Notes: generated by a model from the letters alone, not told the origin. A stretch of 46,767 nucleotides of DNA from a virus (IMGVR_UViG_3300020472_000051:1-46767); one strand, 5' to 3'. Positions 1 through 46,767 are shown, counted from the stretch's first letter. Numbers and translations: made by a program.

Positions 1-14
1 TTTAATCCGTTCCT

Positions 15-164
15 TTAGTCAACTTCTGCGTCCCATAAACATCCTTGAGTGCTACCTCTTACCATTTGAACCAATTCGGTTCTATATTCAGCCGAAGGTG
101 ATATCTTAGTGATAATCCCCTTCGCCTCTTCACAAGTTAAAAGTGTAGCGAGTAGTATGTCCAT
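15..164 (-). CDS. Small conserved-looking cyanophage ORF, 49 aa
   Basis: This frame runs ATG (162-164) to TAA (15-17) and encodes a 49-residue protein starting MDILLATLLTCEEAKGIITK and ending CLWDAEVD. It is soluble and has no membrane segment. From memory, very similar short ORFs (a start like LLATLLTC, then a helical stretch and a Cys/Trp-containing end) recur in marine picocyanobacterial phages; this was not checked here. The gene sits behind a sigma-70-type promoter (236-264) and a leader with potential hairpins (165-229), so it is probably expressed early. No good Shine-Dalgarno lies directly before the ATG; GGAGG occurs only about 40 nt upstream, inside a hairpin. Function unknown. Confidence 0.7.
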   Translation of the reverse strand: MDILLATLLTCEEAKGIITKISPSAEYRTELVQMVRGSTQGCLWDAEVD

Positions 165-229
165 GAGATGAACGATCCGTTCCGAGTCGGCTTACTTGCG
201 ACCTCCAGTCGAAGGGAGGTTGAACGATT
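165..229 (-). promoter_or_regulatory. Structured 5' leader of the 49-aa ORF
   Basis: Between the predicted transcription start (about 229) and the ATG at 164 the minus strand holds two potential hairpins. One is ACCTCC/GGAGGT with an 8-nt loop (201-220). The other is GAACG/CGTTC with a 3-nt loop (170-182), five bases before the start codon. A second copy of ATCGTTC at 222-228 could pair with the same GAACG, so two mutually exclusive folds are possible. The GGAGG inside hairpin 1 is too far from the ATG to be its ribosome-binding site. This may be a regulatory or recurring leader element; the folding is read by eye. Confidence 0.45.
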
Positions 230-235
230 GTGTTA

Positions 236-264
236 ATAATAACACATTTTAATTATTTAGTCAA
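236..264 (-). promoter_or_regulatory. Sigma-70-type (early) promoter
   Basis: On the minus strand TTGACT (259-264) is followed after exactly 17 bases by TATTAT (236-241). This close match to a host-type sigma-70 promoter is unlike the NATAAATA boxes of the structural genes. It lies just after a terminator and would drive the 49-aa ORF and whatever follows beyond the left edge. The promoter at 11488-11516 has the same -35 sequence and spacing. Confidence 0.75.
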
Positions 265-285
265 GTTAATATGTAAATTTGTTAC

Positions 286-299
286 ATCGACCCTACAGA
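286..299 (-). repeat. Boundary motif TCTGTAGGGTCGAT, copy 1
   Basis: The 14-base motif lies between the T-tract of the terminator at 302-328 and the -35 box at 259-264. An identical copy with the same arrangement is at 11553-11566. The role is unknown: it could belong to an extended terminator, an RNA-processing site or a protein-binding site upstream of the promoter. Confidence 0.6.
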
Positions 300-301
300 G
301 C

Positions 302-328
302 AAAAAAATACCCCGATTTTTTATCGGG
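302..328 (-). terminator. Rho-independent terminator
   Basis: The minus strand forms the stem CCCGAT/ATCGGG (312-328) with a five-A loop, followed by a run of seven T (302-308). It sits 30 bases after the stop codon of the gene at 358-936 and closes the left late block. Confidence 0.8.
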
Positions 329-357
329 ATATATGGGAAAAAAAGTTCGATTTTGGT

Positions 358-936
358 TTAAGAGATAAAAAATTCTGTTCTACCGTCTGGTCTTGTAGCA
401 ATAGCATTATTATCATAAAAATTTTCCATATCTTTATACCTATCCAACTCATCCACACTAGTAATATTAAACGCTATTGATATCCTCTCCTCATCACTTT
501 CATTCTTCTCAACCTCATGTTCCAACCATGAAGGAAAATAAACTATCATACCTGGTTGTGGGTCTATGGAAACTTCTGGTTCATATCCACAATACTTAGT
601 ATCCATCATAGCATCTATTGTACGTGATCTAGGGTCATGAAATATAATACGCCCAGAATCTGATGGAACTTTGAGATAGTAAACACCAGAAAAAAGTGTA
701 GTTATATCAGTATGATGATGTCTACGATTAAAATCACCCGTTCGATTAAAATTGATCCAATAATGAATATGAGTTTCAGGCACATCCATCACTTCACTCT
801 TAGGTATGTTATCTTTTATTTCTTTAAATAGATCATCACAAATAATACCATCATCTATTGACTCTAAAACGATTGAAACATCAATATCCAACATTCCCAT
901 CCATAAAGTGGTTGGAAACAAATCAAAACGATTCAT
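358..936 (-). CDS. 2OG-Fe(II) oxygenase-like protein (paralog 1)
   Basis: This 192-residue protein belongs to the phage 2-oxoglutarate/Fe(II) oxygenase type, beta-barrel enzymes that usually hydroxylate proteins, nucleic acids or small molecules. Visible marks are a histidine cluster HHHTD at residues 73-77, then SGVYYLKVP, the distal histidine in FPSWLEHEV (H140) and R151 in RISIAFN, which probably binds 2-oxoglutarate. It is a tandem paralog of the next gene upstream (933-1523), with an ATGA stop/start overlap. Compared with that copy it lacks about 20 residues near residue 27 and carries an extra C-terminal tail ending RTEFFIS. It is the last gene before the terminator at 302-328. The substrate is unknown. 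Confidence 0.8.
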   Translation of the reverse strand: MNRFDLFPTTLWMGMLDIDVSIVLESIDDGIICDDLFKEIKDNIPKSEVMDVPETHIHYWINFNRTGDFNRRHHHTDITTLFSGVYYLKVPSDSGRIIFHDPRSRTIDAMMDTKYCGYEPEVSIDPQPGMIVYFPSWLEHEVEKNESDEERISIAFNITSVDELDRYKDMENFYDNNAIATRPDGRTEFFIS

Positions 937-1523
937 GATGTTAACTTATGTTCCATTGCCTTATACCTATCCAATTCATACTTACTAACAACATTAAATG
1001 CTATTGAAATTCTTTCACTATTACCTTGATTATTTTCAACCTCATGCTCTAACCATGAAGGAAAATAAACTACCATACCTGGTTGTGGGTCTACAGTAAC
1101 TTCTGGTTCGTATTTGTAAAATCTAGAATCTCCCATCGAATTTATTGTAAGTCCTCTAGGATCAAAGAATGTAATACGTCCAGAATCTGGTGGAACCTTA
1201 AGATAATATACACCCGATAAAAGTATAACAGTATCAGTATGATGATGCCTATGGTTAAAAGCACCTGGTGGATTAAAATTAGCCCAATAATGTATGTAAG
1301 TTTCGGGTACATCCATCCCTTCAGGTCTAGGTATGTTCTCCTTTATTGCTTCAGACAATTCATCACAAACAAATCCATCACCTTTAGCACTCATAGATCT
1401 ATTATCATGAAGAACTGCTCCTCCATTATTAATCCACTCTGTCAATTTATCTAAAATGATTGTCTCATCAATATCCAACTTACCCATCCATAACTTAGTT
1501 GGAAATAAATCAAATGAATGCAT
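933..1523 (-). CDS. 2OG-Fe(II) oxygenase-like protein (paralog 2)
   Basis: This 196-residue protein is clearly paralogous to 358-936 along most of its length. Residues HHHTD (93-97), LSGVYYLKVP, FPSWLEHEV (H160) and R171 in RISIAFN mark the metal and 2-oxoglutarate sites. I place the start at the ATG at 1523 because the protein then begins MHSFDLFPTKLWMGKLDID, matching the paralog's MNRFDLFPTTLWMGMLDID. The frame stays open to 1571, but that part overlaps the upstream gene. The start lies two bases after the upstream stop, which suggests translational coupling. The substrate is unknown. Confidence 0.8.
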   Translation of the reverse strand: MHSFDLFPTKLWMGKLDIDETIILDKLTEWINNGGAVLHDNRSMSAKGDGFVCDELSEAIKENIPRPEGMDVPETYIHYWANFNPPGAFNHRHHHTDTVILLSGVYYLKVPPDSGRITFFDPRGLTINSMGDSRFYKYEPEVTVDPQPGMVVYFPSWLEHEVENNQGNSERISIAFNVVSKYELDRYKAMEHKLTS

Positions 1524-1525
1524 AA

Positions 1526-1909
1526 TTACTTTCTCTTTTTCTTTCTGGATGGTGTAGACTGATACCCCCACAACTTAGGACTTATCTTACCATTACCATA
1601 ATCTATACTTTTCAACCCAGATTTAAACTTATCCCAATACATATCAAAAACCTTTGTCCTTGGACCTCTTGTCAAATCCAAATGTTTATTTTGATTTATT
1701 GTATAAGTTATTATAAGAGCATCATTAGGTGCTTGAGTAGTGTTAACGTCTTCTAAAGTACCGTTAGAAACTAAAATCTCACAACAATACTTTTGCTTAG
1801 AAGATTCTCTTTCTTCTTTACTCCAAGCATCAAATTTAGGTTGTGGTTTAGGCTCCAGTTTCTGTTCTTCTTTTTCTGGTGCTTGTGCTTCACCTACTGG
1901 TTTTGTCAT
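1526..1909 (-). CDS. Unknown protein, 127 aa
   Basis: I do not recognise a domain. Residues 1-25 are rich in Pro, Glu and Lys and look disordered. The middle has two adjacent cysteines (KYCCEILVSNG). The end has an aromatic stretch (VFDMYWDKFKSGLKSIDYG, SPKLWGYQ) and a very basic tail (RKKKRK). The start overlaps the upstream oxygenase stop by ATGA, so it belongs to the same transcription unit, in which oxygenase-like genes lie on both sides. A role as partner or substrate of those enzymes is only a guess. Confidence 0.6.
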   Translation of the reverse strand: MTKPVGEAQAPEKEEQKLEPKPQPKFDAWSKEERESSKQKYCCEILVSNGTLEDVNTTQAPNDALIITYTINQNKHLDLTRGPRTKVFDMYWDKFKSGLKSIDYGNGKISPKLWGYQSTPSRKKKRK

Positions 1910-2487
1910 GATCTTCTACCTCGTTTATCAATATTCATAGAAATACTTATTCTTTTTCCTTTAGTAGATGGAACTTCATGTTGTAATGTTGATTGCCATA
2001 TTAAAAGCATACCATTTTGTGGTTGAATTGTCAATGGTTGATTATTATCATTCACTCCATCATTCCTTATACTTTCAAAAATAATAGGAGAAGAATCTAA
2101 TTCTACATCCACATAATAACAAGCAGAAAAATCAGATCCAAAGTGTGAATGTCTATCTGTATATTCAGAATCTTCATACATTATAGCCCATAAATCAACA
2201 ACTGTATAAGAAGTTAAATCTGGAATACTATGAAAAAAATCTTGTGAAATATAATCACAAGTAAAAAGTGTTCTATCTACTAATGGTTTAAACTTTAAAT
2301 TATGTTCATGAGTATCCCATGAACTATGCCATGCTTTTACATTACTGTTATTTGACTCTGGATTATTCTGCCTATGTTCTAGTATAACCTGTTTCATATA
2401 CTGATTAAACTCTACATGATCCTCAAAGATAGTAGAGAAAATAGGCATTGGTTTAGAGACAAACTGTACTTCCAATACACTAGACAT
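1906..2487 (-). CDS. 2OG-Fe(II) oxygenase-like protein
   Basis: This 193-residue protein has the layout of the phage 2OG-Fe(II) family. H113 and H115 (DRHSHFGSDFSACYYVDVE) are followed by an N-G-M-L segment, a distal histidine H170 (TLQHEVPST) and R179 in KRISISMNI. It is more divergent than the tandem pair at 358-1523 and lacks the HTD triplet. The N-terminal ~80 residues have few recognisable features apart from tryptophans around W53-W57. It lies after the DUF6433-like gene and is coupled by ATGA to the 127-aa unknown. The substrate is unknown. Confidence 0.7.
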   Translation of the reverse strand: MSSVLEVQFVSKPMPIFSTIFEDHVEFNQYMKQVILEHRQNNPESNNSNVKAWHSSWDTHEHNLKFKPLVDRTLFTCDYISQDFFHSIPDLTSYTVVDLWAIMYEDSEYTDRHSHFGSDFSACYYVDVELDSSPIIFESIRNDGVNDNNQPLTIQPQNGMLLIWQSTLQHEVPSTKGKRISISMNIDKRGRRS

Positions 2488-2492
2488 TTACA

Positions 2493-3107
2493 TCATGATC
2501 TACCACCCCAAGTAATATCTGGAAATGCTTCTGAGACTATTTCCTTTGTAATCTTATACTTATCAGTCAGTTTTTTATCTTTTATCAGAATTAAAATCTC
2601 TGCTTCTAATGGGTGCAATCCAGTAAGAATATTAATGAACATGGTCTCTCTACGAATACCACTTAATCCATCATTACCGCCCTTTATAAAGTTATAAAAC
2701 TTCTGAAATTCTTTTCTAATACTTGCCTTACCTTGATCCTGAGACCCTAAAGAAGTAGTTCTAAGTTCACCCATCTTACTAACAGCATCCTCAATCTTTT
2801 CAGATAGAGTCCCTGTAGCTGTTTCATCTTCTAAATTATTGGCATAAGGAACTTCGCCAGGTGGTAATAAAGAAATAACAGTCTCATCAAAGTTCCATAT
2901 AAAAACTGCTTTTAATGATGGATGAGAATATTTTTGAAGAACTTGTACTTTTAATGCTTTGCTTCTCATCTTAGAAGCAGCATCTAAAACCTCAAATACA
3001 AAAGGATTTACTGGTAAATCAGGAACCTTTTGTGGTGTTGCTGGTTTCTTAGTTGCTGTTGTTGACTTCTTTCTAGTCGTTGTCGTCTTCTTCTTGGTCG
3101 TTGTCAT
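2493..3107 (-). CDS. DUF6433-like cyanophage protein, 204 aa
   Basis: The N-terminus is an extraordinarily Thr/Lys-rich tail (MTTTKKKTTTTRKKSTTATK and on to about residue 30). An alpha-helical body follows, with AASKMRSKALKVQVLQKY, then VFIWNFDETVISLLPPGEVPY. From memory this body matches a family of unknown function common in T4-like cyanophages (DUF6433). I chose the ATG at 3107; the frame continues to a TTG at 3119, but an ATG start fits better. It overlaps the end of the membrane-protein gene by 35 bases. The basic N-terminus could bind nucleic acid or be a flexible linker (inference). Confidence 0.6.
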   Translation of the reverse strand: MTTTKKKTTTTRKKSTTATKKPATPQKVPDLPVNPFVFEVLDAASKMRSKALKVQVLQKYSHPSLKAVFIWNFDETVISLLPPGEVPYANNLEDETATGTLSEKIEDAVSKMGELRTTSLGSQDQGKASIRKEFQKFYNFIKGGNDGLSGIRRETMFINILTGLHPLEAEILILIKDKKLTDKYKITKEIVSEAFPDITWGGRS

Positions 3108-3300
3108 AATTGTTTTCAAATCTAAATGCTACAATTTCATCTGGAACTAGGTTTCCATTAACATCAAACATCTCAGGATGTATTCTAGGAACCTCCTGAT
3201 AGTTCATCATATATTCTCTAGCAACCCAACCACCAATGGCTCCCACTATGAGAAACAATACTGTTAGAAAAGATCCAAATACTAAACTTATTGCTAACAT
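3073..3300 (-). CDS. Small single-pass membrane protein, 75 aa
   Basis: Residues 4-27 (LVFGSFLTVLFLIVGAIGGW) form one transmembrane helix. A conserved-looking block IHPEMFDVNGNLVPDEIVAF follows, then a very acidic tail (DNDQEEDDND). Similar small proteins with a PEMFD...G...PDEI block are common in T4-like cyanophages (from memory). The start at 3300 is supported by a strong Shine-Dalgarno, AGGAGG seven bases upstream; the open frame continues to 3498 but there it lies over the glutaredoxin gene. A late-promoter box is at 3405-3412. Function unknown. Confidence 0.75.
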   Translation of the reverse strand: MLAISLVFGSFLTVLFLIVGAIGGWVAREYMMNYQEVPRIHPEMFDVNGNLVPDEIVAFRFENNYDNDQEEDDND

Positions 3301-3404
3301 GTCTCGTCCTCCTATTTTAAGTGTGGTAATATGTAATGGTTTGGTTTTTTGCTTACCTCCTGTTAAGATGAATTCAAACCCACGATTAATATCATAATCT
3401 GGTT

Positions 3405-3412
3405 TATTTATA
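3405..3412 (-). promoter_or_regulatory. T4-type late promoter box TATAAATA
   Basis: An exact TATAAATA on the minus strand lies about 105 bases before the membrane-protein start at 3300, immediately past the glutaredoxin stop. The box type matches those in front of the virion genes. Confidence 0.55.
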
Positions 3413-3418
3413 CTTACC

Positions 3419-3667
3419 TTAGACGATTTTCTTTTCCTTAAGAAATTGAACTGTTTCAGTACACCCTCCGATTTTATGTCTTTGTCCCGTGTCATCACAA
3501 ATTACCTGTGGAAAGGTTGATCCATGACCAAACTCAGCATAAAAATCCTCTCGTGTAAAATCATCCTCTAAATTATACACCACATGACTTAGTTTTGTCA
3601 ACGACATTACTTGTTTTACTTTTTCACAATATGGACAACCACTCTTAGAATAAATCGTAAAATTCAT
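3419..3667 (-). CDS. Glutaredoxin
   Basis: This 82-residue protein is a complete thioredoxin-fold glutaredoxin. It has the redox motif CPYC at residues 11-14, the cis-proline segment STFPQV and the glutathione-binding end GGCTETVQFL. Phage glutaredoxins typically reduce ribonucleotide reductase or other disulfides in the cytoplasm. It lies between a fiber-like gene and a small membrane-protein gene in a block with late promoters rather than beside nucleotide genes. A variant box, ACTAAATA (3689-3696), is the only promoter-like signal before it. The same genome makes two very cysteine-rich virion proteins, so a thiol-handling role in the late phase is conceivable but unproven. Confidence 0.9.
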   Translation of the reverse strand: MNFTIYSKSGCPYCEKVKQVMSLTKLSHVVYNLEDDFTREDFYAEFGHGSTFPQVICDDTGQRHKIGGCTETVQFLKEKKIV

Positions 3668-3708
3668 TTCTTATAGTTTTTAAAAAATTATTTAGTATCG
3701 ATTATAAC

Positions 3709-5166
3709 CTAAAAATCTATACCAGCAGCAAAAAATGCTGATAAGTTAACGAACTTCCCTCTAGTAGATATTAAATCATCAGTACTCTTTTGTGTTGGTA
3801 TGTGTTCAGTACTGACACCAGTAGGACTATATGATGTTGGATAATGCATAGTAATACCCATTCCTAATACCTGATCATGAGTTAACACAGCCACATTATC
3901 AAGAGTAAACTGTTTACCAGCAACAAGATTTATACCTTCACTAAAATTAAATTGAGAATTATCTATCTGCCATTTTATACTCTTATCAATATCAGAACCA
4001 GCTTTAATTGTAATTCCTGCGTCATCTGCTGTTTGATTACTAGAACCAGCAGTATCAAAAGTTACATAATCACTTCCACTTCCAGTAAAATTATTATTAA
4101 CTTCAACAGTTGTACCTGATATACTTGTAACCCTTGTATCACCAGGAATAGTAACGGTATTGGGATTAGGTATAGATAGAACCATTCCTATAGCAATACC
4201 AGAAGTATCAAGCACATTTGTAATTATATTATTACCAGCCGATACATTACCAGAGAAAGCACTTGGAAGAACATACCCTAGTTCTATATTAGCATCCTTA
4301 ATCCTAACCTTATTAGAAAGTAAATTTGTCTCGTCACCTCTTACAACTAATGACTTAGCAACATCTAAACTACCACCAGTAATATTAACATCACCAGTCA
4401 ATATACTAGATCCATCAACATGAAACTTTGTATTTTGATCAGCAGTTATACCAATACCAACACTACCACTAATTCTAGCATTACCTAGAACCATTAGATC
4501 ATCACTATCTGGTAATCCAGTTATGGCATAATACAATCTACCATGACAAAGAAAACTTATACTAGATCCATTATCAGATGATCCTACTAAAGTTTGTCCT
4601 TCTTGTAATTTAAGATCTGTTCTTGTATAGGTCTGTCCTGGTTTAATTGTTATATTATATTCAATATACTCTTTACTATCAAAACTACCTAGATCAGAAT
4701 CAGATATACCAATCTTAACTCTACTAATATCAGAACCTAGATTACACATTGAAAGTGTAGCATTCACTCTAGACCCAGAAGGAGCAATGAATATAGTTTT
4801 TGGTATTGTGTTAGTTGAAATTATATTATTTAAAACACCTGACTTTATTGGATTTAAATAATCACTAACTGTTTGTCCATAATATAAAAAATTAATATCA
4901 GTTCTATCAGATCTTACTACTAGACTTTGACCAGAACCCAAGTGTATGTCCTGAGTTTCATAAGTTTCTTGATACCTAATAAGTTTATTATACTCAAAGT
5001 ATCTTATCTCACCACCATCTAAATATCCAAGACGAATCAATGCTTTATCAGGATTTTTACTGGTTACAGATATCTTACCAACTGTCAATTTATCAGCAGT
5101 TCCAGTGTACCAAGTAGTATTTTGTTTAGTTGGTGGTATAATAGTACCTAAGAGTCCAAAGGCCAT
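3709..5166 (-). CDS. Tail fiber-like virion protein, 485 aa
   Basis: The sequence is built of short beta-rich segments typical of cyanophage tail-fiber proteins. The N-terminal region (MAFGLLGTIIPP..., SGQSLVVRSD, KEYIEYNITIKPG) repeats a small domain also seen alone at 14928-15248 (MASGILGQ..., SEYIEYDVTVPAKG). A middle segment has fiber repeats (SGSVGIGITADQNTKFHVDG, LTGDVNITGGSLDV). The C-terminus ends NLSAFFAAGIDF. It is preceded by a GATAAATA late box that overlaps the start of the divergent hldD gene. It is probably a structural protein of the tail or baseplate periphery; the exact position in the virion cannot be told. Confidence 0.7.
   Translation of the reverse strand: MAFGLLGTIIPPTKQNTTWYTGTADKLTVGKISVTSKNPDKALIRLGYLDGGEIRYFEYNKLIRYQETYETQDIHLGSGQSLVVRSDRTDINFLYYGQTVSDYLNPIKSGVLNNIISTNTIPKTIFIAPSGSRVNATLSMCNLGSDISRVKIGISDSDLGSFDSKEYIEYNITIKPGQTYTRTDLKLQEGQTLVGSSDNGSSISFLCHGRLYYAITGLPDSDDLMVLGNARISGSVGIGITADQNTKFHVDGSSILTGDVNITGGSLDVAKSLVVRGDETNLLSNKVRIKDANIELGYVLPSAFSGNVSAGNNIITNVLDTSGIAIGMVLSIPNPNTVTIPGDTRVTSISGTTVEVNNNFTGSGSDYVTFDTAGSSNQTADDAGITIKAGSDIDKSIKWQIDNSQFNFSEGINLVAGKQFTLDNVAVLTHDQVLGMGITMHYPTSYSPTGVSTEHIPTQKSTDDLISTRGKFVNLSAFFAAGIDF
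5134..5142 (+). promoter_or_regulatory. Possible extended -10 promoter for hldD
   Basis: The plus strand has TGGTATAAT, an extended -10 match, 55 bases before the hldD start codon and inside the opposite-strand fiber gene. No -35 box is at the right distance. It is the best plus-strand candidate seen, but such matches arise by chance in AT-rich DNA. Confidence 0.25.
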
Positions 5167-5188
5167 TTAAACACACAATAATTTTAAG

Positions 5189-5196
5189 TATTTATC
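5189..5196 (-). promoter_or_regulatory. Late promoter box GATAAATA
   Basis: The box lies 23 bases before the ATG of the fiber-like gene at 5166. It ends one base before the start codon of the divergent hldD gene (5198), so late transcription on the minus strand begins over the hldD translation start. Confidence 0.6.
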
Positions 5197-5197
5197 T

Positions 5198-6016
5198 ATG
5201 ATTATATTAACAGGTTCAAAAGGTTTCATTGGTCAGAACTTTCTCAAGTATTTGGTAGAACATTCTGATGAAGAAATCGTTACAGTTGATGAACATGATT
5301 GTTGGGATTGGATAGCATACTTTAAAGAGTGGGATAAAGTATCCCTTATACTACACCAAGGAGCGATCTCAGCAACGACAGAAACAGATATAGATAAACT
5401 CCATAGAACTAATGTTTGGTTCACTATAGAACTGTTTGAGAGGGCAATAGAGCATCAAATAGACGTTAAGTTTGCCTCATCTGCATCAGTATATGGCAAT
5501 ACAAGAAAGAGTCTATGGGCAACTACTCCCAATAAAATATCTCCACTAAATTATTACGCAATTACTAAGTTACAAATTGATTATTACATACAAGATAACC
5601 TAGATAAGTTCTCATCTATCCAGAGTTTCAGATACTTTAATGTATATGGAGATGGAGAAGATAAAAAAGGAGATCAGGCAAGTCCAGTTCATAAGTTTAC
5701 CAAACAAGTAAAGGAAACAGGTAAACTAAAACTGTTTGAAGGTTCAGGTAAATATCTAAGAGATTTTATTTGGGTTGGAGATATAGTAGAAGTCGTTCTT
5801 AATAATGACAAACCATCTGGTATCTATGATCTTGGAACCAGTAACCCAGTTAGCTTCAAACTTGTTGGTGAATTAATAGCAGCAAAATATAAAGGAGAAA
5901 TAGAATACATTCCATTCCCAGAACATCTAAAAGGAAAATATCAATACCTAACTATCGCAGAGAAGGTATGGGACTATCAGTTCGTAAACGTAGCACAGTA
6001 TCTTAATCTCCTCTAA
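5198..6016 (+). CDS. hldD: HldD-like ADP-heptose 6-epimerase
   Basis: This 272-residue short-chain dehydrogenase-type epimerase has a Rossmann N-terminus (TGSKGFIGQNFL) and a Y120-x3-K124 catalytic pair (YYAITK). Several segments match ADP-L-glycero-D-manno-heptose-6-epimerase closely: GAISATTETD, FRYFNVYG, a lysine near 157 before AS, LFEGS...RDFIWVGDI, and especially GEIEYIPFPEHLKGKYQ. HldD converts ADP-D,D-heptose to ADP-L,D-heptose, the last step before heptose transfer. It is shorter than the usual ~310 residues. It is the only plus-strand gene in the window and overlaps the cupin gene tail-to-tail by 14 bases. No clear Shine-Dalgarno is visible. UDP-sugar epimerase is the alternative, but the heptose-specific C-terminal match argues against it. 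Confidence 0.85.
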   Translation: MIILTGSKGFIGQNFLKYLVEHSDEEIVTVDEHDCWDWIAYFKEWDKVSLILHQGAISATTETDIDKLHRTNVWFTIELFERAIEHQIDVKFASSASVYGNTRKSLWATTPNKISPLNYYAITKLQIDYYIQDNLDKFSSIQSFRYFNVYGDGEDKKGDQASPVHKFTKQVKETGKLKLFEGSGKYLRDFIWVGDIVEVVLNNDKPSGIYDLGTSNPVSFKLVGELIAAKYKGEIEYIPFPEHLKGKYQYLTIAEKVWDYQFVNVAQYLNLL

Positions 6017-6359
6017 AGACTCTGTGTGAATCTAAATCAAAATGCTGTGTAGAAAACTCAAACAATTCAGAGTCTTCAAGAGCAACCATCTGATGTCTCA
6101 TCTTCCTTTCAATATGAAACTTATCACCTGGTTCTAAAACTATACTATCACCCAATGATATGTCATTATCAAAACCATAAAAGAGATGTATCTTACCCGA
6201 CTGTAAGAAAAATGTTTCATCCTTTAAAAGATGATAATGCCAAGAGCATCTCTTACCTTTAGCAAAGAATAAAAGCTTGCCACAATATTCTGAGGTATTA
6301 CATATCCACTTCTCGTAACCCCATCCTTTAGGGACAAATTTTATATCGTTATTATTCAT
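6003..6359 (-). CDS. Cupin, mannose-6-phosphate-isomerase-type fold
   Basis: This 118-residue single-domain cupin begins PKGWGYEKW. It has the metal-binding set WHYH (residues 40-43), the glutamate in DETFFLQSG and the histidine in KMRHQMV. Its ending (FEFSTQHFDLDSHRV) resembles type II phosphomannose isomerase and related sugar-nucleotide cupins. As the last gene of the heptose operon, coupled by an ATGA overlap to the oxygenase before it, it may isomerise or bind a sugar phosphate. Whether it replaces the missing GmhA-type isomerase is speculation. Its 3' end overlaps the convergent hldD gene. Confidence 0.75.
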   Translation of the reverse strand: MNNNDIKFVPKGWGYEKWICNTSEYCGKLLFFAKGKRCSWHYHLLKDETFFLQSGKIHLFYGFDNDISLGDSIVLEPGDKFHIERKMRHQMVALEDSELFEFSTQHFDLDSHRVFRGD

Positions 6360-6967
6360 ACAAAATTAGGACCTAACCCCCATCCAACTAATGCTTTTCT
6401 ACATCCACTAGTAACTGATGTTACTCTATGTAGTAAAAAAGAAGGAAAAACTATCACATCCCCTCTAGTAAGTTTAACACTATACAAACTATCTCTACTT
6501 GTCATGATTTCAAAATCACCACCTTCATAAGAATCGTCAGAAAGTCCTATTGAAAATGATACTTTCCTTTGTAATCCTTCTATATGTCTAGCTGGAATAT
6601 CGATATGCCAATCATATTGTCCTTCATATTCCGAATCATATTTACTATATTGAAATCCCTCCCATCCACGAATATTATACCCCCAAATATCATCATTAAT
6701 ATCTCTAACAATTCTTGTAATTTTATCATATATTGGGTTAAGTAAATCCTCATAATTCGTATCTATCAACCAACATATTTCAGAACGTCTAATGTCAATA
6801 TTTGCTCCACCAGTTGTACCAGCGTCATCTAAATCATGCTGACTAGCATACTCATCAATAAGATCTAATATATCATCATCAATCAAATTTGGAACATAAG
6901 TCTGCCAAGATGTATGATGCTCTGGCAAACTCACATTATTAATATCTCTATAAAAATAATCAGGCAT
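6356..6967 (-). CDS. Prolyl-4-hydroxylase-type 2OG-Fe(II) oxygenase
   Basis: This 203-residue protein carries the classical motif set: H121-x-D123 (YDWHIDIPARH), distal H180 (FPSFLLHRV) and R190 (GCRKALVGW). EGGDFEI and LTRGDVIVFPS complete the double-stranded beta-helix. It is closer to PKHD/P4H hydroxylases than the other four oxygenases here. It lies inside the sugar operon, overlapping the HAD gene by one base and the cupin by four. It may hydroxylate a sugar precursor or a protein; the neighbours favour a role in glycan tailoring, but this is inference. Confidence 0.85.
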   Translation of the reverse strand: MPDYFYRDINNVSLPEHHTSWQTYVPNLIDDDILDLIDEYASQHDLDDAGTTGGANIDIRRSEICWLIDTNYEDLLNPIYDKITRIVRDINDDIWGYNIRGWEGFQYSKYDSEYEGQYDWHIDIPARHIEGLQRKVSFSIGLSDDSYEGGDFEIMTSRDSLYSVKLTRGDVIVFPSFLLHRVTSVTSGCRKALVGWGLGPNFV

Positions 6968-7314
6968 TATACTCCATGACTTTTAAAGAATGAATCACAC
7001 TGCCACCCCTTATCATCTATAAAATAATCTGCGTGTGGTTTACCCATAATCAATTCATGATATTTAACTCCCCACTCATCTAATTGATCTCTTGTAAGAT
7101 CAAATAAAACCCCTTCTGCTTTTACAGAAGCAATAGAGTGTGGTTCTTCCGAAAACCTACCCATGGCTCTAGCAGTAAAGTAAATTATATAATGACCTTC
7201 ATCGTAAAGTTTATTTAATACATCGATTCTATCTTTCCACGGTTCTGCTTTATGATAATCCCTACCAACAGTTGGTGTACAAATAGTACCATCAATGTCT
7301 ATACAGTATCTCAT
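6967..7314 (-). CDS. HAD-family phosphatase
   Basis: At 115 residues this is a compact haloacid-dehalogenase phosphatase without a large cap. Motif I is CIDIDGT (D6 nucleophile, D8 acid/base), motif II is YFTAR (T47), motif III is K92 in GKPHAD and motif IV is DYFIDDKG (D100/D101). It overlaps the kinase gene by 23 bases. In ADP-heptose synthesis a GmhB phosphatase removes the 7-phosphate between the kinase and nucleotidyltransferase steps. This protein is shorter than GmhB (~190 aa) but could fill that role given its place directly after the kinase. The alternative is a generic LPS/capsule phosphatase. Confidence 0.8.
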   Translation of the reverse strand: MRYCIDIDGTICTPTVGRDYHKAEPWKDRIDVLNKLYDEGHYIIYFTARAMGRFSEEPHSIASVKAEGVLFDLTRDQLDEWGVKYHELIMGKPHADYFIDDKGWQCDSFFKSHGV

Positions 7315-8035
7315 GAATGTCCTCCTGTTGTAAAACGTAAGTTCCTAATTGCTGAACAGCAACTGCTGCTGCTCTATTACCTAACATTAATGCCTGTTCT
7401 ATATCATTATATGTTAGATAACCATATACTAAACCAGCAAGAAAAGTATCTCCAGCACCGACAACATCATAAACATTGACTTTCTCTGCTGGATACAATG
7501 TATTATTGTAAATACATCCCTGAGATCCTTTTGTTACTATTAGATTATCTATCTTATAGTCATCTAATTTATCATATTCTACATCATTTATCTTGATAAA
7601 GCAATTAGATTTATTAGGGAGTATAGACTTCTTACTATCAATAAACACAGGACAAGATGCACTCTCCACAATCTCAAATATCTTTTCCGTAGATAGATAC
7701 CCTTTATTATAATCCGATATTACAATGGCATCAAAACTATTTGTAGATACTGGTACTAATAAAGGTTTTACTCTCTCTTCATTATCAACTCTAAGAATAT
7801 GTTGATTTGATTTCTCATCAATAAATCTAGTCTTTACTATCTTCTCAGGATTAGTTAAGAATGTAATCTCCATATTAAATGATTGAAGATTCAAACAAAC
7901 ATTAGCTGCCATACCAGGCTTAGTTTGTATCTTAGCGTAATCTAAGACAGGTACTGGTGCTTCTGGACTTAACCTAGTACATCTACCATAGATATACTCA
8001 TCCTCACAACTATCACCCAGTAACAGTACTTTCAT
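7292..8035 (-). CDS. HldE kinase-domain-like PfkB sugar kinase
   Basis: This 247-residue ribokinase/PfkB-family kinase begins MKVLLLGDSCEDEYIYG. Next come RLSPEAPVPVL, a signature of the D-glycero-D-manno-heptose-7-phosphate kinase domain of HldE (RfaE), and the GAGD catalytic motif at residues 193-196 (DVVGAGDTFLAGL). It is shorter than the ~320-residue HldE domain. I chose the ATG at 8035 because the family usually begins at this beta strand; in-frame ATGs at 8053 and 8065 are possible, but the latter has a GGAGG only two bases away. It overlaps both neighbours by 23 bases. Likely reaction: ATP-dependent phosphorylation of heptose 7-phosphate. Confidence 0.85.
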   Translation of the reverse strand: MKVLLLGDSCEDEYIYGRCTRLSPEAPVPVLDYAKIQTKPGMAANVCLNLQSFNMEITFLTNPEKIVKTRFIDEKSNQHILRVDNEERVKPLLVPVSTNSFDAIVISDYNKGYLSTEKIFEIVESASCPVFIDSKKSILPNKSNCFIKINDVEYDKLDDYKIDNLIVTKGSQGCIYNNTLYPAEKVNVYDVVGAGDTFLAGLVYGYLTYNDIEQALMLGNRAAAVAVQQLGTYVLQQEDIHEILYRH

Positions 8036-8429
8036 TAATCTTTTTGATGACATTACTGCTGGCATATCCTCCCACTCTAGGAAGATGTCTTACCTCACCA
8101 GCATTTTCCCAACCAACTACATCACCATCCCTCCAATCATCACCAAGTAATAATATATCTGGTTGATATAGTTCAATTAGATCTTCTAACTCTTTCCTAC
8201 TACCAAAGGTATGTACCACATCAATATACTTGATTGCCTCAAGCATAGCAACCCTATAACAAAGATCGTTAATAGGGCGATGCTCTCCTTTGTCAGTACG
8301 AATCTTCTCATCCGTATCCGTAGCAACTATTACTTTGTCTCCTAGAGATCTAGCAACCTTGAATAGTTCTATGTGTCCTGGATGAAGAATATCGAATGTG
8401 CCATTACACCAAACAATATCATTCTGCAT
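8013..8429 (-). CDS. HldE nucleotidyltransferase-domain-like protein
   Basis: This 138-residue cytidylyltransferase-like enzyme has CNGTFDILHPGH (HPGH at 16-19), LLGDDWRDGDVVG, and the C-terminal SSNVIKKI segment after a gly-rich turn, as in the HldE/RfaE adenylyltransferase domain. That domain transfers AMP from ATP to heptose 1-phosphate to form ADP-heptose. In most bacteria kinase and transferase are fused in one HldE protein; here they are two overlapping genes, transferase first. A glycerol-3-phosphate cytidylyltransferase is the alternative, but the PfkB neighbour and HldD favour the heptose pathway. Confidence 0.85.
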   Translation of the reverse strand: MQNDIVWCNGTFDILHPGHIELFKVARSLGDKVIVATDTDEKIRTDKGEHRPINDLCYRVAMLEAIKYIDVVHTFGSRKELEDLIELYQPDILLLGDDWRDGDVVGWENAGEVRHLPRVGGYASSNVIKKINESTVTG

Positions 8430-10251
8430 TAGGAATCTTTACTAACTTCTGTATCTCAGGAAGATACATATATTCAATCTTACTCTTGTATAATGTATTA
8501 ATAGCATCATGAATTGTTTCTACTAATGGTTCTCCACCAAGATTAAAAGAAGTGTTGAAAAGTATTGGAACACCACTTAACTTTTCAAAAGAATCTATAA
8601 GATTGTAGTAATGTTCATTCTCATCTTTAGTGAGAGTTTGAATCCTACATGTATTATCAACATGAATCACTGACGGAATCTTTTTATCAACACCTTCTTT
8701 ACACTCAACAGCATACATCATATGAGGTGAATCTTCTCTACCTTGAAGATCAAACCATTCATTAACCTTTTCCTTCTTAATAGAACAAGCAAAAGGTCTA
8801 AAGAACTCTCTATGTTTTACACTATTAACAATATCCTTTCCATCTTTAATTGTAGGATCAAAAAGAATTGAACGATTACCAAGTGCTCTTGGACCACCTT
8901 CAGATCTTCCTTGGAAAATAGTAACTATCTCACCTTTACGAATTAATTTCGCAACATCATCATAAGAAGTATCAACAACATCCAAGTGATCATATTCATC
9001 CAAATAAGTATCTGGATCATATTGTGGACCATAATAGATTGAAGTTACTCTTGGTGGTGGACTAGTTATTTGTTCTTCTTGTGCCCAAATTTTTCTAACA
9101 GCACCTATAGAAGTTCCACCATCATGTGATATTGGTTCAACATAGATATTTAAATCTGGAAAATGTTTTAAGTACTGATAATTAGATACACAATTCAATC
9201 CATAACCACCAGAAATAACTATATTCTTTTCACCAGTTAGATCATGAGCCTTTTGAATCAACTTTATCATAGCATTTTCAGTATCTTTCTGAATCTTATA
9301 TGCTAAATCTTTTTGAACTTGTGTATATTCCTTACACCCACCTCTAAAGAATCTAGAAGTTTGATCATCTTTTGGTGTACCTAAAGCAGTAGGAGATAAT
9401 CCATACTTTTCCCTATCAACTGGTGGTTTTTCATTACTATTCTTTTCTTGTAAGGATTTAATCTCATTTAAATCATTTTGAATGATAGGATATCTTTCAA
9501 TATTAAGACGAGAATTATTAGGATAATTTGGTACAAAAAATTCCCTATTTACCCAACCACCTCTAAACAATTCTGGAAGATCAGGATTCTCCTTTCCATA
9601 TGGAGATAGACCCATAGTTTTTCCAGCATCAATAGCATCAAATCCACAATATTCAGTTATTGCTTCATATGCTTTTGTAAGACCTGGATATTCTGTGACA
9701 AATAATTCCTTCTCATCACCAACATTCTTAACACCAATATTATCAGAAGTACCAAGATGTTTATAAACAACATCAAATTTTAAATCAGGATCATACGATG
9801 CTTTAAAAATAGTTTCAAATTCAAAGATAGTATCATCAGTCAACTCACATCCCAAGAAACTTCCTGCACCATCAACACTTAAACAAGCAGCAGATTTAAA
9901 TCCAGAATTTAAAAAAGCACAACTAGCATGAATCTCATGATGTATCGTATCAATAAAAGTAATTCTGGGACCAGCATCCATCTTAGTCTGCTTTGTAAGT
10001 TTTCTTATCCAACCCTGATATAAATCCTCACCAGTCCAATCACACTTAGGACCATGCCTATGTGTATGAGTTACGACTAAATGATCTATATGATCTACAT
10101 ATTCAAAAGCTTTTAATAAACCTAATAATGGTGTTCCATCTCTTTTAAATCTAGATAAACGTTCTTCTTCTAGATAAAATACAACCTCACCATCAACCAG
10201 TAATGTGGTACTAGAATTATGACCACGAGAACATCCAAGAATAATACTCAT
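8419..10251 (-). CDS. NodU/TobZ-type O-carbamoyltransferase
   Basis: This 610-residue protein is full length for the carbamoyltransferase family. The N-terminal Kae1-like domain has CSRGHNSSTTLL, EEERLSRFKRDG, the metal histidines in HHEIH (104-108) and LSVDGAG (D127). The C-terminal YrdC-like domain has GRSEGGPRALGNRSILFDP, HREFFRPFACSI and PILFNTSFNLGGEPLV. The family uses carbamoyl phosphate and ATP to place a carbamoyl group on a hydroxyl of a sugar or antibiotic. It lies between the heptosyltransferase-like gene and the nucleotidyltransferase gene, overlapping the latter by 11 bases. Carbamoylated heptose is known in Pseudomonas aeruginosa LPS core, which gives a precedent for this gene combination. 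Confidence 0.92.
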   Translation of the reverse strand: MSIILGCSRGHNSSTTLLVDGEVVFYLEEERLSRFKRDGTPLLGLLKAFEYVDHIDHLVVTHTHRHGPKCDWTGEDLYQGWIRKLTKQTKMDAGPRITFIDTIHHEIHASCAFLNSGFKSAACLSVDGAGSFLGCELTDDTIFEFETIFKASYDPDLKFDVVYKHLGTSDNIGVKNVGDEKELFVTEYPGLTKAYEAITEYCGFDAIDAGKTMGLSPYGKENPDLPELFRGGWVNREFFVPNYPNNSRLNIERYPIIQNDLNEIKSLQEKNSNEKPPVDREKYGLSPTALGTPKDDQTSRFFRGGCKEYTQVQKDLAYKIQKDTENAMIKLIQKAHDLTGEKNIVISGGYGLNCVSNYQYLKHFPDLNIYVEPISHDGGTSIGAVRKIWAQEEQITSPPPRVTSIYYGPQYDPDTYLDEYDHLDVVDTSYDDVAKLIRKGEIVTIFQGRSEGGPRALGNRSILFDPTIKDGKDIVNSVKHREFFRPFACSIKKEKVNEWFDLQGREDSPHMMYAVECKEGVDKKIPSVIHVDNTCRIQTLTKDENEHYYNLIDSFEKLSGVPILFNTSFNLGGEPLVETIHDAINTLYKSKIEYMYLPEIQKLVKIPNAE

Positions 10252-10257
10252 AATACC

Positions 10258-11463
10258 CTATGATTTAGAATTAGCTTCAAGTTCCAACAACTGATCAATC
10301 GGTTTCTTTTTAGATTGTTTTACTTGTTGAAAACCATTATATTTAACACCCTTACTACTACCAGAAGATATTGGTTTCATTGATAATGGAGTAGTTTTAG
10401 AAGGTTCCAATTTAGGTGCTGTTGATTTTGGTTTAAACTTTACTGGTTCTTTAGAATCAGACTTAAGTTCTTTAACAGCAGATTTAAATCCTCCTTTACT
10501 AGTGTTTGGAGGAGAAGTTAATCCCATTGTTTGATTGTTTACACTACTAACTCCTATCTTATCCTTAATAGATTTTACAATCTTCTTAACAACATCAGCA
10601 TCAAAACACATTAAAGATTCATTATTTCTATCAGTAAATAAATCAATTGTCAATCTTATAGGACTATATCTTCTCTTACCTTTAGCATTATCAATGATAG
10701 TAAACTTTTTACTCTCTGGATATGAAATATTTTCAGGATAAGTTGATCCCACTACAACAGTAGCAGGTTTACCCATAGCATGAGCAAAATGCTGCCCTAC
10801 ACTATCACATCCTAAAAAGTAATCAGCAGCATTAATTACTCCTGCCCATTTATTTAAATCCATTCCACTAGGACAAGCAACTCCTAGTCCTTCCCATCCT
10901 GGAATTTCTATTTCTGTCATTAAAATAATAGAATAATTCTTTCTCAACTCTTCTATTACATGTATAACATTAGATACCTCAAAACTTCTACCAGTAGTAT
11001 CAAAAATAAATTGACCTTCCTTCTTACTTCCTTGCCCAAATGGTTGAAAAACTATTGTCTTATCCTTACCTAAATTCTGTTTAACTTCTGCTACTATATT
11101 ATGTCCTAATATCTGTTCTTCTTTACTAAGAGATAAATTAATAGGACCAACATCTCTAACCTCATCAACTTCATTAATTTCAATATCAAATGCTTGAATG
11201 AGATTACACTCTTGATTAAAATATTGATTAACTCTATAAGGTTCTGGTGATATTATCTTTCGATCAGTTAACATAGTTTCAAATAGTCCTTTATGAACCA
11301 TTTGATATACCTTATCTCTTAATTTCTCATTTAAAAAGTATAGTTCACCCCAAGATTCAGCAACGATTATAAAATCGTCATCCTTCTCAGCATATTTTTC
11401 TAACGCTGGCATGGAACAAAGTACACGTCCACTACCACCATTAATAAAGAAAGCTTTTTTCAT
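10258..11463 (-). CDS. Family-9 (heptosyl-type) glycosyltransferase with basic C-terminal tail
   Basis: Residues 1-305 look like a GT9 (ADP-heptose:LPS heptosyltransferase) fold. The N-terminus INGGSGRVLCSMPALEKY resembles the GDhxhxxPh acceptor-side motif. The C-terminal donor site GCDSVGQHFAHAMGKPATV (around D220) is followed by VGSTYPENISYP, a typical GT9 pattern. Residues ~307-401 are an added low-complexity tail rich in Lys, Ser and Pro (KFKPKSTAPKLEPSKTTPL), not part of the family. It is the first gene after the promoter at 11488-11516, with GAGG ten bases before its ATG. The acceptor could be host LPS or a phage protein. Confidence 0.8.
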   Translation of the reverse strand: MKKAFFINGGSGRVLCSMPALEKYAEKDDDFIIVAESWGELYFLNEKLRDKVYQMVHKGLFETMLTDRKIISPEPYRVNQYFNQECNLIQAFDIEINEVDEVRDVGPINLSLSKEEQILGHNIVAEVKQNLGKDKTIVFQPFGQGSKKEGQFIFDTTGRSFEVSNVIHVIEELRKNYSIILMTEIEIPGWEGLGVACPSGMDLNKWAGVINAADYFLGCDSVGQHFAHAMGKPATVVVGSTYPENISYPESKKFTIIDNAKGKRRYSPIRLTIDLFTDRNNESLMCFDADVVKKIVKSIKDKIGVSSVNNQTMGLTSPPNTSKGGFKSAVKELKSDSKEPVKFKPKSTAPKLEPSKTTPLSMKPISSGSSKGVKYNGFQQVKQSKKKPIDQLLELEANSKS

Positions 11464-11487
11464 TCAACTCAAACCTCAATGTTTAAT

Positions 11488-11516
11488 ATTGTAGCATTGT
11501 TTTATTATATAGTCAA
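11488..11516 (-). promoter_or_regulatory. Sigma-70-type promoter of the heptose operon
   Basis: On the minus strand TTGACT (11511-11516) is followed after exactly 17 bases by TACAAT (11488-11493), 24 bases before the ATG of the glycosyltransferase. This is a host-sigma-70-like signal, so the seven-gene operon from 11463 to 6003 is probably transcribed early or in the middle phase, apart from the late virion genes on both sides. Confidence 0.8.
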
Positions 11517-11552
11517 CAAAGAAAAGAATGTTATGTAATGCTATTACTACCT

Positions 11553-11566
11553 ATCGACCCTACAGA
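11553..11566 (-). repeat. Boundary motif TCTGTAGGGTCGAT, copy 2
   Basis: Identical in all 14 bases to the copy at 286-299 and placed the same way, next to the terminator T-tract (one extra base separates them at copy 1) and upstream of a TTGACT promoter. The distance to the -35 box is 36 bases here and 21 bases at copy 1. Confidence 0.6.
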
Positions 11567-11567
11567 C

Positions 11568-11602
11568 AAAAAAAATGGTGGAGTTTTTTTTCCACCATTT
11601 TT
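11568..11602 (-). terminator. Rho-independent terminator of the tail-gene block
   Basis: The minus strand forms AAATGGTGGA/TCCACCATTT (10 bp, 11573-11602) with an A-rich loop, followed by a run of T. It lies 22 bases after the stop codon of the gene at 11625-12746 and separates the late virion block from the sugar operon. Confidence 0.85.
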
Positions 11603-11624
11603 GAAATAAAAAGTTGATTTTAAT

Positions 11625-12746
11625 TTACTTCCACTGAACACAAACCATTCCGAATCTACCCATGTCTCCACAATGACTCTGACAACCACCATTAGCAACT
11701 GACATCCATCCACCAGCACCAGGAATTTGAAGATATCCTGTATCATGTCTCCATCCACCACCACAACAGGTGTTTGATGACCATCCCTGTACACATTTTG
11801 AAGTATTTTCAAATCCATATACTGGAGCATGGCAGTTACAACCATAATTATTTGTATGGTGACACCAACCACCCCATATTCCACGAAGACCATAAACTAA
11901 GAATTCTGGACTGAGTCTTGTCTTTGTCTCATCTCCAACTAGATCAGCAGAAATATTCGTAGTACCAGAATAAATTGCTCCAGCAGAAGGTGTATAGCAG
12001 TTACTATATCCACCACCATTTCTACACATAGATCCACCTTGGTGACATGTACGAACTTCCCTATAACTACCATTAACACATGGTTGATAGCAAGGATTCT
12101 CTGCACCTAATCTAACTCCAAAATACTCACCCATAGATCCATCACCACCTTGGGCACAAACATAACATAATCCACATCCCTGAACATATGATGGGCATCC
12201 TGGATACCTGTTAGCACCAGATCCAGCTTGTCCCCAACAACAATAAGCACAACCAGCACAAATAGTATATGAATGTCCTGTAGTTACTGGAATAATAACA
12301 GAAGTATAAGCACCAGTAGATCCAAAGTGCGTCCATCCACAACATCTAGAAGGATGGTTTGCTCCACCACCAGCACCCCACATTTGGAATCTAGCTCTTG
12401 TTGCACCAGAAGGAACAACCCAAGTACAGTTTTTACCGCAACCACCATTCTCAGTAGTGTTACAGACCTTCGTATTACCAGTCCAATCTGAACCTGTATA
12501 GATACAAGTCCACTTAGTGGTATCAGCTGGACAACATTGTAGATATCTTTCTACATTACATCCAGAACCATCCATACACAGCCATCTACAAGCCATTGTC
12601 CATGCTTCTGCAGGTGCTTCAGAAAATGCTCCAGCACCACCACCACCAGTATTTGCTTTTAAATCAAATAATTCTTTTTGCTTGGCAGCAATCTGCTTCT
12701 TAAGAGATGACTGCTCATTCAGAGCACTATAAACTAATACATCCAT
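11625..12746 (-). CDS. Cysteine-rich virion protein A, 373 aa
   Basis: The protein has 33 cysteines in 373 residues, many in pairs (CC) or CxxC-like spacing. It starts with a short predicted coiled coil (residues 8-31, ALNEQSSLKKQIAAKQKEL) and a GGGG linker. The core (NCTWVVPSGATRARFQMWGA, then VIIPVTTGHSYTICAGCAYCC) follows the same plan as the glycine-rich adhesin module of the genes at 20417-29528. It is a paralog of 13507-14628, of identical length and cysteine number. A GGAGGG sits 11 bases before the ATG. It has no signal peptide. Probably a tail surface protein; whether the cysteines form disulfides or bind metal is not known. Confidence 0.65.
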   Translation of the reverse strand: MDVLVYSALNEQSSLKKQIAAKQKELFDLKANTGGGGAGAFSEAPAEAWTMACRWLCMDGSGCNVERYLQCCPADTTKWTCIYTGSDWTGNTKVCNTTENGGCGKNCTWVVPSGATRARFQMWGAGGGANHPSRCCGWTHFGSTGAYTSVIIPVTTGHSYTICAGCAYCCWGQAGSGANRYPGCPSYVQGCGLCYVCAQGGDGSMGEYFGVRLGAENPCYQPCVNGSYREVRTCHQGGSMCRNGGGYSNCYTPSAGAIYSGTTNISADLVGDETKTRLSPEFLVYGLRGIWGGWCHHTNNYGCNCHAPVYGFENTSKCVQGWSSNTCCGGGWRHDTGYLQIPGAGGWMSVANGGCQSHCGDMGRFGMVCVQWK

Positions 12747-12752
12747 GTTTAA

Positions 12753-13466
12753 TTAACCCTCCGCAGTTTCGCCAGGAAAATGTAGTGTTTCTCCACCACC
12801 TAAAGCAAAACTATGTGGTAATGGTAAATTCTTAAACGCCTTCATAATATCAGCATCTATCTTAGGAATAGATGGTGGTGTAGGTTGAGTTGTATACTTC
12901 CAAGTTTTATATGGAGGATTGTCATTTATATAAGATGTAATTCCTACAAGATAATTATCTATCTTAGCATTAACATCTGTTCCAAAATCATATTGAGAAT
13001 AATAAGTCTCTACATAAGACTTTCTTCTCTTCGCTTCTGCCTGTCCATTATTACGCTGTTCTTTCAATATCTGTTCTACAACCCATTTACCAGTGCCAGA
13101 ATCCCATCTTGGTTTCACATATACATCTTCTAAATCTGGATTATCTAAACGATTATATACATCACCGTTAGATTGAGTCTCTTGAACATAATTTTCTGTC
13201 CAAACAAACCCTTCTTCATCAACATGGGATCTAGCAAGATAAGCTATTGGTAATTCATCAGCATTAGTAGGCTTGATAGTTTTCTTTCTATCATCAGAAG
13301 GGTATTCCTGTTGATCAAAGTTAATAATATACCCTTGCCCATCTATTTCAACATCAAACTCATCGGGTCCTATGTAAGTATAAGTCCCAGTTTTAGTAGT
13401 CGAGATACCAGCGACATAATTTTCCTCTGGCAGAGCGTAAGTAAATGATTGTGTAATTTTTGCCAT
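12753..13466 (-). CDS. Tail-region protein of unknown function, 237 aa
   Basis: I recognise no catalytic motif. Residues 1-60 are beta-rich (TYIGPDEFDVEIDGQGYIINF). The middle is charged (RRKSYVETYYSQYDFG) and the C-terminus has a proline-rich linker (TTQPTPPSIPKID) before the end GGGETLHFPGETAEG. It lies between the two cysteine-rich paralogs and directly behind a late promoter box, so a role as their assembly chaperone or attachment partner is plausible from position only. Confidence 0.6.
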   Translation of the reverse strand: MAKITQSFTYALPEENYVAGISTTKTGTYTYIGPDEFDVEIDGQGYIINFDQQEYPSDDRKKTIKPTNADELPIAYLARSHVDEEGFVWTENYVQETQSNGDVYNRLDNPDLEDVYVKPRWDSGTGKWVVEQILKEQRNNGQAEAKRRKSYVETYYSQYDFGTDVNAKIDNYLVGITSYINDNPPYKTWKYTTQPTPPSIPKIDADIMKAFKNLPLPHSFALGGGETLHFPGETAEG

Positions 13467-13487
13467 TGCTATCAGTCTACTTTTACT

Positions 13488-13495
13488 TATTTATA
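13488..13495 (-). promoter_or_regulatory. Late promoter box TATAAATA
   Basis: An exact TATAAATA ends 22 bases before the ATG at 13466, in the 40-base gap after the stop of the cysteine-rich gene at 13507. It would drive 12753-13466 and 11625-12746. Confidence 0.75.
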
Positions 13496-13506
13496 AGGTG
13501 TACAAA

Positions 13507-14628
13507 TTAATTATAAGAAACACAAACCATACCCATTCTACCTGCATCACCGCAAGTACAGTTACCACCACAGGAGGAGCCCAACCAAGCACCAGCACCA
13601 GGTATTGGTCTAACACTAGTATTCCAAGCACTCTGGCAGAATCCACCACAGTTATTACAAATCCAACATCCACCTCTTCCACAACAATAAGATGGGAAAC
13701 CATATGGTGTAGATGCCCAACCAAACATAGGCATATAGTTGTCTTGAGCTATATATGACCACATTCCTCTGTGTCCATAAACACCGCTACCTTGTCCAGA
13801 AGTATCAGATCCATAGAAACATACACAACGAGCTACCCAAGGCATTAAAGCACCAGAACACATTCCTTCTGGATATCCTTGTCCAGGTGTATCATACTCA
13901 GCACAAACCCAAGCACCACTCCTACACATACATCCACCAAGATATCTACAATAACAATATTGACCAGTCTTAACTCCATACTGATCTGCTCTATCCTCAA
14001 TCTCTTTGAACATACATCCAGACCATCCACCTTGAGCACAGAAGTTACTTAGGTTAGTTCCCTGAACATAAGAATCATATCCTCTCTGTTGATTATATCC
14101 ATCACCATAAGCATAGCAACAATAAGCACAACCAGCACATAATGTATATTGACTACCAGCAGAAACTGGAATAATAACAGAAGCATAAGCACCAGTAGAT
14201 CCATGAGGAGAAAACCCACAGCATCTAGATTCGGAGTTACCTCCACCAGCACCCCAAATTTGGAATCTAGCACAAGTTGTTCCACCAGGAACAGTCCAAG
14301 TACAGTTATTACCACAACGATAATATCCCGACGTATCACAAACTTTAAATCCACTAGTAAATGCTGTACCAGAATTGGGACAAAATACATTAGCATCTGA
14401 ACCATATGTGGTAGGAAACAAGCACCACTGGTTTGCCTGATGCATGTATCCTGCTTCAGCAACCTTTCTTAGAATATTACAAGCATCGCTTAGAGCAATA
14501 GCAGAACCACCGCCACCGCCACCTCCACCTGAGGCTTCAGTAACTTGTGCGGTTAAATCAGTAAGTTCTTGTCGAAGTTCTTGATTTACTTCTTGTAAAG
14601 CATTATAGGTTAAAACATCTATTGCCAT
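13507..14628 (-). CDS. Cysteine-rich virion protein B, 373 aa
   Basis: Paralog of 11625-12746 with the same length and the same count of 33 cysteines. The N-terminus MAIDVLTYNALQEV and the following heptad-like helix (NQELRQELTDLTAQV) parallel protein A, then comes a run of eight glycines. Shared landmarks are NNCTWTVPGGTT, FQIWGAGGG, SRCCGFSPHGSTGAY, VIIPVSAGSQYTLCAGCAYCC and the end CGDAGRMGMVC. The gene starts one base into the preceding small gene's stop codon. Likely a trimeric or oligomeric tail surface protein (inference). Confidence 0.65.
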   Translation of the reverse strand: MAIDVLTYNALQEVNQELRQELTDLTAQVTEASGGGGGGGGSAIALSDACNILRKVAEAGYMHQANQWCLFPTTYGSDANVFCPNSGTAFTSGFKVCDTSGYYRCGNNCTWTVPGGTTCARFQIWGAGGGNSESRCCGFSPHGSTGAYASVIIPVSAGSQYTLCAGCAYCCYAYGDGYNQQRGYDSYVQGTNLSNFCAQGGWSGCMFKEIEDRADQYGVKTGQYCYCRYLGGCMCRSGAWVCAEYDTPGQGYPEGMCSGALMPWVARCVCFYGSDTSGQGSGVYGHRGMWSYIAQDNYMPMFGWASTPYGFPSYCCGRGGCWICNNCGGFCQSAWNTSVRPIPGAGAWLGSSCGGNCTCGDAGRMGMVCVSYN

Positions 14629-14918
14629 TAGTTTGGATCCTCCTCAACAACAGTTACCAAATTAGTGCCAGCTTCATATGTAAGCCTCCACTTTTTAGAT
14701 ACACCTCCAATATTTTCAGTGAATCCAGTAATTAAACCAACCGTAGACGCACTAGCATCATACTTTATATCAGAATATGCTACATCACCCAATTCTACAG
14801 CAGTAACATTATTATTACCGTCTGTAGTAATACCTGATGATCTAGTAAAAGGTTCAGTAGGACCTAATCCTCCTCCCCCCTTTCCTTTATTGATAATTAA
14901 ACCAATGTACCTACCCAT
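14628..14918 (-). CDS. Small fiber-like protein, 96 aa
   Basis: The N-terminus has a KGKGGGGLG linker. The rest (FTRSSGITTDGNNNVTAVEL, then a beta-rich segment ending VTVVEEDPN) looks like one fiber repeat followed by a small globular domain. It lies between the 106-aa protein and cysteine-rich protein B, with which its end overlaps by one base. No function can be assigned beyond probable virion component. Confidence 0.55.
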   Translation of the reverse strand: MGRYIGLIINKGKGGGGLGPTEPFTRSSGITTDGNNNVTAVELGDVAYSDIKYDASASTVGLITGFTENIGGVSKKWRLTYEAGTNLVTVVEEDPN

Positions 14919-14927
14919 GTTATTCCT

Positions 14928-15248
14928 CTAAGCAGCTTGTTCTAAACCATAAACACTAACACTAGTGTCGCCAGTTGAGCAATATACTACAACTATCTTA
15001 CCAGCATTTAATGCTATACCAGTTCTCTCAACAACTCCTTTCGCAGGAACCGTGACATCATACTCAATGTACTCCGAGTTTGCTGGAGAATTACCTGTTG
15101 CTAGAGCGATTCTTACATCAACAGGGTTAGCACCTGAACGATTAAGAACGTTTATATTAACAACAGAAAGAGTTGACGCAGGAACTGTATAAACAGAAGT
15201 ATTAGTACTAGCAGAAGGAGCAGCTTGCCCCAAAATTCCAGATGCCAT
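14928..15248 (-). CDS. Small beta-sandwich virion protein, 106 aa
   Basis: The protein is a compact beta-rich domain (MASGILGQAAPSASTNTSVY, SEYIEYDVTVPAKGVVERTG, NAGKIVVVYCS). Its pattern of a LG-containing N-terminus followed by EYIEY and a proline-glycine turn is repeated at the start of the 485-aa fiber-like protein (3709-5166). A TATAAATA box precedes it. Probably a small decoration or adaptor protein of the tail. Confidence 0.6.
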   Translation of the reverse strand: MASGILGQAAPSASTNTSVYTVPASTLSVVNINVLNRSGANPVDVRIALATGNSPANSEYIEYDVTVPAKGVVERTGIALNAGKIVVVYCSTGDTSVSVYGLEQAA

Positions 15249-15271
15249 TTTTTAAGATGTTCCTTTTCTTG

Positions 15272-15279
15272 TATTTATA
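15272..15279 (-). promoter_or_regulatory. Late promoter box TATAAATA
   Basis: An exact TATAAATA ends 24 bases before the ATG at 15248, in the 43-base gap after the large fiber gene at 15292-19266. Confidence 0.75.
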
Positions 15280-15291
15280 AAGATATTATCA

Positions 15292-18200
15292 TTAACTAGT
15301 TGCAGTAAAGAAAGTAGGTGCACTAACAGATTCAAATGATGTTTTGATTCCAGCATCAGCACGTCTTACTGCATCATCTAATGCTCCAGATGTTTGTACA
15401 CCAACAAATGTTCTAACTGCTGCCTGAGTTGGAACCTTACTATTACTATTTTGTGATAGTGTCGCATCAGTAGAGAACTCATCAATTGAAGCACCCAACT
15501 GAGCACCAATTGAACCCAATCTCAATGAAGTTAGACCAGATAGATCGAAAGCACTAGCATTCAATGTTGCCGAACCAGTTGCCTGGTTAACACGGAAGTA
15601 CTTACCAACACGGAAATTACCATCTTGGTCAGTTGAAACATAAAATACACGTCCAGGGAACCCTTCAGTAATTTCTTGTGACTGAATTGGATCTACCGTA
15701 GGTACATCAGGCCAGTTAGTTGTTACTGTTCCACCTGTACCGACTTGTAAGAAGTCATGTCCAGTTAGTCTTGCCTGACTATAAAGGTAACGAACCTTCA
15801 TGTTCTGTTCATCAAAACACTTAGCAGCTTTCTGTTCAACAAGAGTTAACACAGTAATACCAGTAGCATCTGTTGATAATCCAACTACCTTAACAAATTC
15901 ATTATCAATCTTATAGTAATCATTCTTAATGAATGGAGTAGGAGTTACCACTCTAATATCAGTATCAGTAGAAGTACAATCCTTCCAAATCTCAACACTG
16001 TTAGTTAACAAACTAGTATTACCAATAGAAACTATTTGTTCTCCAATAGTATATGCTGCTGCAGCACCAGCACCATCTTGGTTTCTTGATACAGTCATCT
16101 GAGTTGCTGAGTTAAGACTTACAATCTTCATCAACTCTTTCGATGGACTCAATACATATTCTCCAGGGTTAAATCCAGAAATTGAGTTAACGTTAATAGT
16201 AGTATCACCAGAAGCAACTGGAGTCAAGAATGTAGCACTACCAGATCCAACTGGATAATGAACTAACGCTTTAGTTCCTCCAGTATGAGCAGCACCAGAT
16301 GTTGTCCACTGACCCCTATCAACAGTTAATGAACCACGTCCATCAGCACCAGTCTGACTTACACCATCAATCACGAATGTAAATGGATCAGCACCAGTAA
16401 TTGTGGTGTTATTATATCCACCATTACCAGATCCAGTAACAAACTCTATACTACCATTAGCAGTAAGAGTTGGTGAAGTACTTAATCCAGAACAAACTAA
16501 CGCAAATCCAGATTGACCTCTGTTAGCATCAGTATTATTAAGTAGAGTTGCTGTAGTACCATTTGTCAAACCTGTTATGGTTTCATTTTGTACAAATCCA
16601 GTACCAACACCAGCAGGACCAGCAGTAACTAATGAATAGAATAACTCAGTCTTATTACCACCTTGAATGGAGTTAATATAACCTATTGCTTCTGAAGTGT
16701 TACCTCTAATTCTTTCACCAACAGCGAAGTCATTAGGATCAGTACCATCACCACCAACTACCTTAGTGTCTTTATCAAATTCTACGATTAATCCTTCAAT
16801 TTGACCATTTCTACTCTTCTCTTGCTGATTAAATCCAGAACTTACAATCGCATAGTTACCCCAAGAACTGTTTCCAGCAAGAGATCTTATTCTACCACCA
16901 CGAGTAGCACAATAAGAAACATGACAGTAGTAAGTAAAGGATGAAACTAATTCAGCAGCAGCGTTATTAGTAATCCAGAATCCTACACCATCATCATGTA
17001 TCTGTGTGAAGGAGTCCATAACAATTGATTTGTTAGATGGAGTATTACCATCATCAGCAAATTGTCTATGAACATTACCATCTACAATTGCTCCAACACC
17101 ACCTTTGGATTGACAAGAACAGTTAGAAATATATGGAGATTTAGTGATCGGAGTCTCAGGGTTCATCTGAACAAAGACACCTTTAATTGTTGCGTTATTA
17201 AGATCTTCTGCTGATGCAGTATATGTCAATGGTGTAGAAGATACAGTTTGAACTTTATCTACTTCCAATTGTGTTTCACTAATGAAGTTAATAACTTTAG
17301 TTCCAGCATCAACACCAGTACCTGTTACAGTAGTTCCAACCAAATCAGGGAAGAATCCAGAACCAGTTACAATAGTATCTGCGATTTGACCTGTATTTTG
17401 TAGTACCTGTCCTGCTTTAACAAAACCAGTCATACCTTCCATTAGAAGGTCTTTCAACATAGTTTTGTCACTCAAGAAGAACATTACAGATTCAGCATTT
17501 GTTCTCTGTTCTACATTTGTTATAGCAATATCATTACCAAGGTTCTCCCATGTATCTGATGTTGTCCATAATCCACCAGTCATTGGTCTTATATGAACAG
17601 TCTTCTCATCATAACTTGCTTCTAAAATACTAGCAGTCTTTGTTCCAGAACCATTAGAAATGGTAGTACCATAAGAAATATAAGGTGATGTCTTAGTGAG
17701 ACCACTACCAGCAGCAGAAACATATTGGTGAGTATTACTAATACTAATTGCTACGCCAGGCTCCTTATTAACGTTTATAGTAACAGTGTTAGATGTTGCT
17801 GCTATAACAGTAAGAGCTTTATCATAAGCATAGTCAGCACCACTAGGAGTATTTGCTCCAGTTGCTCTTGGATATGCTTTCTGAGCAGAAGAACCAGTAG
17901 CACCATTAAAATTACAACTGAATACTATAGACTCTTCAGCAAGTTTAACTTTATCATTTACATTAAGTGTATGAGTACCTATAGTTAATAATAAATTACC
18001 AGTAACAGTATTATAATTAGCATTAGTTACTGTAAATGATGGTTGTGGTACACTTGCTAAAGTAACTACTTGATAGTGTGCATCACCAACTTGAGGTTTA
18101 ACTCTAGATGTTCTTAGGTTATCACCAACAATTGATACTTCAGCTGGAACTACAATAGGTAATGACTCTTCATATGTACCAGCCTTTACATAGATTGTTG

Positions 18201-19266
18201 CTGGTCCAGTAGCAATACCACAAGCATGTTTAAGACTAGCAAATGATCTACTAATATTTGAACCATCATTACTATCACTTCCTTCTTCTGTTACATAATA
18301 AACTGGATGTGTAACATTACTGGTTTCCCAATTAGGTAATCCACTACTGTTTACTGTTAATACTTTACCATCTGTTCCAGTTGGTAGTCTAGTAGCACCA
18401 GTAGTATAATAAACCAAGTCACCAGATGATGTCATCACATTGGTGTCAGCACCCTCAATCAAAACGTTCCAGTAATTACCTGGACCATCAGTTGAAGGGT
18501 CTTGGTTTAAGTTGGTGAGAGTAGTAACAATACCAACATAACTATTACTTAATCGTTTAACAACTTCACCTGGTAGATAGGTAACGTTAGCATCCCAGTT
18601 ACCTTTCCACTCAAAACCTTTAGATACTAAACTCCACTTAGCAGTGCTAGAACTTGGAGCAACGTTAGTACTAGTTGAAATAGCAACGTATGTAAATCCA
18701 CCATAGATTACAACATTACCTTGAGTGTAATCATTACCAGCACCCCAAGTACCTACAACATTAAATCCTGTTGTTAGAATGTCCCAATCAGCAGCTAGAT
18801 TATATGCTGGTGGTTTATTTGTATGGTCACTAGTAGCAACATAAGTATAACCACCATATGCTACAACGTCACCAACCTGGTATGCTGTTGATGAGTTCCA
18901 ACTATCTTCATAATTAAATGATGAAATATATTCTTCTAACTGACTTGTATTAGTAGTGTCAAGTACGGTTGTAGAGAAACCTACCTTTACTCTATACTGA
19001 CTATTACCATACTTAATAATATCATTAATCTTATAATAACCACCAGATACCCATTCACCTTTACTTGCTATACTCTCAGTATGTAAGGACCATTTACCTA
19101 CATCATCATTATAAAAAAGATTCTCGTTACTTGCGGAAGTATGGTTCTGAGTACAAACATACGTATTCGCACCAAACTTTATAATGTCATCTATGACATA
19201 AGCGGTACTGGTAGTCCAGTTGCCTTTCCAAGAAAATTTTAGCCTCCCAAGTCTAAATTCAGCCAT
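15292..19266 (-). CDS. Large tail fiber/spike with five W-repeats and a beta-helix, 1324 aa
   Basis: Residues ~8-250 hold five tandem repeats of about 45 residues with the pattern G-x-W...Y..(G/D)-D-(I/V)-(I/V)-x-(Y/F)-G..Y (for example STAYQVGDVVAYGGYTYVA). They resemble carbohydrate-binding modules of the chitin-binding type. From about residue 320 (YYVTEEGSDSNDG, ATIYVKAGTYEESLPIVVP, VSIVGDNLR) a right-handed beta-helix begins. A later module (ESIVFSC...KAYPRATG) and the C-terminal part (FYVSTDQDGNFRVGKYFRV) have homologs in the 825-aa protein at 43102-45579. Probable receptor-binding fiber. Confidence 0.75.
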   Translation of the reverse strand: MAEFRLGRLKFSWKGNWTTSTAYVIDDIIKFGANTYVCTQNHTSASNENLFYNDDVGKWSLHTESIASKGEWVSGGYYKINDIIKYGNSQYRVKVGFSTTVLDTTNTSQLEEYISSFNYEDSWNSSTAYQVGDVVAYGGYTYVATSDHTNKPPAYNLAADWDILTTGFNVVGTWGAGNDYTQGNVVIYGGFTYVAISTSTNVAPSSSTAKWSLVSKGFEWKGNWDANVTYLPGEVVKRLSNSYVGIVTTLTNLNQDPSTDGPGNYWNVLIEGADTNVMTSSGDLVYYTTGATRLPTGTDGKVLTVNSSGLPNWETSNVTHPVYYVTEEGSDSNDGSNISRSFASLKHACGIATGPATIYVKAGTYEESLPIVVPAEVSIVGDNLRTSRVKPQVGDAHYQVVTLASVPQPSFTVTNANYNTVTGNLLLTIGTHTLNVNDKVKLAEESIVFSCNFNGATGSSAQKAYPRATGANTPSGADYAYDKALTVIAATSNTVTINVNKEPGVAISISNTHQYVSAAGSGLTKTSPYISYGTTISNGSGTKTASILEASYDEKTVHIRPMTGGLWTTSDTWENLGNDIAITNVEQRTNAESVMFFLSDKTMLKDLLMEGMTGFVKAGQVLQNTGQIADTIVTGSGFFPDLVGTTVTGTGVDAGTKVINFISETQLEVDKVQTVSSTPLTYTASAEDLNNATIKGVFVQMNPETPITKSPYISNCSCQSKGGVGAIVDGNVHRQFADDGNTPSNKSIVMDSFTQIHDDGVGFWITNNAAAELVSSFTYYCHVSYCATRGGRIRSLAGNSSWGNYAIVSSGFNQQEKSRNGQIEGLIVEFDKDTKVVGGDGTDPNDFAVGERIRGNTSEAIGYINSIQGGNKTELFYSLVTAGPAGVGTGFVQNETITGLTNGTTATLLNNTDANRGQSGFALVCSGLSTSPTLTANGSIEFVTGSGNGGYNNTTITGADPFTFVIDGVSQTGADGRGSLTVDRGQWTTSGAAHTGGTKALVHYPVGSGSATFLTPVASGDTTINVNSISGFNPGEYVLSPSKELMKIVSLNSATQMTVSRNQDGAGAAAAYTIGEQIVSIGNTSLLTNSVEIWKDCTSTDTDIRVVTPTPFIKNDYYKIDNEFVKVVGLSTDATGITVLTLVEQKAAKCFDEQNMKVRYLYSQARLTGHDFLQVGTGGTVTTNWPDVPTVDPIQSQEITEGFPGRVFYVSTDQDGNFRVGKYFRVNQATGSATLNASAFDLSGLTSLRLGSIGAQLGASIDEFSTDATLSQNSNSKVPTQAAVRTFVGVQTSGALDDAVRRADAGIKTSFESVSAPTFFTATS

Positions 19267-19280
19267 TGTTTGTTAAACTC

Positions 19281-19649
19281 CTATTTTGGTCCTGCGGAAT
19301 AATCATAATCACCAAATTTTGCTACTAAGTATCCATCACTATCAATGTAATAAGACGTGCGTCTAAAATCAAATCGGAACTGTTGGTATTTATCTTGTGG
19401 GTGATTTAAATGTGTCTTTACCTCAGTGGTTTCTTCCACATAATCACCACCATCTAAAAAATCTGGGTAAGCAGTTCCATCTAAACGATGAAAATCCTGT
19501 ACTCCAGAGTCAGTACTCTTAACTTTGGTATATCTTAACATACCATCAGCATCTCTTCTCAGAGCATGTATATAAAAACTATTTTGTTGCGATACTAAAA
19601 GACCTCCACCTGCGGCAGAGTCTATACTCTCACTTAAAAACATTGTCAT
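19281..19649 (-). CDS. Virion-region protein of unknown function, 122 aa
   Basis: The protein starts MTMFLSESIDSAAGGGLLVS and is otherwise rich in Asp, Tyr and Arg (FRFDFRRTSYYIDSDGYLVA). There is no recognisable motif. The start overlaps the stop of the preceding fiber-like gene by four bases (ATGA), and the end is 14 bases before the large fiber gene, so it is co-transcribed and probably works with that fiber. Confidence 0.55.
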   Translation of the reverse strand: MTMFLSESIDSAAGGGLLVSQQNSFYIHALRRDADGMLRYTKVKSTDSGVQDFHRLDGTAYPDFLDGGDYVEETTEVKTHLNHPQDKYQQFRFDFRRTSYYIDSDGYLVAKFGDYDYSAGPK

Positions 19650-20386
19650 GCAAATACCCTCCAGTAAGTATTAGTCCAAACTAATTTTACAGCAGCACCA
19701 GCGACATCACATGCTAAAGGAGAATCAATCACGCCTTCATAATTTTTAAACTGCTCATTATTTTGGGTTGCAACCATAAGATTATTTATGTCCCAATTAG
19801 ATTCGGTATCATGGAGTTCAATAAAATCACCAGCCTGCTTAGTTGCAGGAAGAGTTGCTGTAAAAACTGCCGAAGTTGTATCAGCAGAATAACTTACATT
19901 AGCACTTAAATTAGTACTAGTGTTTATAAGTGTAAGACCTGGTACTGTAGCTTCTGATTTAGAAACAAGGTCCGTAAAATCAATAACAATAGTACTACCA
20001 TATCCAGTAACACTAAGACCTTCACCAACAAAACTTAAATCAGTAAATCCTACACCAATTCTTGGATTGATTATAGCACCACCAGCTGCTGCTCCTGGTC
20101 CTACAGAAGTTGTTGATCCAATACCAACTCCAGCACTAGGATTAAATTGGACACCATTCTGAAATAGACCGCCAAGAAAATCAATATCTTGTGCAACAGT
20201 TAATCCACCACCAACATAAACATCTTCTCTGAATGTAGCAATTCCAGCTACGTCAAGTTTATGAATCGGATTTGTGGTCCCAATACCAACGTAAGGTGTT
20301 GATGTACTGGTAATAGCAATATTACCGTTGTTGTCATCAACAACTACAAAGGATCCAAGTTGAGAAAATTCTCTGTTTCTTGCCAT
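19646..20386 (-). CDS. Fiber-like structural protein, 246 aa
   Basis: Typical phage fiber repeats are visible: YVGIGTTNPIHKLDVAGIAT, then FREDVYVGGGLTVAQDIDF. Similar VGIGTxxPxxKLDVxG units occur in many long tail fibers just before intramolecular chaperone domains. The C-terminal third ends in a compact domain (AGAAVKLVWTNTYWRVFA). It starts a late transcription unit behind GATAAATA (20406-20413). Confidence 0.65.
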   Translation of the reverse strand: MARNREFSQLGSFVVVDDNNGNIAITSTSTPYVGIGTTNPIHKLDVAGIATFREDVYVGGGLTVAQDIDFLGGLFQNGVQFNPSAGVGIGSTTSVGPGAAAGGAIINPRIGVGFTDLSFVGEGLSVTGYGSTIVIDFTDLVSKSEATVPGLTLINTSTNLSANVSYSADTTSAVFTATLPATKQAGDFIELHDTESNWDINNLMVATQNNEQFKNYEGVIDSPLACDVAGAAVKLVWTNTYWRVFA

Positions 20387-20405
20387 CTATATGACTATTT
20401 TTACT

Positions 20406-20413
20406 TATTTATC
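20406..20413 (-). promoter_or_regulatory. Late promoter box GATAAATA
   Basis: The box ends 20 bases before the ATG at 20386, in the 30-base gap after the LamG adhesin gene. Confidence 0.7.
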
Positions 20414-20416
20414 AGA

Positions 20417-21913
20417 TTAACTAAAAGGGTTATTAGTTGAAGAGGTAGGTCCTCCATTTTGTGTCACTGTACCTGTTGAATTACCAGGTCCCCAATAAGC
20501 AGTATTAAGAGATGTACTATTACAATCAAGCAATGATGTTCCTGTTATCGCAGTTAAAGGTGGTAATAAATTAGTTGGACCATACGCATCATACACATCA
20601 AAATTTGAAGTATAAACAGCAACACCTTTTGTTACTCGAACATTAGACATCCATCCATGAATATTATAATCGGTATTAGCAGTCCAATTTCCAATCCTTA
20701 TAGCATCAGTTTGAGTATCGTTCAATGATGTAGTATAACCATTACCACCATTAATACTAGTATCTTTCACACCATCAAGATAAAAATCTAAGTTATTACC
20801 ATTCCTAACGAAAGCATAGTGTCTCCATTTAACATTGACATTCAAAGCAGCATTAGTCATAGTATCTACAGTAGTTTCAAATGCAAGATTACCACCCTCA
20901 ATCCATATCATCTTTTGTCCATTTGAATCTGCTTGGATTGCCCACGTTTGAGAAACTAAAGGACTTGCTTTATAACCTTCAATGAAAACAGCAAATGATC
21001 TTTGCCTACCAGTATTACCACCCGACGTATTGCCATTTGGATCGACATTAGCAGTCCTATGCCAAAATTCTATAGTAAAGTTTCCTGATCCAAGTTGAAA
21101 AACACCAGAAGTTCCTGGAGTGTAATCAAAATAATCATCATATAGATTACCTCTAAAGTAAGTACTATAGTTACCATCTATTCTAGGAAAACCATCTCCT
21201 ATTAAATATGGAGCACCCCAAGCAATACTAACTCCACCATCTCCACCAGTACCACCATAACCACCAACAACTGCAGGTGGTGGAGCACCACCTCCACCAT
21301 ATTTACCACCAGCCGCACCAGTATTACCAGCATAAAATCCACCATCAGCACCAGTTGTTCCTGATATTAATGCGGTTCCACCACCACCTCTACCAGAAGG
21401 ATTAGCTGAACCAGCCCAAGTTGCAGATTTAAATGCTGATCCTGTTGAACTATGTTGTGGAGGAACTGTAGATTGTCCAGGTAAAGTATATTGACCATCA
21501 CCACCATCTAAAACTCTTCCATTACCAGAGAAAAATTCTCCACCACCACCTAAACTATTTTCAGAAATTGAACCACCACCATAAGATTTTACAAGGTATT
21601 CACCATTACTTCGTCTCTTAACATAAGTTGTTTGTCCTTCAATAGCATTAGTACTAGGAGCTACATATCCTGTTCCACCAGCACCAACATTTATATCTAA
21701 AACCTCACCAGGAGTTACAGAAACATTATCAGACCAAACTAATCCACCACCAGCACCTCCATCACCTCCACCACCAGCACCTCCAGCAACTGAAACTATA
21801 GAAACCTCAGTAAATCCAGGAGGAACAATAAAGGAATATGATCCTACATTAGTATATGTTTCGTATCCAGGTGGTACTACTCCGAGTACCATAAATGCTT
21901 GTTGTATTGCCAT
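20417..21913 (-). CDS. Glycine-rich adhesin with LamG-type lectin domain, 498 aa
   Basis: The N-terminus MAIQQAFMVLG is shared with the next two genes. Residues ~20-235 are one glycine-rich module (SYSFIVPPGFTEVSIV, then many GGxG runs, ending GGVSIAWG). Residues ~250-445 are a concanavalin A/laminin-G-like domain (NFTIEFWHR, WRHYAFVRNGNNLDFYLDG, IHGWMSNVRVTKGVAVYTS), a fold that commonly binds sugars. This makes the protein a good candidate for host-surface recognition. It is three bases from the next gene upstream. Confidence 0.8.
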   Translation of the reverse strand: MAIQQAFMVLGVVPPGYETYTNVGSYSFIVPPGFTEVSIVSVAGGAGGGGDGGAGGGLVWSDNVSVTPGEVLDINVGAGGTGYVAPSTNAIEGQTTYVKRRSNGEYLVKSYGGGSISENSLGGGGEFFSGNGRVLDGGDGQYTLPGQSTVPPQHSSTGSAFKSATWAGSANPSGRGGGGTALISGTTGADGGFYAGNTGAAGGKYGGGGAPPPAVVGGYGGTGGDGGVSIAWGAPYLIGDGFPRIDGNYSTYFRGNLYDDYFDYTPGTSGVFQLGSGNFTIEFWHRTANVDPNGNTSGGNTGRQRSFAVFIEGYKASPLVSQTWAIQADSNGQKMIWIEGGNLAFETTVDTMTNAALNVNVKWRHYAFVRNGNNLDFYLDGVKDTSINGGNGYTTSLNDTQTDAIRIGNWTANTDYNIHGWMSNVRVTKGVAVYTSNFDVYDAYGPTNLLPPLTAITGTSLLDCNSTSLNTAYWGPGNSTGTVTQNGGPTSSTNNPFS

Positions 21914-21916
21914 GTC

Positions 21917-24900
21917 TTATATATCTCCAGCGTTATAGTTAGGGAAGGCTCTTCCTGGACCCCATATAATTCTCACTGCTCCAACTCCACCATCACCACC
22001 AGATCCACCATAAGTTACTCCTGGAGCAAATATTTGCATTGATCCTACACCTCCACCTCCACCATATTTACCACCATCTTTACCCTGATAGTTTCCTGCA
22101 GTACCTTCCTCACCATTCTCACCACCAGATCCACCACCACCAGCTCTTCCAGGTGGAGTTACATTTGTTCCATTAGATCCAGTAGCTCCTTCTCCATATA
22201 TTCCAGTACCACCGCCACCACTAGAACTATAAATTAATCCACCAGATCCATTTGCTGAATTACCTTTACCAGATCCACCACCACTAGCACCTGTTACACC
22301 TCTACCATCTCCAGCACCACAACCACTATATCCAGCAGCACCAGCACCACCATTACCTACATTTAGTTCTCCATATCCACCATTACGTCCACCATAATTT
22401 GATGAGTTACCTACACCATCATTCTCTCCTACAAAATCTCCACCCTGACCTTGACCATCTCCACCATATCCTCTACCACCTTTAACAGTAGATGTATCTA
22501 TAAAATATGAATCTCCACCATCACCACCTCTAGAAAGTTGAGCACTATTGGGACCAGATTGCCCACCAGATCCACCCTCTCCAACGACTACAGTATATGA
22601 TTGTCCTGGTGTTACAGAAATATTATTCTTATATCCGAGTCCACCGCCTCCACCAGCACCACGAGCATTATCTTGAGTACCATCATAAGCACCTGCTCCA
22701 CCACCGCCACCACCGATAGCAATAACACAAACAGATGTTACATTATCAGGAGCAGTCCAACTAAATGTTCCTGCTGTTGTAAATTCTTCAGCACCTTGTG
22801 TTGGTTCACCATTTTCACCAGTAACAGTATTGTTCTGTGGGAATGATCTATTATATCCCCATATAATTCTTACACCACCATCAGATCCAGATACTCCATC
22901 AGAAACTCCACCATTAACAGTCTGATTACTAGCACCACCAGATCCTCCACCATGAAGACCTCCTTCCATAATACTAGATATTCCAACACCAGTACCAAAT
23001 GAAGCACCACCAGATCCTCCACCACCATGTCCTATGGTAGCTGTATCAAATTGATCTGCTGTGTTTGTTGATGGGAATGCTCTTCCAGTTCCCCATATAA
23101 GTCTTACAGCACCACGATTACCACTAATACCATTACCACCACCTCCACCAGAACCAGGTCCTAAACCAGGGAACGATGCAAAAGTTTGTGGGGCAGCACC
23201 AGATCCACCTTTTCCACAGTGTCCATAAGCTTGAGAACCTTGTCCATCATATGTTCCAGCACCAGCACCATCAGTACCTTCACCTAGAAGTCCTGCACCG
23301 CCACCAGCACCACCTTCCCAAGAAGCACCAGCACCTCCACCACCAGCACCACCATTACCTTGATTACCATAAGATGCTCCAAAACTTATTCCCGTTCCAC
23401 CCATTCCACCATTACCTGAATATCCACCAGCTCCACCGCCACCGCCTCTATTTCCATTAGCAGATCCACCATCACCTCCATTACCACCACCATCTCCTAC
23501 ATATCCACCACCAGTTCCACCATTTTGATTTGTACCAATAGTTCCACCTTCACCCCTAACAGTGTTGTAGTCTAGAAAATATGAATCCTGTCCATTAGCA
23601 CCACCAGTTCCTTGAGCACCAACAACTACAGTATAACCCTGTCCTGGAACCACAGGTATATTATTCTTCCATCCTAATCCACCACCACCATCTCCACCTG
23701 CTGTGGTTTCATTTCCACCAGCACCAACACACACTGCACAAACAGATGTTACACCAGCAGGAGCATACCAAGTAAATGTTCCAGCAGATGTATATTCTTG
23801 CTGCAGAGCACCATTATCAATTGATCCACCAGCACCATTACTTCCTTTTTCTTGAAGACCTACACCTCCACCTCCAGCAGCATTTGTAAAATTAGTTGAA
23901 TTAATATATCCATGAGCTCCACCACCAGCACCACCACCAGATCCACCAACAGCATTACTGGTCGTTGATCCACCACCACCAGATCCACCATTACCAGTAT
24001 ATCCAGCAGCACCGCCACCTCCACCAGGACCATAAGTAGCATCTCCAGATCCACCATTACCTCCATTTCCACCACCATCTCCAAATGCACTATATGTTCC
24101 ACCAGAACCATTACCACCAGGACCAGGTAGAGCATTTTCTCCAGCACCACCTTTAACAGTAGATGTGTTTATAAAATAAGAATCACCAGAAGAATTAGTT
24201 TTACTTCCACCAGCACTTGAAGGTAAAGTTTGTACTTGACCAGCAGTACCAACAACAACATTATAAGATTGTCCTGGTATTACAGGAATATAATTATTAT
24301 ATCCAAGACCTCCACCACCTCCACCATTTCCTTCTTCATAAGATCCAGAGAAAGCATTATATCCAGAACTTGCTCCACCAGCACCAACAGCAACTACTGA
24401 AACATGATGTACACCAGTAGGACAAATCCAACTATATGTTCCTGCTGCTGTATATTCTTGTTGTCCTACTCTATCATTTACATTACCAGTATTAGTATTT
24501 GGATAAGATCTACCCCTACCCCATATAATTCTTACAGCACCACTACCACCTTGAGCACCAGCACCAGATCCACCACCACCAAATGAAGTTCCAGATCCAC
24601 CAGATCCAGCAGTTCCACTTCCAAATGGAACACCTGCAGGTGGAGAATATGCAGCACCTAAACCAGGAGATCCAGCACCTAAAATTCCTGTACCTCCACC
24701 AGTATATCCACCACCATATCCTCCTCCACCGCCACCGCCACCAGATCCATCTTGACCTTGTCTATCAGCGAGAGGAGTACTGGAAGGATGTGTTGATCCA
24801 TTTCCAAATCCACCATTTCCACCATTACCTGTGTATCCACCAGCTCCACCGCCACCACCTTCATATGTTGAACCACCAGCTCCACCAGCTCCACCATATC

Positions 24901-26548
24901 CACCACCATCTCCTACATATCCTCCACCAGGTTGACCCTGAGTATTTGTTGATCCTTGTCCACCACGACCTTGTACAGTAGTCGCATTTATAAAATATGA
25001 ATCTCCACCATCATTACCTGATCCACCATTAGCAGCACTACCGACTTCTAATGTATAAGATTGTCCAGGTGTTACAGAAATATTATTCTTCCATCCAAGC
25101 CCTCCACCACCAGCAGCACCACCTGATCCAGATTGATTATCACCATTACCAGCACCTCCACCACCAACACAAACAGCAGAAACTTGATAGACACCAGGAG
25201 GACAGATCCAAGTATGTGTTCCTGTTTCTATAAAAGTTGTTTGACCAATAACATCTTCTATTTCACATTCATTATCAGAAGGAGTAATCGTTGAAGCAGT
25301 CTTACTAGGATCACTACTTACTAATCCACCCCAAATAGCAGAACCATCTTGTGTGCTATTCCACCAGTTATATTGAATGTTTCCAAAATCTTGAAGTGCA
25401 TATGAAAAAGAACTATGAGCATAAGATCCTATACTGTAATTACAATATCCAGCACCATGCCCATCAGATGTTAATCTAGCGATAATAGAAACACCAGAAT
25501 TATTATTCTGATTTTTATTAATATTCAACCATATATTATCATCCGAATCAATCGTTATTTTATTAATACTATCACCAGCAGTAAATTCTCGTGACCATAA
25601 AACATTTCCACTAGGATCTATCTTAATCAAGTGTCCACTAGCACCATTATAAGTGCCAGTGACACCATAAACATTGTCCTGAGAATCAAGTGCGAGATCA
25701 TTATAAGCAGGACCAGGATTATTACCTCTTCTCCACCATGCAGTACCTTGATTTGTATTGGTTTCATTATAACTTGCCACTTTGGTGATCATAGGATAAC
25801 CACCCATATTACCACCAATATAATAAGAACCATTAGAATCTCTAACTATACATCTAGCAGCACCACTAGTACCACTCTGATAAAATCTATAAGTATTTGA
25901 ATTACCGTTAATAGACACTACCCAATAAGCATTGCCATTTGTGTAAGTTGGATTTATATCATAACCACAAAGATATATCTGACCATTAACTATACCACCA
26001 CCCTGATAATTAACAGTACCTGAATTCAGATAGGCATAATACTTAGTCTGAATTATTCCTGTAGTAGTTTCAAAGGTAGCATACACACCAAAAGTTGATG
26101 ATCTACCAGCAACTGTTAATGTAGTACCACTAATGGTCATAGAATTACCATTTTTAATGGTATCACCATAATCAAACTGGTTTCCATTGCCCCAGTTATT
26201 CTTTTTAAAATATTGTAAATCTAAATTTGAATTATACTTACCAATTCTTCCATATCCAGCATAGACATAAACATCATCAGAAGAATCAATAACTATAGCA
26301 TTAAAACTAAGACCATTAGTAGAACTAAGTTGTACTGATTTCATTAATGTTCCATTTTTATCAAGTTTATAAATGACTCCTTCATTCTGAGATTGAAGAA
26401 CTTCACCACAAACATAAATGTTACCTTCACTATCAAAAGCCTGACCAAACAACGTCACATTTCCATTACTATTTGTAATAGTATTCGTCCAATAACTTTC
26501 AGTTGATGTTCCAGTATTACCACTAATTAACATTTGTTGTATTGACAT
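21917..26548 (-). CDS. Giant glycine-rich adhesin with N-terminal beta-propeller, 1543 aa
   Basis: After MSIQQMLIS, residues ~30-400 carry beta-propeller-type repeats (DSEGNIYVCGE, DSSDDVYVYAG, DSNGSYYIGGN, DSDDNIWLNIN). From about residue 435 there are four full glycine-rich modules, starting near 435, 700, 920 and 1255. Each opens with a F/Y-x-W-x-(C/A)-P-x-(G/N)-V line, followed by NNISVTPGQSY, a GGDSYFI line and GGGGAGGY runs. Most end IIWGxGRxFP, and partial module ends lie between modules 3 and 4. Such poly-glycine stretches resemble the polyglycine-II adhesins (gp38-like) on T-even fiber tips. AGGAG lies before the ATG. Confidence 0.75.
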   Translation of the reverse strand: MSIQQMLISGNTGTSTESYWTNTITNSNGNVTLFGQAFDSEGNIYVCGEVLQSQNEGVIYKLDKNGTLMKSVQLSSTNGLSFNAIVIDSSDDVYVYAGYGRIGKYNSNLDLQYFKKNNWGNGNQFDYGDTIKNGNSMTISGTTLTVAGRSSTFGVYATFETTTGIIQTKYYAYLNSGTVNYQGGGIVNGQIYLCGYDINPTYTNGNAYWVVSINGNSNTYRFYQSGTSGAARCIVRDSNGSYYIGGNMGGYPMITKVASYNETNTNQGTAWWRRGNNPGPAYNDLALDSQDNVYGVTGTYNGASGHLIKIDPSGNVLWSREFTAGDSINKITIDSDDNIWLNINKNQNNNSGVSIIARLTSDGHGAGYCNYSIGSYAHSSFSYALQDFGNIQYNWWNSTQDGSAIWGGLVSSDPSKTASTITPSDNECEIEDVIGQTTFIETGTHTWICPPGVYQVSAVCVGGGGAGNGDNQSGSGGAAGGGGLGWKNNISVTPGQSYTLEVGSAANGGSGNDGGDSYFINATTVQGRGGQGSTNTQGQPGGGYVGDGGGYGGAGGAGGSTYEGGGGGAGGYTGNGGNGGFGNGSTHPSSTPLADRQGQDGSGGGGGGGGYGGGYTGGGTGILGAGSPGLGAAYSPPAGVPFGSGTAGSGGSGTSFGGGGSGAGAQGGSGAVRIIWGRGRSYPNTNTGNVNDRVGQQEYTAAGTYSWICPTGVHHVSVVAVGAGGASSGYNAFSGSYEEGNGGGGGGLGYNNYIPVIPGQSYNVVVGTAGQVQTLPSSAGGSKTNSSGDSYFINTSTVKGGAGENALPGPGGNGSGGTYSAFGDGGGNGGNGGSGDATYGPGGGGGAAGYTGNGGSGGGGSTTSNAVGGSGGGAGGGAHGYINSTNFTNAAGGGGVGLQEKGSNGAGGSIDNGALQQEYTSAGTFTWYAPAGVTSVCAVCVGAGGNETTAGGDGGGGLGWKNNIPVVPGQGYTVVVGAQGTGGANGQDSYFLDYNTVRGEGGTIGTNQNGGTGGGYVGDGGGNGGDGGSANGNRGGGGGAGGYSGNGGMGGTGISFGASYGNQGNGGAGGGGAGASWEGGAGGGAGLLGEGTDGAGAGTYDGQGSQAYGHCGKGGSGAAPQTFASFPGLGPGSGGGGGNGISGNRGAVRLIWGTGRAFPSTNTADQFDTATIGHGGGGSGGASFGTGVGISSIMEGGLHGGGSGGASNQTVNGGVSDGVSGSDGGVRIIWGYNRSFPQNNTVTGENGEPTQGAEEFTTAGTFSWTAPDNVTSVCVIAIGGGGGGAGAYDGTQDNARGAGGGGGLGYKNNISVTPGQSYTVVVGEGGSGGQSGPNSAQLSRGGDGGDSYFIDTSTVKGGRGYGGDGQGQGGDFVGENDGVGNSSNYGGRNGGYGELNVGNGGAGAAGYSGCGAGDGRGVTGASGGGSGKGNSANGSGGLIYSSSGGGGTGIYGEGATGSNGTNVTPPGRAGGGGSGGENGEEGTAGNYQGKDGGKYGGGGGVGSMQIFAPGVTYGGSGGDGGVGAVRIIWGPGRAFPNYNAGDI

Positions 26549-26558
26549 ATCTCTCTCC

Positions 26559-29528
26559 TTAAGTTGCGTTTGATGGGAATGTTCGACCAGATCCCCAGAT
26601 AATTCTTAATCCACCTACAGCACCAACACCATTTGCACCACCTGGATTGGAATATCCACCACCACCTCCTCCACCAGGAGATGCACCAGCACCACCACCA
26701 CCATTATTACCACCAAAGGTTTGACCACTAGAACCAGTATTACCACCTGATCCACCGCCACCACCATTTATACCTGATCCAAGAGCACCACTAGAACCTT
26801 CACCATTTAAACCAGTACCGCCACCGCCACCACTACCTCCATAATAAGTTGCACCGCCACCACCAGCTCCACCACCAGCACCACTAGTTCCAACAGTATT
26901 GGCATAAGAACCATCACCACCTTCACCACTATAACCACCAGCACCTCCACCAGCAGAACATCCAGTTGCATAACCACCCATACCACCACTATAACCAATT
27001 CCAGTCATTGGTCTTCCACCCATGTTTAAACTAAGATTTTGGTTTTTAACTCCACCAGCTCCACCTTCAGCATGAAGTAAAATATTTACACCATCTATAC
27101 CAAAAGTAGTATCTCCACCTCTCTGAGCTACAGTTTGTCCAGCATTTTGATTACCAACACCCGACGCAGCAGCACCTCCACCACCAACAACAACTTTATA
27201 ATCCTGTCCTGCTACTACTGGAATATAATTTTTATATGCCAAAGCACCACCGCCACCACCATTACCTTCATATCCAGGTTGTCCCTGATAATTACCTGAT
27301 GATTGACCACCGCCACCACCACCAATAGCAACTGCAGATATAGAAGTTACACCTACAGGACATGTCCAAGTAAATGTTCCTGCTGTAGTAAATTGTTGTC
27401 CACCAGTAACTTGAGTCTCAGCCCTATTATTAGCTTCAGCAAGAGCATTATTTGGGAATGATCTTCCAGTTCCCCACATAATTCTTACAGCACCTCTAGC
27501 AGATCTTGTCTTCGGTGTTCCACCAGCACCATAATTACCAGCTACTCTTCGTTGAGAATCACCAGGATAACTAAAAATATCACCACCATTTTGTATTGCT
27601 TGACCACCTATACTACTTCCATGTCCACCATCACCATAAGGATCTTTTGATCCACCACCTCCTTTACCAGGACCATAACCACCAGGTCCTCCACCATATC
27701 TTACTCCACCTTCACCATTTCCACCTTCACCATATATTCCTACACCACCACCAGGACCACCATTACCACCGCCACCGCCACCGCCTCCTCCAGCACCACC
27801 AGTACCAGGTGATCCTGCTAGTCCAGCAGCTTGAACATATGCCCTTCCTGCTCTTCCACCATTTCCACCGTCTCCAGAATATCCACCAGCTCCACCGCCT
27901 CCACCATCTCCAGAAGAGTATTGACTGCCACCATATCTACTACCACCACCGCCACCATTTCCACCACCATCACCAACAAAATCTCCAGGACGAACACTAA
28001 ACCCACCATAACCATTTGAATTAGTCCAACCACCACCACCTTTAACAGTTGTTCTATTAACAAAGAATGTATCAGCTGGACCTTCATAATATGTACTTCC
28101 TGTTCCACTTACCCAAGGAGCATTATTTTGTCCATTTGGTCCTCCTACTTGAACAGCATAACTTTGTCCTGGTGTTACAGAATAATTATTAATATATCCA
28201 AGTCCACCACCAGAAGATCCCTCATTACCATTATTACTTGTGACTGAAGTAGAACCAGAACCAACACAAACAACAGATACACTTGTCACATTCGCAGGAC
28301 AAATCCAACTAAATGATCCTTCTTCAGTGTATATTGATTCGCCAACAGGGTCAAATGAAGTATCATTTATAATTACGTTTGCTGCTGCCACTAATGTAGT
28401 GTATCCAGCATCAGTATATAATGCAATGTAAATAACTTCTTCACCTTCAGTTGAAATATCAGCAGTAACAGTATGAGAAAAACTAAATCCACCAGATGAA
28501 ATAGTACCTGTACCAGTTAAAGATCCAGAACTTAAATCATTAGAATCTATACCAGTCAATCTCCAATATAAAGTTGTTCCATCAGAAACATTTCCAGTAG
28601 TGATATTTGTTGTAAAACTACTACCCTCATCTACATTATTAGGGGCATTAAGAGAATAGGTTGATGAAGAGTTTTGATTAGAAGTTAATGTGCTTGGAAA
28701 TGCTCTACTGACACCATTAACAACACCCCATATAATTCTTACAGCACCTTGTCCACCTTGATTTCCACCATTCGATCCCCAGTTTGATGCTCCTCCACCA
28801 CCGCCACCACCATAATTACCACCAGGCATACCAGCAGATAGACCATAATATCCATTACTAAAAGTAGGTGCTACTCCATTAGTACCATTATTTCCACCAG
28901 ATCCACCGCCACCACCATACATTGGTGCACCATAAGATGTTACATTACCAGTACCACCTTGATAGTTTTGTCCTGAAGTTCCTTCACCATATATTCCTAC
29001 TCCACCACCACCAGCACCACCACCAGTTAATCCATTAGCAGCACCTCCACCACCACATCCACCAGAATTACTATTACCATTACCAGAATATCCACCAGCT
29101 CCACCGCCACCACCATAAACTATATGATCACCTCCATTACCACCACCATCTCCAGTGTATGTTCCACCACCTTGATTATTTCCTTTTCCACCACCACCTT
29201 TTACAAGTCCTACATTTGGGATATTAAAAGTTGAATCTCCACCATCAGTTCCACCAGAAGTATTACCGCTACCCCCATTACCAACAACAATACTATAAAC
29301 TTGACCTGGATTTACTGAAATATTATTTTTCCACCCAAGTCCACCGCCACCACCAGCTTCATAATTATTTGATCCACCTCCTCCACCACCACCTATACAG
29401 ACAACAGAAATTTGATTCACACCAGCAGGACAAGTCCAAGCATAGGATCCTGGTGATGTATATTCTTGCTGTCCAACAACAGTTGTTGCTGCTGGTGGTT
29501 CATGAAGTAGTGCCTGTTGTATGGGCAT
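26559..29528 (-). CDS. Glycine-rich adhesin with Calx-beta-like insert, 989 aa
   Basis: The start MPIQQALLHEP matches the other two IQQ-type adhesins. Three glycine-rich modules begin near residues 15, 395 and 705 (opening lines SYAWTCPAGVNQISVV, SFSWICPANVTSVSVV, TFTWTCPVGVTSISAV). Modules 1 and 2 are separated by a beta-sandwich around residues 290-395 (TLYWRLTGID, GGFSFSHTVTADISTEGEE) that resembles Calx-beta domains. Most modules end with (I/M)WGxGRxFP. It probably forms part of a fiber tip or tail surface adhesin together with its two neighbours. Confidence 0.75.
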   Translation of the reverse strand: MPIQQALLHEPPAATTVVGQQEYTSPGSYAWTCPAGVNQISVVCIGGGGGGGSNNYEAGGGGGLGWKNNISVNPGQVYSIVVGNGGSGNTSGGTDGGDSTFNIPNVGLVKGGGGKGNNQGGGTYTGDGGGNGGDHIVYGGGGGAGGYSGNGNSNSGGCGGGGAANGLTGGGAGGGGVGIYGEGTSGQNYQGGTGNVTSYGAPMYGGGGGSGGNNGTNGVAPTFSNGYYGLSAGMPGGNYGGGGGGGASNWGSNGGNQGGQGAVRIIWGVVNGVSRAFPSTLTSNQNSSSTYSLNAPNNVDEGSSFTTNITTGNVSDGTTLYWRLTGIDSNDLSSGSLTGTGTISSGGFSFSHTVTADISTEGEEVIYIALYTDAGYTTLVAAANVIINDTSFDPVGESIYTEEGSFSWICPANVTSVSVVCVGSGSTSVTSNNGNEGSSGGGLGYINNYSVTPGQSYAVQVGGPNGQNNAPWVSGTGSTYYEGPADTFFVNRTTVKGGGGWTNSNGYGGFSVRPGDFVGDGGGNGGGGGSRYGGSQYSSGDGGGGGAGGYSGDGGNGGRAGRAYVQAAGLAGSPGTGGAGGGGGGGGGNGGPGGGVGIYGEGGNGEGGVRYGGGPGGYGPGKGGGGSKDPYGDGGHGSSIGGQAIQNGGDIFSYPGDSQRRVAGNYGAGGTPKTRSARGAVRIMWGTGRSFPNNALAEANNRAETQVTGGQQFTTAGTFTWTCPVGVTSISAVAIGGGGGGQSSGNYQGQPGYEGNGGGGGALAYKNYIPVVAGQDYKVVVGGGGAAASGVGNQNAGQTVAQRGGDTTFGIDGVNILLHAEGGAGGVKNQNLSLNMGGRPMTGIGYSGGMGGYATGCSAGGGAGGYSGEGGDGSYANTVGTSGAGGGAGGGGATYYGGSGGGGGTGLNGEGSSGALGSGINGGGGGSGGNTGSSGQTFGGNNGGGGAGASPGGGGGGGYSNPGGANGVGAVGGLRIIWGSGRTFPSNAT

Positions 29529-29539
29529 TTTAAATCCCC

Positions 29540-30049
29540 CTAACTCAGACCACCGCCAATAATTGTAAACGTATTAGTTCCTACACATAATACAGTAGCA
29601 ACTCCTCTCTGTGCCAGAACCCTGTTACCAGTATTTGAAGTACCTGCTTGATACATTGTAACTGATGAACCTTGAGTTATTGTAATATCACTAGCACTAT
29701 TATTATAAATTGTAATCGCATCTCCAGCAACAAGTGCTGGACTAAGGTTTGCTGGAACCGTAACACCAGCAGTAGTATTAATCAATTCTCCGACATCAGA
29801 CTTTACTATCTGATAAGTAGTTGACTTGGAATTACTAACTATCTGTCTAACATTACCTGCAACATCATTAACAGAAGAAGCAGTTAATATACCAACAGCA
29901 TTTACATTTCTACCAACTTGAATATCGGTGCTTATACCAATCTTAGCAGCTTTTAAATCTAACTCATCAGTAACAGCTTCTATGGCAGGATTACCAGAAG
30001 CAGCCGCTGCTATATTTAACTCCTTTACACCAAAACCTTTTTGTGCCAT
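29540..30049 (-). CDS. Fiber-like structural protein, 169 aa
   Basis: A helical or linker N-terminus (MAQKGFGVKELNIAAAASGN) is followed by a fiber-type unit (IGISTDIQVGRNVNAVGILT) and a beta-rich C-terminus (YQIVKSDVGELINTTAGVTV, ITITQGSSVTMYQ). The end resembles the small terminal domain often found on phage fiber proteins. A TATAAATA box stands 16 bases upstream, within the end of the protease gene's region. Confidence 0.6.
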   Translation of the reverse strand: MAQKGFGVKELNIAAAASGNPAIEAVTDELDLKAAKIGISTDIQVGRNVNAVGILTASSVNDVAGNVRQIVSNSKSTTYQIVKSDVGELINTTAGVTVPANLSPALVAGDAITIYNNSASDITITQGSSVTMYQAGTSNTGNRVLAQRGVATVLCVGTNTFTIIGGGLS

Positions 30050-30060
30050 AGTTAAGTTTT

Positions 30061-32505
30061 TTAGGTATTTATAAAGTTGACTCCACTTATTTGGATACCA
30101 CCAGCATTCCTAAATCTTAATTGAATTTTCTCATCACCAGATTCTGTCTCATTTCCTGTAGCAGCATCATAAATTATGATAGGTTCACCACCTTGAGTAT
30201 TATTCTGATCATTCCATTCTGAATCATCATAGGTTTGAGATTCTGTTCCAGTAAAGAAATCAGCAGCATCCAAAGTACCAACCTGATTCGTAATCCAATC
30301 TAAAACATCTTCAACAGTCCATTGTCTATTGTACTGAAGTTTAGTAGCAATTAATCCACATGCCACAGGACAAGCAGCACTCGTACCACCAAATCTACAA
30401 TCCTCAGATTCTACTGATTGGTTGGAGTTTAAAGTATAATACGCATCATATCGATTATATCTTGTACCAGTATTACTATCACATCCAGAAAGAACATCAT
30501 AAGCAGGAGCATAAAATGGAACTAAGTTTCCCATATTACTATAAACAATTTTTCTCTCTTGCCCAGTCCCTGAAGTTGATTCTAAATCAGTATCCATAGC
30601 ACCAACAGGTATAGTTCTATAAACATTGGCATTAGTTTTACCTATCATTCCAGGAAAACCTTGCCTATTAATACTATTATATGAAGAATAACCCCAAGCA
30701 ATTGTTGTAGCTTGATCATATGGAGTATCAGGGCCAGTTGACCAATAATTATTATAATCTGGATGATCTGCCTTAACTAATTTCTGATTTGTATTACCCG
30801 AAGAACAAACAAAAATAACACCAGCAGCAATCATTTCATCACCAGCAGTAACCATACTATTTCCAACATACTCAAATCTTATAGCACCCTGCCAAAAATT
30901 ATCCAGGAAAGGTACTTGATTCAATGCAGTATATTGAGTACCAGCAGGTTGTTGACTACCAACATTAATAGTACCGTTCATACTATTATGGTATTCACAC
31001 TGATAATAATAAGTTCCAGAAGCAGATGGTGTCCAAGTAACAGTTCCAGATTCTGTACCACCATTAGTGACACCCGTTGCTTGATTTCCTGTTCCTGTTC
31101 CTTGAGTAGTTTTTATCCATAATGGATGTCCTGAAGCATCAACAACAAAGTTAAGAGTATCTCCTGCATTACATGTAATTGATGGATTATTACCACTAAC
31201 ATTTCCAGCCTTATCAGTTCCTGAAAGTGTATAAGCACCAGATCCAGCAGCAGTTACATCTACAGAATAACTTTGAGTTACCATTCCAGAAATTCCTTTG
31301 CGGTAAAAATGATATGCTTGGTTTGGAAGATCCTTTCTATACCCAAAACTATTACTAGTTACTGTAGCATCCCTTGTACCATAAGTACTATTAATTGGTT
31401 TATTCTGATGGAATATTTTTGTAATGTCAAAATATTTTTCTACTCCTACACCATATGTACCATAAGCATTGATATACCATTTGTTAGCATTGAATGCCCA
31501 ACCATAATTTCTACCGTAAGCTAAAGAAGCACATGGTGTTCCATGATAATCATTACTACCATGAGTTGGCATTGTAGTATTACTACCATTACTTCTATCT
31601 CTAGTATAACCACCATTAGCAACATCAACAGTTCCCACACTAGCAAATATTGCTGATCTCTTAGCAGAATCTGACCACCATCCCAAGGCAACAGATTCAT
31701 CAGGAACTGTTGTACCATCCCAACGAGTAACTAATCTTGCTGCAGGATTAGCATTGAAATAATCAGGATCAATATAATATGGAGCATCCAATACAAGATC
31801 TAATACATCACATGATCCTGAAGTAGTAGATATATTTTTCCTTGTTAAAGTATTTCCACCCTCATAAAGAGTTGGTCCTCCTAAATTATTTTGAAATTCT
31901 ATATGACCTAACCAAGCAGCCTGATCAGCAACTATAACATCAACATCTTTAGCAGATCCATAAAGAGTAGGTTTATCATCTAATACTTGGTTAACATTGT
32001 TTCCCCAAGGATTACTCTTCTGCTGACACCTCATCAATTGATAACTAGTACGATCTTTCTCTGCTGCTCCTGGACTAGCAGGAAGGAAAGTAGCAGGATC
32101 ACCCCTATAATTTTTAACAGTATTTGTATATCTTTCAGTTTGCTGTACAGCATCTGAAATCGCTGCTGGATCTGGCATATAAGTACCAGGATAAGAAGCA
32201 GTATCAATATTAACATCCTTTACCTTTGGATGCTTACGCAAATCAGCAACCTCAGTTTGATTTAATATATAAGTTCCTCTAGTAGAACTATGTCCTTTAA
32301 CATCGGAACATTGTACAGATTGATTTGGAATATTATCTTCTAAAGTACCATCCTTAAGTAATACTTGATGTATGCTTGTCCAATCTTTTGGTTCATGACA
32401 AGTAACAACGTATTTCTTTTTTACATCACCTACAGGTTCTTTAGGTTGTGTTTTTATCCACTCCTGAAATTCAGGAGTTATTGTTGTCGTTCCAATACCT
32501 ACCAT
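30061..32505 (-). CDS. Subtilisin-like (S8) serine protease with inserted cupredoxin-like domain, 814 aa
   Basis: Residues ~30-100 look like an I9-type propeptide (KYVVTCHEPKDW...VKDVNID). The catalytic triad is readable: D194 in DVDVIVADQAAW, H321 in DYHGTPCASLAYG and S709 in GGTSAACPVACG, with oxyanion-type N571 in CSSGN. Residues ~411-517 interrupt the domain between His and Ser with a cupredoxin-like fold (NAGDTLNFVVDASGHPLW, GTYYYQCEYHNSMNGTINV). There H460, C503, H506 and M509 are spaced like a type-1 copper site (C-x2-H-x2-M). It sits among tail-fiber genes, so it may be a virion protease acting on host surface proteins or in virion maturation. Confidence 0.85.
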   Translation of the reverse strand: MVGIGTTTITPEFQEWIKTQPKEPVGDVKKKYVVTCHEPKDWTSIHQVLLKDGTLEDNIPNQSVQCSDVKGHSSTRGTYILNQTEVADLRKHPKVKDVNIDTASYPGTYMPDPAAISDAVQQTERYTNTVKNYRGDPATFLPASPGAAEKDRTSYQLMRCQQKSNPWGNNVNQVLDDKPTLYGSAKDVDVIVADQAAWLGHIEFQNNLGGPTLYEGGNTLTRKNISTTSGSCDVLDLVLDAPYYIDPDYFNANPAARLVTRWDGTTVPDESVALGWWSDSAKRSAIFASVGTVDVANGGYTRDRSNGSNTTMPTHGSNDYHGTPCASLAYGRNYGWAFNANKWYINAYGTYGVGVEKYFDITKIFHQNKPINSTYGTRDATVTSNSFGYRKDLPNQAYHFYRKGISGMVTQSYSVDVTAAGSGAYTLSGTDKAGNVSGNNPSITCNAGDTLNFVVDASGHPLWIKTTQGTGTGNQATGVTNGGTESGTVTWTPSASGTYYYQCEYHNSMNGTINVGSQQPAGTQYTALNQVPFLDNFWQGAIRFEYVGNSMVTAGDEMIAAGVIFVCSSGNTNQKLVKADHPDYNNYWSTGPDTPYDQATTIAWGYSSYNSINRQGFPGMIGKTNANVYRTIPVGAMDTDLESTSGTGQERKIVYSNMGNLVPFYAPAYDVLSGCDSNTGTRYNRYDAYYTLNSNQSVESEDCRFGGTSAACPVACGLIATKLQYNRQWTVEDVLDWITNQVGTLDAADFFTGTESQTYDDSEWNDQNNTQGGEPIIIYDAATGNETESGDEKIQLRFRNAGGIQISGVNFINT
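30066..30073 (-). promoter_or_regulatory. Late promoter box TATAAATA
   Basis: An exact TATAAATA ends 16 bases before the ATG at 30049. It overlaps the 3' end of the protease gene. Confidence 0.7.
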
Positions 32506-32513
32506 GTTTCACA

Positions 32514-34049
32514 CTATAGTATAGTTTGTCTAACTAATCTAAATGTAGTTACACCACTTATGCCAGATTCGGGTGTTGCTTGTAATTTACAGTTACCACC
32601 ACTAACTATTGCTCCAAGAGATGCTATCTTATTTGGATTAGACATGATCGCATACTCAGTATAATATGCGGTTGATCCATTCTGCATCACTAGAATCTTC
32701 TGTGCTTGTATATTATTTCCATTAGTGAAATGAACCGTATACTCAATAGACTTATAATCTTCAGTAGCAACAGGGAAAATATTTAAATCTTCAGGTGCTC
32801 CAGAAACTGCTGTAAATACTCCACCAGAAGTTGCGATTCCAACCGTTGAACCGATAGTTAAGTCATCAGTAGCAACAGGACCACTAAATGTAGTAGCAGT
32901 TAATACTCCAGTAACTATCGCTCCCGTGTTAGTAGTAACTATTTTTTCATTATCATTATAGTATATCTGTACTCCAGCACCGCCCGAAACTCTTATACCC
33001 TTATTACTAGTAGCTCCTTCAATATCAATAGTTTTATTTCCACCGTACTGACCACCTCTAATTGTTATATTATTAGTACCAAGTATAAGACCATAAGTAG
33101 AATTTCCTTCTAATTGTAATCCAGCACCAGGACCTGGTTGAGTCGAAGCAACTGATGTAGAAGTTGGACCCATGTATATCTTAACAGAGTCTTGGAACTG
33201 AAGTGCTCCATTACTGGTATCCCAATACATGGCATCAGCATCAAGGCCACTGTAATTTGATTCAAAATAAACATCATTAGCAAATGTGGATATACCCAAT
33301 ACGTCAACATTGGTTACGTCTTCATAAGTTAAAGTTCCACCGATACTTACATCACCACTGAAGGTCGCAGCAGCACCAACAACATTTCTTACAGCAATGT
33401 CTGGAGTACCACTTAATCCATTAGAAGGACCATTAAAAGAACCAGTAAATATAGTCGCTGATACACCACCAGTCATATTAATAGAACCAGTACCATTAAT
33501 AATTTTACTATTAAGATCTAAATTACCACCAAGTTGAGGAGTAGTATCCTCTACAACATTTGATAAACCAACTATTGAACTTTCTATTGTGAATCCATTA
33601 GCAGTAAGTCCAGCAAAAGAAATACCTGTACCTGCTGTTAATAGAGTATCATCTTCAGATCCATCTGATCCAGCTAATCTTATTTTAACATTATTACCAT
33701 CCAATACAGGTAGCATACCGTAAGTAGTATTTGTATCTGTATTAACTGAAGTTATTGTTGCAACACCAGCAGAAACTGGACTTACTGAAATATTTGTTCC
33801 AAAATTAAAAGTACCTGCTGTACCAACTAGAGATTCGTCCTCTAAACAAACAATACCTGTACCAGATGCGGTAACACCTGATAGTCCTGATCCATCTCCT
33901 ACAAATTTACCAGCAGTACAAACTCCTGTTATATTAACTCCACCAGCACCTTGAAGAGTACCACTTACTGGTATGTCTGCTCCATAAGTTAATTCTGGTG
34001 CACCAGCAGCGGCCTTATTAACAAATTTATCTGCTCTAAGCCTAGACAT
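32514..34049 (-). CDS. Tail fiber-like protein, 511 aa
   Basis: Repeated fiber units typical of cyanomyoviruses are present: GVNITGVCTAGKFVGDGSGL, NISVSPVSAGVATITS, DTTPQLGGNLDLNSKIING and SIGGTLTYEDVTNVDVLGI. The last two are also in the 1696-aa protein at 37668. The C-terminal domain (from EDLNIFPVATEDYKSIEYTV) ends in a conserved-looking beta-sandwich (GISGVTTFRLVRQTIL). It follows a TATAAATA box. Probably a trimeric tail or baseplate-wedge fiber. Confidence 0.7.
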   Translation of the reverse strand: MSRLRADKFVNKAAAGAPELTYGADIPVSGTLQGAGGVNITGVCTAGKFVGDGSGLSGVTASGTGIVCLEDESLVGTAGTFNFGTNISVSPVSAGVATITSVNTDTNTTYGMLPVLDGNNVKIRLAGSDGSEDDTLLTAGTGISFAGLTANGFTIESSIVGLSNVVEDTTPQLGGNLDLNSKIINGTGSINMTGGVSATIFTGSFNGPSNGLSGTPDIAVRNVVGAAATFSGDVSIGGTLTYEDVTNVDVLGISTFANDVYFESNYSGLDADAMYWDTSNGALQFQDSVKIYMGPTSTSVASTQPGPGAGLQLEGNSTYGLILGTNNITIRGGQYGGNKTIDIEGATSNKGIRVSGGAGVQIYYNDNEKIVTTNTGAIVTGVLTATTFSGPVATDDLTIGSTVGIATSGGVFTAVSGAPEDLNIFPVATEDYKSIEYTVHFTNGNNIQAQKILVMQNGSTAYYTEYAIMSNPNKIASLGAIVSGGNCKLQATPESGISGVTTFRLVRQTIL

Positions 34050-34071
34050 TACTTATTACCAATGTTAATTG

Positions 34072-34079
34072 TATTTATA
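34072..34079 (-). promoter_or_regulatory. Late promoter box TATAAATA
   Basis: An exact TATAAATA ends 23 bases before the ATG at 34049, in the 41-base gap after the 164-aa gene. Confidence 0.75.
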
Positions 34080-34090
34080 CTGATCATAGA

Positions 34091-34585
34091 TCAATGAAAT
34101 ATTATAAAGTCTCCATCAGATATAGTTAAATCTACATCATCATTAATTAACACTTCCTCATGCTTAACATATGCTATATCATCAAGCATATTTGGAGTAA
34201 CTGATGTATGTTCAGTAACACTAATTGTTCTTGGAAATGATATTACATGATATAAAAATCCACTACTACCAACTGTGCTTTCTCCACCAGCAAGTTCACC
34301 AACACGAGTACCAGTTACATTTAAATTAGTAACAGTTAAATCATTAAAAGCAGTAAATCCACTAGTAGATATTCCAGCAAGTGCTGGAGCATCAGTAACA
34401 GTTAAAATTCCAGTCTGAGGATCAACCCCTAAACCACTTCCTACTCTGAAAGCACCAAGAGTAGTTGCCGAACCAATAGGAAGTTGTAATTGAACAACCC
34501 AAGTAAACCCATCAAAAACCCAACTCTTACCAGATTCATTATGAACCTGTCCAATAACAGGACCTTGTGGAAATTGTATGGCCAT
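34091..34585 (-). CDS. Virion protein with fiber-like repeats, 164 aa
   Basis: The N-terminus (FPQGPVIGQVHNESGKSWVF, DGFTWVV) resembles a short attachment domain seen at the start of phage fibers. It is followed by fiber-type strands (GAFRVGSGLGVDPQTGILTV, FNDLTVTNLNVTGTRVGELA). The C-terminus contains VINDDVDLTISDGD-type beta strands. GGAGG lies 13 bases before the ATG. No specific function is recognisable. Confidence 0.6.
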   Translation of the reverse strand: MAIQFPQGPVIGQVHNESGKSWVFDGFTWVVQLQLPIGSATTLGAFRVGSGLGVDPQTGILTVTDAPALAGISTSGFTAFNDLTVTNLNVTGTRVGELAGGESTVGSSGFLYHVISFPRTISVTEHTSVTPNMLDDIAYVKHEEVLINDDVDLTISDGDFIIFH

Positions 34586-34607
34586 ACTTTACATCATCCT
34601 CCAGATG

Positions 34608-34919
34608 TTATTTATTGTAATATCCTCTAGGATATTGTTGCCCCGTAGCAGGTCTTCGACCAGTTATCCATCCACGAATAGAACTTGATAACTTATTCAT
34701 AGTAAATCCCTCAAGGACAGCTACAGGATTTATCCTTCTAACAATAGAACTAAAATTAGTCCTAACATTGTCCTCATCTATAGGACTCATCTCCTCATAT
34801 AGAATATTAACACCACCACCTTCTCTAGAAACATTAATATTTCTATTGTTACTATCTCGAAAATTGCCAAATAAAGCAGCACCAGATGTCATAGAATTAG
34901 TTAAATCAAAAGCAGCCAT
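34608..34919 (-). CDS. Small conserved-looking virion-region protein, 103 aa
   Basis: No known motif. The sequence is polar, with a central VRTNFSSIVRRINPVAVLEG segment and a C-terminus rich in Arg, Gly and Tyr (RGWITGRRPATGQQYPRGYY). It overlaps the stop of the 913-aa gene by one base, and its own stop overlaps a late promoter box, so it is the last gene of the unit that starts at 45579. Confidence 0.55.
   Translation of the reverse strand: MAAFDLTNSMTSGAALFGNFRDSNNRNINVSREGGGVNILYEEMSPIDEDNVRTNFSSIVRRINPVAVLEGFTMNKLSSSIRGWITGRRPATGQQYPRGYYNK
34609..34616 (-). promoter_or_regulatory. Late promoter box AATAAATA
   Basis: The box ends 24 bases before the ATG at 34585 and overlaps the stop codon of the gene at 34608-34919. 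Confidence 0.6.
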
Positions 34920-37660
34920 TAAGTAATCCTCGCACAGAAAAGAACACCATTAACTAAATTTGAAGTTTGTTCATTATAATCAGTTTCATTTTGATTATAA
35001 CAAGCATATATTATTTGATAAACTTCAACACCAGATATAACTGTTATAGTATCACCCTGCCTATATTCTGTATCTCCTGGTGCAGTACCTATATGAATCA
35101 ATACAAAATCATCTGGTAGATAATATGGACAAGGAACAAAATTAGAATTAAGAGGAATACCTTTTACTGGTCTATAATAATCAGAAGTGGCATTAATAGT
35201 TTTATCAATAGTAGCATCCCTATAATAGAATGTACCATGAGCATCCCAGTCCTCATTACCAGCTCTTTTATAAACTGCTATAGAAGGTTGCCAACGAGAT
35301 ACTGATTCTGCTTTTCTACTAGCACCAGTCATACCAGTTGATGGTGTTCCTGCATAAGATCTCAAATAACCATATAATGCTTCTCTACATTTTGAATAGT
35401 TAGTAGGTGGATCCTGAGCAACAGCATATCCATCTATATCATATCCACATAAACGAGTAGCAGCAACGAAAACAGAATCATCCCAACCATTCTTAACTTC
35501 ACCTGAATTATATCCAGTGTTTCTATCATGCCCATACCTAGTTATTGATCCACTAAAGAGTTCGTCATAATCAATTCCAGGATTTGGATTCATAAATTGA
35601 GATCCTTTTGGAAGACTAAATGTAAACCAAGTATGAGCCTCTGTATTGATTGTTTGTACAAAAGAAAATATAGCAAAGTTGGGATCTTGAGCATTGTTTC
35701 CTTTATACCAATGTATCTTTAATGCAGCGTCATTTGAATTAGTTGGCTTACAGAATCGATAAAAAGATCCCCAAGCAGCATTCCCACCCCCCAAGTATTG
35801 ATCCATATTACTTAAACCCATACGAGCAATACAATAAGGAGCTCTCTGTCTTTCTTCACCCACCACACCACAGAAATAACCATACTCAAAGGAATCATCA
35901 TCAAATCCACCTTCATTCCTATTATGATGTATCCCCATACAATTCATTACTTCAACATAAGTACCAGAATTAATGTACATAGTATTTTGATTAGCCGTAC
36001 TACCAGTATCAGGTATTGAGAATGAATAAAAGGTGGTTCCATACTTCTTAGCAGCATCATTAACTACTCTCAACACTGCGAACCTACCATGCTTTGATTT
36101 TAAGAAAAACTTACCGTCATTCGATCCACCAAAATCTGTACAGCACAAAGAAGGTTTTCCGTCATTAGCACCACTAGTAGTTTCTGCAGTGTTTTGACCA
36201 AAGACAATATCATCTGTTCCATCTACACCACCAATCTGTGAACCTAATATAGTAAAGGCATGATTTGTTGAACTATTCCATCCACCACCCAATCCAGTTC
36301 CAGAGTTATATGGATTAGTAGAAGTTGATGCTACATTTATAACCTGTATATCTTTGATTCTACCACCATGTGTACTATTGTTATAAGGATACCATCTGCG
36401 AACTCTTAAGAATAAATTTTGAGCACCAGCATCACTTCCACCACCATTACTATTAGGTATTTCAACATCCCAGAAAGGATTGGCATAAGAGTATCCATTA
36501 ACATAAGAAGGAAGCATTTCAATCTCACCCTTCATAGCAGTATGAGTTGTATGAGTATATGAATATACTTTTGGTGAGGATGTATACCATCCTTGAATAA
36601 TATTAGCATCTCTTATAGTATCATCATAACTATTACTACCAAATGCGGTCTCAATAGTACCACCTTGATTCATATGGGCAGGTTTATCAACACTATATGT
36701 TAGTGCCTGTCCATTTGAATCATTACCCTTTACCTTATCGGTTTGATTCTGTCCATTTCTTGTTTGCACTCTCCAACGTTTTATGTCACCAGTTGAGGAT
36801 GAATTACCAACGTACCATTCACTACCACTAGTATTCTGTTCATTAGGAAAATAAGTCCAATCACTACCCCATGATATACCTGGTGAATGTATGGTAGAAC
36901 GATTATCATACGTCCATTCTTTAGTACTATCTAAACTATCACCACCTGGTAAATCTTGTTGATATGTTTTAAAACTTCTTCCATCATTGTTTGGAAAATG
37001 TAAATATAAATCATCTCCAATTAAAATAGATATCTTTTTATTCTCTGAAGTAGCACCTGCTGGTTCATATAATCTTGTATTTTCAGTCCATCCACCACTA
37101 GGAGCATCACTACCTATATTTGTTGGTGTAAGGGCTACAGCAAGAGCAGCCGATGTTGCTAATTTAATTGTTGTCGCATCTACACGTATAACCCAATATG
37201 TTTGCCCTAAAGTAAGTAAATCAAGGTTGTAAGATTGATCTGATTGTCCTGGACACCAAACAACTTCCTTTCCTGTTGTTAATGCGGAATTAGCAGGAAC
37301 AGTTAATGTATCATTAGCATTTGATGCAGCAGTTGGTTGCCAATATTCTTTTATAATCCAAGCAGTATTTCCAGTCTTTGCTGTTACATCATAATTCCTT
37401 ACATTAGGAGACCTATATGGCAATGCAGGAGCTACTGTCTTCCACGCTTCAGAACCTACAGCAGTAGTACCTGAAGAATCAGAAGGATTATCTGAAGTTG
37501 CTGATAAACCAGGAGCAAGACAAGCAGTAGGAACTCCATATCTAGCAGTACCACCATGCATTCCACATGCTTGAAACGCTGCTTCCATAGCATCTAATAA
37601 TTGATTATTAGTCCAATTGTCTCCAGATCCTACTGCAACTGTATTGGTAGTTACTGCCAT
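34919..37660 (-). CDS. Large virion structural protein, 913 aa
   Basis: The sequence is rich in aromatic and polar residues. The opening (MAVTTNTVAVGSGDNWTNNQ) is followed by a helix with QACGMHGG. Beta-rich blocks then include SILIGDDLYLHFPNNDGRSF and KFFLKSKHGRFAVLRVVNDA. Scattered tryptophans and cysteines suggest a globular rather than fibrous protein. I recognise no enzyme motif. Its place between a 1696-residue fiber and small virion genes suggests a large tail or baseplate-associated protein. Confidence 0.6.
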   Translation of the reverse strand: MAVTTNTVAVGSGDNWTNNQLLDAMEAAFQACGMHGGTARYGVPTACLAPGLSATSDNPSDSSGTTAVGSEAWKTVAPALPYRSPNVRNYDVTAKTGNTAWIIKEYWQPTAASNANDTLTVPANSALTTGKEVVWCPGQSDQSYNLDLLTLGQTYWVIRVDATTIKLATSAALAVALTPTNIGSDAPSGGWTENTRLYEPAGATSENKKISILIGDDLYLHFPNNDGRSFKTYQQDLPGGDSLDSTKEWTYDNRSTIHSPGISWGSDWTYFPNEQNTSGSEWYVGNSSSTGDIKRWRVQTRNGQNQTDKVKGNDSNGQALTYSVDKPAHMNQGGTIETAFGSNSYDDTIRDANIIQGWYTSSPKVYSYTHTTHTAMKGEIEMLPSYVNGYSYANPFWDVEIPNSNGGGSDAGAQNLFLRVRRWYPYNNSTHGGRIKDIQVINVASTSTNPYNSGTGLGGGWNSSTNHAFTILGSQIGGVDGTDDIVFGQNTAETTSGANDGKPSLCCTDFGGSNDGKFFLKSKHGRFAVLRVVNDAAKKYGTTFYSFSIPDTGSTANQNTMYINSGTYVEVMNCMGIHHNRNEGGFDDDSFEYGYFCGVVGEERQRAPYCIARMGLSNMDQYLGGGNAAWGSFYRFCKPTNSNDAALKIHWYKGNNAQDPNFAIFSFVQTINTEAHTWFTFSLPKGSQFMNPNPGIDYDELFSGSITRYGHDRNTGYNSGEVKNGWDDSVFVAATRLCGYDIDGYAVAQDPPTNYSKCREALYGYLRSYAGTPSTGMTGASRKAESVSRWQPSIAVYKRAGNEDWDAHGTFYYRDATIDKTINATSDYYRPVKGIPLNSNFVPCPYYLPDDFVLIHIGTAPGDTEYRQGDTITVISGVEVYQIIYACYNQNETDYNEQTSNLVNGVLFCARIT

Positions 37661-37667
37661 GTTCTTT

Positions 37668-40600
37668 CTATCCTAATTTTAGTATGGTTAACGTCACGGT
37701 AACGGTTGTGGCACTACCACTCCTGTTATTTATTGCTACGTAAATTTTCTTAGTTCGTGTTGGGCTATCATTATTGAATCCCATAACACCAGGTGTTATT
37801 AATACCTCTTGATTTGCTCCAGTAGTTCTTACTTCAGCAACAACTCCACTTCCTGGTAGTGGATCACTACCCTCACTTCTTGTAGCATCAAGTTGTCTTG
37901 AAGCATCATCAACATATAATCTAACCCATGAAGCAACACTTGGCTTAATTTTAAATAATGTATATACAGTTTCACCTGTAATATCTAATTCAGCATAAGC
38001 ATTATTAGCAACAGTAGTGCCTGTTGTATTATCAACATCATTTATGGTAGACGCACCAGCAGCATCAGTAAACTCTAATCCATTCTCAGCAGAATTAACC
38101 TTTAAGAATTTACCAGCGTAACTAGTATAATCATTAGGTGTATCACTTAATCCCTTAAATGCTGTTGAACCAGTAGAACCAGACTCATCAGTATCTGGTT
38201 TCCATATCGAATTTGTATCATCCCATTTTAATACTTGACCATCTGCTGGTGTAGCATTAGAAACATTTGAAAGATCAGCAAGATTATTTGTTGATGCTAC
38301 CCATTTCTCTTGTGTATTATTCCATCTTAATGAATTATTAATAGTAGAAGCAGTTCCATCAAAGTCACTAGCATCCTTAATTTTTCCAGTTGTTGCTATA
38401 TCCTTTAATGTTGGCTTGTTTATAATACCACCAGCAGTTCCTGTAGGATTTGCAGATGTACCACCATTTACATTCCAATCTGGAGTAGTAACTGTGGCAC
38501 TATCAATTGTAATTCTCTTATAGGTAGCATCCCAAGAAATTGTAGTTCCATTAGAACCTTGGAAATGAATGCTATCTGTATTATTATCACTATCTTTTAA
38601 ATCAATATAGGCTTCATTAGTTGTGGTGTTTCTACCTAGAAGATCGTAAGTTGTATTCTCATTGGAAGTAGCACCAGTAAGTGTCATTCCAATTGTTTTA
38701 TTAACAGAATTATATGCGAATGCTACTGTTCCACCATTGATACTTGCGTGAGTACCTTGTGCTAAAGCAGCACCTGCAGCAGCCTTTGCTTCAGTATCAG
38801 TATAATCAGTACCACTAGCATCAGCTTGTGTGAATAATAAAGTATTAGCATCGGTTCTGGAAATAACTAATCCATTACCACCAGCAAATGTAATATCAGT
38901 ATTAGCATTTGAACTTGCTAGATTATCAGTCAGTCTTAGAATAGAATTTGATGCTCCACCTGAGTCTTCAGCAGTCATGCTAAAGCTTCCAGAATTTACA
39001 GAGATTCCAATCTCAGTTTCACTCTGAGCATTTGTTGTATTTGATATTGATAGTCCAGTACCAGCATGAAGAATAAACTCAGATACATTAGGAGTTGTTT
39101 CGCTATCAGATAACTTTATCCTCTTCCTAGCAGAATTATATGAATTAGCTCCACCAGAATAACTAGTAGCAGAAAGTGTATAAGTCTTTTCAAAATTATC
39201 TAATATAGATGCGAAATCAGATGATTGGAAATCGGTAGTTACTACCCTCTGACCAGTCCAATCGGTTCCATCAGAAAGATATAATGATTTGTTGTTGTCG
39301 GAAAATGCTAACTGACCCTGATTCGCAGAAGCAGATGGAAAATTAGCTACAGCAGTATATCTCGCAACACCTACACTGTCCGATAACGGAGTATTAATCC
39401 ACTTAGCACCATTCCATTTAAGAATATCACCATCAGTTGCAGTAGTTATTGTTGTATCACTAAGAGAAGAAACACTTGGAGCAGCAGCAGATGCTGTAAT
39501 GACTCCGTTATTAATTGTAATAGTAGTACCATCAACCTTAACACCACCTAAATCACTTGCGGTTGCTGTAGGTAGAAGATATGGTGTGAATGTAAGAGAA
39601 CCAGTTGTATTATTATACTGAAGATTATTTGTTCCTGGTGAAGCAACAGTAACAGAAACATCTTCTAAAGCAGCACCAACATTCTTAGTAGGTGTTGAAG
39701 CATAAACTATAAGAACACCACCAAAAGTAGCAGGTGATAATGGGTTTTGACCATCATTACCTAACCATGTTGCCTTGAATCCTGTTGTTGTCTTATTGGT
39801 TATACTAACACTATGAGTATCATACTGTTCCCTTTCTGATAATACATAATAGTTTGCATCTGATTGAGCACCTACAAAGGTGAATATCATTTCACCGTTA
39901 GAACTATTATAAGCACCCCAATTCATATTAGTGCCTGTGCCAGCACTAGCGGTATTAACTTTAGCGTATGCTACAGGAGTGATTATAGTTTGACTGCCAC
40001 CACCACTGCCACCACCAGTAGCATCAGTTTGAGCCTGCCATTTACCAACAGTATTATTCCATTTTAAAACCTGTCCATCAGATGGAGTAGGAGCAGTAAC
40101 ATCACTTAAAGTATTTAAAGTTGGAAGAAGAGTTAATCCAGATCCATCACCAGAGAACTTAGTTGCTGTTGCTACACCACTAACAACGATACCAGATTGA
40201 TTAATCTCATGAATAGTACTGGTGTTAATTTGAGATTCAATAGTAGTACCAGCACCAACACTATGAATAATATTTTTATTTGCTGTATGAATAATTTCTA
40301 AATCATCAGAATCACCGAATGTTGCCCTAGCACCATCCATGAACATCAACTTACTTGCATTCTTGTCCCAGATTGCGTCATAAGTACTATCAAATGTTAC
40401 ATTACTTTCATAGTTAACTGGACCAACAGCAGTTACAATACCAGTTGTTTTTAAATTCCTAGTTACAATATCTGCACCATATGAAGGTGGATCAGCACCC
40501 TCGTCTCCACCAGTAATCTTAACACCAGTAACCCAAAGTTCTTCCTTAACATATAATGATTTGTCAACATAAACATTCTCACTAGTAAATGTAGTAATAC

Positions 40601-42758
40601 CAGCAAATGTAGCAATTCCAGAAACAACTACAGTATCGAATGATGAATGAGCACCAGTTACTTGAAGATTCTTACCAGATACTTTAAAGGAATTCTCATC
40701 ATAAAGAAGATGATTATCTCCTCTAAGCTGTCCACCAAGACCAGCATAAACAACAGAGTTTTGAATAATGTTCTCAGAAACAACAGTCGTTGCTTTCATG
40801 ATGTTATTAACATCAACAATACCCTCAAATGTAGCAAGATCTGCTACTTGTAACTTACCACCAAGAGCAGCATCATATGGAGTATTGATTCCATTTGCAT
40901 TTGATTGAGTTGAATTACCCATCAGTGGGTGATTCACACATTGATAATGAAGACCTATTGGAGTAGAATCAGTAACTGCTATTTCAGTATATGCACCAGC
41001 AGTTCCAGCGTTACCATTAAATGTAACACCAGTTGTATACTCAGTAAGTCTACCAGAATCTAAATAAAATCTTAATTGATGAGTCTCATTAGAAGTATCA
41101 CCTTGATCAAATCTATATGTTATACCAGGAATTAAAGTTAAGAAAGGAGATTCCAATCCATCTAAAGTATATCCCTTAGCACTACCAGTTCCAAAATATC
41201 TATGTGCTGATGTCTTAGTTACAACCTTTACATCAATTGTTTTGGTAGATCCGTAAGAACCAGAAGTAATATAACTAACACCATTTAAAGAACCACTAAC
41301 ATCTAAGTTACCATTAATATCAACATTACCATTAACGGTAGTAATACCTGCTAGTCTAACTCCAGTAGAAGATAACCTTATACGTTCTTGTAAAATATTA
41401 GAATTATCAAGAGATCCAAATGTTATATCATTTCCATTAGACTCATGTACTATATTTCCACCAACAGTACCAGAAACAGTACGAAAAGCTATAAACGAAC
41501 TTTCACTATCAGCAGATCTCTGTAATGTAATACCAGGAGTAGATCCCTTAATATGAAATAATGAATATGGAACAGTAATATTACCAATACCCACCTTACC
41601 AGTTCCATTTGGTTGGAACAATATATGAGAATTAGAAGTCGTTACAATTTTCTTGCCATTTATATCAAGATCACCACCTAACTGTGGAGTAGTGTCGGAA
41701 ATTATATCAGATAATCCACCAGAAGCAGAATCATTAATCCATCCCTGCCCAGCTTCATATTTTAAAACCTGACCTGTTTGTGGAGATGATATTATCGTAT
41801 CATTTAAATCTGCTAAGCTACTAGCACCATTTCCATTCCCACTACTACCAGTAGTACTTAAAATTCCAGTAGTAGTAATTGTTAATCCAGTTCCTACTTT
41901 AATACCACCCAATACAGCATCAGTTGCAGGTGTTAGTGTATAGGAAACAGCACCGCCACCGCCACCACCAGCAGCAGCATCAACCCACTGTGAACTATCT
42001 TCATCACTATAGTATATCTTTAACTGACCTTCATTAGATTTCCACCAAAGATCACCACTAGCAGAATCATTTGGTGCGGTGTCACCTACACTTACTTGAG
42101 CACCACCTCCACCTCCACCACCACCTCCCGTGGTGTTAATAGTATTATATGAAATAACTTCTACAATATCACCATCAAAAGCAGGTGATAATAAAACTAT
42201 CTGTGTACCATTAGTTGCTGTAAATTCAGTGTTCCTTAATAACTTAACTCCATTATAGAAAAGATCAACAAAAACAGAATTATATGAATGATTAATTAAT
42301 ACCTGACCAGCACTCATTACAAAAGTAGTACTTGCTCTTAACTGAGGGAAATCAGACCAAGTTACACCATACCCAACACTCTTTAAATATTGTCCTTCTG
42401 TTCCATCTGTACCACCAGCACCTAATGGACCAGAAAGTATATCAATACCAGTTCTAGCAGTAACAATACCAAGAGAATCTATATTAGTTACATCTTCATA
42501 AGTTAAAGTACCACCTATAGAAACATTACCAAGGAAGGTAGCAATTCCACTTATTCTTAAATTTCTTGCTCTAACATCATCAAACTCTGCAGGAGCAGTT
42601 CCAGAAACAATAATACTAGGAGCTCTTAACTCACCACCAACATCTAAGTCATTGGTGATATTAGCATTTCCTATAACATCAAGGACAAGTTTATTATCGG
42701 TAAACGATGTTATACCGATATGTTGATGTGGGACTCTTCCGCTTCTGAACCTTGCCAT
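37668..42758 (-). CDS. Giant tail fiber with cupredoxin-like domain, 1696 aa
   Basis: Fiber repeats run through the protein (FLGNVSIGGTLTYEDVTNID near residue 80, DTTPQLGGDLDINGKKIV near 355, FAGITTFTSENVYV). Four spaced copies of a (D/T)GQ(V/I)LKW-type unit with a following W are present, for example ADGQVLKWDDTNSIWKP. Residues ~505-620 form a cupredoxin-like domain (GITYRFDQGDTSNETHQLRF ... GLHYQCVNHPLMG) with H560, C607, H610 and M613 spaced as a type-1 copper site. Poly-glycine linkers lie at about 211-219 and 264-269. The C-terminal domain ends TVTLTILKLG. It is the longest gene in the window. Confidence 0.75.
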   Translation of the reverse strand: MARFRSGRVPHQHIGITSFTDNKLVLDVIGNANITNDLDVGGELRAPSIIVSGTAPAEFDDVRARNLRISGIATFLGNVSIGGTLTYEDVTNIDSLGIVTARTGIDILSGPLGAGGTDGTEGQYLKSVGYGVTWSDFPQLRASTTFVMSAGQVLINHSYNSVFVDLFYNGVKLLRNTEFTATNGTQIVLLSPAFDGDIVEVISYNTINTTGGGGGGGGGAQVSVGDTAPNDSASGDLWWKSNEGQLKIYYSDEDSSQWVDAAAGGGGGGAVSYTLTPATDAVLGGIKVGTGLTITTTGILSTTGSSGNGNGASSLADLNDTIISSPQTGQVLKYEAGQGWINDSASGGLSDIISDTTPQLGGDLDINGKKIVTTSNSHILFQPNGTGKVGIGNITVPYSLFHIKGSTPGITLQRSADSESSFIAFRTVSGTVGGNIVHESNGNDITFGSLDNSNILQERIRLSSTGVRLAGITTVNGNVDINGNLDVSGSLNGVSYITSGSYGSTKTIDVKVVTKTSAHRYFGTGSAKGYTLDGLESPFLTLIPGITYRFDQGDTSNETHQLRFYLDSGRLTEYTTGVTFNGNAGTAGAYTEIAVTDSTPIGLHYQCVNHPLMGNSTQSNANGINTPYDAALGGKLQVADLATFEGIVDVNNIMKATTVVSENIIQNSVVYAGLGGQLRGDNHLLYDENSFKVSGKNLQVTGAHSSFDTVVVSGIATFAGITTFTSENVYVDKSLYVKEELWVTGVKITGGDEGADPPSYGADIVTRNLKTTGIVTAVGPVNYESNVTFDSTYDAIWDKNASKLMFMDGARATFGDSDDLEIIHTANKNIIHSVGAGTTIESQINTSTIHEINQSGIVVSGVATATKFSGDGSGLTLLPTLNTLSDVTAPTPSDGQVLKWNNTVGKWQAQTDATGGGSGGGSQTIITPVAYAKVNTASAGTGTNMNWGAYNSSNGEMIFTFVGAQSDANYYVLSEREQYDTHSVSITNKTTTGFKATWLGNDGQNPLSPATFGGVLIVYASTPTKNVGAALEDVSVTVASPGTNNLQYNNTTGSLTFTPYLLPTATASDLGGVKVDGTTITINNGVITASAAAPSVSSLSDTTITTATDGDILKWNGAKWINTPLSDSVGVARYTAVANFPSASANQGQLAFSDNNKSLYLSDGTDWTGQRVVTTDFQSSDFASILDNFEKTYTLSATSYSGGANSYNSARKRIKLSDSETTPNVSEFILHAGTGLSISNTTNAQSETEIGISVNSGSFSMTAEDSGGASNSILRLTDNLASSNANTDITFAGGNGLVISRTDANTLLFTQADASGTDYTDTEAKAAAGAALAQGTHASINGGTVAFAYNSVNKTIGMTLTGATSNENTTYDLLGRNTTTNEAYIDLKDSDNNTDSIHFQGSNGTTISWDATYKRITIDSATVTTPDWNVNGGTSANPTGTAGGIINKPTLKDIATTGKIKDASDFDGTASTINNSLRWNNTQEKWVASTNNLADLSNVSNATPADGQVLKWDDTNSIWKPDTDESGSTGSTAFKGLSDTPNDYTSYAGKFLKVNSAENGLEFTDAAGASTINDVDNTTGTTVANNAYAELDITGETVYTLFKIKPSVASWVRLYVDDASRQLDATRSEGSDPLPGSGVVAEVRTTGANQEVLITPGVMGFNNDSPTRTKKIYVAINNRSGSATTVTVTLTILKLG

Positions 42759-42767
42759 TACTTGATA

Positions 42768-43097
42768 TTAATTAAGGGTTTCTAGGATACTTGCAATAAA
42801 TTTCACATGATTTGCATTACTAGCAGATAATTTAAGTGAATCACCAGGCTCAAGAACCAATTTACCTTGAGTCAATCCCATACTATCGTGCCCCTGAATA
42901 GGCATTTCCTTCACAATTTCTGTATGAGTAGCACCTCTCACATGATCTAATGAAACTGTATGTGATGTAGAATCTACATTCGTTGCTTGACAACTTAAAA
43001 TAACACCACTGTATCCAACTGGGGCGGTATAAATTCCAACCTTAGTTGCTGGTGCTACGTATGTTATTGTTTGAAATACATTTAATGGTAAAGCCAT
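42768..43097 (-). CDS. Small virion protein, 109 aa
   Basis: A single beta-rich domain: TYVAPATKVGIYTAPVGYSG, VDSTSHTVSLDHVRG, LVLEPGDSLKLSASNANHVK. The layout (interval of exposed strands, then EPGD and LS) is like the small structural proteins at 14928-15248. A strong AGGAGG is found about 13 bases before the ATG. From memory such ~110-residue proteins often precede the giant fiber gene in cyanomyoviruses. Confidence 0.6.
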   Translation of the reverse strand: MALPLNVFQTITYVAPATKVGIYTAPVGYSGVILSCQATNVDSTSHTVSLDHVRGATHTEIVKEMPIQGHDSMGLTQGKLVLEPGDSLKLSASNANHVKFIASILETLN

Positions 43098-43101
43098 TTT
43101 A

Positions 43102-45579
43102 TTATTCTCCTCCTAGTGCTAGAATTAATGGTGTAACATTTGCGAATAAACTCTTAGAATAAAAATTACCTGTAATTGTTCCAGAGATTTGATCTATCTT
43201 TACACCCTCACCTATCCTAAAGTTTCCCCCTTGATCAGTACTAGTGTAAATTACCAATCCACCATCACGATTATCAACTTCATTTTCCTGTATAGGAACA
43301 CCACCACGAGAAGGAAGTGATTTAATAGGATCAACCCCACTACCAATATATTCAAATGAATGACTGGATGCTAATATTCTACTTTGTCTATAGAATGGTG
43401 TCGTTGATCCAACACCAACAGCGTATGGTACATTCTCATTAATGGTAACAGTACAAATTCCAGATGATATTGGAGTAGATGTTTTAACTGAATAATAAGA
43501 AGGTAATAATTCTATTGTAGCTGTTGCTGTATTTATTCCTACATCTGGAGTAGAAAATACAATCTCTGGGAGAGAAGTATACCCTCTACCACTAGAGATA
43601 ATTGTAACTTCATCAAGATGATCTCCAATTATAGTAGCAGTCGCAGTTGCTTTAACACCCCAAGTATTAGTAGTACTAGGTGGATCTATAGTAATCGTTG
43701 GTGGATTATTATATCCACTACCTGGATTTGTAATCTTTACTCTACCAATAGTATTATATAAATCATCAAAATAAATTACCTTTCCATCAAAAGGTCTTAT
43801 CAAATTCATCGATGCTTTACCACCACCCAAATAATCATGAGAGAATCTATTAGGTCCAACATAAGTGGTAAAATTCTTATCATCAATAATTTCCTCTATA
43901 GTAAATACATTACCATACTTATCTGGGAATTGTTCATGAGTTGCTACACCAACATTAATAGTTAGTACATCAGTACTAACAGTCTCTACACCCAAAATCT
44001 GATTGTATGAAGGATCAGTTGTCCTCGGATAAGAATGTTCTGTAGCATGATTATCTTTAGCACAAGTAAATACTAAAGAGTTAGCATCAATAGTAAGAGT
44101 ATCATTAGCTTTCGTAATACCATTATTAGACGCTGATTTAAACCAATGTTCTGTAGTATCTTCAGAGATTCCAACATTAACATCAAAAGTATTTAAAGTT
44201 TTATTTGATATCTGTAACCACTTATTATAAACAGGATCAGTTATTCTAGGATAAGAATGTTCTGTAGCATGACTATCTTTAGCACATGTAAAGGTTATTG
44301 ATTCTTGATCGAATCTAACATATTCACCATTATTAAATCCATGTCCGTTAATAGTTACAGATAAAAGTCCAGTAGTGGGTGTATATGTAGCAGTAGAAAT
44401 TGTATGGTTTGTTGATCCAGATAATCCATGACCAGCAATTGTCAATGCTAGATAACCAGATGTTGGATTATAAGCAGCAGCAGTTGGTGTTACCTGATTA
44501 CCACCTGTAATATTAATTGAATTACTTGATGAAGATCCATATTGGAATATATGTGCGTAATCACCCTCAGTACAACCAAAACCCAATCTATTTAAAGTAA
44601 CACCCATTCCAACATTGAATCCATTATTGGTGTATGTTGAAATAGTAGTAAGACCAGTTACATTATCATAGATAGCATCCCTAATACTATAATCAGGAGC
44701 AGTCATATTGATTTCAAACCTATCAGCATTAGGTGCTGCTGTTGAAGCAATGGTTCCTGTATATTGATGAGGTCCTATACCTTCAGCAATTAATCCATAA
44801 TTACCAAATGAAGAGTTAGAGTTTGTAAGATCACATTGCCCACCAGATCCAGTAAAAACAGCAGCATCTGTATTGATAGTAAACATAGAAACTATCTGAG
44901 CATATCCCTCATTGGTAATAGAAACCCCTATACCATTCTGGTTATATTGAGTGAAGGAGTCAGTAACCATTGCTTTAAATGGTCCAATCTGATGACTACC
45001 ATCAATCTTCATACCAATACTATTGGTAACAAAGTTAGTACAATTAAGAATATATGGTGATTGATTACTGTATTGAATATTGTCTGGATCAAAAGCAACT
45101 ATTGCCTTCCCAACATCCATTGTTCCTGTGAAAGAACAGTCACTAACCAAGACACCTGGTGATACGTGGAATAAATCTTGATCTGCGTTTTGAGGTATTA
45201 TACTTACTTCTCTTAAACTTCCACCAACTATACTAATCTGAGGTGGAATTTTAACTGGATTATCTTCTATGTAAGTTCCAGAAGCAACTTTAATAGTAGT
45301 TCCTTCTGAAGCAATTCCGACTGCTCCCTTGATTGTTGCTTTTGCGTCTGCGAGTGTGAGTCCTGTATTACTGTCGTCTCCATTTTTATTAACATATAAA
45401 ATATTTTGTACAGATGCACCACCTATCTTAACAACTTCTGTCCCGATACCTGGACGATAGCGTAGTGTGTATAGCTCAGCATCATAAGTATTAAGAGCTA
45501 ATTCACCTAATTGGAGATCTTGAACTGCTGGAATCTTTCCAGGAACAGCAGACCTTTTAATCCTTAATGGAGTTCCCAT
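43102..45579 (-). CDS. Beta-helix tail fiber/spike, 825 aa
   Basis: The N-terminus (VPGKIPAVQDLQLGELALNT, then DAELYTLR) resembles an Mtd-like fiber attachment domain. Residues ~58-270 are a right-handed beta-helix (ILYVNKNGDDSNTGLTLADA, GTTIKVASGTYIEDNPVKIP, DSFTQYNQNGIGVSITNEGY). A repeated unit FTCAKD-x-HATEHSYPR-x-TDP occurs twice, around residues 420-530. The C-terminal segment VIYTSTDQGGNFRIGEGVKI matches the 1324-aa protein at 15292. It is the first gene of the tail block, after an AATAAATA box and a hairpin. Confidence 0.7.
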   Translation of the reverse strand: MGTPLRIKRSAVPGKIPAVQDLQLGELALNTYDAELYTLRYRPGIGTEVVKIGGASVQNILYVNKNGDDSNTGLTLADAKATIKGAVGIASEGTTIKVASGTYIEDNPVKIPPQISIVGGSLREVSIIPQNADQDLFHVSPGVLVSDCSFTGTMDVGKAIVAFDPDNIQYSNQSPYILNCTNFVTNSIGMKIDGSHQIGPFKAMVTDSFTQYNQNGIGVSITNEGYAQIVSMFTINTDAAVFTGSGGQCDLTNSNSSFGNYGLIAEGIGPHQYTGTIASTAAPNADRFEINMTAPDYSIRDAIYDNVTGLTTISTYTNNGFNVGMGVTLNRLGFGCTEGDYAHIFQYGSSSSNSINITGGNQVTPTAAAYNPTSGYLALTIAGHGLSGSTNHTISTATYTPTTGLLSVTINGHGFNNGEYVRFDQESITFTCAKDSHATEHSYPRITDPVYNKWLQISNKTLNTFDVNVGISEDTTEHWFKSASNNGITKANDTLTIDANSLVFTCAKDNHATEHSYPRTTDPSYNQILGVETVSTDVLTINVGVATHEQFPDKYGNVFTIEEIIDDKNFTTYVGPNRFSHDYLGGGKASMNLIRPFDGKVIYFDDLYNTIGRVKITNPGSGYNNPPTITIDPPSTTNTWGVKATATATIIGDHLDEVTIISSGRGYTSLPEIVFSTPDVGINTATATIELLPSYYSVKTSTPISSGICTVTINENVPYAVGVGSTTPFYRQSRILASSHSFEYIGSGVDPIKSLPSRGGVPIQENEVDNRDGGLVIYTSTDQGGNFRIGEGVKIDQISGTITGNFYSKSLFANVTPLILALGGE

Positions 45580-45607
45580 TTATATTATTCGGTATGTACC
45601 TATAAAA

Positions 45608-45623
45608 AGCAGTATATACTGCT
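45608..45623 (-). terminator. Perfect 16-bp palindrome followed by T-run
   Basis: AGCAGTATATACTGCT is a perfect inverted repeat and on the minus strand runs into TTTT. It could terminate transcripts of the HNH gene. It also lies only five bases after the AATAAATA box, so transcripts from that promoter would carry it at their very 5' end, where it might act as a protective hairpin. Confidence 0.5.
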
Positions 45624-45627
45624 AACT

Positions 45628-45635
45628 TATTTATT
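45628..45635 (-). promoter_or_regulatory. Late promoter box AATAAATA
   Basis: The box lies 49 bases before the ATG at 45579 and overlaps the last base of the HNH stop codon. It would start the tail-gene block. Confidence 0.6.
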
Positions 45636-46006
45636 CAAGTTAAATTATTCCTTCTGGGACGATACTGAAAAAGATCCTGTGGAGGATCAGGTTGCATCCA
45701 CTTTCTAATTTTATGGTATCTTTCTAGTGAGAAAAATTTCTGACTGAAGAACCATTCTTCCCAGTCCTCATGCCCTTTATCTTGGTTACATGAATGACAA
45801 CAGCAGACAACATTCTTAGTAAAGTCTGGTCCACCTTTTGCTCTTGGAACTATGTGATCTATAGTAAGATGATTATCATCACCACAGTATGCACACTCAT
45901 AATCCCAATTTTCTTTTATATCTCGCCTCCATAACCGCTTTGCTTCTGATGAACTTGTAGTTTGTAAGTTAAACACATAAGCCTTCGGAGTATGAGGAAT
46001 AGTCAT
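45635..46006 (-). CDS. HNH endonuclease
   Basis: This 123-residue protein has the full HNH/zinc set: C38-x2-C41 (CAYCG), D50-H51 in LTIDHIVPRAKGG, and C70-x2-C73 with N74 (CHSCNQDKG). The catalytic beta-beta-alpha-metal fold nicks or cuts DNA. In T4-like cyanophages such small HNH proteins are widespread as free-standing homing-type endonucleases, so it may be a selfish element lodged between psbA-proximal genes and the tail block. A GATAAATA box is 20 bases upstream. Confidence 0.9.
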   Translation of the reverse strand: MTIPHTPKAYVFNLQTTSSSEAKRLWRRDIKENWDYECAYCGDDNHLTIDHIVPRAKGGPDFTKNVVCCCHSCNQDKGHEDWEEWFFSQKFFSLERYHKIRKWMQPDPPQDLFQYRPRRNNLT

Positions 46007-46025
46007 GAACTATTGCGAGTTAAAA

Positions 46026-46604
46026 TTATTTATCAATATCAGTATTAAAACTAATACATAATCTTCTACCAGTTTCTTTATCAGTCTTATGTTCTAACCA
46101 ACTAGGAAATAATATTAACATTCCAGAACTAATATGTATTAAATCAAAGAAAGATGGGTATTGTGATTGAATATTAAAATCATAGTCCTCAGACATTTTA
46201 TAATGCCAAATAGGATTCTTAAAAAGTAAAGGAGTTACTGAAGTATTGAGTTCAGGATAAAATACACCACTAACTATAGAACGCTCATGACGATGTAACT
46301 CTAATCTACCACCAACCTCAGTTATATTAGACCAACTACCAGAAATTTTAAGACGAGTAAATCCCATTCTTTGACAATAATCCTCAACACAATACTCTAT
46401 AGATTCCTTCAAATCAGATAGCTCAGAAGCATTTAAAAAATTAGGATTTAATCTATAATCACTCTTACCATTATCCAATAAATGAAATTCTTGTTTACCC
46501 ACACTCTCAATATATTCAGAAATTAATTCCAAATCCAAATTAGAAAGATCAAATAAAGATACTGGTGTAGGGAATAAATTTAATTCTTTCTTTCTTATCG
46601 ACAT
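46026..46604 (-). CDS. 2OG-Fe(II) oxygenase-like protein
   Basis: This 192-residue member of the phage 2OG-Fe(II) family has LELHRHERSIVSGVFY (H104, H106), a glycine-methionine turn then FPSWLEHKT (H172), and R181 in RRLCISFN. The N-terminal LNLFPTPVSLFDL is similar in style to the DLFPTxLW start of the tandem pair at 358-1523. It is the first gene after psbA; its ATG immediately follows the T-tract of the psbA terminator, and no Shine-Dalgarno lies between them. The substrate is unknown. Confidence 0.75.
   Translation of the reverse strand: MSIRKKELNLFPTPVSLFDLSNLDLELISEYIESVGKQEFHLLDNGKSDYRLNPNFLNASELSDLKESIEYCVEDYCQRMGFTRLKISGSWSNITEVGGRLELHRHERSIVSGVFYPELNTSVTPLLFKNPIWHYKMSEDYDFNIQSQYPSFFDLIHISSGMLILFPSWLEHKTDKETGRRLCISFNTDIDK
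46027..46034 (-). promoter_or_regulatory. Late promoter box GATAAATA
   Basis: The box ends 20 bases before the HNH start at 46006 and overlaps the last codons of the oxygenase gene. Confidence 0.55.
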
Positions 46605-46605
46605 T

Positions 46606-46630
46606 AAAAAAGGAGGGTATTAACCCTCCT
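46606..46630 (-). terminator. Rho-independent terminator of psbA
   Basis: The minus strand forms AGGAGGGT/ACCCTCCT (8 bp) with a TAAT loop (46611-46630) and then six T. It lies 25 bases after the psbA stop. The start codon of the next gene (46602-46604) begins one base after the T-tract. Confidence 0.9.
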
Positions 46631-46655
46631 ATTATATCAGATTGTATTGATTATA

Positions 46656-46767
<112 letters not shown>

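Follow-up and report, generated by a model that had tools for sequence, protein, structure and literature searches.

The bacterial ADP-heptose pathway runs through GmhA, HldE, GmhB and HldD. In the cyanophages P-SSM2, S-SSM7 and S-SM2, 'LPS gene clusters' (T4-GC 302-308) were listed as LPS genes that co-occur in these three phages and as possible 'stuffer DNA', with their use left undecided (PMC3037559). SynMITS9220M01 was also described earlier as a carrier of heptose LPS genes. The locus described here holds the same genes as those clusters, so that the cassette itself has already been reported; what is new is a solution to its missing isomerase step. Compared with the bacterial pathway, the cassette keeps the order of the chemistry and has a homologous kinase, nucleotidyltransferase and epimerase, but a cupin appears in place of GmhA, a HAD of the EcbF/BcbF type in place of GmhB, and HldE is both split and shortened. 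The cupin shares its fold, metal ligands and catalytic Lys/Glu with the cupin D-lyxose/D-mannose isomerases (2y0o, 7nzo), whose aldose-ketose isomerisation of lyxo/manno sugars is the reaction type we predict for it; it differs in being a small single domain with a shorter loop between the His and Glu of its motif and, probably, a phosphosugar substrate. The glycosyltransferase (GT) recalls the autotransporter heptosyltransferases TibC and AAH, which use ADP-heptose, have the GT-B fold and are encoded beside an adhesin-like target. Protein heptosylation is likewise predicted for the phage GT, which however lacks their iron finger, is only 11-14% identical to them and would act on a phage fibre rather than an autotransporter.

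The window, meaning the whole stretch of 46,767 nucleotides that was analysed, is an IMG/VR virus record and derives from a T4-like cyanophage. Eight cassette genes lie at the positions given by an earlier note on this DNA, and their families are matched far beyond chance. The epimerase gene (5198..6016) is on the plus strand and meets the other seven, all on the minus strand, tail-to-tail with a 14-base overlap; the cassette is therefore not one operon, contrary to the note, which had rightly recognised the oxygenase and cupin genes themselves. The gene order is common to P-SSM2, P-SSM5 and one single-cell virus, at a DNA identity of 80-82%, and most of it is kept in S-CAM1, S-CAM3, S-SSM7 and Sf-FS3.

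The epimerase (272 aa) scores 207.6 bits against the HldD model TIGR02197, with GalE as the runner-up at 50.6 bits, and its top match in the PDB is HldD (1eq2, E=1e-43), with which it also has in common the IEYIPFPEHLKGKYQ motif of the substrate region. Its Y120, K124 and K158 align with Tyr140, Lys144 and Lys178 of HldD, which we take to be the catalytic residues. The adjacent functions of HldE are encoded by two separate, overlapping genes, as had been noted before. The kinase (7292..8065, minus strand) carries the SPEAPVP and GAGD motifs of HldE domain I (HldA) and matches the model of that domain, TIGR02198, at 153 bits, with HldA 4e84 as its top PDB match; it is short, at 257 aa versus 315 for the full domain, with some 45-60 HldA residues missing. 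The nucleotidyltransferase (8013..8429, minus strand) resembles HldE domain II (HldC), with the HxGH motif present as HPGH and a score of 106 bits against TIGR02199, above the 72 for TagD, while in a single-sequence search of the PDB cytidylyltransferases rank first. The HldE domain models are thus the best family matches for both proteins. Since kinase, nucleotidyltransferase and epimerase all fall below the curated NCBIfam equivalog cut-offs (345, 181.5 and 274.6 bits, respectively), we regard them as divergent members of their families. A less divergent set accompanies this GT and carbamoyltransferase in a second phage (L062). There a fused HldE-like protein scores 313 bits, its second domain exceeding the TIGR02199 cut-off at 182.8 bits, GmhB scores 132 bits and an HldD-like epimerase 208 bits; the cupin is present, and gmhA was not found. 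With HldD, HldA and HldC signatures in the window and a near-canonical set in this other phage, the cassette very probably makes ADP-heptose, as the earlier note proposed. Gene identities, folds and residues are computed here, while the substrate of each step is what we infer.

The HAD phosphatase (6967..7314, minus strand) matched models of the EcbF/BcbF capsule phosphatases (32 bits) and of the BT0820 type, with invariant DxD (D6/D8) and DD100-101 motifs, and had no GmhB/HAD-IIIA match in a profile search. Among loci selected by the GT, GmhB-like genes were found where the HAD is absent, and among those selected by the kinase the two occur together in one. A protein that is not itself GmhB-like and is almost never together with GmhB fits the suggestion that it replaces GmhB, and we predict, with fair confidence, that it fills this role as a heptose 1,7-bisphosphate 7-phosphatase. 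Public records label it 'phosphoheptose isomerase'; we considered and rejected these labels as evidence of GmhA, as the labelled gene is the HAD. The 2OG-Fe(II) oxygenase (6356..6967, minus strand; PF13640, 47.9 bits) is accessory and inconstant in relatives, and its absence from the corresponding place in P-SSM2 removes it from the core in which it had been included.

GmhA is indeed missing. No SIS-fold gmhA is present in the window or in six complete relatives, and a GmhA profile that recovers positive controls found none among 100 listed loci. The isomerase step is instead best accounted for by the cupin (6003..6359, minus strand, 118 aa), whose structural model (pLDDT 95.6) retrieves D-lyxose isomerases at ranks 1-6 of a fold search, some with D-fructose or D-mannose bound. 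A profile search likewise ranked the D-lyxose isomerase 2y0o first, with the cupin just below the cut-off of Pfam PF07385 (19.3 versus 20.8 bits). In the Thermofilum lyxose isomerase the catalytic and metal-binding set is K62, H75, H77, K86, E88, H143 and E156 (PMC8378251). The metal ligands H75, H77, E88 and H143 correspond to H41, H43, E48 and H89 of the cupin, the catalytic K86 and E156 to K46 and E101, and K62 to K28, and all seven cupin residues are constant in the heptose-linked cupins save for one E48. The counterpart of the catalytic D163 is less clear, D110 being invariant at a spacing of 9 rather than 7 and D108 variable. D-glycero-D-manno-heptose 7-phosphate has the manno configuration handled by D-lyxose/D-mannose isomerases, and sedoheptulose 7-phosphate, the corresponding ketose, is an intermediate of the Calvin cycle. 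An RmlC-type 3,5-epimerase role was dismissed, since the cupin retains its metal ligands and the cassette has no 4-keto-forming dehydratase. We consider it highly probable that the cupin is a phosphoheptose isomerase acting in place of GmhA. In the open-access literature we found no report of the cupin as a phosphoheptose isomerase or as GmhA, and in public records it is mislabelled 'nucleotidyltransferase' or 'cysteine dioxygenase', so that misleading gene names are corrected here. The prediction fills the single missing step of a pathway left open since the first cyanophage genome comparisons, and, in assigning a well-known reaction to a further family of enzymes, should account for Patescibacteria without gmhA as well.

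The distribution of the cupin among bacteria bears on this directly. A cupin scan of a genome collection identified a Parcubacterium with a cluster of GT9, cupin, hldA, an hldC-gmhB fusion and hldD, in a genome without gmhA. In a sample of 380 Patescibacteria (the genome sets being species representatives and MAGs, the latter perhaps incomplete), 16 have an HldE kinase, counted if above 200 bits; gmhA accompanies it in 10, a phage-type cupin in 6, and both in none. Where gmhA is present it adjoins the kinase in eight genomes, is fused to it in one (a 538-aa frame) and lies on a different contig in one, and where the cupin is present it adjoins the kinase in two and is fused to it, in either order, in four. 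The exclusion of gmhA and cupin (Fisher P=1e-4) and the association of cupin with kinase (P=1e-8) both treat genomes as independent and are to that extent overstated. One cupin-type genome (G308) has a weak SIS match (90 bits) on a separate contig, an exception to the exclusivity, and a further genome not in this sample has HldA and an unlinked cupin without gmhA (G003). Patescibacterial cupins scoring 59-92 bits were left out: they have Q-x-H instead of H-x-H, with Gln at the position equivalent to H41, most are without the C-terminal D/R, and a heptose kinase was not found within ~1.5 kb of them. Their Q-x-H presumably resembles that of mannose-6-phosphate isomerases. Cupins of the H type also occur without HldA or HddA in three genomes (G002, G004 and G138), and the substrate range of the cupin may therefore be wider. 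The latter two genomes are small and perhaps incomplete.

Among viruses, the listed kinase loci with 3 kb on either side have a cupin in 51/51, gmhA in 0/51 and the HAD in 48/51. The cupin also occupies the isomerase slot of the GDP-heptose pathway in the phages Bellamy and SynMITS9220M01, between HddA-like and HddC-like genes; that pathway lies outside the gene set of the window, and its kinase and guanylyltransferase are unrelated to those of the cassette, HddA having only its substrate, heptose 7-phosphate, in common with HldA. A cupin found beside two unrelated kinases appears to follow the substrate. SynMITS9220M01 has an additional GmhA-like gene (47 bits) adjoining a second HddA-like kinase. 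These patterns weigh on the alternative left by the earlier note, that the isomerase comes from the host. If host gmhA supplied it, the cupin would do something else, such as modifying the sugar once complete or using mannose 6-phosphate as substrate, as might be suggested by the H-type cupins of a few genomes that lack a heptose kinase. The search of host genomes for gmhA, which the note had advised, returned a gmhA-like match in 32 of 121 genomes of the host family, Cyanobiaceae, and among the 20 of this family with an HldE kinase gmhA is found in 18 and the cupin in none. Most host-family genomes, however, have neither kinase nor gmhA, which favours the cupin over the host as source of the isomerase, and the mutual exclusion in Patescibacteria, the fusions in either order, the company of two unrelated kinases and the retained lyxose-isomerase active site all argue in the same direction. 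We regard provision by host gmhA as improbable.

The GT (10258..11463, minus strand; disordered C-terminal tail ~314-375) had been assigned to GT9, an assignment that is weak by sequence and firm by fold. Single-sequence and profile searches against PDB sequences returned nothing, and it was the fold search with an AF2 model (pLDDT 85) that placed WaaF, WaaC and TibC at the top; the ADP-heptosyltransferase fold thus stands. Canonical GT9 membership does not, the score being under the cut-off of Pfam PF01075 (20.4 versus 22 bits) and an invariant Arg13 (50/50) taking the position of the Asp in the N-terminal G-D motif of GT9, presumably a catalytic residue. D93, D220 and H225 are invariant, and the conserved cysteines are C16 and C219 only, without the four-cysteine iron finger of TibC/AAH. 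Given Arg13 and the missing finger, the GT belongs strictly to neither the GT9 nor the TibC family. TibC transfers heptose onto an autotransporter protein (PMC4358343). The GT is paired in 81/82 listed loci with the NodU/TobZ-type O-carbamoyltransferase (8419..10251, minus strand, 610 aa), a relative of TobZ and GdmN that is above cut-off for both PF16861 (200 bits) and PF02543 (74 bits), as its earlier identification would lead one to expect. It is plausible, though an even call, that the carbamoyl group sits on the heptose, a site that we infer.

Directly upstream of the GT lies a Gly/Cys-rich fibre-region protein (11625..12746, minus strand; 17% Gly, 8.8% Cys), followed by a conserved neighbour of 237 aa (12753..13466, minus strand) and a second Gly/Cys-rich protein (13507..14628, minus strand), a paralogue of the first; both Gly/Cys-rich proteins are candidate acceptors. 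Across loci such proteins have ~12-20% Gly and 6-12% Cys, and among loci listed with an upstream frame they precede the GT in 74/84 by single-pass search and 81/84 by iterated search, the latter count possibly raised by composition bias. Conversely, starting from the Gly/Cys-rich proteins, the GT was found in 68/77 listed loci, with 7 of the 9 exceptions on contigs under 4.6 kb; each scan covers the best 80 loci at most, and some loci share a contig. In phages of Vibrio and Aeromonas, distant GT homologues lie among the tail genes, and the hosts of these phages produce their own ADP-heptose. The earlier note had left the target as either host LPS or the phage's own tail, and had stated, correctly, that marine Synechococcus LPS lacks heptose: that of WH8102 and CC9311 has neither heptose nor KDO (PMC4515613). 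With the GT-carbamoyltransferase pair beside fibre genes, homologues among tail genes and heptose-free LPS, the phage's own tail proteins are likelier than host LPS, and we lean towards a tail protein as the heptose acceptor.

The competing view has the same ADP-heptose decorate host LPS or another surface glycan and thereby block superinfection. It accords with public annotation as LPS genes (PMC3037559), with a GT fold like that of WaaC/WaaF, and with heptose genes that lie among other glycosyltransferases in S-SM2, P-TIM68, Bellamy and Sf-CH5; the heptose cassette occurs without the GT in 24/51 listed loci, within glycosyltransferase clusters, and there could serve cell-surface sugars. It sits poorly with a GT-carbamoyltransferase pair fixed next to fibre genes, with the tail-gene position of GT homologues in unrelated phages, and with an LPS that, lacking heptose and KDO, offers no canonical heptose acceptor, and we think it unlikely, if a serious contender. 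The purpose of the phage 'LPS genes' is now directly testable, for example in virions of Sf-FS3, a carrier of the cassette that infects WH8102, a host with heptose-free LPS.

We propose, then, that heptose is added to fibre proteins by an ADP-heptose route that dispenses with both GmhA and GmhB. Sedoheptulose 7-phosphate supplied by the Calvin cycle of the host would be isomerised by the cupin to D-glycero-D-manno-heptose 7-phosphate, from which the kinase would form the 1,7-bisphosphate; the HAD would take off its 7-phosphate, the nucleotidyltransferase would add AMP and the epimerase would turn the D,D into the L,D form. The GT would then attach this heptose to an acceptor, most probably the Gly/Cys-rich fibre proteins whose genes lie just upstream, and the sugar would be capped by the carbamoyltransferase. 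We judge this explanation, taken whole, to be likely. More tentatively, and at slightly less than even confidence, the cupin family may be a second, unrelated phosphoheptose isomerase in general, cyanophages may heptosylate and carbamoylate their own fibres in hosts that mostly lack the pathway, and the GT of Vibrio and Aeromonas phages may do likewise with ADP-heptose from the host.

That the cassette is non-functional stuffer DNA for headful packaging, a reading left open in PMC3037559 and in keeping with the presence of its genes mainly in larger cyanophage genomes, is largely refuted and now has a negligible probability. Relative to P-SSM2, dN/dS is 0.02 for the nucleotidyltransferase, 0.06 for the epimerase, 0.15 for both kinase and HAD, 0.23 for the cupin, 0.24 for the carbamoyltransferase and 0.27 for the GT, all below the values for neighbouring fibre genes (0.33 and 0.51), and catalytic residues are retained. 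In S-CAM1 and S-CAM3 the kinase and nucleotidyltransferase at first looked truncated, which was traced to wrongly annotated starts, both frames being open, and intact frames together with the purifying selection seen in these low ratios make stuffer DNA unlikely.

Public names on the HAD and cupin genes of several cyanophage records (AY939844.2, KU686192.1, KU686199.1 and relatives) are misleading: the HAD is labelled 'phosphoheptose isomerase', and the cupin 'nucleotidyltransferase', 'cysteine dioxygenase' or 'glucose-1-phosphate adenylyltransferase related'. The annotated starts of the kinase and nucleotidyltransferase are wrong in S-CAM1 and S-CAM3.

On a phage-like contig within the single-cell host genome Prochlorococcus AG-409-P03 (L016), the cupin adjoins a DegT aminotransferase, a PanB-like gene and a TPP-enzyme gene, and a split HldA-like kinase lies ~12 kb away. 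Transketolase-like and alcohol dehydrogenase genes adjoin the heptose genes of S-SM2 and P-TIM68 (loci L361 and L005); the product there is perhaps a different sugar. Patescibacteria hold a large family of cupins of the Q-x-H kind (L112-L134), which probably resemble mannose-6-phosphate isomerase.

Distant homologues of the glycosyltransferase (10258..11463, minus strand) are present, flanked by tail genes, in Aeromonas phage HJ05 and N4-like Vibrio phages (L389, L390, L391), with neither a recognised carbamoyltransferase nor heptose genes found near them. In the fibre region of the window, 11625-14628 encodes conserved tandem paralogues of 17% Gly and 8.8% Cys, a cysteine level unusual for phage fibres; no Pfam family was found for these proteins. 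The window also encodes four additional 2OG-Fe(II) oxygenases (358-2487 and 46026-46604), all PHROG 81 and three of them clustered, for which fibre or other proteins are possible hydroxylation targets.
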